From positions 1,178,001-1,242,000 of the forward strand of contig NZ_CP042163.1 in assembly GCF_007725405.1 (NCBI RefSeq): 64,000 nt of DNA. Direction: 5' to 3'. Within the stretch, counting starts at the first letter, position 1. Each line of letters begins with the position of its first letter. Shown in pieces: positions 1 through 64,000 of this stretch. Below the pieces are notes generated by a model. The model made no database searches and was not told the origin of the DNA. It saw nothing but the letters and a program-made list of their open reading frames with translations. Origin of the DNA: Shouchella miscanthi (GTDB lineage: Bacteria > Bacillota > Bacilli > Bacillales > Bacillaceae_D). The position numbers and the translations under genes are program-made.

Positions 1-2
1 AT

Positions 3-362
3 GGTCCAGTTGAATTTAGTACCGATCGCTATGCAAGAGAATCGTTTACATTTATGGGGAAACAGCTCCAAAAAGGAGATCATGTTCTCGTTTCCCTAGC
101 GTCAGCAGATCATGATCCTACGGTTTTTTCAGGGCCAGACAAACTCGATATCACTCGTGAAAGAAGTCCGCATCTTGCATTTGGAAAAGGAATTCACTAT
201 TGCCTAGGTGCGCCACTCGCACGATTAGAAGGGAAAATAGCGATACAAACCTTGCTTAACGCCTTTCCAGAGATTCAAATTAATACAGCTCTGGCGAACC
301 TAGAGTGGCGACAAAGCTTCGTCATTCGCGGTTTAAAAGAACTTCCAGTGAAACTGAAATAA
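3..362 (+). CDS. Cytochrome P450, C-terminal part (gene enters from left edge)
   Basis: The reading frame is open from base 3, so this is the 3' end of a longer gene that begins outside the window. It carries the P450 haem-binding loop FGKGIHYCLG, in which the Cys is the axial haem ligand, followed by APLARLE, the usual start of the L helix. Upstream, residues FSTDRYARESFTF and GKQLQKGDHVLV fit the strand pair before the haem loop in soluble bacterial P450s. About 120 residues are visible of a family that is normally near 400. P450s hydroxylate organic substrates using electrons from a redox partner. The substrate cannot be told from this fragment. A hairpin at 391-418 separates it from the convergent transporter gene. 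Confidence 0.9.
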   Translation, partial: GPVEFSTDRYARESFTFMGKQLQKGDHVLVSLASADHDPTVFSGPDKLDITRERSPHLAFGKGIHYCLGAPLARLEGKIAIQTLLNAFPEIQINTALANLEWRQSFVIRGLKELPVKLK

Positions 363-390
363 TGCTTGAGGGGCACTTTCTATCCTCAAA

Positions 391-418
391 AGCCCACGTG
401 TATGCTTACACATGGGCT
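391..418. terminator. Hairpin between convergent P450 and transporter genes
   Basis: The sequence agcccacgtgta, loop tgct, tacacatgggct forms a 12-bp stem with one mismatch. It lies between the ends of two convergent genes, so it may serve both. There is no long T-run on the plus side. Confidence 0.55.
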
Positions 419-432
419 CAAACGAACAACGA

Positions 433-1791
433 TTAAAAAAATAATAACCCAATTGAAATCGGGACAAATGACCAAATTAATAAGATCAAACAGAAGCCCA
501 TGATGTCACGTACTTTTAAGCCAGCGATGGCAAGAACAGGTAATGCCCAAAACGGTTGAATCATATTGGTCCATGCGTCTCCCCATGCAACGGCCATTGC
601 TACCCGAGCCGTATCAGCCCCAAGTTCGATGGCGGCTGGTATCATAATAGGCCCTTGTACTGCCCACTGGCCACCTCCAGAAGGAATGAACATATTAATT
701 AACCCTGCACTGATAAACGTTAAAAAAGGGAGCGTCGTTTCGGTTGAAATATGAACAAACCAGAGCGCAATCTTGTCAGATAGACCAGAAGCGACCATCA
801 TGCCCATAATTCCTGCATAAAAAGGAAATTGAATGATAATACCGCCTGCATTTTTTACACCTTCATTAACTGATTGAAGCAGGCGTTTAGGCGTACGATG
901 AAACAGAATCCCAAGAAATAAAATCGTGAAGTTGACGATGTTAATATTTAGATCAAGGCCGTTGTTGGCAAAATGAAATACGACAAAAAGAATCCCAGCG
1001 CCTCCTATAACGAATGACAGAATGTGACTATTCTCCAAGCGCTCAGCAGGAGTTGCTGCGCTTTCTTTCGTTACGGCAAGCTCATTTTTTATTTCTGTTT
1101 CTAAGAACAGAGGGTCTATGTAGGTTTTATGCTTAATGGATTTCAATGAAAAGTAGTTAATAATGGGCAATGTTACAATTAACGTAGTAACGATAAATAT
1201 GTTATAAGGACTTAATAAGGTTTGTGTAACAGGAATAATCCCTAAGGACTCTACTAGAAAGTGCTCTTCACTGGCAATCGTTAGTGGGATAGAGGCAGAC
1301 AAACCACCATGCCATACAAGGAATCCGCTATAAGCAGCTGCAATAAGTAAACGGTAATCAACAGTTGGCACACGTCTAACCACATGCTTAGCAAATAAGG
1401 CACCAACAACAAGACCGAAGCCGTAGTTTAGTAAACAGGCGAGAGAGGCGACAACGGTGACAAGAATAACTGCTTGTCCAGGTGTGTGTGCAAGTAGCGC
1501 TAAGCGTTTCATTAAGGAGGACATGACGTTTGTACTTGCAAGAATATAACCAGTCACTACGATTAGTGTCATTTGCATTGTGAAGGCGAGCAAATCCCAA
1601 AATCCACCTCCCCAGTAATGAATCATGTCAATCGGATCACTACTTGTCAATCCTACACCGAGTACAAAAACAACAATGGTTAACAAAAGAGCAAAAATAA
1701 AGGCATCAGGTAAATAACGCTGAACAATGCGGTCAAAAAAACGAATAACAACACCAAACATAGCAAAAAACCACCTTTCTCTTTCTTTCAT
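433..1791 (-). CDS. atoE: Short-chain fatty acid transporter, AtoE family
   Basis: A 452-residue, very hydrophobic protein with about 12 predicted membrane segments. The N-terminal region (RYLPDAFIFALLLT, GGGFWDLLAFTMQM, LNYGFGLVVGALFAK) and the block WHGGLSASIPLTIAS near residue 160 match the AtoE/COG2031 family. The C-terminal motif INMFIPSGGGQWAVQGPI is a family hallmark. Such proteins move butyrate or acetoacetate-like short-chain acids across the cytoplasmic membrane. The gene stands alone between a P450 and gbsB, with no acyl-CoA genes beside it, so the natural substrate is inferred from the family only. ATG start with a purine-rich stretch (gaaaggtgg) inside the early coding region; an internal start at the tenth or eleventh codon is also possible. 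Confidence 0.88.
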   Translation of the reverse strand: MKERERWFFAMFGVVIRFFDRIVQRYLPDAFIFALLLTIVVFVLGVGLTSSDPIDMIHYWGGGFWDLLAFTMQMTLIVVTGYILASTNVMSSLMKRLALLAHTPGQAVILVTVVASLACLLNYGFGLVVGALFAKHVVRRVPTVDYRLLIAAAYSGFLVWHGGLSASIPLTIASEEHFLVESLGIIPVTQTLLSPYNIFIVTTLIVTLPIINYFSLKSIKHKTYIDPLFLETEIKNELAVTKESAATPAERLENSHILSFVIGGAGILFVVFHFANNGLDLNINIVNFTILFLGILFHRTPKRLLQSVNEGVKNAGGIIIQFPFYAGIMGMMVASGLSDKIALWFVHISTETTLPFLTFISAGLINMFIPSGGGQWAVQGPIMIPAAIELGADTARVAMAVAWGDAWTNMIQPFWALPVLAIAGLKVRDIMGFCLILLIWSFVPISIGLLFF

Positions 1792-1819
1792 TCAGTGAAA
1801 TGTATGCGCTTTCTTATAC

Positions 1820-1846
1820 GTTATAGTAGTTTTGAAAAAGAGTCAA
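1820..1846 (-). promoter_or_regulatory. Candidate promoter of the fatty-acid transporter gene
   Basis: On the minus strand TTGACT (1846-1841) is followed after 15 bp by TATAAC (1825-1820), or after 17 bp by TAACGT. The 15-bp spacing is short, so this is a weak call. A catabolite-repression-like sequence AGAAAGCGCATACA (1814-1801, two differences from the cre consensus) lies just downstream. Confidence 0.35.
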
Positions 1847-1853
1847 TCGATCA

Positions 1854-1884
1854 AAAAAAGCCCCTCTCAGACGAATGAGAGGGG
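1854..1884 (-). terminator. Rho-independent terminator of gbsAB
   Basis: cccctctca, loop gacgaa, tgagagggg forms a perfect 9-bp stem. Read on the minus strand it is followed by a run of T residues (1853-1859 region), right after the gbsB stop codon. Confidence 0.85.
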
Positions 1885-1911
1885 TGTTGGTTATAGACGA
1901 GTATCCTTTGA

Positions 1912-3123
1912 CTAGCGTACTGTACTTGGAACGTTATTAAAACAACGCTCGTAAATCCATACATAATCTTTTTTCGTTAAATCACGAGGATTTCCAATAG
2001 TTTGTGGGTCTTTTAAAGCTTCTTCAGCCCAACGATCCACTTGTTTAGGATCAACACCTTGTTCTTCAAGTGTCGGCACTTCTAATTCTTCTACAAGATC
2101 ATACATGTACTGAACAGCGGCTTTTGCAGCTTCTTCTGTTGTCATGTCTGTTGTGTTAATACCGAACGCTTGCGCAATCCTTGCAAAACGTCCTGGCGCG
2201 CCTTTCCAGTTAAACTCCATTACTGGTCCCATCATCGCTGCCACACATTGACCATGGGCAACCGGTACGATACCACCTAGAGACTGACTCATTGCGTGGG
2301 CGGCTCCGGCTGACTCACTTCCATAAGATAAGCCTGCTAACATGGCTGCTTGAGCCATACCATAACGTGCCTCTAGGTCATCGCCGTCTGAAAATGCCCG
2401 ACGGATGTACGTAGCCGCATATTCAATGGCAAGAAGAGCCACAGCATCGGTTACAGGTTGTGCATATTTCATGGTATAACACTCTACGGCATGAGCAATG
2501 GCATCAATACCAGTCATTGCCGTTACGTGTGGCGGCATCGATGTGTGAAGTTCAGGGTCAATAATGGTTAAGTGAGCTGCGATTAATGGCCCGCCCGTAT
2601 TAAACTTATACTCTCTTTTTTCATCCGTAATGACTGCCCACTGAGTTACTTCTGAACCAGTGCCTGCAGTTGTTGGAATGGTTGCTAGTGTAGGAATTCG
2701 ATGTTCCAGAGGCTTTTTCCCATCTGCTGCCTCATAATCCAAGACACGTCCTTCATGGGATACCTCTACTCCAATTGCTTTAGCCGTATCCATAGAAGAA
2801 CCTCCTCCTACAGCAACTAGACCATCACATTTATTATCGAGATAAAAAGCAGAGCCACGTGCAATTAATTTCGTCGGTGGGTTTGGTTCAACTTCATTAA
2901 AAAGTACCACTTCGACACCTGATTCTTTTAAACTATCTTCAACTGGCTTTGTTACACCAGCTTGATAGATTCCCGGGTCCGTAACAAGAAGTACTCTCTT
3001 TGAACCGAATGCTTTTATTTCATCTCCAAGATGTTTAATAGCCCCAATGCCGTGCTTAATAGCAGTTGGTACCTCAAACGTGTGATAGCTTAACATGGAT
3101 TCCACTTTCATATGCATACTCAT
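1912..3123 (-). CDS. gbsB: Choline dehydrogenase, type III iron-containing alcohol dehydrogenase
   Basis: A 403-residue type III alcohol dehydrogenase, the same size as Bacillus GbsB. It catalyses choline to glycine betaine aldehyde, the first step of osmoprotectant synthesis, in the cytosol. The NAD-binding GGGSSMDTAKA motif is at about 106-116. Metal ligands fit the family pattern: D207 and H211 in TGIDAIAHAVE, H276 in GAAHAMSQ and H290 in VPVAHGQ. It lies 29 bp downstream of gbsA, the aldehyde dehydrogenase that completes the pathway, and the pair ends at a strong hairpin. Assignment to GbsB rather than another alcohol dehydrogenase rests mainly on this pairing and the neighbouring GbsR-type regulator. 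Confidence 0.92.
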   Translation of the reverse strand: MSMHMKVESMLSYHTFEVPTAIKHGIGAIKHLGDEIKAFGSKRVLLVTDPGIYQAGVTKPVEDSLKESGVEVVLFNEVEPNPPTKLIARGSAFYLDNKCDGLVAVGGGSSMDTAKAIGVEVSHEGRVLDYEAADGKKPLEHRIPTLATIPTTAGTGSEVTQWAVITDEKREYKFNTGGPLIAAHLTIIDPELHTSMPPHVTAMTGIDAIAHAVECYTMKYAQPVTDAVALLAIEYAATYIRRAFSDGDDLEARYGMAQAAMLAGLSYGSESAGAAHAMSQSLGGIVPVAHGQCVAAMMGPVMEFNWKGAPGRFARIAQAFGINTTDMTTEEAAKAAVQYMYDLVEELEVPTLEEQGVDPKQVDRWAEEALKDPQTIGNPRDLTKKDYVWIYERCFNNVPSTVR

Positions 3124-3152
3124 AATACATCGCTCCTTTTATTGGTGGTTTT

Positions 3153-4625
3153 TTAAGATTGAAACCAATTGACTGGTTGTGGCTGCTTATTACGGAAAAT
3201 GTGTTTTACTTCGGTATATTCTTCTAACCCGATTTTGCCCAACTCACGTCCAAAGCCAGATTGTTTGTAGCCGCCCCAAGGTGCTTGAGCAAAATAAGGA
3301 TGGAAGTCGTTAATCCAAACAGTCCCCATGCGTAATTTGCTGGCAACATGTTCAGCTTTATCAATATCGGCTGTAAAGACAGCTCCTGCTAAGCCGTAAA
3401 TCGTATCGTTTGCTTTAGCAATCGCTTCTTCTTTTGACGTAAACGTTTCGACGGTTAACACTGGACCGAAGACTTCTTCTTGCACAATGCGCATATCGTG
3501 CTTACAGTTTGTAAAGATCGTTGGTTCTAAAAAGAATCCGTTCTTCAGTTCATCGGCATCTGGTCGTTTACCGCCGACGGCAAGTGTAGCGCCTTCATCT
3601 AATCCAATCTGAATGTAGCGCTCTACTTTCGTTCGATGTTCAGCAGAAATCAAGGGGCCGGATTCGGTACTTTCATCAAAACCGTTCCCTAGTTTAATGC
3701 GCTTAGCACGTTCAATTAATGCTTGAACAAATCGATCATGAATCGATTCCTCAACGAGCAGTCTAGAGCCAGCAGAACATACTTGCCCAGCATGGAAGAA
3801 AACGGCATTTAATGCTTGGTCGACTGCTGTATCGAAGTCTGCATCAGCGAATACTATGTTTGGATTTTTACCGCCTAATTCAAGGGCAATCTTTTTAACA
3901 TTGCCACTTGCTGCTTGCATAATTTTCTTACCTGTTTCAATTCCTCCTGTAAATGAAACAAGATCGACATCATGGCTTTCGGATAAGACTGAACCAACTT
4001 CTGTACCTGTTCCTAGTACAAGGTTAACAACACCTTCTGGGAATCCTACTTCTTCAAAAAACTCAAACACTTTTGCTGTGGTGAGAGGCGTTATTTCACT
4101 TGGCTTCATAACAAGTGTATTTCCTGCTACTAAAGCAGGGGCTAGCTTCCATGCTGCCTGTAACAATGGGTAGTTCCACGGTGTAATTTGCGTGCAAACC
4201 CCGATCGGTTCACGAACAACTCTACTGGTCGAATCAGGAATTGGACTTTCAATGATTTCACCGCCATCTTTATCGGCAAGTCCGGCAAAGTAGAAAAATA
4301 CATTTGCAATATCATCCATATCTCCTAAACTTTCTTCGAGAGTCTTGCCAGTATCCAACGTTTCTAAATGAGCGAGTTCCTCGCGATGATCTTTAATTTT
4401 TTGACCGACAAGACGAACCATTTCCCCTCGTTCGCTTGCTGGCATGTGCGGCCAATTCCCTTCATCAAATGCGGTTCTCGCAGCAACAATAGCTCGTACC
4501 GCATCGTCTTTCGTTCCTTCTGCAGCAGTGGCAATCGTTTCTTGATTGAATGGGTTAATAATCGAGCGAGTCTGTTGGTTTTCTGCATGTACCCACTTTC
4601 CATTAATGAATAGCTGGACGTTCAT
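3153..4625 (-). CDS. gbsA: Betaine aldehyde dehydrogenase
   Basis: A 490-residue NAD-dependent aldehyde dehydrogenase that oxidises betaine aldehyde to glycine betaine. Visible active-site residues are N151 in PWNYP, the general base E249 in LELGGKNP, and the nucleophile C283 in GQVCSAGSRL. The FTGGIETGKK segment near 225 is the cofactor-binding turn. The C-terminal FGRELGKIGLEEYTEVKHI block is typical of betaine aldehyde dehydrogenases. It is the first gene of a gbsA-gbsB transcript, with a TTGACA/TAGAGT promoter at 4711-4683 and an operator-like inverted repeat at 4645-4668. Unlike in B. subtilis, the regulator gbsR lies upstream on the same strand rather than divergent. Confidence 0.95.
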   Translation of the reverse strand: MNVQLFINGKWVHAENQQTRSIINPFNQETIATAAEGTKDDAVRAIVAARTAFDEGNWPHMPASERGEMVRLVGQKIKDHREELAHLETLDTGKTLEESLGDMDDIANVFFYFAGLADKDGGEIIESPIPDSTSRVVREPIGVCTQITPWNYPLLQAAWKLAPALVAGNTLVMKPSEITPLTTAKVFEFFEEVGFPEGVVNLVLGTGTEVGSVLSESHDVDLVSFTGGIETGKKIMQAASGNVKKIALELGGKNPNIVFADADFDTAVDQALNAVFFHAGQVCSAGSRLLVEESIHDRFVQALIERAKRIKLGNGFDESTESGPLISAEHRTKVERYIQIGLDEGATLAVGGKRPDADELKNGFFLEPTIFTNCKHDMRIVQEEVFGPVLTVETFTSKEEAIAKANDTIYGLAGAVFTADIDKAEHVASKLRMGTVWINDFHPYFAQAPWGGYKQSGFGRELGKIGLEEYTEVKHIFRNKQPQPVNWFQS

Positions 4626-4644
4626 AGCAAATAACCACCTTTCA

Positions 4645-4668
4645 TTTTGTTTAATATATTTTAAACGA
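4645..4668. promoter_or_regulatory. Candidate GbsR operator upstream of gbsA
   Basis: On the minus strand it reads TCGTTTAA, 8 bp, AAACAAAA. It forms an imperfect inverted repeat placed just downstream of the gbsAB -10 element and about 20 bp before the gbsA start. The same half-sites and spacing recur at 5500-5523 in front of the OpuAC-like gene. The position suggests a block to elongating polymerase. Binding by the adjacent GbsR protein is inferred. Confidence 0.6.
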
Positions 4669-4682
4669 TTAATACAAAATTA

Positions 4683-4711
4683 ACTCTATCATTGTCTTTT
4701 TTGATTGTCAA
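4683..4711 (-). promoter_or_regulatory. Promoter of gbsAB (SigA type)
   Basis: Minus strand TTGACA (4711-4706), 17-bp spacer, TAGAGT (4688-4683). The -35 is perfect, and the predicted start lies just before the operator-like repeat. Confidence 0.65.
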
Positions 4712-4770
4712 AGGAAAAGGAATTTCACAATGTGTAGTAGCAAGCGAGCCTTTCTTTTTAACAGGAGTAT

Positions 4771-4809
4771 AAAAAAGATGAACATCCTACAGCCTAGGAC
4801 ATTCATCTT
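4771..4809 (-). terminator. Terminator of gbsR
   Basis: aagatgaa and tccta pair with tagga and ttcatctt around a short internal loop. On the minus strand the stem is followed by TTTTTT. It lies 39 bp past the gbsR stop and separates gbsR from the gbsAB promoter. Confidence 0.8.
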
Positions 4810-4847
4810 TTACGTACACGAATTGGAGTTGTCTAACGCAGTTAAAC

Positions 4848-5405
4848 TTATTTATTCGCATCTTTATATCTTTCAACAAGTTCTTTTGCTAGATTACCTG
4901 TTCGAAATTGGGTGACAAGCATATCAAGAAATTCATAGTAGGCAAGAGAGGAATGAATTTTATCTAACGTAAATGAAGCTTCAGCTTGAATCTCTTCAGG
5001 TACCTCTTCGTTCTCAATGAGTGCTTTATAATAGGGAACAGCTTCTTTTATGGCTGCCATGTTCACATCCCGCTCTCGTTCCCAGCGGCGAGTGAAAAAA
5101 GAAGTGAAAAACTGGAAGAAGTCTTGTTCTGCTTCATATAAATCCTTTCGTTCCCCTTTGCGATAGACTCGGTGAATAATATTTTCGTCCAATAACTTAC
5201 GAACACCAATACTCATACTCCCTTTACTCATACCAAGTTCATCTCGAAGTTCGTTCAAATTCATTGGGTCGTCACTCAAATAGAGGGTAGCATATAATTG
5301 TCCGATCGAACGATTTACGCCGTAAATGTCCATCGTATCGGCAATGCCGTCTTTAATAATAGCGTGTATACGATCAAGTTCTTCTCGAGCTTGTTCTTTA
5401 TCCAT
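4848..5405 (-). CDS. gbsR: GbsR-type MarR-like transcriptional regulator of betaine synthesis
   Basis: A 185-residue winged-helix protein of the GbsR family. The segment IYGVNRSIGQLYATLYLSDD followed by LNELRDELGMSKGSMSIGVR (about 27-70) is the DNA-binding region, with the recognition helix near MSKGSMSIGVRKL. The C-terminal half is helical and in this family senses choline or related ligands. It sits immediately upstream of gbsAB on the same strand and is divergent from an OpuAC-like receptor gene, so local control of both is likely. A second family member is at 50244-50786. Start ATG is preceded by aaggag. In B. subtilis GbsR represses gbsAB and is relieved by choline; that role is carried over here by homology. 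Confidence 0.88.
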   Translation of the reverse strand: MDKEQAREELDRIHAIIKDGIADTMDIYGVNRSIGQLYATLYLSDDPMNLNELRDELGMSKGSMSIGVRKLLDENIIHRVYRKGERKDLYEAEQDFFQFFTSFFTRRWERERDVNMAAIKEAVPYYKALIENEEVPEEIQAEASFTLDKIHSSLAYYEFLDMLVTQFRTGNLAKELVERYKDANK

Positions 5406-5444
5406 GTTTTATGTCTCCTTATTAATAGCTACATCTTAGAAAAA

Positions 5445-5473
5445 AGTGTAAGCGTTTTTGTTTGACAGATCAA
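5445..5473 (-). promoter_or_regulatory. Promoter of gbsR
   Basis: Minus strand TTGATC (5473-5468), 17-bp spacer, TACACT (5450-5445). Its -35 abuts the -35 of the divergent promoter at 5462-5467, so the two may compete for polymerase. Confidence 0.5.
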
Positions 5474-5489
5474 GTAGCTATGTTACGAT
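5462..5489 (+). promoter_or_regulatory. Promoter of the OpuAC-like receptor gene
   Basis: TTGACA (5462-5467), 16-bp spacer, TACGAT (5484-5489). It is followed 10 bp later by the operator-like repeat at 5500. Its presence shows that the long reading frame from 5462 cannot begin there. Confidence 0.6.
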
Positions 5490-5499
5490 TATATTTAAT

Positions 5500-5523
5500 T
5501 CGTTTAAATCGTTCTAAACAAAT
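5500..5523. promoter_or_regulatory. Candidate GbsR operator before the OpuAC-like gene
   Basis: TCGTTTAA, 8 bp, AAACAAAT. It matches the half-sites and spacing of the repeat before gbsA, and again lies directly downstream of a -10 element. The shared motif and architecture argue that one regulator, most simply the adjacent GbsR, controls both units. Confidence 0.6.
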
Positions 5524-5551
5524 TTTACAAAAAGAAATGGAGAGATGCAAG

Positions 5552-6406
5552 TTGAAAAAACGATTTTGGCCAATCATTGCTATTGTACCATTCACGTTAG
5601 CCGCGTGTGGAACGAGTGAAAGTCAGTCTTCATCGGACAAGGAAATTGAATTAACATATGTTGCGTGGGATTCAGAACTTGCATCGAATTACGTGATAAA
5701 AGAAGCGTTTGAGCAAGCGGGCTACGATGTTACATTAACGGTTGTGGAGCAAGCAATTATGTGGCAAAGTGTGGCTGATGGTAGCGTTGATGCACACGTA
5801 GCCGGATGGTTGCCGGACGACATGAAGGCAGATTATGAGCGTTATCAAGAGGAGATTGTCGATTTAGGTGCGAATCTTGAAGGGGCACGAACCGGACTTG
5901 CTGTTCCAACATACATGGATGTGACAAGTATTGAGGAATTGAATGCTGATGTTGTGTCGGAAATAACCGGAATTGATGCTGGTGCAGGGATTGCTATCGC
6001 AACAGAAGACGTAATTGAAGCGTATAATCTTGATATAGAGCAAACGCTAAGTACAGATGCTTTTATGACGCAACAGTTGCGCAATGCTTACGAAAATGAA
6101 GAGCCGATTGTTGTTACAGCTTGGGAGCCTCATTGGAAATTTAATTCGTTTGATTTACGTTTTCTAGATGATCCGGAAGGAATTTATGCAGAAGAGGGTG
6201 AAATTCGAACGATTGTACGAGAAGGGTTAGAAGAGGAAGATCCTGATGCCTTCCGCATTCTTGATCAGTTTTACTGGACAGCAGATGATATGAATGAAGT
6301 GATGTTGTTAATTGCTGAAGAGGGGATGGACCCAGAGGATGCAGCAAAGCAGTGGGTAGAGGAGAATCAAGAGAAAGTGACTGAATGGCTAGAAGGTGTT
6401 GAATAG
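5552..6406 (+). CDS. Glycine betaine/proline-betaine binding lipoprotein, OpuAC-like (orphan)
   Basis: I place the start at TTG 5552. ggagag lies at a good distance upstream, the promoter -35 is at 5462, and this start gives an ideal lipoprotein signal ending LAAC with Cys19. The mature protein is an OpuAC-type betaine receptor. The half with VAWDSELAS, MWQSVADGSVDAHVAGWLP and LGANLEGARTGLAVP comes first. The half with TGIDAGAGIAIATE, MTQQL, VTAWEPHWKF and LDDPEGIY comes second. This order is the reverse of the OpuAC at 53135. No ATPase or permease gene lies beside it, so it probably feeds another transporter, or its partners are elsewhere. A strong hairpin follows at once. Confidence 0.85.
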   Translation: MKKRFWPIIAIVPFTLAACGTSESQSSSDKEIELTYVAWDSELASNYVIKEAFEQAGYDVTLTVVEQAIMWQSVADGSVDAHVAGWLPDDMKADYERYQEEIVDLGANLEGARTGLAVPTYMDVTSIEELNADVVSEITGIDAGAGIAIATEDVIEAYNLDIEQTLSTDAFMTQQLRNAYENEEPIVVTAWEPHWKFNSFDLRFLDDPEGIYAEEGEIRTIVREGLEEEDPDAFRILDQFYWTADDMNEVMLLIAEEGMDPEDAAKQWVEENQEKVTEWLEGVE

Positions 6407-6416
6407 CAGTAGAAGA

Positions 6417-6444
6417 ACAGCCTCTCCTGAATAGGAGAGGCTGT
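6417..6444. terminator. Bidirectional terminator
   Basis: acagcctctcct, loop gaat, aggagaggctgt forms a perfect 12-bp stem between the convergent OpuAC-like gene and the RNA repair operon. Confidence 0.85.
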
Positions 6445-6452
6445 TTGGTTAT

Positions 6453-9038
6453 TTACAAACGAGGATCAACGGGATCGCTCTCGAGAGCCAATGTAGCAAG
6501 AATACATTCGTGCACCCGTTCTACCGATTCGCCGGCAACAAAGCGATTAACTGCTTCGATTCCAAGTGAAAATTCTTTTAAGGCGAGCTTCTGCTTTTTA
6601 GCGCTGTTTCGTTTTTTCAATCGCTCAAGGTTTTTTGGTTCTAAATAATCCATCCCGTAAATGATATGAAGGTATTTTTGTCCACGGACTTTTATCGCAG
6701 GCTGAATGAGTTTTCCTTTTTGTTTACAAATAAAGGATTCTGGTTTAATAATGATGCCTTCTTGCCCATCGTCGGTTAAGTCTTCCCACCAAGAGATGAC
6801 TTCAGCCGCAGAAGTATCCGAATCAATTAATTTCCATTCCGTCTGTACAAATAAAGGGGAGAGCTCTGAAAATAACTGATTTTGCTCCATATGCCAAGTA
6901 TGGGGATGATTAAAGAATGACCGATTACTATGAGCTAACACATGAAAGGGAGCAATTTGGATGCTCTCTAAGTTCTCAACTTCCCAACAATAGTGCTGAT
7001 AAACTTCTTCAAAGATGTCTGCATGATTTAACTTTTTTTCGTATTCACTTACCCAGCTAGCAAGATCATGATCCAAGCTAGTTGATTGCAATTTCGAAAG
7101 GAGCTGCATTCGATCCAATCGAGCGTTTTCAGCGACATGCGCATATTGTTTACGAATGAGTTCTTTTGCTTTTAAATTCCAAGGCATAATTTCAGCATCT
7201 AAAAGAACAAAATCCGTATGGTGCTCTTCAAAGTAAGGCTGTAAATCCTTGTTAAGCTTTTCAAGAATAGCTTGTTCTGTTGTTCTATCAAAGAATGCCC
7301 TACCTTTTCTAGTATAAATAACGCCAAGGCTTGGTCGATCAATATAGGACGATGCGACTTCTTTTGTTTTAAATAAAAGCAAAACAGCACGACTACCCAT
7401 ATGCTTCTTCTGGGCAACCATTCGCGTAATTCCCTTTTGCTTATAGTAGTCAATGGCCTCTTGTGGATGTTCTAAATATCCCTCTAATGACGATGGCATT
7501 GGCGTTGGGCTCATTGTTGGAGGGATGTAGACAAGTTCTTCTAACGGCAAAGTGACATGGGATAGGGCGTCAAAAGCTGGTATGACGTGTTCTTCCCCTA
7601 TATGGATGTTGCCGAGTAACTCAGTCGACGCAGTGTAACCTTGGATGTATTTAGCGATGTTCGGTACAGCAAATCGTGCTTTTTCAAGTTCGTGCAATGG
7701 GTTGTGATCCCCATTAGAATAGTCGGTTTCGACGTCCACAGACAATGTGTCTCTTTCCGGGTAACGAAGCGCTGTAAGTTCACCACCAAATACTGCACCT
7801 TGATCAATATTAATCGTACCATTTACCACCATTGCTTTTTTTCGCGGATCATGTCCCCAAATAATAAGAGGACTCGTCTTATGGTGAACAGTCCAGTCTT
7901 TACGGATAGGTTTATTGGCGTCATCAAAACCGTCTGTTTCCCCATATCTAGCGACATCACTAATTTCATGAGACTGCTTTCCAATCCACTCATCTCGTAT
8001 ACCTGCATGAACGCAGACTGCTGTAGCAACCCCATTTTTCTTTAAAACATAATGAGAAGGAGCTTTTAGTAACAGGTCTTTTAACTGTTTTTTTAATTCG
8101 GTTGCTTTCTCTGAACCGTGTGTGTGTTCATAGGTGAGAAATTCCTGTTCAACCTTTTCGTCTCCATGCGTTAGTTGAACATGTTGACCATCGAGCCAGC
8201 GGGCGATCTTCCAGCCGTGATTGCTATCCACCATATGCGCTAAGCCGGCCTGAATGTGATTGTGAAAAAACTGAAGGGTTTGGAGCGATTTAGGACCACG
8301 ACTCATGATGTCTCCTAATGAGAGAAACGTTCTTCCTTCTGGATGAATATAGAAACCGGCTTCATTTTGTTGATAGCCCAATCTATGCAGGAGAGTAAGA
8401 AATTCATCAAAACAGCCGTGTATGTCGCCGACAATATCTAGCCCTTTACCAACATCCAATTCAATTGGAGATTCTACAGGACGAATAAGGTGAACAATCT
8501 CATCTTCATAAATGGAATAGGATCTCGCGTATCGCTCTTTTTTTAGGAGGCGGAGCTGTTGCTTAAAGGTTTGAAGCTGCTGCTTTACACGTTTTTTCCC
8601 CCTAGGCTCATCACGTTCACTATCTCGAAGAAGAAGAGTAGCTTCCTTTGTATGAAAAAGAAGCGTGAGAATAGGCAGGTGGTGTGATCGAGCTATTTTG
8701 CGGTAGCGCTCACGGTCATCTGGATGAAGGTGAGTAGCGTCCACAATCGTCAGCTTGTTTAAGCGACATCTTGATTCAATGACTGCATCCATCGTTCGAA
8801 AAGCCTCTGCTGATTGGATTTGATACTGTTCCATTAACGAACTTGCCTCATCTCTTGGACGACTTTTCCAATCAAGAAAACGCACATCACCAACACGTTC
8901 ACGGTAATCATCAGAGCTCACAATTTCAGATGATTTTACTTGTTGGGTTTGCACCCAAGACTCAAGCAACGTCGTTTTGCCACTGTTAGATGGACCGACA
9001 CATAATACGATTCCAGCATAAGGTACATACACATCCAT
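6453..9038 (-). CDS. pnkp: Polynucleotide kinase-phosphatase-ligase of the Pnkp/Hen1 RNA repair complex
   Basis: An 861-residue three-domain RNA repair enzyme, close to the 870 residues of Clostridium thermocellum Pnkp. The N-terminal kinase has the P-loop GPSNSGKTT at 15-23. The central metallophosphoesterase has GDIHGC at 204-209, GDIMSRGP at 242, NH at 273-274, CVHAG near 342 and GHD at 395. The C-terminal ligase/adenylyltransferase has KKHMGSR at 544-550 with the AMP-accepting Lys, DGQEGIIIKPE and IKVRGQKY. It heals 2',3'-cyclic phosphate and 5'-OH ends of cleaved RNA, then acts with Hen1 in sealing. Its ATG directly follows the hen1 stop codon. In the phosphatase the usual DRG and GNHD motifs read SRG and SNHG, so phosphatase strength is uncertain. 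Confidence 0.93.
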   Translation of the reverse strand: MDVYVPYAGIVLCVGPSNSGKTTLLESWVQTQQVKSSEIVSSDDYRERVGDVRFLDWKSRPRDEASSLMEQYQIQSAEAFRTMDAVIESRCRLNKLTIVDATHLHPDDRERYRKIARSHHLPILTLLFHTKEATLLLRDSERDEPRGKKRVKQQLQTFKQQLRLLKKERYARSYSIYEDEIVHLIRPVESPIELDVGKGLDIVGDIHGCFDEFLTLLHRLGYQQNEAGFYIHPEGRTFLSLGDIMSRGPKSLQTLQFFHNHIQAGLAHMVDSNHGWKIARWLDGQHVQLTHGDEKVEQEFLTYEHTHGSEKATELKKQLKDLLLKAPSHYVLKKNGVATAVCVHAGIRDEWIGKQSHEISDVARYGETDGFDDANKPIRKDWTVHHKTSPLIIWGHDPRKKAMVVNGTINIDQGAVFGGELTALRYPERDTLSVDVETDYSNGDHNPLHELEKARFAVPNIAKYIQGYTASTELLGNIHIGEEHVIPAFDALSHVTLPLEELVYIPPTMSPTPMPSSLEGYLEHPQEAIDYYKQKGITRMVAQKKHMGSRAVLLLFKTKEVASSYIDRPSLGVIYTRKGRAFFDRTTEQAILEKLNKDLQPYFEEHHTDFVLLDAEIMPWNLKAKELIRKQYAHVAENARLDRMQLLSKLQSTSLDHDLASWVSEYEKKLNHADIFEEVYQHYCWEVENLESIQIAPFHVLAHSNRSFFNHPHTWHMEQNQLFSELSPLFVQTEWKLIDSDTSAAEVISWWEDLTDDGQEGIIIKPESFICKQKGKLIQPAIKVRGQKYLHIIYGMDYLEPKNLERLKKRNSAKKQKLALKEFSLGIEAVNRFVAGESVERVHECILATLALESDPVDPRL

Positions 9039-10379
9039 TTAAACAGACTCCTTTCTTTGGAAGTGACATAGCTGAGTAGGGTGACCAAACTGCCTGTGTT
9101 CTTCCCCAATCCCTGTAAACTCTAAGTTGTAAAAGCCAGTATTAACCGCCTGGCACCAAGTTTGAAACTGATCTCTTGTCCACTCAAAGCGATGATCTGG
9201 GTGACGATAGCCTTCACCCAGATTGTAGAGTTGGTTGTACTCATAATTCGGTGTCGAAATGAAAAGTGTTTGTGGGCGGTAATCGCTGAGAATCATCTTC
9301 ATCATTTTTGGCAAGCGGAATTCTTCAATATGTTCAATCACTTCACATAGGATAATGACGTCTTTATTTTGTAAACGATTATCGTAATAAAATAAAGAAC
9401 TTCTTAAAGGGGTTGGCTGAAGAAATTCCAATTCTTTCGTGCGTTTTGTAAATTGCCTTAACGCCCGAGTCATTGCCATTTCAGACGGTTCTACCGCTAA
9501 TAGCTCTTTAATCCCTTTTACATAGCCTAATTTGACCGTTAACTTTCCCTCACCAGAACCAAGGTCTACAACACTCGCTTTTTGATGTAAGTCAGAAACT
9601 TTCTGAATAATCGTCTCATAGCGCTTATCGTTTAGTCGGATCATTGTCTCTTTCACTGGTTGAACGTCTTTATGTTGTGTATGTTCATAAATGGCTTTAA
9701 ATCGTAGGGCTTTTTCGTAAATATAAGCTCGTTCTGGATGATTCTCAAGCCAGCCTTCTCCGTAACGCTTCATTTTATCGACTTCTTTTTCGTCAATAAA
9801 ATAATGTTTATAGTCATCAAGAACAGGGATGAGAACAAATAGCTGTCTAATTCCTTTTTGTAAGGTGGTGCGTCCTTTTAACGTTATCATTTGAGCCGAG
9901 CTTCTATCCTTTATACTTAGCGGCGCCTTCTGTTCCGCAAAAACAGTACTCACGGAGAAGCCGATGGGTTCAAACAGACGCTTGAGAAGAGATAAGCTGG
10001 TTGCACTGGCCAATGGTCCAAATGAAAATTCAAACGAAAATGGATGGTCTACCCATGGCAAGTATGGATCCCTTGGTTTTCCATTAAGAGCTGTACCAAG
10101 TGCTGAACGAAGAAACGTGCAAAAGATACTGCTCACAGCAAATTCACGATCATTGATATAAGAAGTAATATCAAATGCACGTGCACTATTACGAGACAGT
10201 TCAATTGGATCAGGTGTAACAAAGATCGTTGTTTCAACAAAATCTGCGGAAAAATGAGAAAAAAATAACCGAACGAGGTGACCGTTCACATCACGTTCGT
10301 ATAAGCGGTAAGGGTTTTTGGCAAGTAAATGTGATAAAACGTCAACATGCTCTCCCCTTGCTTTTATTGTTAATTGCAC
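9039..10379 (-). CDS. hen1: 3'-terminal RNA ribose 2'-O-methyltransferase Hen1
   Basis: A 446-residue bacterial Hen1. The N-terminal half (to about 240) is the Hen1-specific domain that binds and activates Pnkp ligase. The C-terminal half is an AdoMet methyltransferase with VDLGSGEGKL at 271-280 and LAVEPSE near 294. Metal ligands fit the Hen1 pattern: E346, E349 and H350 in EVIEH, plus His in YRHPDHRFEW near 391-400. It methylates the 2'-OH at the broken 3' end before sealing, so the repaired RNA resists being cut again at the same site. It starts at GTG with ggaga upstream and is the first gene of the hen1-pnkp pair. Confidence 0.93.
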   Translation of the reverse strand: MQLTIKARGEHVDVLSHLLAKNPYRLYERDVNGHLVRLFFSHFSADFVETTIFVTPDPIELSRNSARAFDITSYINDREFAVSSIFCTFLRSALGTALNGKPRDPYLPWVDHPFSFEFSFGPLASATSLSLLKRLFEPIGFSVSTVFAEQKAPLSIKDRSSAQMITLKGRTTLQKGIRQLFVLIPVLDDYKHYFIDEKEVDKMKRYGEGWLENHPERAYIYEKALRFKAIYEHTQHKDVQPVKETMIRLNDKRYETIIQKVSDLHQKASVVDLGSGEGKLTVKLGYVKGIKELLAVEPSEMAMTRALRQFTKRTKELEFLQPTPLRSSLFYYDNRLQNKDVIILCEVIEHIEEFRLPKMMKMILSDYRPQTLFISTPNYEYNQLYNLGEGYRHPDHRFEWTRDQFQTWCQAVNTGFYNLEFTGIGEEHRQFGHPTQLCHFQRKESV

Positions 10380-10510
10380 GCCGTTCTCTCCTTTTTTAGT
10401 AATCGTATATAGCCCTATCTTACTATGAAAATATGGTAAAAGGGATAAAATTCACAAGAGGAGAACTAAATTGAGGTGAGACGAGGTAAATTCCTGAATG
10501 AATAATCAAA

Positions 10511-10536
10511 CAGTGCCTTATTCTGTTAAGACACTG
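10511..10536 (-). terminator. Possible terminator of the lipoprotein gene
   Basis: cagtgcctta, loop ttctg, then taagacactg gives a 10-bp stem with one mismatch. On the minus strand it is followed by a weak T-rich stretch (tttgattatt). It is about 35 bp past the stop of the lipoprotein gene. Confidence 0.4.
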
Positions 10537-10568
10537 ATCTTGTAAAAGGACCCTACTGGAAAAGAAGA

Positions 10569-11051
10569 CTAGTTTAGGTGCACAGAAAAGATTGTTTGAA
10601 TCCGACCGATCGTTTCTTCATTTTCGTTTAGAAACCGTGTGACAATCGCATACTGAATGTCGCCTTGACCATGGACCTCGAACGTTTCATTCTCTAATTC
10701 TTCTTCGGTTGAAGAGGAGCCATCAAAAGAGACAAGTTGGTGCGAAATGGTGTGGGGGGATTCATAATGGAGAGCGATTTCCATTGTTTCGCCTAGTTCA
10801 GCTTCATTTGAGGCGTTGCTGTTTTGGACTCTTCCTTCTTCATTTATCGGGGATAAGGTAGCTTCATCACAATAATTCCAACAGATAGCAAATGAAGTCG
10901 CTTCCATTTCTTCATTGTTCGAATTGTAAATAGAAACAATGGGAATTTCGTTCATTAAAGGATCGGCTAGAACAACATCATGAGAGAGATCATTATCAGA
11001 ACAACCTATAAGAAAGAACAGCATAAAAAAAGATAGCCGTTTGTTAATCAT
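10569..11051 (-). CDS. Putative lipoprotein of unknown function
   Basis: A 160-residue protein with a short hydrophobic leader ending LIGC, so Cys17 is the likely lipidation site. The mature part is acidic (EEELENETFE, ENEETIG) and has an isolated CWNYC pair of cysteines near residue 60. The C-terminal region (GDIQYAIVTRFLNENEETIGRIQTIFSVHL) looks like beta strands of a small extracellular domain. I do not recognise the family. It stands alone between hen1 and a plus-strand acetyltransferase. An aaggtg-type ribosome binding site precedes the ATG. Confidence 0.7.
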   Translation of the reverse strand: MINKRLSFFMLFFLIGCSDNDLSHDVVLADPLMNEIPIVSIYNSNNEEMEATSFAICWNYCDEATLSPINEEGRVQNSNASNEAELGETMEIALHYESPHTISHQLVSFDGSSSTEEELENETFEVHGQGDIQYAIVTRFLNENEETIGRIQTIFSVHLN

Positions 11052-11193
11052 TTTTCACCTTCTTTTCAATTATATGGATATACATTTGATTACCCATAAT
11101 ACGTTAGGAGAAAACGTAAATAGGAATCAAAATCTCTAATTAGTGAATGACTGCGCATTGTTTGATAGAGTGTAGGAGAAAGGTGGAATAGTA

Positions 11194-11706
11194 ATGAGGT
11201 GGAAACAAAAATCATTTCAACAGCTAACAACGATGGAACTATACGCTATTATCCAAGCGCGAATGGATGTTTTTGTTGTTGAACAGCAAAGTATGTATCA
11301 AGATTTAGACGGTATTGATCTACACGCTACGCATTTGTTTTTATCTGACGAAGATGGTTCAGTCCAGGCTTATGCGCGTTTAATTCCAAGTGGAGTCCTA
11401 TACCGTGAAGCATCGATTGGACGGATCTTGACGAGAAAAGAAAGTCGTGGCAAGGGATTAAGCCATTTATTGATGCAACAAGCCATGACGGTTTTACTAG
11501 AGGAACAAAAAGAAACCGCTATACGTTTACAAGCGGAATATTATATACGAGCTTTATATGAACAGTATGGGTTTGTTCAAGTGTCAGAGGTTTTTATAGA
11601 AGATGGCATTGAGCACGTGTATATGATTTTAAAAAATGTTCATGCCTATCGTAAGATGAAAAGTTCAGAGAACAACGGCAAAGACACAAAGACGAAATTT
11701 TTATAA
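11194..11706 (+). CDS. GNAT N-acetyltransferase, ElaA-like
   Basis: A 170-residue GNAT-fold acetyltransferase of the ElaA type. The opening WKQKSFQQLTTMELYAIIQARMDVFVVEQ is the ElaA signature. The acetyl-CoA loop is in IGRILTRKESRGKGLSHLLM (about 78-97), with RGKGL as the pyrophosphate-binding turn, and the AEYYIRALYEQYGFVQVSE segment closes the fold. Substrate unknown. The last 20 residues are polar and may be disordered. aggagaaaggtgg precedes the ATG. It is transcribed alone. Confidence 0.85.
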   Translation: MRWKQKSFQQLTTMELYAIIQARMDVFVVEQQSMYQDLDGIDLHATHLFLSDEDGSVQAYARLIPSGVLYREASIGRILTRKESRGKGLSHLLMQQAMTVLLEEQKETAIRLQAEYYIRALYEQYGFVQVSEVFIEDGIEHVYMILKNVHAYRKMKSSENNGKDTKTKFL

Positions 11707-11765
11707 CAGATACAAAAATGCAGGTGATGCCTTCAGAAGAAGCGCAGCCAAGAGAGACTTAAAGG

Positions 11766-11799
11766 GGGCGAGACCATAACTAGGCTTACGGTCTTGCCC
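11766..11799. other. GC-rich inverted repeat
   Basis: gggcgagacc (11766-11775) pairs with ggtcttgccc (11790-11799), with one G-T pair. It has no T-run on the plus side and lies between convergent genes, so a termination or RNA-stability role is possible but unproven. Confidence 0.4.
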
Positions 11800-11864
11800 G
11801 CATCGATTTTCAGTGTAGCTAGTTATTTACACGTTTATCAAACGATGTTTATTAAGGGGCGTGG

Positions 11865-13310
11865 CTAATGAAAGACATTCCCTCTCTCATCAGTGAAGAG
11901 GTGTTCTACAACGGTTCGCTCAAACGGCGTTCCATCCTTTGTGATGCCGTTGTAATCCGTCGTAATCGTTTGTGATGTATTGCTCTTCATTGGCAGATGG
12001 AATGTGTGAAGCGCGTCAAGAGCTTCATCTTCTACATAAAGCTCATCATTTATATGAACTGAATAGGTGACATCAGCTGGATTCGTATTTAGTGCGCTCA
12101 CAACATCTTTTTCAAGCTGAAGCGTATTGGTTAACCCACCGTCAATCGATGCCACAGCGAAGTAGCCGCCTGCTGTTGTGCTGTTCATTTCTACTGTCCA
12201 CGTTCCGCTTTCTGGTTGATCCAATTCAATAAAATGACTATAAGCGCCAGCAAAAATACTTTGCTCGTGTTCTTTTTCAATTGCTTCGACAAGATGTTCA
12301 TCGCCATTTGGAGAGATGAGCGTTACGTTTTTTAATGATTCGTGAGCTAAGACTGAAAACGTAACGGCTTGGATCTCGTCTTCAAGCTGAAAGGTTTGGG
12401 TTGCTGTACCATTTAGTTCACCGCCACGAATAATGGTTCCATAGTCTGCTTGTTGTGTTTCAACCTCTTGCTCGTTGGTGGCAAGACGAGGTTGTAAGTA
12501 GCGGAATACACGATGACCTTCTGCAATCGCATAATGATCAAGGGAAAGGGATGCCAGTTCGTTTGCATAAGAGAGTCTAGAACTGTCAACTGTAACTGCA
12601 CCATCGTTTGTTCCATAACTATTTAAATAGACACCACCGAAATAAAGAGATGTTCCAAAAGAGCCCCATGAGCGACCTGATAGTGTTTGAAAGGGAACAG
12701 AATGGGCACCTACAAGTCGATCGGTTTGATTTCGAAAAGCAGCCATCGTTCCTGTTCGCAATGAGTCTGTACCAGGAGAGCGCATGCCAATAATGCCTGC
12801 GAGCCAGCCAGCCCAGTTACTATATGCTAGATTAGCTAATTGACTTCCATGATGTGGCGTGCCTAAGGTAAAGACTTTTGAAACATAGCGTTCAGCACCG
12901 TAATGGAGGAGCGCTGTTTGTGTATCCACGCCACCTTTACTATGACCGACAACGATAATCTTTTCGCCAAAATGGTTATACATTTCGGCTAATTTGCTGG
13001 CGAGCATTTGACCATTATCCCAGTATGATTGATCAGGGTAGAGATTAATAAAGGCAGCAGGATGACCAGCATCGCGAGCTTGTCGGTACATATCGTTTGG
13101 CTCAAACCATGTTGCTCCTGAGCCAGTTAAACCATGTACAAATAAAATGGGACTGCCTGTTTTTACATGAGGTGCATCACCTATGTACCAAGTGCCGGGC
13201 GGTGCAGACGGATCGGGTTTTCCTTTACTGAAACCATAAGATAGATTCGGTTGCATAAAGAAGAAAACAAGGATAACCGTTAAAAAGATCAAACTTATTT
13301 TTTTGATCAT
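11865..13310 (-). CDS. Secreted lipase/esterase, alpha/beta hydrolase with C-terminal beta-rich domain
   Basis: I choose the ATG giving MIKKISLIFL because it yields a classic Sec signal peptide (positive N-terminus, hydrophobic core to about 20, cleavage near SYG). The upstream 26 residues of the longer frame do not look like a signal. The catalytic domain has the oxyanion region FVHGLTGSGATW near 57 and the nucleophile elbow GHSKGG with Ser124, as in Bacillus and Pseudomonas-type triacylglycerol lipases. Residues after about 300 form a separate beta-rich part (GGELNGTATQTFQLEDEIQ and onward), perhaps for substrate or cell-surface binding. About 481 residues in all. Likely substrate: esters or lipids outside the cell. 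Confidence 0.85.
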   Translation of the reverse strand: MIKKISLIFLTVILVFFFMQPNLSYGFSKGKPDPSAPPGTWYIGDAPHVKTGSPILFVHGLTGSGATWFEPNDMYRQARDAGHPAAFINLYPDQSYWDNGQMLASKLAEMYNHFGEKIIVVGHSKGGVDTQTALLHYGAERYVSKVFTLGTPHHGSQLANLAYSNWAGWLAGIIGMRSPGTDSLRTGTMAAFRNQTDRLVGAHSVPFQTLSGRSWGSFGTSLYFGGVYLNSYGTNDGAVTVDSSRLSYANELASLSLDHYAIAEGHRVFRYLQPRLATNEQEVETQQADYGTIIRGGELNGTATQTFQLEDEIQAVTFSVLAHESLKNVTLISPNGDEHLVEAIEKEHEQSIFAGAYSHFIELDQPESGTWTVEMNSTTAGGYFAVASIDGGLTNTLQLEKDVVSALNTNPADVTYSVHINDELYVEDEALDALHTFHLPMKSNTSQTITTDYNGITKDGTPFERTVVEHLFTDERGNVFH

Positions 13311-13413
13311 TTTACTCACCTCTTCCAAAGAATTACTAAAAGCGTATGCGTTAGAAAGAGGGAAATGTCTGATTTTCTTACATTGCATTCCTTCAGCGTA
13401 GCAAAGAATTATA

Positions 13414-13422
13414 TGCTATACT
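13414..13422 (+). promoter_or_regulatory. Extended -10 promoter for mqnB
   Basis: TGcTATACT is an extended -10 element about 35 bp before the mqnB start. No good -35 is seen, as expected for this class. Confidence 0.5.
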
Positions 13423-13457
13423 AATTTGTTAGAATCGTTAGAAAGGCTTGGTGCTAC

Positions 13458-14126
13458 ATGTTGGATAAGCTTCCAGTCTTACTTGCTGTCTCTGTAGAGC
13501 AAGAAAAAGAAGCATTGGAACAAGGGTTGGGAAAACAATCGACGATTGAAGTAATTGTTTGTGGGGTTGGTTTTGCAGCAGCAGCAGCGAATACAGCAAA
13601 GCAACTCTCAACAAAGCCTTACCGAGGTGTGATAAATATTGGAATTGCCGGTGGTTTTCCGAAGCGTGCTGCTATAGGATCGATTGTGGCTGCATCTAGT
13701 ATTATTGCTCCGGAAATAGGTGCAGAATCTCCAGAGGGGTTTATTTCTATTGATGAGTTAGGGTTTGGAACACAAAAACAACAAGCGAGAATTGATCGTC
13801 AGCTTGTTGGGAAATTAAGCCATTCTTATCACGTACATGAAGGAATCATTTTATCTGTGCTAACAGCAACAGGCACAGAAAAAACATATTTGGAGAGAGA
13901 AAAGTTAGGTGCCATTGCTGAGGCGATGGAAGGATACGGAGTCGCAGCCGCAGCCAAATCATTTAATCTACCTTTCTCAGAATTACGAACCATTTCAAAT
14001 GAAGTAGGTGTTCGTGACAAATCAAAATGGAATTTCCCACTTGCTTTTAAAGGGATTAAAAAAATTGGTCAAACGATTAAGGAGGTTGAACAAGATGAAT
14101 ATTGCCTTTTCTCCGTGTCCGAATGA
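13458..14126 (+). CDS. mqnB: Futalosine hydrolase
   Basis: A 222-residue nucleoside phosphorylase/hydrolase-fold enzyme. INIGIAGGFP near 57-66 and the ATGTEKTYLE and AEAMEGYGVAAAA blocks (about 136-170) match futalosine hydrolase. The Glu in EAMEGYG binds the ribose. It removes hypoxanthine from futalosine in the alternative menaquinone pathway. The next gene encodes MqnD, a later enzyme of the same route, and overlaps it by 32 bp, which strongly supports this call over a 5'-methylthioadenosine nucleosidase. The rest of the pathway is not in the window. Confidence 0.88.
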   Translation: MLDKLPVLLAVSVEQEKEALEQGLGKQSTIEVIVCGVGFAAAAANTAKQLSTKPYRGVINIGIAGGFPKRAAIGSIVAASSIIAPEIGAESPEGFISIDELGFGTQKQQARIDRQLVGKLSHSYHVHEGIILSVLTATGTEKTYLEREKLGAIAEAMEGYGVAAAAKSFNLPFSELRTISNEVGVRDKSKWNFPLAFKGIKKIGQTIKEVEQDEYCLFSVSE

Positions 14127-14925
14127 TACATTTGTTTTTTATGCGTGGGTACATGGGAAAATTAAAGGTGCACCACCATTAGAAGTGACATATGCAGATA
14201 TTGATAAAACCAATTATTGGGCAATCGATCAAACTGGACCTGACGTGATGAAAATATCGTACGCGGCGTTACCATATGTATTAGATCACTATCAACTTAT
14301 TCCAAGTGGTGGCGCTTTAGGAAGAGGATGCGGTCCACTTGTGTTAACAAAAGAAAAGCAATCCATTAAGTCGCTTGAAGGTAAAACGGTAGCAGTGCCA
14401 AGTGATCGTTCAACAGCATACTTATTGTTCCGTCTTTGGACTGCACAAGCATTGACAAACAATACGATTACAATTAAAGTGATGCCGTTTGAAAAGATCA
14501 TGCCAGCTGTAAAGGATGGTATTGTTGATGCTGGGTTGGTCATTCATGAAGCACGGTTCACCTATCAAGAATATGATTTGTGTTTATTGCAAGATTTAGG
14601 AGAATGGTGGGAAGAAGATACTGGTTTTCCGATTCCGTTAGGCGCTATTATTGCGAAACGTTCATTAAGTAAAGAGCAATTTACGCATTGGGCAACTGCA
14701 TCAGTAGAATATGCCTGGCAGACACCAGAAGAAACGAAGGATTATGTGATGAGTCATGCACAGGAGCTTTCAAGTGAAGTTGCTCAAGCTCACATTGATT
14801 TATACGTGAATGAATTTACTAGAAACCTTGGTGATCGTGGCTATGAAGCAATAGAAAACTTGTTAGGACGAGCGATGGAGCAAGGACTTATTCCTACATT
14901 TGATCTAGAGAAAATTAGAAACTAA
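14095..14925 (+). CDS. mqnD: 1,4-dihydroxy-6-naphthoate synthase
   Basis: I start at ATG 14095, preceded by a perfect aaggagg, and not at upstream codons inside mqnB. The 276-residue product has the periplasmic-binding-protein fold of MqnD. Family blocks are MNIAFSPCPNDTFVFYAW at the N-terminus, DVMKISYAALPYV near 43, SGGALGRGCGPL near 65, and VIHEARFTYQEYDL near 146. It converts cyclic dehypoxanthinyl futalosine to 1,4-dihydroxy-6-naphthoate. Overlap with mqnB implies coupled translation. The chromate transporter genes follow after 18 bp and may share the transcript. Confidence 0.92.
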   Translation: MNIAFSPCPNDTFVFYAWVHGKIKGAPPLEVTYADIDKTNYWAIDQTGPDVMKISYAALPYVLDHYQLIPSGGALGRGCGPLVLTKEKQSIKSLEGKTVAVPSDRSTAYLLFRLWTAQALTNNTITIKVMPFEKIMPAVKDGIVDAGLVIHEARFTYQEYDLCLLQDLGEWWEEDTGFPIPLGAIIAKRSLSKEQFTHWATASVEYAWQTPEETKDYVMSHAQELSSEVAQAHIDLYVNEFTRNLGDRGYEAIENLLGRAMEQGLIPTFDLEKIRN

Positions 14926-14943
14926 CGAAAAGGGAGAATCAAA

Positions 14944-15516
14944 GTGGCGTATAAACAACTGGCATTAGCAATGTTTCGAACAGGTGTATTAGGGTTTGGC
15001 GGTGGTCCTTCTGTTATGCCGCTTTTTAGGCATGAAGCAGTTCAGACATATAAATGGATGAGTCATGATGACTTTGGGGAGACCTTAGCGATTGCAAACA
15101 CGCTTCCTGGACCGATTGCCACAAAAATGTCTGCTTATTTAGGCTATCAACAAAAAGGATGGCTAGGAGCCATATGGGCAACCCTTTGGCACATTCTTCC
15201 GACAAGTATTGCCATGATCTTGTTGTTTTCGGTAGTGGATTTAATAAGTGACTCACCAGTTATTGCAGGGATGATTGGCGCTGTTACACCAGTTATTGCC
15301 GTGCTGCTCGGGCAAATGGCGTATGACTTTGGTAAAAAAGCAGTGCAGGGCTTCGGTTGGCTCATGGGAATTGGTACGTTTGTTTTAGCATTTGTACTCC
15401 TTCAAGGACTAAATATTCACCCTGGGTTTGTTATTATTGCCTTCATTATCTATGGCTTATTTCACTATCGATTGGTTGATAAATGGCGTAAGCGGCAGCA
15501 AGGAGAGTCAGAATGA
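14944..15516 (+). CDS. Chromate transporter, N-terminal-type subunit (ChrA family, short form)
   Basis: A 190-residue membrane protein with a GTG start and gggaga upstream. It has the ChrA signature FRTGVLGFGGGPSVMPLF (about 11-28) and the second motif ETLAIANTLPGPIATKMSAYLGY near 44-66, then four hydrophobic segments. Short ChrA proteins occur as pairs that together equal one long ChrA, and the next gene is the partner, starting in the same ATGA. Family members export chromate, but in many soil bacteria the true substrate is unknown. Placement behind mqnBD is unexplained. Confidence 0.88.
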   Translation: MAYKQLALAMFRTGVLGFGGGPSVMPLFRHEAVQTYKWMSHDDFGETLAIANTLPGPIATKMSAYLGYQQKGWLGAIWATLWHILPTSIAMILLFSVVDLISDSPVIAGMIGAVTPVIAVLLGQMAYDFGKKAVQGFGWLMGIGTFVLAFVLLQGLNIHPGFVIIAFIIYGLFHYRLVDKWRKRQQGESE

Positions 15517-16049
15517 TTTATGTCTATCTATTTTTTGCTTTCTTCATTGCCAATTTATTAGGGTACGGTGGTGGACCAGCATCCATTCCACTTATGTTTG
15601 AAGAAGTCGTTAACCGTTTTGGATGGTTATCGAGTGAAGAATTTAATAATGTACTTGCTTTAGGAAATGCACTTCCTGGCCCCATTGCAACAAAGATTGC
15701 CGCATATGTTGGTTTCAGTATAACCGGTTGGGGAGGGGTGGCTGTAGCGCTTGCTGCAACCATTGTTCCATCTAGTGTTGCCGTCATTTTATTAATGAAG
15801 GTTTTGCAAAAATATCGTCAATCTCCTGTTGTTAAAGGACTTTCTTTAGCAGTACAGCCTGTCATCTGTATGTTAATGTTGCTTTTAACTGTAACGATCT
15901 TTAATGATGCGCTCCAGTCGATTGGGTGGATTCAGTCCATTGTTATTGCGGCAGTCGCTTTTCTGCTATTAACAAAGCTAAAGGTGCATCCAGCCCTTGT
16001 GATTGTAATAGCATTTGCATACGGAGGAATCGTCATTCCATTTTTATAA
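15513..16049 (+). CDS. Chromate transporter, second subunit (ChrA family, short form)
   Basis: A 178-residue membrane protein homologous to its upstream neighbour, with NLLGYGGGPASIPLMFEEVV (about 14-33) and NVLALGNALPGPIATKIAAYVGF (about 47-69). The GGGP and LPGPIATK motifs are repeated between the two subunits, as expected if an ancestral half was duplicated. Starts overlap by 4 bp (ATGA), which favours equal synthesis and a heterodimer. It ends at a bidirectional hairpin facing a convergent acetyltransferase gene. Confidence 0.88.
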   Translation: MIYVYLFFAFFIANLLGYGGGPASIPLMFEEVVNRFGWLSSEEFNNVLALGNALPGPIATKIAAYVGFSITGWGGVAVALAATIVPSSVAVILLMKVLQKYRQSPVVKGLSLAVQPVICMLMLLLTVTIFNDALQSIGWIQSIVIAAVAFLLLTKLKVHPALVIVIAFAYGGIVIPFL

Positions 16050-16056
16050 TGCTAAA

Positions 16057-16084
16057 AAATCGACATTCAGGAGAATGTCGATTT
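16057..16084. terminator. Bidirectional terminator overlapping a stop codon
   Basis: aatcgacattc, short loop, gaatgtcgatt, flanked by AAAAA on one side and a T-rich stretch on the other. The stop codon of the minus-strand acetyltransferase lies inside the stem. Confidence 0.75.
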
Positions 16085-16660
16085 ATTTTGTGTAAACGTC
16101 GAGTGAAATAACACGTAAATGCATGTATCGGCATACCCAGTTGTGACGGTAGCGCGCTCATTTTCTTTTAAAATGGCTTCTAGTGAAAAGCCTAATTTTT
16201 CTGCTAAAGCACGGCTTTTTTTGTTTGAAGGATCACAACGTAGTTCTAGTCGATGAACACTTAATTGGTGAAAGGCAAAAGAAAGTAAAGGTTGTATGGC
16301 TTCAAACATATAGCCCTTTCCTTGAAATCGTACATCAAGCCAGTAGCCAATTTCCATACGTGGGACATGCCATTTAATTTCGTGAAATCCGACAGAACCA
16401 ACAAAAGAAAGTGTGTCTTTTTCAAATAAGTGAAACCGTAAATCTGTTAAATCAATAAATTGTTGATGAGCATATTGCACTGCATCTTCTGCTTGAGAAG
16501 ACGACACCATTTGATTCACCCACGGTAACCATGTAGATAAATTTTGTTTAGAAAACTGTACAGACTCATATAGTTTATCCCCGTCTCCTTTCATGGGAGG
16601 ACGAATAAACAGTCGTTCCGTTTGAAAAGATGGTAAGGACGGAGGGTATACATTCATCAT
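16067..16660 (-). CDS. GNAT N-acetyltransferase, RimJ/RimL-like
   Basis: A 197-residue acetyltransferase of the RimJ/RimL (Acetyltransf_3) type. The N-terminal TERLFIRPPMKGDGDKLYESVQFS is diagnostic. IGYWLDVRFQGKGYMFEAIQPLL (about 125-147) holds the acetyl-CoA loop, here QGKGYM, and HRLELRCDPSNKKSRALAEKLGFSLE is the fourth strand and helix. The family acetylates N-termini of ribosomal proteins or small molecules; which one is unknown here. The last residues run into the terminator stem. Confidence 0.85.
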   Translation of the reverse strand: MMNVYPPSLPSFQTERLFIRPPMKGDGDKLYESVQFSKQNLSTWLPWVNQMVSSSQAEDAVQYAHQQFIDLTDLRFHLFEKDTLSFVGSVGFHEIKWHVPRMEIGYWLDVRFQGKGYMFEAIQPLLSFAFHQLSVHRLELRCDPSNKKSRALAEKLGFSLEAILKENERATVTTGYADTCIYVLFHSTFTQNKSTFS

Positions 16661-16730
16661 TTCTAGCCTCCATTATCATCAACGTCCTTAAACATATGCT
16701 GGAGGCTACTTGACTTATGAATGACTCTTC

Positions 16731-17489
16731 TTATGGAGCTAGCGTGTTACGAATCGCAGTTCGTAAAATGGATGCCGCATTTGATGCAATTGCATCGTAA
16801 TAGCGCTTAAAGCGCTCATCCTCAACATATAAATCTGCTAAGCCAATATGTGCTTGTTCACTGTACGTAGACCATGAGAACATAATCCACTTTTTGTGAA
16901 GCTGAGTAATCTCCTGCTCTGTTTCTTTCGTGATAACCAAGGAATTGGATGCCTCACGCAATCGCTCGGTTAGTGCATTTTCTATTTTTTGTCTCTGTAG
17001 ATAGTCAGATTCTGTTAGCTGTAAGAGGTGGTTATTGGTTTCATTAACCGTGTCTTCTCCATATTCTTTACGTATTTCTTTTCCGTAAAGCCTTTCATTT
17101 TCCTTGATTTGTTGCCGTTTAAAAGCAGCGAATTTACTCTGATTGGACATAGGTTCTCCTCCTTTTGTAGAAGCGATGGTTTGCTCGAGGGTTTGAAGAA
17201 GCTGATTTAAACGATCTCGCTTTTGTTCTAAATGAGCTTTATGCTGTAGCAAAGCCTTTTCAACGTGAAACGTATCCTCATTCATCAACGTCATGATCGC
17301 GTCTAGACCGACATCAAGCTCGCGATAGAATAGAATATGTTGCAAGCGATCTATTTCTTTTTGACCGTAGATTCGATAGCTAGCTGAATTCATTCGTTTC
17401 GGTTTAAGCAGACCGATCTCATCGTAATAACGGAGCGTTCGGCTGCTGACGCCAGCGAGGTTCGCTAATTGTTTTACTGTGTACTCCAT
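16731..17489 (-). CDS. MerR-family regulator with TipAS effector domain (Mta/TipA-like)
   Basis: A 252-residue regulator. Residues 1-70 are a MerR winged helix (YTVKQLANLAGVSSRTLRYYDEIGLLKP), followed by the dimer helix with RELDVGLDAIMTLM. The C-terminal part from about 120 is a TipAS helical domain, which in relatives such as TipA and Mta binds drugs and switches on multidrug export genes. Its own promoter has the 19-bp spacer typical of MerR-activated promoters. No efflux gene lies beside it, so the target is unknown. aggagg precedes the ATG. Confidence 0.9.
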   Translation of the reverse strand: MEYTVKQLANLAGVSSRTLRYYDEIGLLKPKRMNSASYRIYGQKEIDRLQHILFYRELDVGLDAIMTLMNEDTFHVEKALLQHKAHLEQKRDRLNQLLQTLEQTIASTKGGEPMSNQSKFAAFKRQQIKENERLYGKEIRKEYGEDTVNETNNHLLQLTESDYLQRQKIENALTERLREASNSLVITKETEQEITQLHKKWIMFSWSTYSEQAHIGLADLYVEDERFKRYYDAIASNAASILRTAIRNTLAP

Positions 17490-17510
17490 AATCGCACCTC
17501 CTTTAGTGGA

Positions 17511-17541
17511 ATCGTAAAGGGTAACGTAACGGTAAGGTCAA
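17511..17541 (-). promoter_or_regulatory. MerR-type promoter with 19-bp spacer
   Basis: Minus strand TTGACC (17541-17536), 19-bp spacer, TACGAT (17516-17511). The long spacer is the hallmark of promoters that MerR proteins untwist. The spacer holds repeated TTAC elements and a weak dyad around ACGT. Auto-activation is inferred. Confidence 0.6.
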
Positions 17542-17596
17542 GAGGTCGTTTACGATAACATGGTGGCAAAGCATAAAAAACCAAACAGTGACCCCG

Positions 17597-18685
17597 TTAG
17601 TCTGTTTCTTTTGCAATGAGAGGGATCTCTTTTTCGTCCCCACTGACTAAATCATGTCGATGGATGGAGAACGTATTGCCGTCACGATACGCATCGGTGC
17701 GTTTTACGTAATAGAGAATGTCCTTCGTAGGAATACTACGAAGCGCTTCAATGTCGTGACCACCTATTCGAAGACGGTTTCCTTCTTCTTGCGTTTCAAA
17801 AGAATATGGAACCAAGTCATAGTCAAATGAGCCATCTGATTGTTCGTAATTAAAAATGGTCTGATAAATGAGCCCGTCTTTCACTTGGACAAAGCTTGTA
17901 ATAGGAGCTGTCTTTTCATCGCTAGAGAATAGTTCAAGATTAAGTGGAGTAACGGTAGGGTCGGCGATATAGATTCGTTCTATGGATTCATAAATAGTAT
18001 CAACCGTCCAGTTCCCTTGATCATCAGGGAGAATCATCATGAGTTGCCCATCTTTTGCTGCTTGCATGGAGCTAGGTACAGCATAAGAGCCTTCATAAAT
18101 GAGTTGGAGTTCCCCATCTGCAGCGTTATACAACGCTGTTTTCCTTGTTTCTTGCGCTTCTGGCTCTATATGTTGACTAACGTTGTCTCCCGTCACGATG
18201 AATTGATCCGTAGTCGGAATATAAATGAGGTCTAAGAGAACGCCACGAGTTTCAACAAGGGTCGTTATTTCTTCTGTAACGAAATCAACAATAGAAATAG
18301 CGCTATAGGCAAATTCAGACGACGTCTCATAAGGGTCGCTTCCTCGTTCATAGCCTGTTGTGTGTATAAATGCAGCCGTATGCTCATCAATAAATATAGG
18401 ACTGTAAAGAAAAGCCTCCGAATCAGATGTAAACAAAGAGAGGGCGCTTTCATTATTTGTCTGTAAGAATAATGTGTCAACTGAATTTTCTGTTGTGACA
18501 TACAGTAAGTCTTCCATTACATTGACGTCATATTCCCCTGTGAAAGCGGGTTCAGTCTTTTGAGTAGCGTTGACGAGAAAACCAATGGTTATAAAGAGCA
18601 AACATGAACCAATGATAGTTCCAACTGACAGAAAAAGCATTTTCTTATTCAACAATGACAAGACCTCCGTTAGCGAAAGAATCAA
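17597..18685 (-). CDS. Membrane-anchored extracellular protein of unknown function
   Basis: A 362-residue protein with one N-terminal membrane anchor (LFLSVGTIIGSCLLFITIGFL, about 17-37) and a large outer domain rich in short beta strands. Repeated patterns such as DLLYVTTENSVDTLFLQ, FIVTGDNVS and LIYQTIFNYEQ suggest a beta-propeller-like fold, though no family is recognised. It overlaps the upstream membrane protein gene by 4 bp and so belongs to the padR operon. The function may be envelope-stress related by context, but nothing in the sequence proves this. Confidence 0.7.
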   Translation of the reverse strand: MILSLTEVLSLLNKKMLFLSVGTIIGSCLLFITIGFLVNATQKTEPAFTGEYDVNVMEDLLYVTTENSVDTLFLQTNNESALSLFTSDSEAFLYSPIFIDEHTAAFIHTTGYERGSDPYETSSEFAYSAISIVDFVTEEITTLVETRGVLLDLIYIPTTDQFIVTGDNVSQHIEPEAQETRKTALYNAADGELQLIYEGSYAVPSSMQAAKDGQLMMILPDDQGNWTVDTIYESIERIYIADPTVTPLNLELFSSDEKTAPITSFVQVKDGLIYQTIFNYEQSDGSFDYDLVPYSFETQEEGNRLRIGGHDIEALRSIPTKDILYYVKRTDAYRDGNTFSIHRHDLVSGDEKEIPLIAKETD

Positions 18686-19584
18686 AAAGGGAATAAAAAG
18701 TTCGTTAAAAGATTGTTTAAATCGTTACTTAGAAAAGCCGGGAAATAAAGAGGAAGAACAAAAGCAACGATATAAAGTAAGGTGTAAAACCAGAGTGTAT
18801 AACTAAGCTTCATCCACTTAGATTTTTTTGTAGCTAGTCGAATTTGGATTGCATAAACAAAGCCCCACAATATAAAAGGAAGAAAAAGGTTAATGGCAAA
18901 CAGCCAATTAAAGCTACCAAAAAAAAGAAATGAAAACAGCACAAAGCCATTCGCCACTAATAGCAAAAACCCTAATGTAATGTTGACAGAGTGAATCAAT
19001 CGCTTCTGACCTATATTGCTTCCGCCTTGAGAATAAGTTAACGCAGTTCTGTATATTAAGAAAATAGACCCTCCAAGAATCATGTAATGAAGCAGGTTCC
19101 AAATGATATTGTTACTGAAAGTAGGGTTAGCAAAAGTAAACATTAACAGAATGTTCAATACAAGAGAAGCGTTTAGCCATAATTTTCGGTTAACAGCATA
19201 CGTTTGATTTAGTGCGAAAAAAACCAGGAATGTATGAGCGATTGCAGGGAGAAACAACCAGTTATTTGCGACATGCTCAACGAAAAGAATAGAAAAGTAT
19301 TGAACACAAATAAAGATATAGGAGCCAAGTGCTAATACGAGCAAAAATTCTCGTCGGTATGGAAACATTGCTTGTTGGAGTTCATCTCCAATTGCTGCCT
19401 CATGACCAAATGCCCTTATGGCCATCTCCTCCGATTCTTGTTTGGAATAGCCTTTCTCCATATAATCATTCTGTATGAGTGTTAAATGGTCATACATCTC
19501 ATCATACATTTCTTGTCGTTCTGCTGTTGAACAATCGGTTTGATTCACAATTCGAGTGATATACTGATTGATCTTAGAGCTCAT
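18682..19584 (-). CDS. Multi-pass membrane protein with N-terminal permease-prefix (HAAS-like) domain
   Basis: A 300-residue protein. The first 75 residues (INQYITRIVNQTDCSTAERQEMYDEMYDHL and KGYSKQESEEMAIRAFG) form the helical HAAS/permease-prefix domain that often accompanies PadR regulators in Firmicutes. Seven or so membrane segments follow. It overlaps padR by 11 bp and the next gene by 4 bp, so the three are translated as a unit. The exact role is unknown. HAAS proteins are thought to be regulatory or structural partners of PadR-controlled membrane modules. Confidence 0.8.
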   Translation of the reverse strand: MSSKINQYITRIVNQTDCSTAERQEMYDEMYDHLTLIQNDYMEKGYSKQESEEMAIRAFGHEAAIGDELQQAMFPYRREFLLVLALGSYIFICVQYFSILFVEHVANNWLFLPAIAHTFLVFFALNQTYAVNRKLWLNASLVLNILLMFTFANPTFSNNIIWNLLHYMILGGSIFLIYRTALTYSQGGSNIGQKRLIHSVNITLGFLLLVANGFVLFSFLFFGSFNWLFAINLFLPFILWGFVYAIQIRLATKKSKWMKLSYTLWFYTLLYIVAFVLPLYFPAFLSNDLNNLLTNFLFPF

Positions 19585-19900
19585 AAGACTCTCCTGTTCG
19601 TTTGATCAACAAATTTAACGTAGCCCAATCTTTTTTCTTTCGTTGTAATTCTTGTTTGCCGTCGTCTGTAATCGTATAGTACTTTCTTCGTGTGCCTGTT
19701 TCTTCATTCCAATAGGAGGAAATCCACTGTTTTTTTTCCATTCGTTTTAATGCAGGATAAAGTGTACCTTCACTCATCGAATAAGTTTCGCCACTAAGAT
19801 TTTTAAGTTTCTTTGTCATTTCGTAGCCGTATAAATCGTGGGCATCAATAAGGGTTAATAGTAAAAAATCAATACTACCCTTCATCATTTCTTTGTCCAT
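19574..19900 (-). CDS. PadR-family transcriptional regulator
   Basis: A 108-residue PadR protein. The winged helix spans about 5-80, with LLLTLIDAHDLYGYEMTKKL, SEGTLYPALKRMEKKQWI and the wing RRKYYTITDDGKQEL. It is the first gene of a three-gene unit with a HAAS-type membrane protein and an anchored extracellular protein. PadR members usually repress their own operon and release DNA on ligand or stress. A 26-bp tandem repeat overlapping the promoter region (19924-19989) is a likely binding site. Confidence 0.9.
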   Translation of the reverse strand: MDKEMMKGSIDFLLLTLIDAHDLYGYEMTKKLKNLSGETYSMSEGTLYPALKRMEKKQWISSYWNEETGTRRKYYTITDDGKQELQRKKKDWATLNLLIKRTGESYEL

Positions 19901-19923
19901 TTCGCATTCATCCTTTCTACTTA

Positions 19924-19989
19924 TACATCGTATAACAAGGTATTATACATACATCGTATAACAAGGTATTATACATACATCGTATAACA
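19924..19989. repeat. 26-bp tandem repeat at the padR promoter
   Basis: The segment acatcgtataacaa recurs at 19925, 19951 and 19977, exactly 26 bp apart; the first two copies continue into ggtattataca. Read on the minus strand each full unit contains a TATAAT hexamer. Copies on near-integral helical turns directly upstream of padR suggest co-operative operator sites. Confidence 0.85.
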
Positions 19990-20080
19990 ATGGTGTTGGA
20001 AAGACAACCCAATTATTAATGAAAAGTGTGTAATGGGAAAACGATTTTTATTTGGAAAAAGTAGTCATACTGCTCATACA

Positions 20081-20109
20081 TTGTCAGCCTTTGGATAATC
20101 TAATAAGAC
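20081..20109 (+). promoter_or_regulatory. Candidate promoter of the type III PKS operon
   Basis: TTGTCA (20081-20086), 17-bp spacer, TAAGAC (20104-20109), about 20 bp before the PKS start. The -10 is a modest match. Confidence 0.4.
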
Positions 20110-20129
20110 TATATTGAGGAGGACTACAT

Positions 20130-21230
20130 ATGCCCGCTATATTGTCTGTTGCCACTGCTGATCTACCACACGAGTTACCACAACATCAAACAATGGAATT
20201 CGCAAAAGAGTTATTTTCGGAGAGCTTTCATGATATTGAACGTTTATTAAAGGTGTTCGCAAATGGGGAAATACGCAAACGTCATTTCTCCCAGCCAATG
20301 GAATGGTTCAAAAATGATCACACATTAGGTGAACGGAATCGTTGTTACATTGAGGATGCTACGACATACAGTGTAACGGCAATTGAGTCATGTTTAAAAA
20401 GCAATACGTTTTTAAAGAAAAGTATACAACCTACTGAAATTGATGCGATTGTATTTGTTTCAAGTACAGGCATGTCTACTCCATCATTAGATGCTCGGGT
20501 TATGAACAAGCTTCCTTTTCGTACAGATACAAAGCGAATACCGTTATGGGGACTTGGTTGCGCAGGTGGAGCCGCAGGGTTGAGTCGGGGCTATGAGTAT
20601 TGTTTGGCTTATCCTGAATCAGCAGTGCTCGTCGTTTGTGTTGAGCTTTGCGGGTTAACTTTTCAAAAGGATGATCATTCTAAAAGCAATCTTATTGGCA
20701 CATCCCTGTTTGCTGATGGAGTAGCTTGCGCATTGCTAGTAGGCGATGAATCACCACTTCTGAAAGAACGGAAACAAAAACAGTATGTAGCCATTCAGTC
20801 CACTCAATCAACGTTAATGCCAGATTCTGAAGATGTAATGGGGTGGGATGTGCAGAATAATGGTTTAAACGTTGTTTTTTCAAGAAGCATTCCATCTATT
20901 GTTTCAAATTGGCTAGAACCCATTGTCACAGACTATTTGCAACAAGAAAATGTAGACCTTGAGGACATTGACGCTTTCATTGCTCATCCTGGTGGAAAAA
21001 AGGTGCTTGAAGCCTATGAGAAGGCTCTTAAATTTTCGTCTGAGAAAACCGCGCTCTCACGTCTCGTATTGAGTGAATATGGAAACATGTCATCGCCAAC
21101 TGTTTTATATGTTTTAAAAGCGTGTATGGAGCAGGAACATGAACGAGGAGAAAAGGGATTAATAGCTGCACTAGGGCCTGGCTTTTGTTCAGAAATGCTT
21201 TTAGTAGAATGGAGGGGTGAGGAATCTTGA
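20130..21230 (+). CDS. bpsA: Type III polyketide synthase, BpsA-like
   Basis: A 366-residue chalcone-synthase-fold enzyme. The catalytic triad is visible: Cys144 in GLGCAGGAAG, His286 in FIAHPGGKK and Asn319 in SEYGNMSSPT. Such enzymes condense malonyl-CoA onto fatty acyl starters to give alkylpyrones or alkylresorcinols. The next gene, overlapping by 4 bp, is a methyltransferase of the kind paired with BpsA in B. subtilis, where the products are alkylpyrone methyl ethers. gaggagg precedes the ATG. Product length cannot be read from the sequence. Confidence 0.92.
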   Translation: MPAILSVATADLPHELPQHQTMEFAKELFSESFHDIERLLKVFANGEIRKRHFSQPMEWFKNDHTLGERNRCYIEDATTYSVTAIESCLKSNTFLKKSIQPTEIDAIVFVSSTGMSTPSLDARVMNKLPFRTDTKRIPLWGLGCAGGAAGLSRGYEYCLAYPESAVLVVCVELCGLTFQKDDHSKSNLIGTSLFADGVACALLVGDESPLLKERKQKQYVAIQSTQSTLMPDSEDVMGWDVQNNGLNVVFSRSIPSIVSNWLEPIVTDYLQQENVDLEDIDAFIAHPGGKKVLEAYEKALKFSSEKTALSRLVLSEYGNMSSPTVLYVLKACMEQEHERGEKGLIAALGPGFCSEMLLVEWRGEES

Positions 21231-21781
21231 TATGGGTATATGGTATGATATCCGTTATCATAGCGCAACGATTGATTGAAGTTGTTGTAGCAAAAAGAAA
21301 CGAACGTTGGATGAAAAGCAATGGCGGTATTGAAGTAGGTAAAACGCATTATCATTGGATGGTTGCTCTTCATGTCAGTTTTTTTATTGCCTTACTTTTA
21401 GAAGTGACCTTTACTACGCCAAGCTTTACGAGTATTAGTGTGGTGGCACTATTAATCGTTATTATAGCCCAATGTATTCGTATTTGGGCGTTAACTTCTT
21501 TAGGACGGTATTGGAATACAAAAATTATTGTGTTGCCCGATGCGCCTGTCGTTGAAAAAGGTCCGTATCGCTTTCTTCGACATCCGAATTATGCAGTCGT
21601 CATGACCGAAATAGCGTTTGTCCCTCTTATCTTTCAAGCGTATTGGACAGCAATCCTCTTTACAGTGTTGAACGCGTGGATGTTAAGTGTGCGCATCCGA
21701 GTAGAGGAAAAAGCTCTTTATCAAATGACAGGTGATTATACGGAGAGGTTTGAGCGGAAAAAGCGATTTTGGTTTGTTTAG
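21227..21781 (+). CDS. bpsB: Isoprenylcysteine-carboxyl-methyltransferase-fold O-methyltransferase, BpsB-like
   Basis: A 184-residue integral membrane methyltransferase starting at TTG within the PKS stop (TTGA), with ggaggggtgagg upstream. The ICMT signature is present near the C-terminus: VVEKGPYRFLRHPNYAVVMTEI with RHPNY, then the EEKALYQMTGDYTERF tail with the conserved E. Four or five membrane segments precede it. It most likely O-methylates the pyrone made by the upstream PKS, as in B. subtilis bpsAB. A long hairpin with TTTTTT follows. Confidence 0.88.
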   Translation: MIWVYGMISVIIAQRLIEVVVAKRNERWMKSNGGIEVGKTHYHWMVALHVSFFIALLLEVTFTTPSFTSISVVALLIVIIAQCIRIWALTSLGRYWNTKIIVLPDAPVVEKGPYRFLRHPNYAVVMTEIAFVPLIFQAYWTAILFTVLNAWMLSVRIRVEEKALYQMTGDYTERFERKKRFWFV

Positions 21782-21831
21782 TTTAATGATCAGTTGATTG
21801 TGCAAAAAGGCTAAAAAACAATAGAGGGAAA

Positions 21832-21896
21832 GAGTTTTCTTTTTATCAATGAGCGTTGTTTCGGCATAGCTTCGTTGATGGAGAAGGCTCTTTTTT
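21832..21896 (+). terminator. Terminator of bpsAB
   Basis: gagttttct pairs with agaaggctc through two G-T pairs, with an inner atcaa/ttgat stem, followed by TTTTTT. Confidence 0.7.
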
Positions 21897-21913
21897 AATG
21901 AGGTAAAAGTCAT

Positions 21914-22185
21914 AAAATTAAATCTTCTATATACTTATTTGAGTTTTTAGATTAGTATACTTTATAAACTAACTTTTATAACTATGGGTCGATAAAAGAC
22001 AAAATTTCCTTGTTTTATAAAAAGAAGATTTTTTTACTCTATCTTTTTAAAGGAATATTGATAAGTCAAAGCGTACTGTACGTATAACTCTTTTATTAAG
22101 AAATTACGTGAAACCATTAACAATCAACTGAACGCAAGAAGCAACTACCCTTATATGATTCAGGTGAAAAAGGAGAGAAACGATA
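21914..22185. other. AT-rich intergenic region with a palindrome
   Basis: No gene is seen. The stretch contains the perfect 11-bp palindrome CGTACTGTACG at 22072-22082. It lies within a possible TTGATA (22058) to TATAAC (22083) promoter of 19-bp spacing for the downstream isomerase gene. The promoter is a weak call. Confidence 0.45.
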
Positions 22186-23061
22186 ATGAAAATAGGGATT
22201 AGTTCGTATAGTTTGTACCAAGCGATGCAAGCTGGGGAAATGACGATTTTGGATGTGATTGATTATGTAGCCGATGCAGGTGCAGATCATATTGAGATTG
22301 TACCGGTTGGATTTGACCTGCTCAATAACATTGAGTTAGTAAATGATATAAAAAACAGAGCGAATGATAGAGGATTAGAAATTTCAAATTATGCAGTAGG
22401 AGCAAATTTCATTCAACATTCTAAAGAAGCATACGAAGAAGCCATTGACATAGTCAAGCATCATGTCGATATAGCCGCACGACTGGGTGCAACGCGAATG
22501 CGTCATGATGTAGCAAGTCGTAGTCTTCATGAAACATCGTATGCTTTTTTCGAAAAGGATTTGCCATTGCTTATTCATGCTTGTCGAGAAATAGCAGACT
22601 ACGCAAAGCAATATAGCGTCATTACAAGTGTTGAAAATCATGGCTTTTATATTCAAGCAAGTGAACGAGTGCTACGGCTTGTTCGAGCCGTTGACCGAGA
22701 TAATTTTAAAACAACCCTTGATGTAGGGAATTTTCTCTGTGTAGATGAGGATCCAATCGTTGGTGTAGCGAATAATCTCCCCTATGCGTCAATGGTTCAT
22801 TTTAAAGACTTCTATTATCGAAAGGCAGACGAATTGCCAATTAAAGAAGGATGGCTACAAACAACCTCAGGTCGATACTTGCGAGGTGCCATTGTTGGAC
22901 AAGGTGACATTCCGATTCGAGAGATTGTTACGTATATGCAAGAAAAGAATTATGAAGGCTATGTCTCAATTGAATTCGAGGGAATGGAAGCGTGCCAAAA
23001 AGGAGCAAAGTTGGGCTTGGATGCAATTAAGCATTTATGGAAAGAAGGCGTAAAGTCGTAG
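22186..23061 (+). CDS. Sugar phosphate isomerase/epimerase-like TIM-barrel protein
   Basis: A 291-residue protein of the xylose-isomerase-like TIM-barrel (AP endonuclease 2) superfamily. Candidate metal ligands are E in SVENHG (about 146-151), D in TLDVGNF (about 180), H in MVHFKDFY (about 205) and E in SIEFEGME near 265. Family members isomerise or dehydrate sugars and inositols. It is monocistronic and ends at a hairpin, with no sugar transporter or kinase beside it, so the substrate is open. aaggagaga precedes the ATG. Confidence 0.85.
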   Translation: MKIGISSYSLYQAMQAGEMTILDVIDYVADAGADHIEIVPVGFDLLNNIELVNDIKNRANDRGLEISNYAVGANFIQHSKEAYEEAIDIVKHHVDIAARLGATRMRHDVASRSLHETSYAFFEKDLPLLIHACREIADYAKQYSVITSVENHGFYIQASERVLRLVRAVDRDNFKTTLDVGNFLCVDEDPIVGVANNLPYASMVHFKDFYYRKADELPIKEGWLQTTSGRYLRGAIVGQGDIPIREIVTYMQEKNYEGYVSIEFEGMEACQKGAKLGLDAIKHLWKEGVKS

Positions 23062-23101
23062 CAGGAAAACAGACCGTCTTGTCAGTGAAGCGAGCTAGCC
23101 C

Positions 23102-23134
23102 AAAAGAGCCTAATTGGGTTCAGCTCTTTTTTTT
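23102..23134 (+). terminator. Terminator of the isomerase gene
   Basis: aaaagagc pairs with gctctttt, followed by a run of T residues. Confidence 0.8.
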
Positions 23135-23220
23135 GATTGTCGTAAAATCCCCCCTTAACTGGAGTTGAAATAAATTATGATACACTACATGTAAGTACGT
23201 GAAAAAGGTAGGGCATTAAA

Positions 23221-23424
23221 ATGAAGAAAAAGCAGCGGTTTGAAGTGAAGGAAGGCGAATCAATTGACGAGTGCTTGCAGCGAATGCAACAGCTTGGTTA
23301 TCAACCAATAAAACGAATGGAAAAACCTGTTTTTACAGAAGTAAAAGGAAAAGAGCCAGTCTGGAAAAAACAACAAATTATGTTTGAGGGTATTCTCATT
23401 GATAACCAACAGGAAAAGAGCTAG
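23221..23424 (+). CDS. yebG: NETI-motif protein, YebG-like
   Basis: A 67-residue basic protein. The core EGESIDECLQRMQQLGYQPIKRMEKPVF corresponds to the NETI-motif family (B. subtilis YebG, where the motif reads GNETIDDCLQRM). As in B. subtilis it lies just upstream of the purine operon, which supports the assignment. Function unknown. It is followed by a strong hairpin and the convergent CPBP gene. Start ATG; the spacing to aaaaaggtaggg is good. Confidence 0.85.
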   Translation: MKKKQRFEVKEGESIDECLQRMQQLGYQPIKRMEKPVFTEVKGKEPVWKKQQIMFEGILIDNQQEKS

Positions 23425-23434
23425 CTAAACTTGT

Positions 23435-23470
23435 AAAGCCCTACTGTCGTTCATTTGCAGTAGGGCTTTT
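23435..23470. terminator. Bidirectional terminator after yebG
   Basis: aaagccctactg and cagtagggcttt form a perfect 12-bp stem with T-runs on the plus side, between convergent genes. Confidence 0.85.
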
Positions 23471-23475
23471 TCGTA

Positions 23476-24210
23476 TTAACTTCTTCTTTTGATAAATGCT
23501 TGAGTGAAATAATGTGGAAAGACTGCATGAGCAAGCATGACGATACCGTTTAGCATGAGCAGCAAAGCGAAAAAGACAACGAGCATATCGTTATGCGTAA
23601 AAAGCAACGTCAATAAATAAAGGAAAAAACCATTTAAGATCATTGATGGTAGTAGCGATTTAGTTAAACCTATTAGAAACGTAGATGGAGCAGCAATGAG
23701 TAAAAAAAAGAACATAAAGGCTAATAAATGCAGGTCATTTATTCCAAAAAACACAACAAGAATAGGCGTGGCCCAACATGCCATAAGCACGCCAATCGTT
23801 ATAGATGAAAGCCAAAATGAATCAACCTCCAACTCTTTCTGGAAGAACCCTCGCCAACCAATCTCTAATAACGCAGTAATGAAGAAGAGATAAAACCACC
23901 ATTGATGAAACAGTCCGAATTCACTTGGAAAAGAGATGCGATATATTCCAATAAAAGCGAGTGGAATGATTAGGCTCAGCAGCCACGCTAGCGTTGGTTT
24001 TGCTGTTAAAAATAGAGAGTGAGCTAAAGAGCGGTTTGTAGTCGACTCGTGCACAATGACAGCAGATACAGCTGGTGCAAGACAAGCAAAAAATAAAAAA
24101 TATTGAGGAGGCAGATCAGGTCTCGCTAACAGTAACGCAACCATACTCCAAGATAAGCCGAAAGCAATAAACAAAAATGACCGTTTAATTCGTTGTTCAA
24201 AGGAGCGCAC
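23476..24210 (-). CDS. CPBP-family membrane protein with degenerate protease motifs
   Basis: A 244-residue protein with eight or so membrane segments and the overall plan of CPBP/Abi intramembrane metalloproteases. The first catalytic motif reads LLEIGWRGFF, so one Glu and the Arg remain but the first Glu of the usual EExxxR pair is Leu. The second region reads ACWATPILVV where a His is expected, and the third reads SMILNGFF where a His is expected. It is therefore probably not an active protease and may act as a binding or regulatory membrane protein. aggaaat precedes the ATG. It is divergent from the purine operon. Confidence 0.7.
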   Translation of the reverse strand: MRSFEQRIKRSFLFIAFGLSWSMVALLLARPDLPPQYFLFFACLAPAVSAVIVHESTTNRSLAHSLFLTAKPTLAWLLSLIIPLAFIGIYRISFPSEFGLFHQWWFYLFFITALLEIGWRGFFQKELEVDSFWLSSITIGVLMACWATPILVVFFGINDLHLLAFMFFFLLIAAPSTFLIGLTKSLLPSMILNGFFLYLLTLLFTHNDMLVVFFALLLMLNGIVMLAHAVFPHYFTQAFIKRRS

Positions 24211-24288
24211 CCTATTTCCTCCTTATATAGGCATTTACCATAGCTTATGCAAATGTAGAGAGAAAGTGAGTCTTTTTCCTTTTGTGTT

Positions 24289-24332
24289 AAAAGCGAACAT
24301 TGTGAAAAGACATTTGTATAAATGTTCGACTA
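24289..24332. promoter_or_regulatory. Paired PurR boxes upstream of purE
   Basis: AAAAGCGAACATT (24289-24301) and the inverted TAGTCGAACATTT (24332-24320) match the Bacillus PurR box core CGAAC with AT-rich flanks. Their inverted arrangement with about 18 bp between, just upstream of the -35, is the normal PurR control site. Confidence 0.8.
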
Positions 24333-24336
24333 TATG

Positions 24337-24365
24337 TTGACATGAGACAGATTCCTGCGTAAACT
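24337..24365 (+). promoter_or_regulatory. Promoter of the purine operon
   Basis: TTGACA (24337-24342), exactly 17 bp, TAAACT (24360-24365). Transcription would begin near 24372, leaving a leader of about 200 nt that holds the riboswitch. Confidence 0.8.
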
Positions 24366-24399
24366 GAAAGTGCGAATTGGAATGAAAACGAATATATCA

Positions 24400-24468
24400 C
24401 CTCATATAATCTCAGGAATAAGGCCTGAACGTTTCTACCTAACGACCGTAAATTGTTAGACTATGGGG
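24400..24468 (+). promoter_or_regulatory. Purine riboswitch aptamer (guanine/hypoxanthine class)
   Basis: P1 pairs cctcata (24400) with tatgggg (24462). P2 pairs tcagg with cctga around the loop aataagg. P3 pairs ctaac with gttag around accgtaaa. The conserved core TATAATCTC, GTTTCTACC and GACTATGGG is intact. The specificity base in the J3/1 segment GACTAT is C, which means guanine or hypoxanthine rather than adenine. Ligand binding should lock P1 and favour the terminator at 24501. Confidence 0.95.
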
Positions 24469-24500
24469 AAAGACAAAAGCGCTTATTTAGGCTTTAACGA

Positions 24501-24559
24501 CACAGTAGTCGTCTTTTCTCTTATGTAGATTATGGACGAACTGTGTTTTTTCTTTTTTT
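24501..24559 (+). terminator. Riboswitch-controlled terminator of the purine operon leader
   Basis: cacagt and gtcgtc pair with gacga and actgtg, followed by TTTTTTcTTTTTTT. The competing antiterminator pairs ggggaaagac (24465-24474, which includes the 3' strand of P1) with gtcttttctc (24511-24520) over 10 bp. It therefore uses bases needed by both P1 and the terminator. Confidence 0.85.
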
Positions 24560-24577
24560 AGAAAAAGGTATCGGGGG

Positions 24578-25075
24578 ATGAAGATGAACCAACCACGAAT
24601 TGGCGTCATAATGGGAAGTACGTCAGATTGGCCGACGATGAAACATGCATGTGATGTGTTAGATGAATTAGGCGTAGCGTATGAAAAAGAAGTTGTTTCT
24701 GCTCATCGAACGCCAGATTTAATGTTTGAATATGCAGAGCAAGCCCTTCATAAAGGACTAAACGTGATAATTGCTGGAGCGGGAGGCGCAGCTCACTTAC
24801 CTGGTATGGTAGCCGCTAAAACGACAGTACCTGTCATAGGTGTGCCCATTCAATCGAAGGCATTAAATGGATTGGATTCTCTTCTTTCGATTGTACAAAT
24901 GCCTGGAGGTGTCCCGGTTGCTACTGTTGCAATTGGAAAAGCAGGAGCAACGAATGCAGGACTTTTGGCAGCACAAATTCTTGGAATAGAAGATACACGT
25001 ATACAGGAACGCTTACAGGCAAGAAGAGAAAAAATTAGACAGACGGTGATGGATCATCGGGGTGATTTACAATGA
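24578..25075 (+). CDS. purE: N5-carboxyaminoimidazole ribonucleotide mutase
   Basis: A 165-residue class I PurE, first gene of the operon. [16 protein letters not shown] (about 8-23) is the phosphate loop, SAHRTPD (about 43) holds the catalytic His, and [12 protein letters not shown] (about 68-79) is the substrate loop. It converts N5-CAIR, made by PurK, to CAIR. Start choice: ATG at 24578 after the tcggggga stretch, or at 24584. It overlaps purK by 4 bp. Confidence 0.96.
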
Positions 25076-26217
25076 CCATTGTTCAACCAGGAAGCACGAT
25101 TGGCATTATTGGTGGTGGTCAGCTAGGGAGAATGATGGCGTTGTCTGCAAAAGCAATGGGGTATCGAATTGCTGTGCTTGATCCGACTCCGGACGCACCT
25201 TGTGCTCAAGTGGCAGATCATGTCATTACGGCTTCTTACGATGATTATGAAGCTTGCAAAGAACTGGCAGCAATGAGTGATGTCATTACGTATGAATTTG
25301 AAAATATTGATGAACAAGCAGCCGCGCAATTATTGGCGGTTAGTGACTTTCCACAAGGATATCAAGTGCTGGCGACAACACAGCATCGATTAAAGGAAAA
25401 ACAGGCATTACGTCAACTTCATGTGCCTGTTGCTCCGTTTGCTTCTATTCAATCTCTTCATGATCTAGAAGAAGCCGTTGCGATAACGAACTTTCCGGCG
25501 GTATTGAAAACGTGCCGAGGTGGTTACGATGGAAAAGGACAGAAAGTGGTTCATACATGGGATGAACTGACAGAGGCCGCAGAGAACCTCCTTACTTATG
25601 GTGAGCTTGTTTTAGAAGCTTTTGTTCCCTTTACTTGTGAAGTTTCAGTGATTGCAACAAAATCTCGTCATGGTGAGATTGCGATTTTTCCAGTAGTGGA
25701 AAACGAACACCAAGACAGTATTTTGCATCGTACGATTGTGCCAGCTCGTGTTAGTGAATTAGTGGAAAAGGAAGCAAAACAAATTGCCATGCAGATTGTT
25801 GATGGACTCGAAGTGGTTGGGACATTAGCGGTTGAGATGTTTGTAACAGTTGAGAACAAATTAGTTGTGAATGAACTTGCCCCTAGACCGCACAATTCTG
25901 GGCATTATACAATAGAGGCTTGTAAGACCTCTCAATTTGAACAGCATATCCGTGCCATTTGTGGGTTACCACTAGGGGAAACGACGTTGCTAACTCCTGC
26001 TGTTATGGAAAATCTACTCGGAGAGCATGTTGCACCGCTTATGGAACGTTTGAATGAACTGAACAGCATATCCCTTCATTTATATGGAAAGAAAGAAGCC
26101 AAATGGAAGCGGAAAATGGGTCATTTAACAGTGCTCGGAGAAGATACAACAAGGTGTTTGCAAACCCTTGATGCCTTTTGGGAGAAAAAAATGAAAGTCT
26201 TGGAGGAAATAGAATGA
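25072..26217 (+). CDS. purK: N5-carboxyaminoimidazole ribonucleotide synthase
   Basis: A 381-residue ATP-grasp enzyme that carboxylates AIR at N5 using ATP and bicarbonate. [21 protein letters not shown] (about 11-31) is the N-terminal fold, [11 protein letters not shown] (about 145) the ATP-binding loop, and [18 protein letters not shown] (about 268-285) the metal and phosphate site. It begins inside the purE stop (ATGA) and ends overlapping purB, so the three are coupled. Confidence 0.96.
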
Positions 26218-27512
26218 TTGAACGTTATACTCGTCCTGAAATGGGTGCCATTTGGACCGATGAAAACCGTTATCAAGCGTGGCTAGAAGTGGAAATTGTT
26301 GCGTGTGAGGCGTGGGCGGAGCTTGGCGAAATTCCGGAAGAAGATGTGAAAAAAATTCGTGAAAATGCGAGCTTCGATGTGAACCGAATCTTAGAAATTG
26401 AAGAGGAAACGCGCCATGATGTTGTTGCATTTACTCGAGCCGTTTCAGAAACATTGGGTGAAGAACGCAAGTGGGTGCACTACGGTCTTACATCAACAGA
26501 TGTTGTTGATACAGCGTTATCCTACTTACTGAAGCAAGCAAATGATATTCTTGCAGCTGATCTTAATCGATTCTTAGACATTATTAAACAAAAAGCGAAC
26601 GAACATAAATTTACCATTATGATGGGCCGTACTCACGGTGTCCATGCTGAACCAACGACGTTCGGTTTAAAGCTTGCTCTATGGTATGAAGAAATGAAAC
26701 GTAATATTGAACGTTTTGAACATGCTGCAGAAGGTGTTCGTTTTGGAAAACTATCTGGAGCTGTCGGAACCTATGCAAATATTGATCCACGTGTAGAAGA
26801 AATTGTTTGTAAGAAACTTGGGCTAAATCCAGCGCCAATTTCTACACAAACGCTACAGCGTGACCGTCATGCGGAATATATGGCGAGTTTAGCTCTTATC
26901 GCTACGTCGATTGAAAAATTCGCTGTTGAAATTCGTGGACTTCAAAAAAGCGAACTTCGAGAAGTAGAAGAGTTTTTTGCCAAAGGGCAAAAAGGCTCAT
27001 CAGCAATGCCACATAAACGAAATCCCATTGGCTCTGAAAATATGACTGGCTTGGCTCGACTCATTCGCGGCTATATGAATACTGCTTATGACAATGTTGT
27101 ACTTTGGCATGAGCGTGACATTTCTCACTCGTCAGCTGAGCGTGTTATTTTACCAGATGCAACCATTACATTAAATTACATGTTAAATCGTTTCGGAAAC
27201 ATTGTGAAGAATTTAACGGTGTTTCCTGAGAATATGAAGCGAAATATGACACGTACGTACGGGTTAATTTATTCCCAGCGTGTATTGCTCAGTTTAATTG
27301 ATAAAGGGATGGTACGTGAAGAAGCGTATGATTTGGTTCAGCCAAAAGCGACTCAAGCTTGGGAAGAAGGCGTACAATTCCGCGAACTCATTGAAAATGA
27401 GCCGAAAATTACCGACGTGCTTTCGAATGAAGAATTAGATGAGTGCTTTAATTATGAACACCATATGAAACACGTGGATACCATTTTTAATCGTTTAGGA
27501 ATAAACGAGTAA
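26214..27512 (+). CDS. purB: Adenylosuccinate lyase
   Basis: I start at ATG 26214 ([11 protein letters not shown]), which overlaps the purK stop and has ggaggaaat upstream; this gives 432 residues, the family length. The fumarase/lyase signature [11 protein letters not shown] is at about 262-272, and the earlier TSTDVVDTA and [14 protein letters not shown] blocks bear the catalytic His. It cleaves SAICAR to AICAR and adenylosuccinate to AMP, releasing fumarate in both. Confidence 0.96.
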
Positions 27513-27540
27513 AATTCGTTAACGAAGGGCTGATGACAAC

Positions 27541-28248
27541 GTGACAAAACAAGACTTGCTCTATGAAGGTAAGGCAAAACGCATTTATCGGACAGAAGAA
27601 GCAGACACACTTTGGGTGGAGTACAAAGATGAAGCAACAGCATTCAATGGTGAAAAGAAAGATACAGTTCTAGGCAAAGCAAAGCTAAATAACGAGATTT
27701 CTTCGCATCTTTTTATGCGTCTTGCCGAGCAGGGGATTCCGTCTCACTTTGTTCGGAGATTATCTGACACAGAACAGCTTGTCAAACAAGTAACGATTAT
27801 CCCGTTAGAAGTGGTTGTCCGTAATGTGGTAGCAGGCAGTATGGCAAAACGTCTTGGTATAGAAGAAGGAACAGCCCTTCCAAGACCCATTGTTGAATTT
27901 TACTATAAAGACGATGCCCTCGGTGATCCTTTGATCACTGAGGACCATATCGGTCTTTTAGCAGCAGCAAGTCAAAATGAAGTAGAAACGTTAAAAAGGA
28001 TGGCATTAGCGGTCAATGAACAGTTGAGTGAATTATTTGACGGTATTAACGTTCGTTTAATTGATTTCAAACTTGAATTCGGACGCACAAAAGAAGGAAC
28101 GATCCTTTTAGCGGATGAAATCTCGCCTGATACATGTCGATTGTGGGATAAAGATACGAACCAACGACTTGATAAAGATTTGTTTCGACGTAATATTGGT
28201 AATCTTCAAGAAGGTTATCAAGAGATTTTAAACCGACTCACCGTTTAA
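27541..28248 (+). CDS. purC: SAICAR synthetase
   Basis: A 235-residue enzyme with a GTG start. [11 protein letters not shown] (about 7-17) is the ATP-binding turn, and the signature [10 protein letters not shown] (about 173-182) with [14 protein letters not shown] (about 190-203) binds substrate and metal. It joins aspartate to CAIR. It lies 28 bp after purB and 38 bp before purS. Confidence 0.95.
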
Positions 28249-28286
28249 AACAAGCAAACTATTAATCTACCTATGGGGGTAACGAC

Positions 28287-28538
28287 ATGTATAAAGTAAA
28301 GGTGTATGTAACATTACGTGAAAGTGTTTTAGATCCACAAGGAGTTGCTGTAAAAGATGCACTCCACACAATGGACTATGCAGAAGTAGCAGATGTTCGA
28401 ATTGGGAAGTATTTAGAACTACAGCTTGAAGATGTGGCAAATGTAGATGAGCGAGTAAAAGAAATGTGTGAAAAGCTACTTGCGAATACGGTTATTGAAG
28501 ATTATCGCTTTGATGTGGAGGAGGTTGTCCCATCATGA
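28287..28538 (+). CDS. purS: Phosphoribosylformylglycinamidine synthase subunit PurS
   Basis: An 83-residue small subunit of the three-part FGAM synthase. [24 protein letters not shown] (about 5-28) is typical of PurS. It helps pass ammonia from PurQ to PurL. gggggtaacgac precedes the ATG, and the stop overlaps the start of purQ (ATGA), which suits fixed stoichiometry. Confidence 0.95.
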
Positions 28539-29218
28539 AGTTTGCAGTCATTGTCTTTCCTGGTTCCAACTGTGATGCCGACATGTACCATGCTATTAAA
28601 GATGGATTAGGTGAAGAGGTAGAGTATGTATTTCATACTGAGACATCATTAGATGGTTATGATGCTGTGTTATTGCCAGGTGGATTCTCCCACGGAGACT
28701 ATTTGCGTTCGGGTGCAATTGCTCGGTTCGCTCCTATTATGCCGGCTGTTGTGGAGGCAGCGAACGCTGGAAAGCCGGTGCTAGGTGTATGTAACGGATT
28801 TCAAATTCTACTAGAGTCAGGCTTATTGCCAGGAGCAATGAAGCGTAACATTGACTTAAAATTTATTTGTCGTAATGTCGAGCTTCGAGTTGAAAACAAT
28901 GAGACAGTATTCACATCTTCTTACAAGCAAGGCGAAACCGTCCTTATTCCAGTTGCCCATGGTGAAGGGAATTATGAGTGTGATGATGAAACGTATGAGA
29001 AAATGCTAGCCAACAAGCAAATCGTTTTTCGCTACAACGAGCATGTAAATGGTTCAAAAGCGCAAATTGCCGGAATTGTAAATGAACAAGGGAATGTGCT
29101 CGGTATGATGCCACACCCTGAGCGAGCTGTCGATTCACTACTCGGAAATCAGCAAGGTCTGGCGCTATTTACATCGATTTTATCCAACTGGAGGGAATCT
29201 TATGTCACTACTTCTTGA
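28535..29218 (+). CDS. purQ: Phosphoribosylformylglycinamidine synthase, glutaminase subunit
   Basis: A 227-residue class I glutamine amidotransferase. The nucleophile elbow GVCNGFQIL (Cys near 86) and the His-x-Glu pair in [10 protein letters not shown] (about 194) are intact. It releases ammonia from glutamine for PurL. It overlaps purL by 17 bp. Confidence 0.96.
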
Positions 29219-31424
29219 GCCAAGTGCAGAAACAATTAAAGAGAAAAAACTTTATAAAGAAATGGGATTGACGGATGAAGAATTTACGTTAGCGGAAAGT
29301 ATTGTCGGGCGCCCTTTAAATTTCACGGAGACTGGTTTATTCTCTGTCATGTGGTCTGAGCATTGTAGCTATAAAAATTCGAAAGTTTTGTTGAAAAAAT
29401 TTCCTATAGATGGTGAAAAAGTACTGCAAGGACCAGGTGAAGGTGCTGGTATTATCGATATTGAAGACGAGCAAGCGGTTGTATTCAAAATTGAGAGTCA
29501 CAATCACCCATCAGCGATTGAACCATATCAAGGCGCGGCAACAGGTGTTGGTGGAATTTTACGTGATGTGTTTTCAATGGGTGCTCGTCCAATTGCCTTG
29601 TTAAATTCTCTACGATTTGGAGAGCTACAGTCACCTAAAGTAAAGTACTTGTTTGAAGAAGTAGTAGCGGGTATTGCTGGCTATGGCAATTGTATAGGCG
29701 TGCCGACTGTGGGCGGAGAAGTCCAATTTGATCCTTGTTATGAAGCGAATCCGCTCGTGAATGCGATGTGTGTCGGTTTAATTGATCACAAGGATATTCA
29801 AAAAGGACAGGCTAAAGGTATCGGCAACACAGTTATGTATGTAGGTGCAAGTACTGGTAGAGATGGCATTCATGGCGCCACGTTTGCGTCAGAAGAATTA
29901 AGTGATTCATCCGATGAAAAGCGGCCAGCTGTGCAAGTGGGGGATCCATTTATGGAGAAGCTGCTTCTTGAGGCATGCCTTGAAGTGGTGAAATGTGACG
30001 CATTAATTGGAATTCAAGATATGGGTGCAGCAGGACTAACGTCTTCATCAGCAGAAATGGCGAGTAAGGCAGGTTCTGGTATTGAAATGAATTTAGATCT
30101 TGTTCCTCAGCGTGAAACAGGCATGACGCCTTACGAAATGATGTTATCTGAATCACAAGAACGAATGCTATTAGTCGTAGAAAAAGGGCGAGAAGACGAA
30201 ATTAAAGCCATTTTTGAACACTGGAATCTCCATGCTGTTGAAGTTGGTGTTGTAACGGATGATCGTCGCTTACGTCTTCTTCACAACGGAGAAGTGGTTG
30301 CGGACGTGCCTGTAGATGCACTTGCGGAAGATGCCCCGGTTTATCACAAACCATCCCAGGTGCCAGCTTATTTTGAGGAATTTCAAGCAGAAGCACCATT
30401 TGTACCAACTATTTCTGATGCAAAAGAAACGCTTGTTCACTTGCTTGCACAACCAACGATTGCAAGCAAAGAGTGGGTTTACCAGCAGTATGATCATATG
30501 GTGCAGACGAATACGGTTGTGTCGCCTGGATCAGATGCTGCGGTTGTAAGAATTCGTGGAACAAAGAAAGCACTTGCCATGACAACAGATTGCAACTCAC
30601 GCTACTTATACTTAGATCCTGAAGTCGGTGGAAAAATTGCGATCGCAGAAGCAGCAAGAAACATTGTTTGTTCAGGTGCAATACCACTTGGAGTGACCGA
30701 TTGCTTAAACTATGGGAATCCAGAAAGACCAGAGATTTTTTGGCAACTAGAAAAATCAACAGACGGATTGAGTGAAGCGTGTCGAGTGCTTGATACACCT
30801 GTAATTGGAGGGAATGTTTCGCTCTATAATGAACGCTCTGGAGGTGCAGTCTACCCAACGCCAGTTATTGGTATGGTTGGTCTCGTTGAAGATGTATCAT
30901 ACATTACAACGCAAACGGTAAAAGAGGCTGGAGACATTTTATACGTCATTGGTGAAACGAAGCCAGAGTTTGGTGGGAGCGAGATCCAAAAAGTAATCCA
31001 AGGCAATTTATCCGGAAAAGCACCAACCATTGATTTAGAAGTGGAAAAAGATCGTCAACAGCAATTATTATCTGCGATTCGAGCAGGCATCGTTGCTTCT
31101 GCACATGATGTTGCTGAGGGTGGAATGGCTGTCGCCATTGCAGAAAAGCTATTCGGAACATCATTTGGCGCACAGGTGAATTGGACGAATGATGTAGCCG
31201 ACTTATTTGCTGAAAGTCAGTCACGCTTTGTTGTAACAGTAAAAGAAGCGCATAGACAGCAGTTTGAACAAGTCGTTCGCGATGCAAAGCGTATTGGAAC
31301 TGTAACAGCAGAGGAAACGCTTCAAATAACGACGGATGGAGAAACCATTCTGTCTGCTGCGGTAAAAGAACTTGAGTCAGCTTGGAAAGGGGCTATCCCA
31401 TGTTTGCTGAAATCAAAGGATTAA
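29202..31424 (+). CDS. purL: Phosphoribosylformylglycinamidine synthase subunit PurL
   Basis: A 740-residue small-type PurL, the ATP-dependent synthase that turns FGAR into [19 protein letters not shown] (about 47-61), [23 protein letters not shown] (about 95-117) and [17 protein letters not shown] (about 270) are diagnostic. Start ATG follows ggaggg and lies inside the end of purQ. The first residues read [18 protein letters not shown], the normal Bacillus form. Confidence 0.96.
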
Positions 31425-32812
31425 ATGAAGAGTGTGGTGTGTTTGCTGTATTTGGCCATAAAGATGCCGCGCAAATAACGTACTACGGCTTGCACAGTTT
31501 ACAACATCGTGGGCAGGAGGGAGCTGGTATCGTCGTTTCTGACGGCGAAAAACTCTCTGCTCACAAAGGGCTTGGTCTCGTAAATGATGTCTTTAATCCA
31601 GATATTTTAGCAGGCTTGCACGGAAAAGCAGCGATTGGGCATGTTCGCTATGCAACAGCAGGTGGGGGTGGCTATGCGAACGTTCAGCCATTGTTTTTCA
31701 ACTCGCAAAAAGGCGGCCTAGCTATTGCTCATAATGGAAACTTGGTTAACGCGAATCATCTTAAGCACCAGCTTGAAGCACAAGGATCGATCTTTCAATC
31801 GACGTCTGATACGGAAGTGCTTGCTCACTTAATAAAACGTAGCGGCTATTATAGTTTAGAAGATCAAATGAAAAATGCGCTCTCCTCTTTAAAAGGTGCT
31901 TATGCATTTGCCGTATTAAATGAACGCCAATTAATGGTTGCGTTAGACCCAAATGGATTACGTCCACTATCGATTGGACGGTTAGGTGATGCTTATGTGG
32001 TTGCGTCTGAAACATGTGCGTTTGATATTGTAGGGGCATCGTTTGAGCGTGAAGTATTGCCTGGAGAACTATTAGTCATTGATGATACAGGGATGCGAAG
32101 CGAGCGCTTTGTTTCCCCTGGCAATCGTGCTATTTGCAGTATGGAATATGTGTATTTTGCAAGACCTGATTCGAATGTGGATCACATCAACGTTCATACG
32201 GCTCGAAAAAGTTTAGGAAAGCAGTTAGCCATTGAGTCCCCAATTGAAGCCGATGTGGTGACAGGTGTCCCAGATTCGAGTATTTCGGCAGCCATTGGCT
32301 ATGCAGAACAAGCGGGCATTCCTTATGAACTTGGCATGATTAAGAACCGGTATGTCGGAAGAACGTTCATTCAACCATCACAAGAGTTAAGAGAGCAAGG
32401 CGTTAAAATGAAACTTTCCCCTGTTCGTGGTGTGGTAGAAGGAAAACGTGTCGTTATGATTGATGACTCTATTGTGCGTGGGACGACGAGTAGACGAATT
32501 GTCAACATGTTACGAGAAGCCGGTGCCGTTGAAGTTCATGTCCGTATTTCATCACCACCAATAAAGAATCCGTGCTTTTATGGCATTGATACATCAACAA
32601 CAGAAGAACTCATTGCTTCTTCTCATTCAATCGAAGAAATGAGAGAAATGATGGGTGCCGATAGCTTGGCATTTTTATCAACGGAAGGGTTAAAAGTAGG
32701 AATTGGTCGCTCAGAAGCGATGCATAACTGCGGACAATGTTTAGCTTGCTTTACAGGAGAGTACCCAACGGAAATTTATGCGGATACGCTACATCCACAT
32801 GCAAAACTTTAA
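31400..32812 (+). CDS. purF: Amidophosphoribosyltransferase
   Basis: The start at ATG 31400 gives [15 protein letters not shown], with the 11-residue propeptide known for Bacillus PurF and the nucleophile Cys12 exposed after cleavage. An upstream in-frame ATG exists but lacks this match. The PRPP motif [17 protein letters not shown] (about 351-367) is present. Cysteines in RAICSMEY and NCGQCLACF fit the iron-sulfur cluster that makes this enzyme oxygen-labile. It makes 5-phosphoribosylamine, the first committed step, and is feedback-inhibited by nucleotides. Confidence 0.96.
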
Positions 32813-32835
32813 GAGAAGAAGTGGAGGAATTCAAT

Positions 32836-33873
32836 GTGTCACAAGCATATAAACAAGCAGGCGTTGACATAGAAGCTGGTTACGAAGCTGTAAAACGTAT
32901 GAAAGCCCATGTAGAACGGACAAAACGACAAGGTGTATTAGGTGGTTTAGGTGGATTTGGTGGGAATTTCGACTTATCCCATCTAGGGCTGAAAGAACCT
33001 GTTCTTGTTTCGGGGACAGATGGTGTGGGAACGAAGCTTATGCTTGCCTTTATGGCGAATCAGCATGATACAATCGGCCAAGATGCAGTTGCCATGTGTG
33101 TGAATGACATCGTTGTTCAAGGAGCAGAGCCGCTGTTCTTTTTAGATTATTTAGCTCTTGGCAAAGCCGATCCTGCTAAAATTGAAGCAATTGTCAAGGG
33201 TGTTGCAGACGGATGCGAATTAGCAGGTTGTGCTCTCATTGGCGGAGAAACGGCGGAAATGCCTGGGATGTACAGTGAAGAAGAATATGATTTAGCTGGT
33301 TTTTCTGTCGGTGCCGTTGAGAAAAGCCAGATGATCACTGGACAGTCTATCGAGGCTGGTGACGTACTTATTGGTTTGGCTTCAAGTGGACTTCATTCAA
33401 ATGGTTTTTCGCTTGTCCGTAAGCTATTGCTTGAACAGGCCGGTCTTTCGTTGGAGAGTGTTCCTAAAGAGCTAGGAAAGCCGCTTGTGGAGGAACTGCT
33501 TACACCGACTAAAATTTACGTCAAACCTGTTCTTGAAGCTGTCCGGTCGCAGCTTGTAAAAGGGGCAGCACATATTACGGGTGGTGGGTTTTATGAAAAC
33601 ATCCCAAGAATGCTTCCAGAAGGTTTAGGCGCAGAAATTGATTATGGATCATGGCCAATTCCTGCGATTTTTTCATTTATAAAAGATCAAGGATCGTTGT
33701 CGGATCAGGATCTGTTCTCAACATTTAATATGGGTATTGGTATGGTGCTTACAGTAACAGAAGAACGCCTTCATGAAGCAATTCGCTGTCTAGAAGACGC
33801 TGGAGAGAAAGCCTATATTATTGGTAGAGTGACTGGTCAATCAGGTATTACAATTGGAAGTATTCAGCCATGA
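32836..33873 (+). CDS. purM: Phosphoribosylaminoimidazole synthetase
   Basis: I choose GTG 32836 ([14 protein letters not shown]), preceded by gtggagga; it gives 345 residues, the usual PurM length. The longer frame only copies purF sequence. [14 protein letters not shown] (about 56) and [12 protein letters not shown] (about 134) are the substrate and ATP sites, and [11 protein letters not shown] near 185 is conserved. It closes FGAM to AIR. It overlaps purN by 4 bp. Confidence 0.95.
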
Positions 33874-34450
33874 GGCTAGCGATCTTTGCCTCTGGCTCTG
33901 GTACAAATGCGGAGAATCTGATTAAACAAACACAAAATGGATCAGCTAAAGGAGACGTTGTACTCGTTGTCAGCGATAAACGACAGGCGCCTGTTCTTAA
34001 AAAAGCAAGTCAATTAGGAGTAGAGACTGCAGAAGTCATTCCGAACAGCTTTGTAAATAAACAAGCATATGAAGGACACTTGATTGAACGATTAAACGCA
34101 GCTAAAGTAGAGCTGATCCTATTAGCTGGCTATATGCGTCTGATTGGATCTGTACTCTTGCAAGCGTATGAAGGAAGAATCGTAAACATCCATCCTTCTT
34201 TGCTGCCGCATTTCCCAGGTCTTGATGCAGTTGGACAAGCACTTGAAGCAAAAGCAAAGGAAACTGGTGTTACCATCCATTACGTCGATGCAGGCATGGA
34301 TACAGGTCCGGTGATCGCCCAAGAAAAAATAGCGATTGCGTTAGATGAAAATCATGCTTCATTAACAAAAAAAATTCAAGCAGTCGAGCACCAACTTTAC
34401 CCACAGGTTGTCAATCAGCTTGTGGCAGAAAAGACTAGGGGAGAAAACGA

Positions 34451-34454
<4 letters not shown>
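33870..34454 (+). CDS. purN: Phosphoribosylglycinamide formyltransferase
   Basis: A 194-residue folate-dependent GAR transformylase. [14 protein letters not shown] (about 5-18) binds the ribose phosphate. Catalytic Asn and His are in [14 protein letters not shown] (about 103-116), with the Asp in [12 protein letters not shown]. It begins inside the purM stop codon (ATGA) and ends in the purH start in the same way. Confidence 0.96.
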
Positions 34455-37260
<2,806 letters not shown>

Positions 37261-37265
37261 CACGA

Positions 37266-37304
37266 AACCAAGATAGCCAGGGGATGGGTTATCTTGGTTT
37301 TTTT
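37266..37304 (+). terminator. First terminator after purD
   Basis: aaccaagatagcc pairs with ggttatcttggtt (one wobble), then TTTTTTT. Confidence 0.85.
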
Positions 37305-37359
37305 AGGGAAAGGTTACTAGTAATTAACAAAATTGAATGGCAGTCCTAGATAAAGCAAG

Positions 37360-37397
37360 ACCAAAATTGCCTAGAGAAGAGGCGATTTTGGTTTTTT
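37360..37397 (+). terminator. Second hairpin terminator after purD
   Basis: accaaaattgcct pairs with aggcgattttggt (one G-T pair), then TTTTTT. It has a 13-bp stem and lies 56 bp beyond the first terminator with no gene between. Confidence 0.8.
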
Positions 37398-37482
37398 GTA
37401 TGGAAGAAACATAAAAAAACCTATTTGTGGCATTCCTAAATGAAGGTGATGTCATTTTAGCCGAAAAAGGGGAGGGATTCGT

Positions 37483-38943
37483 TTGGGGAAAATGGATATA
37501 CAGACAACGATTGCGACTCTGTCGAAGTCAGCGGACTTTGTCGTTGACAAGACGCACTCTAATCAGTCATTGCGTTATTATTACCTCTCTTCTCTTATGA
37601 GAGACAAGCACTCCTTTCACAAAGTGATTGAATACATAAAGACGAATAAACATGTTCCCATTGAAGAACTAGGAGCTCATTTACCAATTGAACGAGTAGA
37701 ATCTGTGCATACAGGTGAAGAGTTTAGCACGCAAATTATGCGCGGGGCTCTATTAATTGGAAATCCAGACAAGCTCAATTCCTTTATCGCCCTACCATTA
37801 AAAAAGCATGATGGTCGTGAAGTAACGATTACCGAAAATGAGTACACCGTAGCCGGTCCAAAAGAAGGCCTTATTGAAGATCTTGATGTGAATTTAAACT
37901 TAATTCGGAAACGAATTGCGGTTCCTGAATTAATTGTAGATGAAATGACGGTAGGTAGGTTAAGCAAGAGTAGGTTGGCGATGATTTATATAGAAGATGT
38001 TGCTGATAATCAACTTGTTCAAACGGTAAAGCAGCGACTTGCAGACATGGATTACGATGAATTCGTTGACATTACACAAGTAAGCCAGCTTATAACGGAT
38101 AATCCCAATTCTCCCTTTGCCCAATTATTAGAAACAGAACGACCTGATCGGGTTGCTTCAAGTATTACAGAAGGAAAAGTCGTTCTAGTTCTGGACGGCT
38201 CGCCTCTTGCTTTAATTGGTCCAACCAATTTAATTGAATTCTTTTCTTCACCGGATGATTACTATGATCAATGGCCAGTAGGAATGTTTATTCGTTTATT
38301 AAGAATTTGTGCGGTTATTTTTTCAGTCATTGCCACTTCTTTCTATATTGCAATTACAACATTTCACCATGAACTCATACCAGATGACTTGCTAATTACA
38401 ATGGTGGCGACAAGGATAGAAGTTCCGTATCCACCGATTATTGAAGTGCTTATTTTAGAGCTGACGATTGAATTGTTACGGGAAGCAGGAGCAAGACTCC
38501 CTGAAAGAATCGGTCAAACAATCGGAATCGTTGGGGGTATCGTAATCGGTACTGCCATTGTTGAAGCATCGCTTGCCAGTAGTGTTCTTTTAATTATCGT
38601 GGCGTTAACGGCCCTTGCATCCTTTACCACACCGATTTATCAAATGGGAAACACCATTCGACTCCTACGTTTTCCGTTTATCTTGCTTGCGCAGCTCTAT
38701 GGGTTTATCGGCATTTCCATTTGTCTATTGCTTTGTATCTATCATTTACTAACCTTGAAATCTTTTGGCCACCCTTATTTAACACCTGTGTACCCATTAC
38801 GTATTAAGGACTTTAAAGACTCTTTTTTTCGATTGCCTATTTGGTTTCAGGGAAAGCGACCTGAGACATTACGGACAAAGAAGCAAGATCGATTTACACG
38901 CCATAAAAAAGTAAAAGCGAAGCAAGATATTGAAGAATTATAA
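37483..38943 (+). CDS. Spore germination receptor A subunit (GerA/GerKA family)
   Basis: A 486-residue GerA-family protein of the spore inner membrane. The soluble N-terminal domain extends to about 265; FVVDKTHSNQSLRYYYLSSLM near 18 and LIGNPDKLNSFIALPL near 90 lie in it. The membrane part starts near 270 (FIRLLRICAVIFSVIATSFYIA) and holds the conserved HHELIPDDLLITM and VPYPPIIEVLILELTIELLREAGARLP. The C-terminal tail is basic. It works with the B and C subunits coded next to it as a nutrient sensor for spore germination. TTG start after ggggaggg; ATG 37492 is an alternative. Confidence 0.93.
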   Translation: MGKMDIQTTIATLSKSADFVVDKTHSNQSLRYYYLSSLMRDKHSFHKVIEYIKTNKHVPIEELGAHLPIERVESVHTGEEFSTQIMRGALLIGNPDKLNSFIALPLKKHDGREVTITENEYTVAGPKEGLIEDLDVNLNLIRKRIAVPELIVDEMTVGRLSKSRLAMIYIEDVADNQLVQTVKQRLADMDYDEFVDITQVSQLITDNPNSPFAQLLETERPDRVASSITEGKVVLVLDGSPLALIGPTNLIEFFSSPDDYYDQWPVGMFIRLLRICAVIFSVIATSFYIAITTFHHELIPDDLLITMVATRIEVPYPPIIEVLILELTIELLREAGARLPERIGQTIGIVGGIVIGTAIVEASLASSVLLIIVALTALASFTTPIYQMGNTIRLLRFPFILLAQLYGFIGISICLLLCIYHLLTLKSFGHPYLTPVYPLRIKDFKDSFFRLPIWFQGKRPETLRTKKQDRFTRHKKVKAKQDIEEL

Positions 38944-38970
38944 GCATGAGAAGACGGAAGGAGGTTCACC

Positions 38971-40041
38971 ATGAATATAAAGAACCATCAAGTCTCATCT
39001 TTTTTTGCGCTTTTCCTTGTGTTCTTTATGCAAATTGGTGTTGGTATCTTTACGTTTCAAAAAAGTATAGCAGGAATTGTTGGAAATGATGGATGGATCG
39101 CCATTATGTTTTCAGCGGCAAGCGTTTTGGTGGTTATTCGTCTCATTTATTACATCTTGGATGATGGAATGACAATTGCAGACATTCATACTCGTTTTTT
39201 TGGTAAGTATGTCGGAAAGATAGTCGACGTTTTCTTTATTCTCTATTTTTGTTTGTTCGCTTCTACCATCGTTGTTATTTATGTGGATATGGTCATCATT
39301 TGGGTATTTCCTGACATGTATCATGGAATTTTAATTTTTATTATGCTAGCACTAGCTTTGCTGTTCACACGTTCAGGCTTTCGAACCATTATGGGCTTGA
39401 GTGTGTTAACCATTTTTATGACAGTCCCGTTATTGCTGTACTCTAATTATCCTCAAGGCCTATTGCAAGTCCATAATCTTACCCCTGTTTGGAATCATTC
39501 CATACGTGACGTAATGAGTGCATCAAGAGAGATGACGTTTCAATTTCTAGGATTTGAAGTGTTGTTAGTAGCGTTCCCTTTTATTAAAAATGCAAAGCAT
39601 TCTGCTAAGTGGGCACAATTGGGTGTTATATTGAGCATGTGTGTTTATTTATTCACGTATATTCTCGTTTACCTTGTATTCACAGAAAATCACTTAGTTA
39701 ATATCATATGGCCTACGTTATCCGTTTGGAGAATGGAGTATCTAGGTATTTCAATTTGGCTTCTTATCTTGCTGCCAAATATTTGTATGTATTTATGGGC
39801 CGCAAGCTATCTTGGGAAACGAACAATCGGTTGGAAGCAAAAGCATTGGCTATTGGTACTTGTCATCCTTGTTTTTACGAGTGCTTTGCTTGGAAGGCGT
39901 TTTTTTAGCTTAACTGAGGTGCAGCATGTCATTAATGAACTAGGCTTTTACACCTTGTATTTTTACATCCCCTTTCTCGCGGTTCTAACGTTTATTTTTA
40001 AAAAAAGGATGAGACGCCATGCAAAAAAGAAGCATACTTAG
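38971..40041 (+). CDS. Spore germination receptor B subunit (GerB/GerKB family)
   Basis: A 356-residue protein with about ten membrane segments, of the amino-acid-permease-like GerB family (QVSSFFALFLVFFMQIGVGIFTFQ at the start). In nutrient receptors this subunit largely fixes ligand specificity, which cannot be predicted here. ggaggttcacc precedes the ATG. It overlaps the C subunit gene by 23 bp, so translation is coupled. Confidence 0.92.
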   Translation: MNIKNHQVSSFFALFLVFFMQIGVGIFTFQKSIAGIVGNDGWIAIMFSAASVLVVIRLIYYILDDGMTIADIHTRFFGKYVGKIVDVFFILYFCLFASTIVVIYVDMVIIWVFPDMYHGILIFIMLALALLFTRSGFRTIMGLSVLTIFMTVPLLLYSNYPQGLLQVHNLTPVWNHSIRDVMSASREMTFQFLGFEVLLVAFPFIKNAKHSAKWAQLGVILSMCVYLFTYILVYLVFTENHLVNIIWPTLSVWRMEYLGISIWLLILLPNICMYLWAASYLGKRTIGWKQKHWLLVLVILVFTSALLGRRFFSLTEVQHVINELGFYTLYFYIPFLAVLTFIFKKRMRRHAKKKHT

Positions 40042-41110
40042 TGCGGTTTTCATTGCTTTATTACTTTTATCTTCGTGCACACCCCATATGCAACTAAATG
40101 AAGATATTCAGTATTTACAAGCACTCGCTCATGATTTGAAAGACAACGGAGATGTGGAAACGACCGGAATTACAACCATCATTGTGCCTGCGGATGAAAA
40201 GCTACCTGAGAGTGAATTAATAAAAATAGAAAACCCTCATCTCGCTGGATTGTTTCAAGGTTTACAAGCTGAAACCCCTCGTCTTGTTGATACAAGTCGA
40301 ACAAGGCTTCATATATTTAGCGAGAAATTTGCAAAAGAAGAAGGGCTATTTAGCACGTTAGATTCAATTCAGCGAAATCCTACCATTGAGCAAAATTTAA
40401 AGCTGCTGATTAGTAGAGGCAATGCAAGTGATCTCTTTAATGCTGAGTTTCCATTCCAATCAACGGCTCAACAACACATACTCAATCTTATTGATAAAAA
40501 TGAAATTGAACAGTTACCTAAAACGAGCATGCATGAGTTTTTATACCGCTATTATGCGTCAGGCACTGATCCTTTTTTGCCTATCATTGACCACATTGAC
40601 AATCGTGTAAAGGTAACGGGGCTTGCTTTTTTTAAAGAGGATCAGTATAAAACTGAAATAAACTTGGAACAAAGCAGCTATTTTAGAAAATTATTTGAAA
40701 AGACCACACAAGGAAATGCGTACGTTCCCCTAGGAGAAGATAGAGGGATTGTGTACCGCTATTTAAAGTCTAAACCAAAGTGGCAAGTGAATGTCATGGA
40801 TGATGACCAAATAAACATTTCCGTAGAAATAAAGATTGAAGGTACTCTTAGACAAAAAAAAGAAATAGGAATTGAAGAATTTAGTACAAGCGATCTCGAA
40901 GAAAAATCTAAAAAGCATTTCCAAGAGGCGTTTCAAGAAATGATCACGTTTTTACAAGAAAACAAGCTCGACCCAATTGGTGTCACAGAAGTTGTAAGGC
41001 AACATGTTCGCGGAATAGATAGTGAAAAGTGGAAGGAAGAGGAATACCCTTTCACTACTATCGATGTGGATGTTCAATTCCAAATTAATAATATGGGTGC
41101 CGTTAAATAA
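40019..41110 (+). CDS. Spore germination receptor C subunit lipoprotein (GerC/GerKC family)
   Basis: A 363-residue lipoprotein with a signal ending LLSSC, Cys20 being the lipid site. The order and the C-terminal half (IEIKIEGTLRQKKE and onward, the GerAC-type domain) identify it as the C subunit. RBS aaaggatgag lies inside gerB. It closes the receptor operon. The N-terminal domain is divergent, as is usual for this subunit. Confidence 0.9.
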   Translation: MQKRSILSAVFIALLLLSSCTPHMQLNEDIQYLQALAHDLKDNGDVETTGITTIIVPADEKLPESELIKIENPHLAGLFQGLQAETPRLVDTSRTRLHIFSEKFAKEEGLFSTLDSIQRNPTIEQNLKLLISRGNASDLFNAEFPFQSTAQQHILNLIDKNEIEQLPKTSMHEFLYRYYASGTDPFLPIIDHIDNRVKVTGLAFFKEDQYKTEINLEQSSYFRKLFEKTTQGNAYVPLGEDRGIVYRYLKSKPKWQVNVMDDDQINISVEIKIEGTLRQKKEIGIEEFSTSDLEEKSKKHFQEAFQEMITFLQENKLDPIGVTEVVRQHVRGIDSEKWKEEEYPFTTIDVDVQFQINNMGAVK

Positions 41111-41202
41111 AGAAAACAAATGTCACTCTATTCGTTTACTCTGGTCAATTAGCAACATTTCAGGTACGATTACAGAGTTACTTGATAACCGGAGGAATGA
41201 AT

Positions 41203-42528
41203 GTGCAACGCTTTTACTACGGAATGATTTTATTACTTGTTTTTATTGGGCTAGCCCTTCAAGCGAGTCTATTACTGTGGATAGGCGGTTTATTGACACT
41301 CCCGATGCTCGTCTATTCCTTTTTTCGCTCAAATCGTTTATTTCAAGGTATGGGATTGGCCTTTTTATCTGGTGGCGCATTGTTCGTTCCTTTTAGCAAT
41401 GTATCTTTACAAGACATCCCGCCATTATTCTCAAACAATTTAACCCTTGTTGTTTTTGTGGCGATTGTGCCTCTTATGCAAGCGGCAATTGAAACCCTTC
41501 ATTACGATAAGCAAGTACAGACATGGTTATTTAAAGGGGCAACTACAAATGGGAAATTACATACACGTTCTCTCCTAACGACATATGGATTTGTTCCTTT
41601 TATGAACTTGTCAGTTCTCCCCTTGTTGCAACATACGTTAAAGGAAAAATTAACTGCCATTACTAAAAAAGAGCGTGATGTATTAATAAGCCAAACGACG
41701 TTACGTGGCTATGCACTAGCGCTTGTTTGGATGCCAATGGAAATTATGGTTGTGACAGCAATTGGCTTAACAGGAGAGAGTTACTTTTCTCTTATACCGT
41801 ACTTACTTCTCCTGTCAGTATTGATGACGTTCGTTGAAATAGGAAAGCGTGCTATGCGGCAGAATGAACGACTCTCTATTGTTTTCCAAGAAGAAGGTGG
41901 TCGCTCGAAATGGTCGCTCATTAGCGCAGTGATCGTTTTTTTAATACTTGTTATGGCTCTAGGAGAATGGCTAGATCTTTCCTTTATTTTAACTGTCGTC
42001 CTGCTTATACCACTTTTTTCTTTAGCGTGGACATCCATGTTAGGGAAAGGGAGGGCTTTTCTTAAAGAAGGTCTTTTTTCCTTAGGGAAACAGCTACAAA
42101 CGGGCATTCATCCCTTTATTGTGTTATTTGTCTCACTTGGTTGGTTTACCGGAATGCTTAATCAAACAGAAGTGCTTCGTTATGTGCAAGAACCCCTTTA
42201 TCAATTAGGCGAACAGCCGGTACTATTACTTGCAATCATCCCGTTGAGCTTTTATTTACTTGCAATGATTGGGATTCATCCCATAGCTTCAATGGTACTT
42301 GTCCATGAAGTCATTGGACCCATCCTTATGCCAATTATGCCAATACCGTTAACGGTGATGTACATTGTCAGCGCCCTGGCAACATTCACGATGTCTCCAT
42401 ATGGCATTATTGTGACGATGACAGCACGTCATACAGAGCAAAATCCTTATCGCATTATGATGACAAACGTACCCTTTGCTTTACTTTTTGCCGCAATTTC
42501 CATTAGTATCATGCTATTATTTTATTAA
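41203..42528 (+). CDS. Multi-pass membrane protein, possible ion/anion transporter
   Basis: I start at GTG 41203 because ggagg ends 7 bp upstream; ATG 41197 would be too close to it. The 441-residue product has about 11-12 membrane segments. The re-entrant-like motifs LLAMIGIHPIASMVLVHEVI (about 355-374) and TFTMSPYGIIVTM near 400 resemble the paired hairpin tips of ion-transporter-superfamily carriers. I cannot name the family with confidence. It is followed by an M20 peptidase, so uptake of a peptide or amino-acid conjugate is possible. Confidence 0.65.
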   Translation: MQRFYYGMILLLVFIGLALQASLLLWIGGLLTLPMLVYSFFRSNRLFQGMGLAFLSGGALFVPFSNVSLQDIPPLFSNNLTLVVFVAIVPLMQAAIETLHYDKQVQTWLFKGATTNGKLHTRSLLTTYGFVPFMNLSVLPLLQHTLKEKLTAITKKERDVLISQTTLRGYALALVWMPMEIMVVTAIGLTGESYFSLIPYLLLLSVLMTFVEIGKRAMRQNERLSIVFQEEGGRSKWSLISAVIVFLILVMALGEWLDLSFILTVVLLIPLFSLAWTSMLGKGRAFLKEGLFSLGKQLQTGIHPFIVLFVSLGWFTGMLNQTEVLRYVQEPLYQLGEQPVLLLAIIPLSFYLLAMIGIHPIASMVLVHEVIGPILMPIMPIPLTVMYIVSALATFTMSPYGIIVTMTARHTEQNPYRIMMTNVPFALLFAAISISIMLLFY

Positions 42529-42576
42529 AAGCAATCACCTATGATCCTACTCGTAGGTTCTTCCTTTTAGAAAAGG

Positions 42577-43755
42577 ATGTCAGAAAAATATGAATGTATG
42601 AAAGTAGTGATAAGAGTGAGCAAACAAAAAGAGATGCTACATATGTTAAAAGAATTAGTGATGATGGATAGTGGTTCATATGATAAGGCAGGAGTGGACA
42701 AGGTTGGTTCCTATTTAATAAATGCCTTTAAAGAACTAGGATTTGTAGAAACCATGTTCAAGCAAGAGGAGTATGGTCACCATATCTTGTTGAAACAAGA
42801 GAAAACAAATAAACAACCCTCCATCTTGCTCATGCTCCATATGGATACGGTCTTTCCAATGGGAACTTCGGCTGCTCGCCCTTTTGTGGTGAAAGAGGAT
42901 AAAGCTTATGGACCGGGTGTAGCAGATATGAAAGGAAGCCATGTCACTACTTACTTTGCGCTTAAAACGCTTCATGAAACCGATCCTGCGATTCTAAACC
43001 AAATCGAAGTATTGTTAACAAGCGATGAAGAAATTGGTGCACCATCTGGACGTAGCATCATTGAGGAACAGGCAATCGGGAAGAAGGCTGTTCTTGTTAT
43101 GGAGCCAGCACGAAAAGACGGATCGGTGGTGACGTTTCGTCGTGGTGGAGGACGATATGTTATGCGTGTTGAAGGGATTGCCGCCCATTCTGGCAATGAC
43201 CCTGAAAAGGGGGCAAGCGCGGTAGAAGAATTAGCCTACAAAATTATCGCTTTACATCAGCTATCTGATGCTACAGCAGGAACTCATGTGAACGTTGGGG
43301 TTATAAGAGGCGGAACAGCGGTTAATACAGTTGCAGATTACGCAGAAGCTGACATAGACATTCGTATTTCAAAAATGGAACAAGCAAGAGAACTTGAAGC
43401 AGCTATCCAGACAATTGCGAATGAAACGAGAATCAAAGGCACATCAACGTCTGTTAAAGGAGGGATTACGAGACCGCCAATGATACGATCGAATAAAACG
43501 ATTCAGCTGTACGAACTTGTGCGAGAACAAGCCCGCTTAGAAGGGATTGAAGTGGGAGAAACGTCTTCAGGTGGAGGATCCGATGCTTCATACACATCAG
43601 CACTCGGTATTCCAACAATCGATGGAATGGGTCCAGTGGGTAGTGGCTTTCATAGTGAAGAAGAATGTTTACAAGTCTCTTCATTAGAAGAACGAACAAC
43701 GCTACTTGTTAACGTCATTCAACGGGTTCTGTCTAAAGAAGTGGTGTTTAAGTAA
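42577..43755 (+). CDS. M20-family metallopeptidase, carboxypeptidase G2-like
   Basis: A 392-residue M20 peptidase. The zinc-binding residues are visible: H in MLHMDTVFP (about 88-96), D in GPGVADMKGSH (about 112-122), catalytic E-E in TSDEEIGAPSG (about 149-159), E in VLVMEPARKDG (about 172), and H in GSGFHSEEE near 365. RGGGRYVMRVEGIAAHSGNDPEKG begins the lid domain. Such enzymes release C-terminal amino acids or cleave dipeptides. Start is ATG 42577 or 42598. The stop is directly followed by the ATG of the PhzF gene. Confidence 0.88.
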   Translation: MSEKYECMKVVIRVSKQKEMLHMLKELVMMDSGSYDKAGVDKVGSYLINAFKELGFVETMFKQEEYGHHILLKQEKTNKQPSILLMLHMDTVFPMGTSAARPFVVKEDKAYGPGVADMKGSHVTTYFALKTLHETDPAILNQIEVLLTSDEEIGAPSGRSIIEEQAIGKKAVLVMEPARKDGSVVTFRRGGGRYVMRVEGIAAHSGNDPEKGASAVEELAYKIIALHQLSDATAGTHVNVGVIRGGTAVNTVADYAEADIDIRISKMEQARELEAAIQTIANETRIKGTSTSVKGGITRPPMIRSNKTIQLYELVREQARLEGIEVGETSSGGGSDASYTSALGIPTIDGMGPVGSGFHSEEECLQVSSLEERTTLLVNVIQRVLSKEVVFK

Positions 43756-44616
43756 ATGAAGCAAATTCCCTTTTATATAGTAGATGTGTTTACTGATCAA
43801 GCATTTTCAGGCAATCAACTCGCAGTTTTTATTTTGGATGATAATCTTGAAGTCTCTATTCGACAACAGCTGGCAAAAGAACTTCATTTTTCAGAGACGA
43901 TTTTTCTTCAGTTAACGGAAAATCACATAATTGATGCATGGATTCATACACCTGAAGAAGAGATTCCATTTGGAGGGCACCCTCTAATAGGGGCTGCTTT
44001 TATATGGCATTCACGCTACGGGAGTACTTCAAATAAGATGGTGTTCCGAACAAAAAGTGGTCTTGTGCCTGTTTTAATCGATAATCAGACCTCGATTTAT
44101 TGGATGACTCAGCAAACACCTCAATTCAGCCAAGTCATACCACCTTGTGAAGCTGCTAAAGTATTAGGTTTAAAAGAGGTTGATTTTCACCCATTTTGGC
44201 CTGTTCAAGAAATTTCTACAGGGCTTCCTGTTGTAGTTGCACCGGTGAAATCTGTAGAAGTCCTGAAGCGAACAAAACTGAACCATTCAGCTTACGAAGC
44301 GTTAATTAGCCGCATTGAAGCAAAAGGAATTTGTGTTTTTGCGATGGAAGGGGATCGATCAGATCTTTCTGTTCGAGATTTTGCACCATACTACGGCATT
44401 CCAGAAGACGTGGCAACAGGTTCTTCAAATGGTGCCATTTTAGCTTTTATAATGAAACATGAAGCTGTGTCACGTTTGTCGCTTGTATCTGAACAAGGAG
44501 TATTCATGAATAGGCCCTCCACCCTTCATTTAAAAGGGGAGAAAAAAGTCAATTCTTTTGACATACATGTTGGTGGACAGGCTGTGCTGCTTGCTTCGGG
44601 TACGTGGAATGTATAG
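43756..44616 (+). CDS. PhzF-family isomerase-like protein
   Basis: A 286-residue PhzF/YddE protein. The N-terminal block IPFYIVDVFTDQAFSGNQLAVFIL, the E of FSETIFL (about 46), and FGGHPLIGAAF (about 74-84) are family signatures, and DVATGSSNGAILAFI (about 218-232) is the second-half counterpart. PhzF members isomerise or epimerise small metabolites, but most are uncharacterised. The gene touches the M20 gene stop (TAAATG) and precedes a GNAT gene by 15 bp, implying one transcript. Confidence 0.88.
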   Translation: MKQIPFYIVDVFTDQAFSGNQLAVFILDDNLEVSIRQQLAKELHFSETIFLQLTENHIIDAWIHTPEEEIPFGGHPLIGAAFIWHSRYGSTSNKMVFRTKSGLVPVLIDNQTSIYWMTQQTPQFSQVIPPCEAAKVLGLKEVDFHPFWPVQEISTGLPVVVAPVKSVEVLKRTKLNHSAYEALISRIEAKGICVFAMEGDRSDLSVRDFAPYYGIPEDVATGSSNGAILAFIMKHEAVSRLSLVSEQGVFMNRPSTLHLKGEKKVNSFDIHVGGQAVLLASGTWNV

Positions 44617-44631
44617 AAAAGGAGCCTACTC

Positions 44632-45138
44632 ATGATCAAACAAATTTACCATTTAACAGCGTATAAAAAAGAGTTGAGTCAGTTGTTAACAGAATGTGTT
44701 AACGAAGGAGCCTCTATAAATTTTTTAGCACCAATATCAATAGAAAAAGCAGAAGCTTACTGGGATACGGTTGAGATAAAAGATACGTTAATGGTATTTA
44801 TAGCGATGGAACAAGGGAAACTGGTTGGTACTGTACAACTTGCTTGTAGTGAAAAAGAGAATGGTCGACACCGTGCAGAAATTGCAAAAGTAATGGTTCA
44901 TCCAACGTTTCGCGGACGCGGGTACGCAATGCAATTATTGAAGGAAGTAGAGGTAGCGGCAGTTGCTAAAGGAATAACGTTACTTGTACTTGATACGGAG
45001 AAGGGATCATCGGCAAATGAACTCTATAAAAAATTGGGCTACACGTTTGCGGGGACGATTCCTCAGTTTGCAAAATCCGCACGATCCCATCAATTAGAAG
45101 CAACGAATTACTATTATAAAGAGATTGGTTCTGTATGA
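44632..45138 (+). CDS. GNAT N-acetyltransferase
   Basis: A 168-residue acetyltransferase. AEIAKVMVHPTFRGRGYAMQLLKEVE (about 83-108) contains the acetyl-CoA loop RGRGYA, and GITLLVLDTEKGSSANELYKKLGYTFAGTIP completes the fold. The substrate is unknown. Its stop overlaps the histidine kinase start (ATGA), which links it to the two-component module. gaaaaggag precedes the ATG. Confidence 0.85.
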   Translation: MIKQIYHLTAYKKELSQLLTECVNEGASINFLAPISIEKAEAYWDTVEIKDTLMVFIAMEQGKLVGTVQLACSEKENGRHRAEIAKVMVHPTFRGRGYAMQLLKEVEVAAVAKGITLLVLDTEKGSSANELYKKLGYTFAGTIPQFAKSARSHQLEATNYYYKEIGSV

Positions 45139-46229
45139 ATGGCTGGCTTCCAATATGCTTTATCGTTATTGCGAATGGCGTAGTCGTTTTTCTTGACCCT
45201 TCGCTATTGGCGAATGCTTTTTTTTGGATTCTATTAGGCATAATGATAGGTGGAGTATGTTCTGAGCCATTATGGTCCAATGGCGTCTATCTCTATATTC
45301 TTTTAGCACTCGTGACAATGATTACTTTTCCTGGAGAACAAACGTGGTTGATCGTGTTACTACTTGTATTGCTGCCTTACTTTTCACAAATTGTCGCTAA
45401 ACGCTACAATTTCGCTTTTGGCGCAATCCTTCTCTGTTCGGTTCTGCTAAGTGAAGGTACGTTATCAATGACTACGATAGCGCTTTTCTTATCTTTTATA
45501 AGCCTTTACTGTGCGGTTTATCTTAACAAACAAATACAACTGAATCATGTAAATCAGGAACAAGTGAATACACTTTTGTATGAAAAACGTTTACTTAAAA
45601 GGCAGCTTGTTGAAGAGGAAGATACCGTTAAACAAGCAGAACGGACAAGGATTGCACGAGACGTCCATGATTCTGTCGGTCATCAACTGACGGCGCTTGG
45701 AATGCAGCTGCAGATGGCTGAACTGCAAAATGGGATCGAAAATCCTTATTTAAGTGAGGCAAAACAGACTGCTCGGCAAGCGCTAGATGAAATGCGCAAA
45801 GCGGTGCGCGCTCTTGAGATGGAGGAAATTCGCGGTGTGGCCATGATTCTTCGATTGATTCGGAAGCTTGAAGCAGAGAGCCACGTACACGTTCGCTTAA
45901 CGACCGAGGCAGGGGCTCTATCAAAAGGGTTAACAAATGAGCAAAGCACGGCTCTTTACCGATTTGTACAAGAAGGATTAACCAATGCAATGCGCCATGC
46001 TTATGCAAAACAAGTAAATGTAACGTTATCAGTCTATGCAGACTATATGTACGTAGCCATTTTAGAAAACGAAGCTGAAAAGAAAAGGTTTCATGAAGGA
46101 TTCGGGCTCACTCAACTTCGAAATCGATTTGAAGAATTAGATGGGCAATTTTATGCACATTTTAATGAAGACACTTTTTACATGAAAGGGGTGTTTCCTA
46201 TTGATTCAAAAACAAATTCTGCTCGCTGA
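45135..46229 (+). CDS. NarL-type sensor histidine kinase (LnrJ/YfiJ-like)
   Basis: A 364-residue kinase. Residues 1-135 are four to six membrane segments without a large outer loop, suggesting that it senses within the membrane. The phosphoacceptor is His178 in RIARDVHDSVGHQL (HisKA_3 type), and the ATPase domain includes LTNEQSTALYRFVQEGLTNAMRHAYA with the N box, and GFGLTQLRNRFEELDG. Order kinase, regulator, ATPase and two permeases matches the B. subtilis linearmycin locus lnrJKLMN, in which the kinase senses membrane-active polyenes. The ligand here is unknown. Confidence 0.88.
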   Translation: MNGWLPICFIVIANGVVVFLDPSLLANAFFWILLGIMIGGVCSEPLWSNGVYLYILLALVTMITFPGEQTWLIVLLLVLLPYFSQIVAKRYNFAFGAILLCSVLLSEGTLSMTTIALFLSFISLYCAVYLNKQIQLNHVNQEQVNTLLYEKRLLKRQLVEEEDTVKQAERTRIARDVHDSVGHQLTALGMQLQMAELQNGIENPYLSEAKQTARQALDEMRKAVRALEMEEIRGVAMILRLIRKLEAESHVHVRLTTEAGALSKGLTNEQSTALYRFVQEGLTNAMRHAYAKQVNVTLSVYADYMYVAILENEAEKKRFHEGFGLTQLRNRFEELDGQFYAHFNEDTFYMKGVFPIDSKTNSAR

Positions 46230-46836
46230 AGACCAGCTCATTGTTAGACAAGGATTAAAAATGATGCTCGAATTTGATGGTATGTATAAAACGTTGGAAG
46301 CAAATAATGGGTTAGAAGCGGTTCAACTAACTATGACCCATCATGTTGATTTAATACTAATGGACGTCCGTATGCCGATGATGAATGGAATTGAAGCAGT
46401 AAAAGAAATTCGTAATACAAACAAGGAAGTAAGAATTGTCATGCTCACAACCTTTGCTGATGAAGAATATGCACTTGAATCATTGAAGTTAGGAGCGAAC
46501 GGATACATATTAAAAGATGCAGATCGAGAAAACCTTCTCATGTCAATTGAAAAAGCGTTAAAGGGTGAGTTTATTCTCGACGGACAAGTAGCGGCGAAAG
46601 TTATTCCGACTTTGCTTGAACGGAAGCAATCAAGTCGTACAGAGATTCCTTTTTTAAGTGAACGAGAAATAGAAATTACTAGAATGGTAGGAGAAGGGCT
46701 AAGCAACGCCGAGATTTCCGAAGCTTTATTTTTAACGATTGGGACTGTCAAAAATTACGTTAGTCAACTATTCACGAAACTAGATGTCCGGGACCGTACA
46801 CAGCTTGCGATCTATGCAGTTAAACACAACATATGA
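46201..46836 (+). CDS. NarL/LuxR-type response regulator (LnrK/YfiK-like)
   Basis: A 211-residue regulator starting at TTG inside the kinase gene, a 29-bp overlap. The receiver has the acidic pocket LLAEDQ, phosphoacceptor Asp55 in LILMDVRMP, and the K in YILKDADR near 105. The LuxR-type HTH is at LSEREIEITRMVGEGLSNAEISEALFLTIGTVKNYVSQLFTKL. The likely target is the exporter operon that begins 99 bp downstream. A perfect inverted repeat at 46831-46848 overlaps its stop codon and may be its binding site. Confidence 0.9.
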   Translation: MIQKQILLAEDQLIVRQGLKMMLEFDGMYKTLEANNGLEAVQLTMTHHVDLILMDVRMPMMNGIEAVKEIRNTNKEVRIVMLTTFADEEYALESLKLGANGYILKDADRENLLMSIEKALKGEFILDGQVAAKVIPTLLERKQSSRTEIPFLSEREIEITRMVGEGLSNAEISEALFLTIGTVKNYVSQLFTKLDVRDRTQLAIYAVKHNI

Positions 46837-46848
46837 CTCCAGTCATAT
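46831..46848. promoter_or_regulatory. Perfect inverted repeat before the ABC exporter, candidate response-regulator site
   Basis: atatgact, cc, agtcatat is an exact 8-bp dyad with a 2-bp centre, overlapping the regulator stop codon about 90 bp before the exporter ATPase. The length suits a dimer of a LuxR-type regulator. It lacks a T-run, so it is not a terminator. Confidence 0.5.
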
Positions 46849-46860
46849 AAAACAAGACAA

Positions 46861-46897
46861 AAGAGTGACTCTAGTGAATCGCGAGCGCTCTTTTTTT
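46861..46897 (+). terminator. Possible attenuator between regulator and exporter genes
   Basis: aagagtg pairs with cgctctt (one wobble) across a 17-nt loop, followed by seven T residues. It could end the upstream transcript or lower read-through into the exporter. Confidence 0.5.
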
Positions 46898-46935
46898 CGT
46901 TTACACTTGTCGTAATGAGTAGGAGGTGACCGATT

Positions 46936-47865
46936 TTGATAGAAGCAGAGCAACTTACAAAATCGTTTGGATCGGTTCATGCGGTCAATGGAATGGGTCT
47001 TTATTTAAAGAAAGGTGAATCCGTAGGCTTACTGGGACCGAATGGAGCGGGAAAGTCGACGTTAATCGAGATGTTATCGAGCTTAAGCAAGCCAACGAAA
47101 GGAAAGATCTTTTTTAATGGAAAGTCTATTCATTCACAATTAAAATCATTTCGAGAAAAAATCGGTGTCGTTCCACAAGATATTGCGCTTTATGGTGAAT
47201 TAACCGCTCGCGAAAATCTACAATTCTTCGGAAAAGCTTACAAATTAAAAGGAGGAGCATTAACAGAACGTGTCAATGAATTATTAGACTTAGTGGAGCT
47301 AGAAGAACGAAAGAATCATCAAGTTAAAACCTTTTCAGGAGGAATGAAACGACGCTTAAATTTAGCCGTTGCCCTTATTCATCAGCCAGAATTCCTTATA
47401 TTAGATGAACCGACTGTTGGCATTGACCCGCATTCAAGAAGGCACTTGCTTGATTTAATCCGTAAATTACAACAAGAAGAAGGAAAAACCATTCTGTATA
47501 CCAGTCATTACATGGAAGAAGTTGAATTCTTGTGCGACCGTATCTACATTATGGATCGTGGATCCATTATCGCATCGGGTACAAAGAATGAACTAAAGCA
47601 AATTCTAAGTGTGGAACGTACGTATGAATTAATCGTCCGTGTACAGAAGAAAACATTGGAACAACAGTTACAAGCATTGGAGGATGTGAAATCTGTCGTT
47701 GAGATAGAGAGCGGTTATCGAGTCGTTTCTTACAAAAAAGAATTATTTAAAGAATTGTTACAAGTGGCGCAAGGAGAGAATGTTGAAGTGCGTGCTATAA
47801 AAGTAGAAGAGTCGACTTTAGAAGATGTATTTCTTCATTTAACAGGTCGTACTTTACGCGATTAA
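46936..47865 (+). CDS. ABC exporter ATPase (LnrL-like)
   Basis: A 309-residue ABC-2-type ATPase with TTG start and aggaggtg upstream. Walker A is GPNGAGKST (about 35-43), the Q-loop VVPQDIAL, the signature FSGGMKRRL (about 134-142), and Walker B LILDEPTVG (about 153-161), with the switch His in TSHYMEE. The C-terminal 80 residues (VEESTLEDVFLHLTGRTL) are typical of drug- and lipid-export ATPases. It powers the two permeases that follow. By gene order it resembles LnrL of linearmycin resistance. Confidence 0.92.
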   Translation: MIEAEQLTKSFGSVHAVNGMGLYLKKGESVGLLGPNGAGKSTLIEMLSSLSKPTKGKIFFNGKSIHSQLKSFREKIGVVPQDIALYGELTARENLQFFGKAYKLKGGALTERVNELLDLVELEERKNHQVKTFSGGMKRRLNLAVALIHQPEFLILDEPTVGIDPHSRRHLLDLIRKLQQEEGKTILYTSHYMEEVEFLCDRIYIMDRGSIIASGTKNELKQILSVERTYELIVRVQKKTLEQQLQALEDVKSVVEIESGYRVVSYKKELFKELLQVAQGENVEVRAIKVEESTLEDVFLHLTGRTLRD

Positions 47866-47877
47866 AGGAGCGTTATC

Positions 47878-49065
47878 ATGAGTATTTTTCAAAAAGAATT
47901 AAAACAACTCGTTCATGATAAGGGAGCGCTTTTATCAACATTGTTGCTACCTTTTGTATCTACTATGATTTTAGGATTTGCATTAACGAATTCGTTTTCC
48001 TCAGAGGTGAGTTTTGAGGACGTCTCAATTGCTGTAATCGAGACATCCACACTTGAAGAAGATCTACAGATAGCATCTGAAAGGTTTTCTGTTCATGAAG
48101 ACGAATTAAAGCCGTTAGCTGTGCCTGACTCTCTTTTTGCTTACATGGATGGTGACATAAGCGTCGATTATTATTCACCTGATAGTAATGTGGTGCATGA
48201 AGATTACACTGCTGTCATAGAAATTCCGTCAGAGTATCGACTGATGCTTTGGCATGAGCAGCTTGTAGGAGGTTGGTCAGAACAGGTAGAGTCTTTTCAA
48301 TTATACGTAAATCAAGAACAAAGGCAGCATGCGATGATGGTTGAAACGATGATGAATTCGTACATGGAGCAAGTGTATGCACATACAGAACTCGCTGAAA
48401 ATGATGAGGGGATAATTGATTTCGGGAACGTTGTGGTTCAAGGGACATCACCTCTTACATCATTTGAATATTACACATATGGAATGGGTGTTTTGTATGT
48501 TTTTTTTACTGCCGGACTTATGGCGAATTTCGCATTTTCCGAGAAAAAAGGAAAAATTTATGGGCGACTAGTCATAGCAAATGTTCAACCTGCAAACTAT
48601 TTACTGGCGAAATTTGCGACTTCATGCGTAATTGTCTTTCTTCAATTATTGGTTTTGTTTGGTCTATCTATGCTGATTTTTCAAATTACAATCACAAATT
48701 GGCTAAGCTTTATGGCTGTTGCTATTGTGCTTTGTTTAGCAGTAGGAAGTGTTGCCTCACTCCTTGTTGCAATCCAGTTTCGAGCAAATACAGAAAAAGT
48801 AGCGAACGTTTTTATGCTTCTTGTTGTGTCTATTTTAGGGTTTTTAGGTGGGAGTTTTTTTCCGTCATCTAACTTATCACCATTACTTAATGAAATCGGA
48901 CAGTTTACACCAAATGGACGGGCGCTTCAAGCGTTCATCCAAGCCGGTCAAGGTGAATCGATTGCACAACTTTCGAACTCACTTCTTTACTTGTCCATCT
49001 TTTCACTTGTGTTGTTTGTCGTTGCGTGGGTTGTGTTTCCATCTAAAGGAGGCATAGAGTCATGA
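47878..49065 (+). CDS. ABC-2 type permease (LnrM-like)
   Basis: A 395-residue ABC-2 permease. One membrane segment near the N-terminus (STLLLPFVSTMILGFALT) is followed by an extracellular domain of about 170 residues, then five segments from about 200, including GVLYVFFTAGLMANFAFSEKKGKIYGRL. It lies 12 bp after the ATPase gene and overlaps the next permease by 4 bp, so a heterodimer is likely. Confidence 0.9.
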   Translation: MSIFQKELKQLVHDKGALLSTLLLPFVSTMILGFALTNSFSSEVSFEDVSIAVIETSTLEEDLQIASERFSVHEDELKPLAVPDSLFAYMDGDISVDYYSPDSNVVHEDYTAVIEIPSEYRLMLWHEQLVGGWSEQVESFQLYVNQEQRQHAMMVETMMNSYMEQVYAHTELAENDEGIIDFGNVVVQGTSPLTSFEYYTYGMGVLYVFFTAGLMANFAFSEKKGKIYGRLVIANVQPANYLLAKFATSCVIVFLQLLVLFGLSMLIFQITITNWLSFMAVAIVLCLAVGSVASLLVAIQFRANTEKVANVFMLLVVSILGFLGGSFFPSSNLSPLLNEIGQFTPNGRALQAFIQAGQGESIAQLSNSLLYLSIFSLVLFVVAWVVFPSKGGIES

Positions 49066-50120
49066 CAGCTATTTTTTATCAATACACGAAAGAAATTATA
49101 CGTTCTCCATTTACCTTGCTTCTTATGATCGGTATGACTGTGTTTTTTACGCTTATCATGAGTAGCGCAGGATCTTCTCACATACATGTGACGGTTTACT
49201 CGGATTCGTTAGGAGAAGATGTACTAAATGAACGAGTGTCTTTATTAAATCGCAATTATGAAGAGTATGTATTTGAAGCGACAAGCAAACAAGAAGCAAA
49301 TCGGCTTTTAAGTGCACAAGGCGTGGAGGCGGTTGTGGAGTTAAAAGCATCATCCTACGTGATTCATAGTGCTTTTGAAAATGCTCCTCTTATGTACATG
49401 GTTCAACCAGTACTTGAGTCTCATTACTTACTACACTATGTGGAACAGGTAGGTACGGCGGAAACGAATGACGATGTATTTGCATTTGAATCACAGGCAA
49501 TGGAGCAAAAAACAAAGGTAGATGAGCAGCTTCGAAGTTTATTTGGCTTTACGCTTTTCTTTTCCTTTTTCACTATGGGTTTTACAATTTTAACGATTCT
49601 TGAATTAAAAGAGGACGGTGTATGGAATCGATTAATTTTAACATCGACTACAAAAACCGAGCTCTATCTGAGCAACTTGCTTGTGGCATTTATGCTTTCC
49701 TTTGCGCAAATTACCATTGTACTCGTTTTGTTTGCAACGGTATTTAATGTAGATTTCTATGGAGGGTTTTGGTCACTCTTTCTTGTCATGGTGCCTTATT
49801 TATTTGCAACGATGGCGTTTGGGATTTTTATGAGTGGGATTGTCACATCTTCACAACAGTTAACGGCAGTCATTCCATTATTCGGAACAAGCTTTGCTAT
49901 GTTAGGTGGAGTTTTTTGGCCATTAGACATTGTGGATTCAGAATGGATGCTCGCATTGTCCTATGGTAGTCCACTTCGGTATGGGTTAGAGATGATGGCG
50001 GGTGCAACATATGGTAATTGGTCGATAGACGAATTTCTATTCCCGAGTGCGGTACTTATTTTCATGGGTCTCGCATTTACTGGAATTGGTATTCGTTTAA
50101 TGGAGAGAAAGTCTGTTTAG
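49062..50120 (+). CDS. ABC-2 type permease (LnrN-like)
   Basis: A 352-residue permease with the same plan as the preceding one: one N-terminal segment, an outer domain to about 155, then five segments starting FGFTLFFSFFTMGFTILTILELKEDGVWNRL. The conserved cytoplasmic DGVWNRLILTSTTK loop contacts the ATPase. It closes the exporter operon, ending at the hairpin 50126-50151. Confidence 0.9.
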   Translation: MTAIFYQYTKEIIRSPFTLLLMIGMTVFFTLIMSSAGSSHIHVTVYSDSLGEDVLNERVSLLNRNYEEYVFEATSKQEANRLLSAQGVEAVVELKASSYVIHSAFENAPLMYMVQPVLESHYLLHYVEQVGTAETNDDVFAFESQAMEQKTKVDEQLRSLFGFTLFFSFFTMGFTILTILELKEDGVWNRLILTSTTKTELYLSNLLVAFMLSFAQITIVLVLFATVFNVDFYGGFWSLFLVMVPYLFATMAFGIFMSGIVTSSQQLTAVIPLFGTSFAMLGGVFWPLDIVDSEWMLALSYGSPLRYGLEMMAGATYGNWSIDEFLFPSAVLIFMGLAFTGIGIRLMERKSV

Positions 50121-50125
50121 AAGAG

Positions 50126-50151
50126 AACCTGAACTTCATAAAGTTCAGGTT
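50126..50151 (+). terminator. Terminator of the exporter operon
   Basis: aacctgaactt, loop cata, aagttcaggtt: an 11-bp perfect stem, followed by TTGTTT. Confidence 0.75.
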
Positions 50152-50243
50152 TGTTTGGATTTCTGCACGCTTCAAAGAATAATATGTACACGGTGCGAGG
50201 CGAAGACACGGTCACAGTCTCACGCCCTCGCCTCACTCGTGCA

Positions 50244-50786
50244 TTACTTCTTTGGTAATATTTTGAAAATTACCCCGCTTTCAAGGGTGGTAACAAAGTC
50301 ATCGATCCAATCATAATAGCCGTTTGCGTGCTGGAGTTTTATTAAATCAATTTTAATTTGATCTGTTAAGTGAGGGGCTTCCTCTAGAAGAGACTGTAAC
50401 TCCTGTTCCATTTCTAGACTGGCTTTACGATTGCGTTCTATAGCCGTTCGCCATTGCTTTGTAAAAATGGCTATAAAGGAATTATACCAATCGTCTTCTG
50501 ACGTATAGAGGTCTTTTCGTACACCCTTCTGCCATACCTTTCTGGCCATATTCGCTTCCGTTAGCTGACGAATACTCGTGCTCATACTTGTCTTGCTCAT
50601 ACCTAAATGATCACTCATTTGGTCGAGGGTTAGGGCGTTTTCTTCAAATAGGAGTGCTCCGTAAAGACGACCAGTTGATTCATTCATGCCGTATAGATGA
50701 AGGTTTGTGGATAGCTCATGGATGAATGTTTCACGTATATGTTGGAGTCGTTCATCTAAAGATGGATCATAGTTTGTTGTCTCCAT
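50244..50786 (-). CDS. GbsR-family regulator divergent from opuA (OpcR-like)
   Basis: A 180-residue second GbsR-type protein. I start at the ATG of METTNYDP, which has ggaggaatatt just upstream; the 15 extra residues of the longer frame lack a ribosome site. LHLYGMNESTGRLYGALLFEEN and DQMSDHLGMSKTSMSTSIRQL are the family DNA-binding region, parallel to the gbsR gene at 4848. It is divergent from opuAA-AB-AC and so likely controls it, as OpcR controls choline/betaine uptake genes in B. subtilis. That role is inferred. Confidence 0.85.
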   Translation of the reverse strand: METTNYDPSLDERLQHIRETFIHELSTNLHLYGMNESTGRLYGALLFEENALTLDQMSDHLGMSKTSMSTSIRQLTEANMARKVWQKGVRKDLYTSEDDWYNSFIAIFTKQWRTAIERNRKASLEMEQELQSLLEEAPHLTDQIKIDLIKLQHANGYYDWIDDFVTTLESGVIFKILPKK

Positions 50787-50906
50787 AATATTCCTCCAAA
50801 AGATTGATAAATAAAGTGTAACAAAATACAAAAAAAGAGAACACTAAGAGAAATGAGAGGATTTATTAGGATAATGGAGCATTTCAAAGGAAAGGTACGA
50901 TTAAAT

Positions 50907-50933
50907 TCGTTTAATAAAAACTGTACAAACAAT
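50907..50933. promoter_or_regulatory. Variant of the GbsR-type operator in the opuA promoter region
   Basis: TCGTTTAA, 12 bp, AAACAAT. The half-sites match those before gbsA and the lone opuAC-like gene, but the gap is 4 bp longer and the site lies upstream of the predicted opuA -35. It may bind the divergent regulator. Confidence 0.4.
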
Positions 50934-50960
50934 ACTAACGGATAGAATGCTTTATTCAGT

Positions 50961-50990
50961 TTGATTACATTTTGATTTATAGGGTATAGT
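50961..50990 (+). promoter_or_regulatory. Candidate promoter of opuA
   Basis: TTGATT (50961-50966), 18-bp spacer, TATAGT (50985-50990), about 45 bp before the opuAA start. Confidence 0.5.
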
Positions 50991-51035
50991 TACATAGTCA
51001 TAAAGACGCAGGAATTGTATAAAGAGGTGGAAGAT

Positions 51036-52253
51036 TTGTCGAAAATAAAGGTTGAAGGTTTAACTAAAGTGTTTGGCAAAAAACCTAAACGAGCCTTAGA
51101 TATGCTAAAAGAAGGTAAGAAAAAACCTGAGATATTAGAGAAAACTGGATTGACCGTTGGGGTTGATCGGGCGAGTTTCGAAGTTGAAGATGGCGAAATT
51201 TTCGTAATAATGGGACTTTCTGGTAGTGGGAAGTCAACGCTAGTTCGACTTCTAAATCGCTTAATTAATCCAACAGTCGGAAGCGTTATGGTCGATGGGG
51301 AAGATTTAGCGAAAATGGACCAAAAAAACCTTCGCGAAGTTCGACGTAAAAAAATGAGCATGGTGTTTCAAAAGTTTGGTTTGTTTCCAAACCGTACCAT
51401 TTTAAGCAATGTCGAATATGGTCTTGAAATTCAAGGTATTCCGAAAGAAAAAAGAAAAGAGACAGCTCAAACATCATTAGAACTTGTTGGATTAAAAGGA
51501 TATGAAACAAGTTATCCTGATCAACTCTCTGGTGGTATGCAGCAACGTGTTGGTTTAGCACGAGCGCTTGCAAATGATCCGGACATTCTTTTGATGGATG
51601 AAGCATTTTCGGCACTTGATCCACTTATTCGTAAAGATATGCAAGATGAATTACTTGATCTACAAGAAAAAATGAATCGCACGATTATCTTTATTACGCA
51701 TGATTTGGATGAGGCGCTTAGAATTGGTGACCGCATCATGATCATGAAAGACGGTTCTGTTGTTCAAATTGGGACGCCCGAGGAAATTTTAACAAAGCCG
51801 GAAAACGAATATGTTGAGCGCTTTGTTGAAGATGTGGATCGTTCGAAAGTTTTTACTGCTGAAAACGTCATGATTCGTCCAGAGACGATTAATCTTGAAA
51901 AAGATGGTCCTCGTGTGGCGCTGCAACGAATGAAAGATGCAGGCATCTCTAGTATTTACGTGACAAAGCGTAATCGAGACCTTGTTGGTATTATTCATGC
52001 TACAGATGTTTCTGAACTGATCAAGCAAAATGTTAACAGTGTAGAATCCATTATTATTGAAGATATTCCAAGTGTAGAAAAGGATACGCCTTTAAATGAA
52101 TTAATGGACCGTCTAGCAGTGAGCGCTGTACCGCTTGTTGTTAAAGAAGAAAATAGATTAAAAGGTATTATTGTACGAAGCGCAGTTCTAGGTGCGTTAT
52201 CAGGAAGTGAGGTCGATTTTAATGGATTTTCTACCCCGTCTGGAAGTAGGTGA
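51036..52253 (+). CDS. opuAA: Glycine betaine ABC transporter ATPase
   Basis: I start at TTG 51036 (SKIKVEGLTKVFG), with agaggtgg upstream; 405 residues. Walker A is GLSGSGKST (about 60-68), signature LSGGMQQRVGLARAL (about 168), Walker B LLMDEAFSALD. After about 270 come two CBS domains (AENVMIRPETINL and VESIIIEDIPSVE), which in OpuA sense ionic strength at the membrane and switch transport on in osmotic upshift. It is the first gene of opuAA-AB-AC and overlaps the permease gene by 32 bp. Confidence 0.95.
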   Translation: MSKIKVEGLTKVFGKKPKRALDMLKEGKKKPEILEKTGLTVGVDRASFEVEDGEIFVIMGLSGSGKSTLVRLLNRLINPTVGSVMVDGEDLAKMDQKNLREVRRKKMSMVFQKFGLFPNRTILSNVEYGLEIQGIPKEKRKETAQTSLELVGLKGYETSYPDQLSGGMQQRVGLARALANDPDILLMDEAFSALDPLIRKDMQDELLDLQEKMNRTIIFITHDLDEALRIGDRIMIMKDGSVVQIGTPEEILTKPENEYVERFVEDVDRSKVFTAENVMIRPETINLEKDGPRVALQRMKDAGISSIYVTKRNRDLVGIIHATDVSELIKQNVNSVESIIIEDIPSVEKDTPLNELMDRLAVSAVPLVVKEENRLKGIIVRSAVLGALSGSEVDFNGFSTPSGSR

Positions 52254-53070
52254 ATGGGTTGAGGTCATTGCCGACTGGTTAAATCGAAATGCAGATTGGT
52301 TTTTTAGTGCGATTGTCTTTTTAATTGGTCAATTAATTGATGGAATTTATTGGGTTATATCATTACCGCCTAGTTGGCTGTTTATTATCCTTATTGCTAT
52401 TGCAACGTATTTGTTAAATCGTGGTAAATGGGGACTTGTTGCCTTTGTAACCATCGGTTTAGTCTTTATTGATAGCTTGAATTTTTGGAATGGAATGCTT
52501 GATACATTGTCCATCGTTCTCTCGGCAGGTGTCATTTCGGTCATTTTAGGGGTGCCGTTAGGGATTTGGATGGCCAAAAAAGATGGTGTTGAAGCGTTTT
52601 TCAAGCCTATACTTGATTTCATGCAAACGATGCCCGCATTTGTATACTTAATACCAGCTGTAACATTCTTTGGTGTTGGAATGGTACCAGGGGTTGTGGC
52701 ATCTGTTATATTCGCGATGCCTCCAACTGTCCGAATGACTAATTTAGGGATTCGTCAAGTATCCACCGAACTTATTGAAGCGTCAGAAGCGTTCGGGTCA
52801 ACGAGTACACAAAAATTATTTAAAGTCCAATTGCCACTTGCAAAAGGAACGATTATGGCTGGAATTAACCAGACTGTAATGCTCGCTCTTTCAATGGTCG
52901 TTATTGCTGCGATGATTGGTGCATCGGGTATTGGCCGTGATGTGTATCGTGCTGTTGGTCAAAACGATATTGGAGCTGGATTCGAATCAGGGATTGCTAT
53001 CGTAATCGTAGCTATTATTCTTGACCGATTAACACAAAGCTTTAATAAAAAGCAAGAAGCACGAGGTTGA
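52222..53070 (+). CDS. opuAB: Glycine betaine ABC transporter permease
   Basis: I start at ATG 52222 (MDFLPRLEVGEWV), preceded by gaggtcg, giving 282 residues, the OpuAB length. The protein has about seven membrane segments. The ABC coupling loop is at TELIEASEAFGSTSTQKLFKVQLPLA (about 185-210). It forms the betaine channel with OpuAA. opuAC follows after 64 bp. Confidence 0.95.
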   Translation: MDFLPRLEVGEWVEVIADWLNRNADWFFSAIVFLIGQLIDGIYWVISLPPSWLFIILIAIATYLLNRGKWGLVAFVTIGLVFIDSLNFWNGMLDTLSIVLSAGVISVILGVPLGIWMAKKDGVEAFFKPILDFMQTMPAFVYLIPAVTFFGVGMVPGVVASVIFAMPPTVRMTNLGIRQVSTELIEASEAFGSTSTQKLFKVQLPLAKGTIMAGINQTVMLALSMVVIAAMIGASGIGRDVYRAVGQNDIGAGFESGIAIVIVAIILDRLTQSFNKKQEARG

Positions 53071-53134
53071 TGCGTAGGGGGAGGTTTCCCCCTTCACATA
53101 AATAGAGAAAACAAATTTGGAGGTCGATTGACGT

Positions 53135-54058
53135 ATGAATTGGAAGCATATAGGAACGACAACAAGTCTTGCACTAGTTGTAACATTAGCTGCATGTGGT
53201 AGTGACGACAATGGTGATGGTAATACAGGTTCAGTTGAAGATGAAGCAGATATGTTGTCTCAAGAAGAGATTGCAGAGAATTTAACAGCTATTACGGGGA
53301 TTGAACCTGGAGCAGGTATCATGACTGCAACAGAAGATGCGATTGAGCATTACAATTTAGATTTAGAGTTAGATGTCTCAAGTAGTGCGGTTATGACACA
53401 GCAACTTGCGAATCATATTGAAAATCATGATCCAATTGTTGTGACAGGTTGGTCACCACACTGGAAGTTCGAATCATTTGATTTAAAATACTTAGACGAT
53501 CCAGATAATATTTATGGCGACGCAGAGAATATTCATACGATTGCACGTCTTGGTTTAGAAGAGGACATGCCAGAAGCGCATCAAATTTTAACGAATTTCT
53601 TCTGGACACCAGAAGATATGGAAACCGTCATGCTAGAAATTGAAGAAGGCGCAAGTCCTGAAGAAGCTGCGCGTAACTGGGTGGATGATAACCAAGATAC
53701 AGTTAGCGAATGGACTAATGGTGTCGAGGAAGTAGATGGCCAATCTATTACGTTATCCCTTGTGAACTGGGATTCAGAAATTGCCTCTACTAATGTGATC
53801 GCGACAGTTCTTACTGATATGGGCTTTGAACCGAATTTAATGGACATGGAAGCACCATATATGTGGCAATCTCTTGCAACTGGTGATTCAGACGCGAGTG
53901 TAGCGGCTTGGTTACCATTAACACACGGACATTTCATTGAAGATTATGAAGGTGACTTAGAAGATCTAGGTGCAAATCTTGAAGGTACTAAAATCGGTCT
54001 TGTTGTGCCTGAATACATGGATATTGACTCTATTACAGATTTACCAACAAATGAATAA
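53135..54058 (+). CDS. opuAC: Glycine betaine binding lipoprotein OpuAC
   Basis: A 307-residue lipoprotein with a signal ending TLAAC (Cys21). The half with TGIEPGAGIMTATEDAIE, SSAVMTQQL, VVTGWSPHWKFESF and LDDPDNIYG comes first. The half with LVNWDSEIASTNVI, MWQSLATGDSDASVAAWLP and LGANLEGTKIGLVVP comes second. This is the B. subtilis OpuAC order and the reverse of the receptor at 5552. Trp residues in GWSPHW and AAWLP are candidates for the betaine-binding aromatic cage. ggaggtcg precedes the ATG. Confidence 0.95.
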   Translation: MNWKHIGTTTSLALVVTLAACGSDDNGDGNTGSVEDEADMLSQEEIAENLTAITGIEPGAGIMTATEDAIEHYNLDLELDVSSSAVMTQQLANHIENHDPIVVTGWSPHWKFESFDLKYLDDPDNIYGDAENIHTIARLGLEEDMPEAHQILTNFFWTPEDMETVMLEIEEGASPEEAARNWVDDNQDTVSEWTNGVEEVDGQSITLSLVNWDSEIASTNVIATVLTDMGFEPNLMDMEAPYMWQSLATGDSDASVAAWLPLTHGHFIEDYEGDLEDLGANLEGTKIGLVVPEYMDIDSITDLPTNE

Positions 54059-54071
54059 GTAAACATATAAG

Positions 54072-54106
54072 AAGGCTATGCTTAAACAAGAAGCATAGCC
54101 TTTTTT
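54072..54106 (+). terminator. Terminator of opuA
   Basis: aaggctatgctt and aagcatagcctt form a perfect 12-bp stem, followed by TTTT. Confidence 0.85.
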
Positions 54107-54284
54107 CTGTCTGCTCTTTTTTATGAATTCGTTTTTCTTTTGCCATACGTTGGTAGTGTATAGCGATGTAAACAGCATTATTCTTCCTACCTTTAGATGA
54201 ACGGTATAGATAAAGTGATAAATGAAGAAACTATCAAAAAGCCGTTTCTGTATACGAATCTTACGTAAGAAGGAGGAATGGTTC

Positions 54285-54566
54285 ATGTTCTTATTTATTG
54301 TTTTGTTAACGGTCATACCAGCTGCAATCGTTATTGTAGTGAGGCAATCGATTATTGCCGAAAAAGTAATGGCCTTTTTAGCAGTGATTAGCACAATCGT
54401 TTTTGCTGCGATAACGATGTCCGCCATTCAACAAATTCTTCTCGATCAAACTGTCTTTATGACGTCTATACATGGTGTGTTCTTAGACCCCCTCTTTTTA
54501 ACCTCTGGTGGCTATGTTTTGTTTTTCTTTGTGTATCGGTTAATGTATCATTTGTTGGAATGGTAA
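54285..54566 (+). CDS. Small membrane protein of unknown function
   Basis: A 93-residue protein. The ATG at 54285 is chosen because aaggagga lies 7-8 bp upstream; the longer frame starts in a region without one. Three hydrophobic stretches (FLFIVLLTVIPAAIVIVV, MAFLAVISTIVFAAITMSAI and SGGYVLFFFVYRLMYHLL) fill nearly the whole chain. It is not recognised. It has its own terminator and stands between opuA and a convergent small gene. Confidence 0.65.
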   Translation: MFLFIVLLTVIPAAIVIVVRQSIIAEKVMAFLAVISTIVFAAITMSAIQQILLDQTVFMTSIHGVFLDPLFLTSGGYVLFFFVYRLMYHLLEW

Positions 54567-54593
54567 TGGTGTTACTTTTTTAGAAAAGAAAAG

Positions 54594-54622
54594 AAGGCTA
54601 CGACATATTACCTAGCCTTTTT
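54594..54622 (+). terminator. Terminator of the small membrane protein gene
   Basis: aaggcta pairs with tagcctt around a 12-nt loop, followed by TTT. The aaggcta and tagcctt arms also occur in the terminator at 54072. Confidence 0.65.
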
Positions 54623-54676
54623 CTCTTTTCCGAGTATTTTTATTTGTATTAAAGAACGTTCTTTGGTACAGTAAAG

Positions 54677-54877
54677 CTAAGACGGATTTATTACATTTGG
54701 TTGTATATGGTTTTTCTTTTTTTCTAAGCATAGTTCCATCCATTTAATGATACCAAAGAAAATGAGGATACACCGGATGACTGTCAATTGTTTAATGGGT
54801 TTTGCCGACAGTAAAAGGAATACGACTGTTAAGAAAAATGAAATGAGTGTAAATGGTTGATTTAATCTGTTGATCAT
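54677..54877 (-). CDS. Small membrane protein, 66 residues
   Basis: The minus-strand ATG at 54877 is preceded by a good ggaggttttcact. The product MINRLNQPFTLISFF and onward has two hydrophobic stretches (LISFFLTVVFLLLSA and LTVIRCILIFFGIIKWMEL) and a basic, Lys-rich tail. The longer frame extending into yerA is antisense to that gene and is not used. Function unknown. It is convergent with the neighbouring small gene and divergent from yerA. Confidence 0.55.
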   Translation of the reverse strand: MINRLNQPFTLISFFLTVVFLLLSAKPIKQLTVIRCILIFFGIIKWMELCLEKKKNHIQPNVINPS

Positions 54878-54986
54878 AGTGAAAACCTCCAAAAAAAGTT
54901 GTGATAAAATGTCACAATTCAACATAAATTTTACCCAGATATATGGTAAGATAAGTGAAAGATTGACAGACGAAATGAGTGATATA

Positions 54987-56729
54987 ATGACGACTGAGCG
55001 AATACAGCGATGGACGAAGACTAGGCTAAGAGAGCATCTAAGTGTTATTCGTGGTGAACGACCACCAACCTTAGTACTCAAACATGCCACTTATTTAAAC
55101 TTTGCAAGAAGAAAATGGCTCGAAGCCAATATATGGATTGCTGATGATCAGATTGTTTATGTTGGACAGGAGATGCCTGAGACGTTAGGCGATGCCGAAG
55201 TAGTAGACTGTACAGGTCAATTTATTGTTCCAGGTTATATTGAACATCACGCCCATCCATTTCAATTATATAATCCCCTTAGTTTAGCTCAATATGCATC
55301 TGAGCGCGGGACTACCACATTGATTAATGACAATCTAGTTTATTTTTTAAACTTAGAAAAAAAGAAAGCGCTTTCTTTGATTGAAAAATTGGAAGAGCTA
55401 CCGACAACGATGTATTGGTGGACGAGATATGATTCTCAATCAGAATTGCTTAAAGATGATATGTTTTCTAATTCGAAAATTAAAGCATGGCTGGAGCATC
55501 ATCTCGTCGTTCAAGGTGGAGAGCTTACTTCTTGGCCGCGAGTTTTACAAGGTGACGACACAACTTTACATTGGATGCAAGAGACGACCCGTCTAAGAAA
55601 ACCAATAGAAGGGCATCTGCCGGGAGCATCTGAGAAAACGCTCTCGCAAATGGCGTTATTAGGTGTTACTTGTGATCATGAGGCCATTACAGGGGAAGAA
55701 GTTGTTCGGAGACTCGATGTTGGTTATACAGTGTCACTCCGTCATTCTTCTATACGACCAGATTTACCACGGCTATTTAAAGAATTAAAAGAGCTCGGTG
55801 TTGATTATTTTGGGCGCTGTTTGATGACAACAGATGGCTCACCCCCTTCATTTTACGAAGAGGGCATCATGAATAAATGCATACAGATTGCCATTGATTC
55901 TGGAATTGATCCAATCGATGCTTACGGGATGGCAACATATTATGTAGCGCGCTACTATAATATTGACCATAAATTAGGAATGATTGGACCTGGTCGCACT
56001 GCTCACCTGAACTTCTTGTCTGCAAAAGATTCGCCTACCCCTGTTAGTGTGCTTGCAAAAGGTCAGTGGATTTTACGCGATGGAGAAGCTGTTACGAAAG
56101 AAGCGAGTTTCCCATGGTCTGATTATGGTATTGCACCCATTGAATTTAATTGGACGCTTTCAGAAAACGAACTTCATTTTTCGATGCCAATGGGCATCGA
56201 AATGACAAATGCTGTTATCCTAAAGCCGTACCAAACTATGTTAGAAACAGCATCAACCGCCCTATCAACGGATCACGATGAATCCTTTTTCGCCATGATT
56301 GATAAGAAAGGTAAATGGCTAGTGACGACAACGCTTAAAGGATTTTCTACGTCTGTGATGGGATTGGCAAGTTCCTACTCATATACTGGGGATGTTATTT
56401 TAATTGGTAAGTCTCTTAAGGCGATGGTGCAAGCCTTTAACGAATTGAAAAAGCAAGGTGGAGGATTAATCCTTGTAGAAGAAGATCAAGTTATTGACCG
56501 AATTGAGCTCCCCTTACTTGGCATGATGTCGGATAAACCGATGGAAGTCATTATGAACCAAGAACAAAGCTTTACGAAGAAACTAAGAGAACGTGGCTAT
56601 AAACATGAAGATCCGATGTATAGTTTGCAATTCTTTTCATCCACTCACTTACCCTATATTCGGGTAACACAGAAAGGGATTTACGATGTTCGAAAGAAAA
56701 GAATTTTATTTCCGGCAATAATGAGGTAA
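54987..56729 (+). CDS. yerA: Adenine deaminase-like amidohydrolase YerA
   Basis: ATG 54987 (TTERIQRWTKTRLREH) gives 580 residues, the size of B. subtilis YerA; gagtg is a weak ribosome site, and ATG 54975 is possible. The metal-binding region is PGYIEHHAHPFQLYNP, and later blocks are EGHLPGASEKTLSQMALLGVTCDHEAITGEE, LRHSSIRPD and MTTDGSPPSFYEEG. The C-terminal part (MPMGIEMTNAVIL, STHLPYIRVTQKGIYDVRKK) is shared with Ade. It lies near purD and next to yerC, as in B. subtilis. Its true substrate is not settled. A perfect 18-bp palindrome lies inside it at 55361. Confidence 0.9.
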   Translation: MTTERIQRWTKTRLREHLSVIRGERPPTLVLKHATYLNFARRKWLEANIWIADDQIVYVGQEMPETLGDAEVVDCTGQFIVPGYIEHHAHPFQLYNPLSLAQYASERGTTTLINDNLVYFLNLEKKKALSLIEKLEELPTTMYWWTRYDSQSELLKDDMFSNSKIKAWLEHHLVVQGGELTSWPRVLQGDDTTLHWMQETTRLRKPIEGHLPGASEKTLSQMALLGVTCDHEAITGEEVVRRLDVGYTVSLRHSSIRPDLPRLFKELKELGVDYFGRCLMTTDGSPPSFYEEGIMNKCIQIAIDSGIDPIDAYGMATYYVARYYNIDHKLGMIGPGRTAHLNFLSAKDSPTPVSVLAKGQWILRDGEAVTKEASFPWSDYGIAPIEFNWTLSENELHFSMPMGIEMTNAVILKPYQTMLETASTALSTDHDESFFAMIDKKGKWLVTTTLKGFSTSVMGLASSYSYTGDVILIGKSLKAMVQAFNELKKQGGGLILVEEDQVIDRIELPLLGMMSDKPMEVIMNQEQSFTKKLRERGYKHEDPMYSLQFFSSTHLPYIRVTQKGIYDVRKKRILFPAIMR

Positions 56730-56808
56730 AATGAAACTACTTTGGTGCTTTACCACTTTAAAAAATAAGCGCATCGTAGAGAAGCACTTAACTCGAAAGG
56801 TGTGACGG

Positions 56809-57129
56809 TTGTTGCAAATTAATAAACTTAGAGGAAAAGAATTGGATCAGTTGTTTCAAGCGATTCTTTCTTTAAAAGACGTTGAAGAAGCGTACGAGTT
56901 TTTTGATGATCTTTGTACGATTAATGAAATACAATCACTTGCTCAGCGTCTTGAAGTAGCACGTATGCTAAGAGACGGTTACACGTATCATAAGATTGAA
57001 ACCGAAACAGGCGCAAGTACTGCAACGATTTCCCGAGTCAAGCGTTGTTTAAACTATGGGAACGATGGCTATCGAATGACGTTAGATCGGATTGACGCCC
57101 AGGAGCTTGAAGAAACACAGGATGTATAA
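56809..57129 (+). CDS. yerC: TrpR-like helix-turn-helix protein YerC
   Basis: A 106-residue YerC/YecD family protein with TTG start. The helix-turn-helix lies at LAQRLEVARMLRDGYTYHKIETETGASTATISRVKRCLNYG (about 45-85), like that of the Trp repressor. Regulatory target unknown. The gene order yerA-yerC is kept as in B. subtilis, though yerB is absent between them. A strong terminator follows. Confidence 0.9.
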   Translation: MLQINKLRGKELDQLFQAILSLKDVEEAYEFFDDLCTINEIQSLAQRLEVARMLRDGYTYHKIETETGASTATISRVKRCLNYGNDGYRMTLDRIDAQELEETQDV

Positions 57130-57134
57130 CGATT

Positions 57135-57164
57135 AAACCGCAGGCTCTTGCCTGCGGTTTTTTT
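57135..57164 (+). terminator. Terminator of yerC
   Basis: aaaccgcaggc, loop tctt, gcctgcggttt and a T-run: an 11-bp perfect stem. Confidence 0.9.
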
Positions 57165-57260
57165 ATGCAACAATAATCTTGCTAATTAGATTTCTAAAAA
57201 AGGATGGTACTAAGCGTCGAGATTCGCTACAATAGTCGTTAAAAACAAAAGGAGCCCTGT

Positions 57261-58988
57261 ATGAGTGAACCTACGTCTTTAAAAAACCAATTACGTGCGG
57301 CAAGTGGAGAGCAAGCATGTGATCTGCTTTTACAAAATGCAACAATTGTTGATGTATACACATGTTCAACGTTTCAAGGGAATATTGCGATCACAGATGG
57401 CATAATTGTTGGAATTGGTGCGTATACGAGTGGCAAAAAAGTAGTGGACGTTAAAGGGAAGTGGATTTGCCCTAGTCTTATAGACGGGCATGTACATATT
57501 GAATCAGGGATGGTTCGTCCAGAAGAGCTTGCTCGCGTTCTCATACCTAGAGGAGTAACAACAATTATTGCGGATCCTCATGAAATCGCGAATGTTGGTG
57601 GAGCAGATGCGGTGCGTTACATGATTGAAGCTTCAAAAGATATGCCACTAGACATAAAGATGATGGTACCATCGAGTGTCCCTGCTGCATCGTTTGAAGA
57701 AAACGGCGCAACTCTTTCTAGTAAGGATGCGGACGCCCTTTTTAAAGAAGGCAACGTCTATGGGCTAGGAGAAGTGATGGATTATCCGGCAGTATGTTCA
57801 GGGGACGACGAAATGTTGAGAAAGATATCTTTAGCAAAAACAGCAGGCCACCCAATTGATGGTCATGGTTCTGGCTTAGGTGAAAAAGCGCTTAATGCAT
57901 ATCGAGTTGTTGGGATTGAAAATGATCACGAAGCGATTACTGCTGAAGAGGCACTTGAACGAGTGAGAAAAGGCTTTTATGTCCTCATGCGAGAAGGAAC
58001 GGCAACACGAGATATGGAAGCCATTATACCATCTGTAACGCCATTCAATAGTAGACGTTTTGCTTTTGCTACAGACGATAAGCACTTAGACGATTTAATA
58101 GAAGAGGGCAGCATTGACTTTAATGTTCGTAAAGCGATTGAGCTTGGTCTTAATCCTTTGCAGGCGATTCAGCTAGGAAGTTTAAACGCCGCAGAATGCT
58201 TTCGATTACAGGATCGGGGTGCCATAGCCCCTGGAAAGAAAGCGACTTTTCTTGTTGTAAATGATTTGAATACGTTTGAGGTAGATAGTGTGTATGTTGA
58301 AGGTGAGAAAGTAGCTGAAAAAGGGACATTGCTGTCATCTTTGCGTTCACACGTAGAAGTACCATTACAATTGCTAAACAGCGTTCGTGTGAAGCCATTT
58401 ACAAAAGAGAACCTTCAGCTCCCACTAAAAAATAGTGACAAGGCAACCATTATTGAAGCGTCTTTAACCTCTATTGTGACGAAGAAAGCAGTCGAAAAAG
58501 TAGAAATAGAAAACAACTGCTTTAAACCAAACAAAAACCAGTTAAAGTTAGTTGTGATGGAACGTCACCATCAAAAAGGAACAATCGGAGTTGGGATCTG
58601 TAAAGGCATACCTATTAAAAAGGGGGCAATTGTTTCGACAGTTGCACATGATTCACATAATATTATTGCCTGCGGTGTCGATGATGACAGTCTTTACCAT
58701 GCAATAAATCATGTAGTGGAAATCGGTGGCGGAATGGCAGTAGTAGACGGCGACCGTGTTCTTGCAACCCTTCCACTCGCAATCGGAGGGTTGATGTCCA
58801 CACAGTCGACTAGTCAAGTGAAAACGGCGTTAAATAAACTTCAAGAAGCGTTAAAAGTAATAGGCTATCATGAGGAGATTGACCCTTTTCTGACGTTAGC
58901 TTTTCTAGCGTTACCTGTTATTCCTTCTATTAAGTTAACTTCAAAAGGGTTATTCGATGTTGAAGCGTTTTCCTTTATTGAACAATAA
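57261..58988 (+). CDS. ade: Adenine deaminase
   Basis: A 575-residue adenine deaminase (amidohydrolase family), adenine to hypoxanthine plus ammonia, for purine salvage. Metal ligands are seen in [11 protein letters not shown] (about 75-85) and [11 protein letters not shown] (about 106-116), then [15 protein letters not shown] near 200 and [15 protein letters not shown] near 273. The C-terminal domain [16 protein letters not shown] and [12 protein letters not shown] is typical of AdeC. ggagccctgt precedes the ATG. A -10-like TACAAT lies at 57228. It is a true Ade, unlike the more divergent yerA product upstream. Confidence 0.94.
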
Positions 58989-58996
58989 GTTGATAG

Positions 58997-59031
58997 AAAA
59001 AATAGTTCTCATTTTATGAGAACTATTTTTT
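58997..59031. terminator. Bidirectional terminator
   Basis: aaaaaatagttctcat and atgagaactatttttt form a 16-bp perfect stem with T-runs built into both strands, between convergent ade and the acylase gene. Confidence 0.9.
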
Positions 59032-59034
59032 GTT

Positions 59035-61437
59035 TTATTGCGGTATTAATGTAAGGTGCCGATCTGTTGATTGATAAATCGTTGGATCAATTGATGTCAC
59101 GTGGTAGTCTCCGTGGACCCAAGCTTCTCGCTGGTTATGATACGAATCGCTAAAGACATGGCCAGATTGACCGGGACCAACAAGGTGATGTGTATTCTCT
59201 AGATCCGACAAATCCATTACACCACGCCAGCCAGCTCCATTGGTTACTACGCCGGTATCCGTATTGTAGCTTGCTGCTTTGACGGTTATACGGCTTCCAT
59301 CAACGGGTAAAGGAGAACCGTTAAATAAATAATTTAAAGGAGATATGGCAGCAAGTGGGTGATTGAAAACAACTTTGTGAAACGCCCCCCACTCCCAGTC
59401 ATTAGGCGTTGTCCCTTGAAGTTCTGATGCCCGTTCAACGGCTTGTTGAAAACTTTTGTAAGCAAGGGTATCCAATCCACCTGCTTTTTCTATCCAAGGT
59501 CCAGGTTGCCCTTGACTCGCTGCCCGAATCATTTCATCAACAATGTTTGCTCTTCCTTCAAAGAGTCCGTAAAGGTCAGTTGGGATGTCGTCTTCGAAAA
59601 GTTGCTTTGTCAGGCCATCCATCCAAAAATGGAACAAGAGTGGTCCTGGTTCTTCTTTTCGATCTTCACGATTCCATGACTGAAGCATGGTTACTGCTTG
59701 TTGTTCGACGTCCGTTAACTCGCTCATTTCAAGTGCTTCAATAAGAATAGGGACAAATTCTTCTGCCTGCAAATTCACCACATCCATTTGCAGATTCATC
59801 ATGTCTTCTGCTGTATGATCATTTGAAGCATAGAGCACGTCAATAATTCGTTGATGTCGATAAGGTTGTGCCCATGTATGTGTAATGTGGTAAGGGTAGT
59901 CTTCCCCAACAATCTGATTATTTGCTGTTGAAATAATGCCTGATTCAGGGTTAATAATAGTTGGAAGTTCGTCCCAAGGAATGTAGCCTTTCCACTGATA
60001 TTTAGGGTCCCAACCTGGAACTGGTACTAATGCATCGTCTTCATCGGGGCGAATGGGGATGAGTCCGTTTGCTCGATAGGCAATCGTTCCATCCTTACTA
60101 GCAAACACAAAATTTTGCGCCGGAGCTTGAAAAGACGTCAGCGCATCGGCAAATGTATCCCAGTTATCGGCCCGATTAAAATCGAGAACAGCTTGTAATT
60201 CTGTTGTTGCCTCATGAGCTGTCCAGCGCATGGAGAGCGCATATTCCGCCTCTTCTTCAAAAGATGCATACTCTGATAAGAGAGGACCGTTTTTTGTAAT
60301 CGTAATTTCATGTTCGTATGGCTCTTGATCTGCAACGAGGATGGTTTCTGTTATCACTTCCGCTTCATACCACTCATCGTCATACAGAAACATTGATGCA
60401 TTATCAGGATGACGCTGCTCAAAATAAAGTTGCTGAACATCAGGCCCTACATTTGTTACGCCCCAAGCAATATCTTCATTTGATCCGAGGATAATTCCAG
60501 GAACACCCGCAAAAATCACCCCTGTTACATTTACAGATGGAGACGTTAGATGGGTTTCGTACCAAATGCTTGGTGTCGCTAACCCTAAATGCGGATCATC
60601 AGCAAGGAGAGGCTCACCGGAAGCTGTTCTTTCGCCAGCTAAAACCCAATTGTTACTACCTGAAAAAGGGTGTGGCAAGTAATTTGTCGTTGTTGCAAAA
60701 GCGGTTTCAATGTCGATCGGAACCGACTTGGCTAAATCTAGTATGACAGGCCCATCATTCGGGTAGGCAGGCATTAAATCAAGAGCCTCTTCTTCTGTCA
60801 CATGTTGCGCCAGCCAATGTCTGAACGCCTGGCCTTGCCAATTCCCGCTTAAGTCATAGGCCATATATTTGCCGATTGTTAAAGAATCTAACGGTTCCCA
60901 CGGGGTGGGTTCGTATCCAGCTAGCCGAAACTCAATGGGAAGTTCTCCATTATCAATAGCGCGTTCCATAAACGCATTAACCCCAGCCGCATACGCTTCT
61001 AAATAACCGTATGTTTCTTCATCATATGCTGCCTCTGATGCTTCTGCTGCTCGTCGTAATCCAAATGTACGGAAGTAACGGTCTTGATCAAGCATGCTCT
61101 CACCAATGACTTCTGCTAATTGACCAGATGCTTGTCTGCGACTGAGATCCATTTGAAACAAACGATCTTGAGCCGTAACAAAACCTTGTGCGAAATAAAG
61201 GTCATAGTCGTTATTTGCTTCAATATGCGGAACCCCTTGATCATCTCGATAGACAGATACTTCCGCTGATAATCCATTCAGCTCTAACGTTCCTAACTCT
61301 TGTGGAATGGGCTTTTGAATTTGCAGATAAGCCCAAACGAGGACTGCTAGAACGATAAAGATCAACCCGCCTAGTGTAATAAAGATCGTTTTTTTCCAAG
61401 GAAACTGTTTTGGTTGTTTCGTTTTTATCGTTTCCAT
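59035..61437 (-). CDS. Penicillin acylase family N-terminal nucleophile hydrolase
   Basis: An 800-residue member of the penicillin/AHL acylase family. An N-terminal anchor (TIFITLGGLIFIVLAVLVWAYL, about 17-38) fixes or exports it. The alpha part has YFAQGFVTAQDRLFQMDLSRR (about 81-101). Autocleavage should expose Ser261 in PFSGSNNWVLAG, the catalytic nucleophile. The beta part has conserved ADDPHLGL near 280 and NEDIAWGVTNVGPD near 322. Family members cleave beta-lactam side chains, acyl-homoserine lactones or other amides. A cre-like site lies 20 bp upstream of the ATG. Confidence 0.9.
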   Translation of the reverse strand: METIKTKQPKQFPWKKTIFITLGGLIFIVLAVLVWAYLQIQKPIPQELGTLELNGLSAEVSVYRDDQGVPHIEANNDYDLYFAQGFVTAQDRLFQMDLSRRQASGQLAEVIGESMLDQDRYFRTFGLRRAAEASEAAYDEETYGYLEAYAAGVNAFMERAIDNGELPIEFRLAGYEPTPWEPLDSLTIGKYMAYDLSGNWQGQAFRHWLAQHVTEEEALDLMPAYPNDGPVILDLAKSVPIDIETAFATTTNYLPHPFSGSNNWVLAGERTASGEPLLADDPHLGLATPSIWYETHLTSPSVNVTGVIFAGVPGIILGSNEDIAWGVTNVGPDVQQLYFEQRHPDNASMFLYDDEWYEAEVITETILVADQEPYEHEITITKNGPLLSEYASFEEEAEYALSMRWTAHEATTELQAVLDFNRADNWDTFADALTSFQAPAQNFVFASKDGTIAYRANGLIPIRPDEDDALVPVPGWDPKYQWKGYIPWDELPTIINPESGIISTANNQIVGEDYPYHITHTWAQPYRHQRIIDVLYASNDHTAEDMMNLQMDVVNLQAEEFVPILIEALEMSELTDVEQQAVTMLQSWNREDRKEEPGPLLFHFWMDGLTKQLFEDDIPTDLYGLFEGRANIVDEMIRAASQGQPGPWIEKAGGLDTLAYKSFQQAVERASELQGTTPNDWEWGAFHKVVFNHPLAAISPLNYLFNGSPLPVDGSRITVKAASYNTDTGVVTNGAGWRGVMDLSDLENTHHLVGPGQSGHVFSDSYHNQREAWVHGDYHVTSIDPTIYQSTDRHLTLIPQ

Positions 61438-61456
61438 TTGACCCTCCCTTTTTTAA

Positions 61457-61470
61457 AGAAAACGCTTTCG
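61457..61470 (-). promoter_or_regulatory. Candidate catabolite-responsive element before the acylase gene
   Basis: Minus strand CGAAAGCGTTTTCT. The core GAAAGCGTTTTC fits the cre consensus, with mismatches only at the two outer bases. It is placed where bound CcpA would block transcription. Confidence 0.5.
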
Positions 61471-61575
61471 AATAGTCATTTCGAATCATTTTAGCAAACT
61501 CCTGCATATTCGTTGCGTTTTTTTTAGACTCCTTCATACTAAAGATACACTATGCTTGAATGAGGAGGAATACAT

Positions 61576-62436
61576 ATTATTATTATTGAAAATGACTTGT
61601 TGCAAGTTGAAATTGCTCATAAAGGTGCAGAAGTTCAGAAGGTTACTCATAAAAGCATGGCTCAAAATAGAATGTGGTCGGGTGATCCAGCTTACTGGGG
61701 AAGAGTATCCCCCATTTTATTTCCTATTGTGGGTGGGTTAAAAAATGAAACGTATTCGTATAAGGGAAAGTCATATACACTTCCTCGTCACGGGTTTTTA
61801 CGGGATCAAATATTTGTAACCGATTCACTATCAAAAACGAAAGCAAGCTTTCATTTTGAATCCTCTGGGCAGTTTGCACATGTGTATCCATTTGAATTTA
61901 CTATTTATATCCAATATGAATTGCATGAAAACGCTTTACATGTTCATTGGCAGGTAGTCAATGATTCCAACGAAGACATGTTGTTTTCAATTGGAGGACA
62001 TCCAGCTTTTTCCCTCCCAATGAAAGAAGGCGCCAAAGCAGAAGACCATATCCTTACATTGCAATCAGAGAAAGAGGTAACGTCGTTTCAAGTAACGAAC
62101 AACTTGCTGAAAAAGGTAGAGTCATTACCACAGTCGTTTTCCCTTGCACCACATTGGTTTAAAGACGATGCCCTCGTATATAAAGGAATCGATACTGTGG
62201 AAATTGTTTTGAAGGAAGAAACCAAACTACGTGTTGATCTTCACGGTGCGCCTTATGTTGGCATCTGGTCACCATATAAAGAAGAAGAGGAAGAACTTGC
62301 ATTTGTTTGTATTGAGCCTTGGTACGGGATTGCTGATAAGTGGGATGCTACTGGAAACTTAGAAGATAAAGAAGGAATCCAGAGGTTAAAACCAAGTAAC
62401 CATTTTAAAGCGTTTTATCAGATAAGTTTTAACTAA
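61576..62436 (+). CDS. Aldose 1-epimerase family protein (LacX-like), apparent ATT start
   Basis: A mutarotase-fold protein of about 286 residues. Signatures include SPILFPIVGGL (about 45), LPRHGFLRD near 70, SIGGHPAFSLPM near 138 and CIEPWYGIADKWD near 251. Such proteins interconvert anomers of sugars or bind phosphorylated sugars. No ATG, GTG or TTG exists between the in-frame stop at 61561 and TTG 61597. The strong gaggagg (61562) is 7 bp from ATT 61576, and the frame from that codon encodes IIIENDLLQVEIAHKGAEVQ, the family's normal N-terminus. TTG 61597 would remove the first strand. Confidence 0.85.
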   Translation: MIIIENDLLQVEIAHKGAEVQKVTHKSMAQNRMWSGDPAYWGRVSPILFPIVGGLKNETYSYKGKSYTLPRHGFLRDQIFVTDSLSKTKASFHFESSGQFAHVYPFEFTIYIQYELHENALHVHWQVVNDSNEDMLFSIGGHPAFSLPMKEGAKAEDHILTLQSEKEVTSFQVTNNLLKKVESLPQSFSLAPHWFKDDALVYKGIDTVEIVLKEETKLRVDLHGAPYVGIWSPYKEEEEELAFVCIEPWYGIADKWDATGNLEDKEGIQRLKPSNHFKAFYQISFN

Positions 62437-62760
62437 ATAGATGGTTTAATTAACAAAAGTAGAATAATAGATTGTTAATCATACTTTTGAAATAAATGGA
62501 GAGGCTTTAGTTTTATTTAAAGTCACTCTATTTTCTAGGTTGTTGTTAAGAATACCAAGATTGATATGTACTTCTTATCGCATCAAATAAAAGAAATGAA
62601 GCTGAAGCTTTACATAGTTCCGATAGCAAACAAGTCACTTAGAGATTAGAACTTTTAAACTAGATTTAATAGAAATTACAGAAAAGTATACTATTTTATA
62701 ATTATTTATGTTAAAATTAAATTCAGAAAATACATAACTTTTAATATGGAGGGCGTCAAC
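62437..62760. other. AT-rich intergenic stretch with weak promoter signals
   Basis: No gene is seen. TATACT (62687-62692), with the poor -35 TTTAAT 16 bp upstream, and TATAAT (62696 region) are candidates for transcription of the small secreted protein gene. The base composition is clearly more AT-rich than the neighbouring genes. Confidence 0.4.
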
Positions 62761-63087
62761 ATGAAAAAAATAAAAAGTCTATTAATTGTCTCATTGTCAG
62801 CCACTGCTTTTTTGCTAACGTCTAACGACGATGTCCAGGCATCTACTACCACTAGTCATCAACAACTTACATCGGTAGGAGAAGAAATTTCGATAGAGTC
62901 TTCTTCACGATATGTTCAAGTCTCAAGGTTCTATAGAGATGGTCAAAGTATTCCTACTACTATTAGATACAATAGCAATGGTTATTCTGGAACACTAAGA
63001 ATTCAACAAATTGTTAGAGCCGATGGTGGCTGGGTCTACATATATCATGGAAATGTCACATGTTCTGGCAATTGTCCGATTTCCTAA
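62761..63087 (+). CDS. Small secreted protein with C-terminal cysteine pair
   Basis: A 108-residue product. The ATG at 62761 follows ggagggcgtcaac. The first 30 residues are a Sec signal peptide with likely cleavage after VQA. The mature chain is Ser/Thr-rich at first, then a compact region IRYNSNGYSGTLRIQQIV and GGWVYIYHGNVTC, ending CSGNCPIS, where the two Cys may form a small disulfide loop. The GYSGTL and WVYIYHGNV pattern resembles repeats of unnamed secreted Bacillus proteins. The function is unknown; an antimicrobial or surface role is only a guess. AT-rich flanks hint at recent gain. Confidence 0.65.
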   Translation: MKKIKSLLIVSLSATAFLLTSNDDVQASTTTSHQQLTSVGEEISIESSSRYVQVSRFYRDGQSIPTTIRYNSNGYSGTLRIQQIVRADGGWVYIYHGNVTCSGNCPIS

Positions 63088-63120
63088 TTAGTGTAAATTA
63101 TTGTGATAATCATTAAAGAA

Positions 63121-63159
63121 TAAACTGAATTGATTTCCAGTCAATTCAGTTTATTTTTT
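63121..63159 (+). terminator. Terminator of the secreted protein gene
   Basis: taaactgaattga and tcaattcagttta form a perfect 13-bp stem, followed by TTTTTT. It may also serve the convergent lyase gene. Confidence 0.85.
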
Positions 63160-63186
63160 AATGTATTTAAACGCTAGTGGTGCTAA

Positions 63187-64000
63187 TCAATCTGTTAATG
63201 CACTTGTTTTACCTGCTTTCATAACCATACCAGGCAGGGGCTGAGGGAACCAGTTTTGGATCATCTGAGCCGTTTGAATAAGACGATCAAGGTCTACACC
63301 TGTTTCTACATCCATCTCGTGAAACATATGTACCATATCTTCGGTACAGACATTTCCTACTGCGAGTGGTGCGTATGGACACCCTCCTAAACCACCAACT
63401 GATGCATCAAAATGGCGAACGCCAGCCTCGTAGCCAGCAAGGGTGTTGGCTAGAGCTAAACCACGCGTATTATGAAAATGGAGACCAAGTTTTAATTCGC
63501 TTCCAAACTCATCATACAATGAAGCGACTCGTTCTTTTACCATAGAAGGGTTTGCCATGCCAGTTGTATCTCCGAGGACAATCTTACTTGCACCTGCTGT
63601 TAAGAAGCTCTCAACCATTTTCAAGAGAGAAGAAGAAGGAATCATCCCCGTAAACGGGCAACCAAAGGACGTAGCAAGAATTGCTGTCACTGGCTTCAGT
63701 TGTTGTGCTTCTTTAATATGGGGCAGGAGGTCTTCCAAGCCTTCCTGAACAGATCGCTTTGCGTTTTTTAAGTTAAACGCATCGCTGACAGCAATAGATG
63801 TGTGTAAATGGGTGATGGAGGTCATCATGGCACGATCGATACCGTGACTATTAAGAGCAAGTCCGGCTACTTGGATATGAGACGGGCGGTTCCATTGGGC
63901 CAAAATTGCTTCAGCATCAGCCATCGCAGGAACCAGTTTTGGATGGACAAAAGAAACCGCTTCCAATTTTTCGAGACCAGAATGGACTAGATGTTCAAGC
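63187..64000 (-). CDS. Hydroxymethylglutaryl-CoA lyase, 5' end beyond right edge
   Basis: The frame is open to the window edge, and the residues LVHSGLEKLEAVSFVHPK continue the family sequence upstream of the first possible start, so the gene is cut. About 270 residues are visible. The metal and catalytic motifs are LHFHNTRGLALAN, and GGLGGCPYAPLAVGNV holds the signature Cys. The enzyme splits HMG-CoA into acetoacetate and acetyl-CoA, at the end of leucine breakdown. The rest of a leucine or isovalerate operon would be expected to the right. HMG-CoA lyase is the best match in the HMGL-like aldolase group. Confidence 0.88.
   Translation of the reverse strand, partial: LEHLVHSGLEKLEAVSFVHPKLVPAMADAEAILAQWNRPSHIQVAGLALNSHGIDRAMMTSITHLHTSIAVSDAFNLKNAKRSVQEGLEDLLPHIKEAQQLKPVTAILATSFGCPFTGMIPSSSLLKMVESFLTAGASKIVLGDTTGMANPSMVKERVASLYDEFGSELKLGLHFHNTRGLALANTLAGYEAGVRHFDASVGGLGGCPYAPLAVGNVCTEDMVHMFHEMDVETGVDLDRLIQTAQMIQNWFPQPLPGMVMKAGKTSALTD

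Follow-up and report, generated by a model that had tools for sequence, protein, structure and literature searches.

A circular permutation in OpuA-type receptors that was probably undone more than once, and a putative choline receptor at a gbs locus of Shouchella miscanthi

Circular permutation is usually regarded as a rare and one-way change in proteins. In OpuA-type receptors two halves can be told apart: the A half carries the motifs WDSE, WLP and LGANLEG, and the B half carries TGIDAGAG and WxPHW. The order A then B is called canonical in this work, and the order B then A permuted. B. subtilis OpuAC (2b4l) is of the permuted kind, whereas the receptor domain of L. lactis OpuABC (3l6g, 3l6h, 7ahc) is canonical. 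Circular permutation among glycine-betaine-binding proteins was described in the CPSARST study, whose accessible part shows 2b4l, 1r9l and 1sw1 (PMC2395249), and this was the sole account of circular permutation involving OpuAC found in the literature searched. In contrast to the present analysis, the structures compared there belong to different species, and the accessible part contains no count of events, no return to the former order and no tandem receptors. Two other described systems are relevant. GbsU of Halobacillus halophilus and Virgibacillus is encoded by a lone receptor gene adjoining gbsR and the genes of glycine-betaine synthesis, and the gbs operons of Halobacillus were reported to respond to choline (PMC6207618, accessible part). 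Tandem receptor domains fused to the permease are known from GlnPQ-type transporters, according to the accessible part of PMC8025302.

The window analyzed here, a 64 kb stretch of the S. miscanthi genome, contains two receptors of this family, which are referred to by the positions of their start codons (Table 1). Alongside the 5552 gene, on the opposite strand, lies a gene for a gbsR-type regulator followed by gbsA and gbsB, and there is no adjacent permease or ATPase gene. Being a lone receptor gene with gbsR and glycine-betaine synthesis genes alongside, it can be likened by position to gbsU as characterized in the accessible part of PMC6207618. The 53135 gene is the last one of an opuAA-opuAB-opuAC operon, which has a GbsR-type regulator of its own; the opuAR type of regulator is described in the same paper (accessible part). 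The 5552 gene starts with TTG, which is a plausible start codon: the sequence GGAGAG stands 7 bases upstream, at 5539-5544, and the N-terminus of the product resembles a lipoprotein signal. There is an alternative in-frame ATG at 5537, and GGAGAG would overlap such a start. The window also contains a short-chain fatty acid transporter gene (PF02667, 433-1791), located downstream of gbsB in the same orientation.

Table 1. Features of the two receptor loci (positions in the 64 kb window)
Feature	Position	Strand	Evidence
gbsB, choline dehydrogenase	1912..3123	-	NF053866, 728.1 bits, over cut-off 550
gbsA, betaine-aldehyde dehydrogenase	3153..4625	-	TIGR01804, 756 bits, over cut-off 668.6
gbsR/cudC-type regulator, divergent from 5552 receptor	4848..5405	-	NF047500, 199.9 bits, under cut-off 218
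Lone lipoprotein receptor, canonical A-B, gbsU-like by position	5552..6406	+	PF04069 collinear, ribosome site, 3l6h match
A half of 5552 receptor (WDSE ... WLPDDM ... LGANLEG)	5642..5947	+	half-profile, ORF residues 72-173
A-to-B junction of 5552 receptor, four residues DVVS	5948..5959	+	
B half of 5552 receptor (TGIDAGAG ... WEPHW ... FDLRFLDDP)	5960..6403	+	half-profile, ORF residues 178-325
Second GbsR-type regulator (opuAR-like), divergent from opuA	50244..50831	-	NF047500, 156.9 bits, under cut-off 218
opuAA, ATPase of OpuA operon	51015..52253	+	TIGR01186, 490.6 bits, over cut-off 326.6
opuAB, permease of OpuA operon	52192..53070	+	best NCBIfam TIGR03416, 332.4 bits, under cut-off 363
OpuAC, permuted B-A	53135..54058	+	PF04069 in two pieces, 2b4l structure match
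B half of OpuAC	53288..53728	+	half-profile, ORF residues 53-199
B-to-A linker of OpuAC, five residues EVDGQ	53729..53743	+	length and pattern conserved among permuted receptors
A half of OpuAC	53744..54049	+	half-profile, ORF residues 205-306

According to the original prediction, made from the sequence of the window, the two receptors consist of homologous halves in opposite order. Profiles, half alignments and predicted structures all confirmed this. The Pfam OpuAC profile (PF04069) matches the 5462 ORF, which encodes the 5552 receptor, collinearly over profile positions 1-257 (E 7.4e-62), whereas its match to the 53135 ORF is split in two, the first piece corresponding to the profile's later part (E 2.1e-58); with 209.7 and 198.4 bits, respectively, both scores are above the curated cut-off of 21.2. 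When the halves were aligned separately, as had been proposed, 47 of 99 positions were identical between the A halves and 88 of 147 between the B halves, with z values of 37.5 and 71.4 in a test with 300 shuffles. The crosswise pairs gave z values of 5.1 and -0.6, of which the former may stem in part from the signal peptides, its alignment starting close to residues 14 and 16. In AlphaFold models (mean pLDDT 89.0 for 5552 and 88.5 for 53135) the two proteins have the same succession of strands and helices, except that the halves have changed places. Over its whole length the 5552 model fits L. lactis OpuAC, 3l6h (TM by target 0.96, rmsd 1.2, 255 columns), and the 53135 model fits B. subtilis OpuAC, 2b4l (TM by target 0.93), whereas just 155 columns of the latter model could be matched to 3l6h. 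With homologous halves, swapped order and the same fold, the two proteins are circular permutants of each other. The 53135 protein is an OpuAC in the B. subtilis sense, with B before A, one linker joining them, and opuAA and opuAB alongside; none of this is true of the 5552 receptor, which shares fold and halves with 2b4l but has the order A-B and lacks the pocket histidine. It is like the L. lactis receptor domain in its order (42% identity over 255 columns), and differs from it in that the latter is fused to the permease and has kept the Thr-His pair of the pocket (see below). That reversed order among such receptors was already known, as the prediction had also said, is borne out by the accessible part of PMC2395249.

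The S. miscanthi genome encodes seven members of the family, among which the product of the 53135 gene is the only permuted one. Both receptor forms are present in each of the 13 genomes that represent the genus, counting the one that contains the window, and the 5552 type was found in further genera of the family set. Among the best 80 matches listed, the 5552-type locus also occurs in Geomicrobium, Alkalicoccus and the Bacillaceae strain JMAK1. A gbsR-like gene neighbors 14 of the 15 genes of the 5552 clade (the exception is L014) and the receptor gene in all six named loci, among which L234, L235 and L237 repeat genes of the former set (L017, L020 and L021); it is divergent in five of the six and co-directional in Alkalicoccus. 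One of the two origins that the original prediction had considered, duplication and permutation of OpuAC within the genome or the genus, would suit the presence of both genes in one 64 kb window. It is nevertheless rejected by the occurrence of both forms in every one of the 13 genomes. The finding of the 5552 type in other genera of the family and, among the matches listed, in Geomicrobium, Alkalicoccus and JMAK1 also speaks against it, as does the fact that the two genes are not sisters in the receptor trees or the combined tree but group with their kin from other genera. We regard a local origin as practically dismissed. The other option, separate acquisition, does not fit well either: both genes are old, but the canonical receptors nest inside the permuted ones (see below). 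In two genomes that also carry a 5552-type gene we observed what look like decaying copies: a receptor split into two single-half frames (L127, 2976-3900) and a lone B half (L128, 2879-3346).

To place the two orders on trees, the frames of the fetched loci were surveyed with profiles of the halves. The survey yielded 86 frames of the order A-B, 26 of A-B fused to the permease, 85 of B-A, three of B-A fused, seven of B-A-B-A fused, one of B-A-B-A-B-A fused and four with a single half. Redundancy cuts in the different sets were at 90%, 80%, 76%, 85% and 78% identity, 76% applying to the 137-row receptor set, 85% to the permease set and 78% to the combined set. Canonical rows with less than 43.5% identity to four references served as outgroup, 12 of 23 being kept in the 125-row and 8 of 23 in the 137-row set; Borrelia and ChoX rows were left out of the trees.

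In the receptor tree of 125 rows and 250 columns the canonical and permuted OpuA-type receptors are united in a clade (100/100) that excludes 12 ProX-like canonical rows. The window OpuAC clusters with permuted OpuAC proteins from its own genus and family. The 5552 clade has a permuted sister (95/89), and lies within a 58-row clade (98/99) composed of 29 permuted and 29 canonical rows. The corresponding forks of the 137-row tree are weaker, 83/93 for a 70-row clade and 80/92 for the permuted sister of the 5552 clade. Forcing the permuted rows into one clade was rejected with both sets: the cost was dlnL 150.6 (AU p 1.25e-5) for 60 rows of the 125-row set and dlnL 151.5 (AU p 0.00024) for 56 rows of the 137-row set. 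LG+G4 searches from four starts, none of them complete, reached about -35272 when free and -35423 at best when held, a gap of at least 151. Inside the 58-row clade neither the 29 permuted rows (p 2.7e-6) nor the 29 canonical rows (p 0.0059) could be forced together. A single return accounting for 51 of the 53 canonical OpuA-type rows, that is, for all except L061 and L220, was likewise rejected (dlnL 140.6). The p values of these topology tests are somewhat optimistic because the groups were named after the first tree had been seen.

The intermingling of the two orders might be an artefact of short sequences, conversion between paralogues or long branches, with a single permutation and no return behind it. 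Receptors offer about 250 columns, and neither half taken alone rejects one permuted clade (p 0.363 for A and 0.262 for B). Trees of the separate halves, which had been proposed as a check, gave a divided answer in that they disagree on the neighbors of the 5552 clade, A placing it with canonical rows and B with a permuted row. However, the OpuAB permease, a gene separate from the receptor, mixes in the same way. On a permease tree that excludes the receptor (138 rows, quick search without bootstrap), receptor order needs 8 changes, at least 4 of which are forced by firm branches. Putting the operons with permuted receptors into one clade was rejected by the permease data (dlnL 255, p 1e-45; 7 operons with both receptor orders were left out of this test). 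Three named outgroup rows did not fall on one side of a branch in this tree, and two of them were used as root for a two-rate model. At the node uniting the window OpuAB with the L. lactis type this model gives a permuted state with P 1.000, a value that becomes 0.981 if the rate of returns is set to one tenth of that of permutations; at the narrower node joining L081 to the L. lactis type P was 0.91. Since the 5552 gene has no adjacent permease gene, the permease tree bears on the L. lactis-type return only.

Receptor and permease were also combined (125 rows, 527 columns, quick search without bootstrap; permease data are lacking for the ten 5552-clade rows and for five more). The combined tree has a 101-row clade (SH-aLRT 95) containing all 50 permuted rows with canonical groups nested among them. 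These are the 5552 clade (97), which is joined by two permuted rows (96), the L. lactis/Oceanobacillus type, located within a 38-row clade (100) that includes five permuted rows, a Paenibacillaceae group (seven rows, 99) and, as a separate item, the long-branched L061. Outside the 101-row clade are the canonical receptors of other phyla and the Thermoactinomycetaceae kind, whose junction looks older. One clade of all permuted rows was rejected by the combined data (dlnL 448.9, p 8e-6), as was a clade uniting the 5552 clade with 33 further canonical rows (p 0.00066); both costs may be special in part, L057 being nested in permuted surroundings and the permuted row L243 having a permease in common with a canonical receptor. 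The results from the permease and from the combined data contradict an artefact unless receptor genes often moved between operons, and we consider this explanation improbable. A single permutation without reversal is rejected by the receptor, permease and combined data, with AU p values ranging from 2e-4 to 1e-45. Taking these results together with the properties of the 5552 pocket (see below), it is fairly probable that the OpuA receptors of the Bacilli underwent one permutation followed by several returns, including that of the 5552 receptor, which itself would be of the choline type.

If the half order was restored elsewhere, and once only, the 5552 lineage could have obtained its canonical receptor by horizontal transfer of the L. 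lactis type. The A-to-B junctions have four residues in both groups, and with the receptor alone a union of the 5552 clade with the L. lactis type is not rejected (p 0.054); the same is true of L057 with the L. lactis type (p 0.249). Thus, the two canonical groups are separate in the combined tree, but not firmly so by the receptor alone. Against a transfer stand the rejection, by the combined data, of a union between the 5552 clade and those 33 canonical rows, a cost to which permuted rows nested among the 33 may add, the position of permuted relatives as the nearest neighbors of the 5552 clade, and the dissimilar junction sequences, DVVS as opposed to the QANK or EADH types. We judge such a transfer to be quite improbable, and retain a return of the 5552 lineage itself as the preferred explanation.

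The direction of change was approached through linkers, junctions and rates. Of 105 permuted units, 102 have a B-to-A linker of five residues, the fourth of which is Gly in 99 and the second Val in 88 of these linkers; the shared length and pattern speak for one permutation. In equal-cost parsimony on the 137-row receptor tree, one permutation with nine returns ties with up to six permutations and four returns, which leaves 4-9 returns and 1-6 permutations. A two-rate model on the receptor data makes the ancestor of the window pair permuted with P 0.99997, and with P 0.80 if returns are ten times rarer. The canonical order could, alternatively, be ancestral throughout, with numerous independent permutations and few, if any, returns. 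This would agree with the canonical order of relatives in other phyla and of ProX-like receptors, and with the six permutations that equal costs permit. However, without any return 16 permutations are needed as compared to one permutation and nine returns, the fit is 8.1 log units worse when returns are made ten times rarer, and the permuted units have one linker length and a common pattern. Many independent permutations therefore appear unlikely.

A score that distinguishes the two classes of sequence was applied to the A-to-B junctions; with left-out sequences it recognized 68 of 72 older junctions and 40 of 42 permuted N-termini. Among distinct sequences, permuted-like junctions were found in 11 of 14 of the 5552 clade, 35 of 56 of the L. 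lactis type and 11 of 23 of the Paenibacillaceae, in neither of the two L057/L060 sequences, and in two of five Bacillaceae rows with seven-residue junctions. We had considered the junction as a scar proving passage through a tandem, and dropped this argument as weak evidence because the scored test backs the returned groups only in part. The Thermoactinomycetaceae-like group was also dropped as a candidate return since its junctions are old (1 of 21 permuted-like) and it lies outside the permuted clade of the combined tree.

In the reading that we prefer, the ancestor of the Bacilli OpuA receptors would have been permuted once, and the order would have been restored more than once, in the lineages of 5552 and of the L. 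lactis type and, probably, among Paenibacillaceae. A tandem duplication of the permuted gene, giving B-A-B-A, followed by loss of the outer B and the outer A to leave A-B, would be the likely route. Tandem arrangements of this kind do exist. In the g92 genus group 16 genomes matched, 15 with frames of 862-868 residues and one with a frame of 1138 residues. Eight of these frames were read (L096, L097, L098 and L194-L198): seven have the arrangement permease-B-A-B-A, and the one of 1138 residues is permease-B-A-B-A-B-A. They differ from the GlnPQ-type transporters, as these are described in the accessible part of PMC8025302, in substrate and family, the g92 domains being permuted OpuA receptors. 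If the transporter is dimeric, such fusions would provide it with four or six receptors. Two separate permuted genes are consecutive in one operon of L119, and canonical and permuted receptor genes are adjacent, in either order, in L095, L242, L243, L247, L248, L256 and L286; the permuted frame of L256 starts oddly and may be damaged. The tandem frames are plausible as intermediates of a return, and the genes concerned belong to another genus group than 5552.

The canonical receptors of gbs loci need not be of one origin. The nearest structure reported for GbsU is Borrelia ProX (3TMG; PMC6207618, accessible part), whereas that of the 5552 receptor is 3l6h. As a proxy for GbsU we used L232 (2341-3297, genome G106), a receptor in a Halobacillus-like gbsA-gbsR-receptor locus, which is under the identity threshold for ProX-like rows. 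Judged by the reported structural neighbor and by this proxy, Halobacillus GbsU may belong to the ProX-like branch. The gbs locus may thus have recruited receptors of different branches twice, and the 5552 receptor may represent a second, separate recruitment.

Equivalents of three cage tryptophans, W330, W377 and W484, are kept in all 21 rows of the 5552 clade, a set that includes three genes fetched twice. We take W330 and W377 to be cage residues of the glycine-betaine pocket. W484 is a cage residue of L. lactis OpuAC, and the histidine of the Thr-His pair that follows WLP holds the carboxylate of glycine betaine in this protein (PMC2861598, accessible part). The accessible text prints the residue as H392; in the chain numbering of 7ahc a serine occupies position 392, and WLPNTH has its histidine at 382, which we took as the one meant. 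In the 5552 clade all 21 rows have Asp-Met in place of the Thr-His pair, the carboxylate-holding histidine thus giving way to Met, whereas Asp-Met occurs in none of 290 rows outside the clade (112 permuted, 146 canonical OpuA-type and 32 ProX-like, near-copies included). Because of the Asp-Met pocket and the location in a choline-to-betaine locus, we infer from sequence and gene context that the 5552 protein may be a choline receptor, or bind a similar compound that has no carboxylate. It did not reach the cut-off of the choline-binding receptor family TIGR03414 (133.2 bits as compared to 379.05). The original prediction had called it a betaine receptor. If so, it would bind glycine betaine as OpuAC does and be merely a second receptor for OpuA; the retention of all three cage tryptophans in every row agrees with this, but the pair beside the cage has changed in the whole clade and the genes of the locus are those of choline oxidation, so that the designation is doubtful, although glycine betaine as the ligand keeps an appreciable, if lesser, probability. 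In the choline reading, the receptor would capture choline or another carboxylate-free quaternary ammonium compound once the regulator is relieved, and pass it to a permease encoded elsewhere. This could be the window OpuAB, which is a candidate partner since a search of the genome found no other close OpuAB (the next one has 44% identity). For the whole chain of events, namely one permutation, at least three returns by way of tandem receptors, and recruitment of one returned copy to a choline locus with a change of its pocket, the balance of evidence is slightly favorable.

The basic permutation is known already; the novelty, provided that it is confirmed, would lie in a family that appears to have undone the swap of its halves several times. 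A literature search found no publication on a restored half order, on domain dislocation in OpuAC or on tandem or fused OpuA receptors, a weak absence with most subscription papers outside its range. If true, the finding would mean that circular permutation is reversible in nature and recurrent within one receptor family. The occurrence of both orders in one operon and the double and triple fusions make the duplication route testable, and solved structures are available for both orders. The case also yields a clear prediction of how a glycine-betaine receptor would have become a choline receptor.
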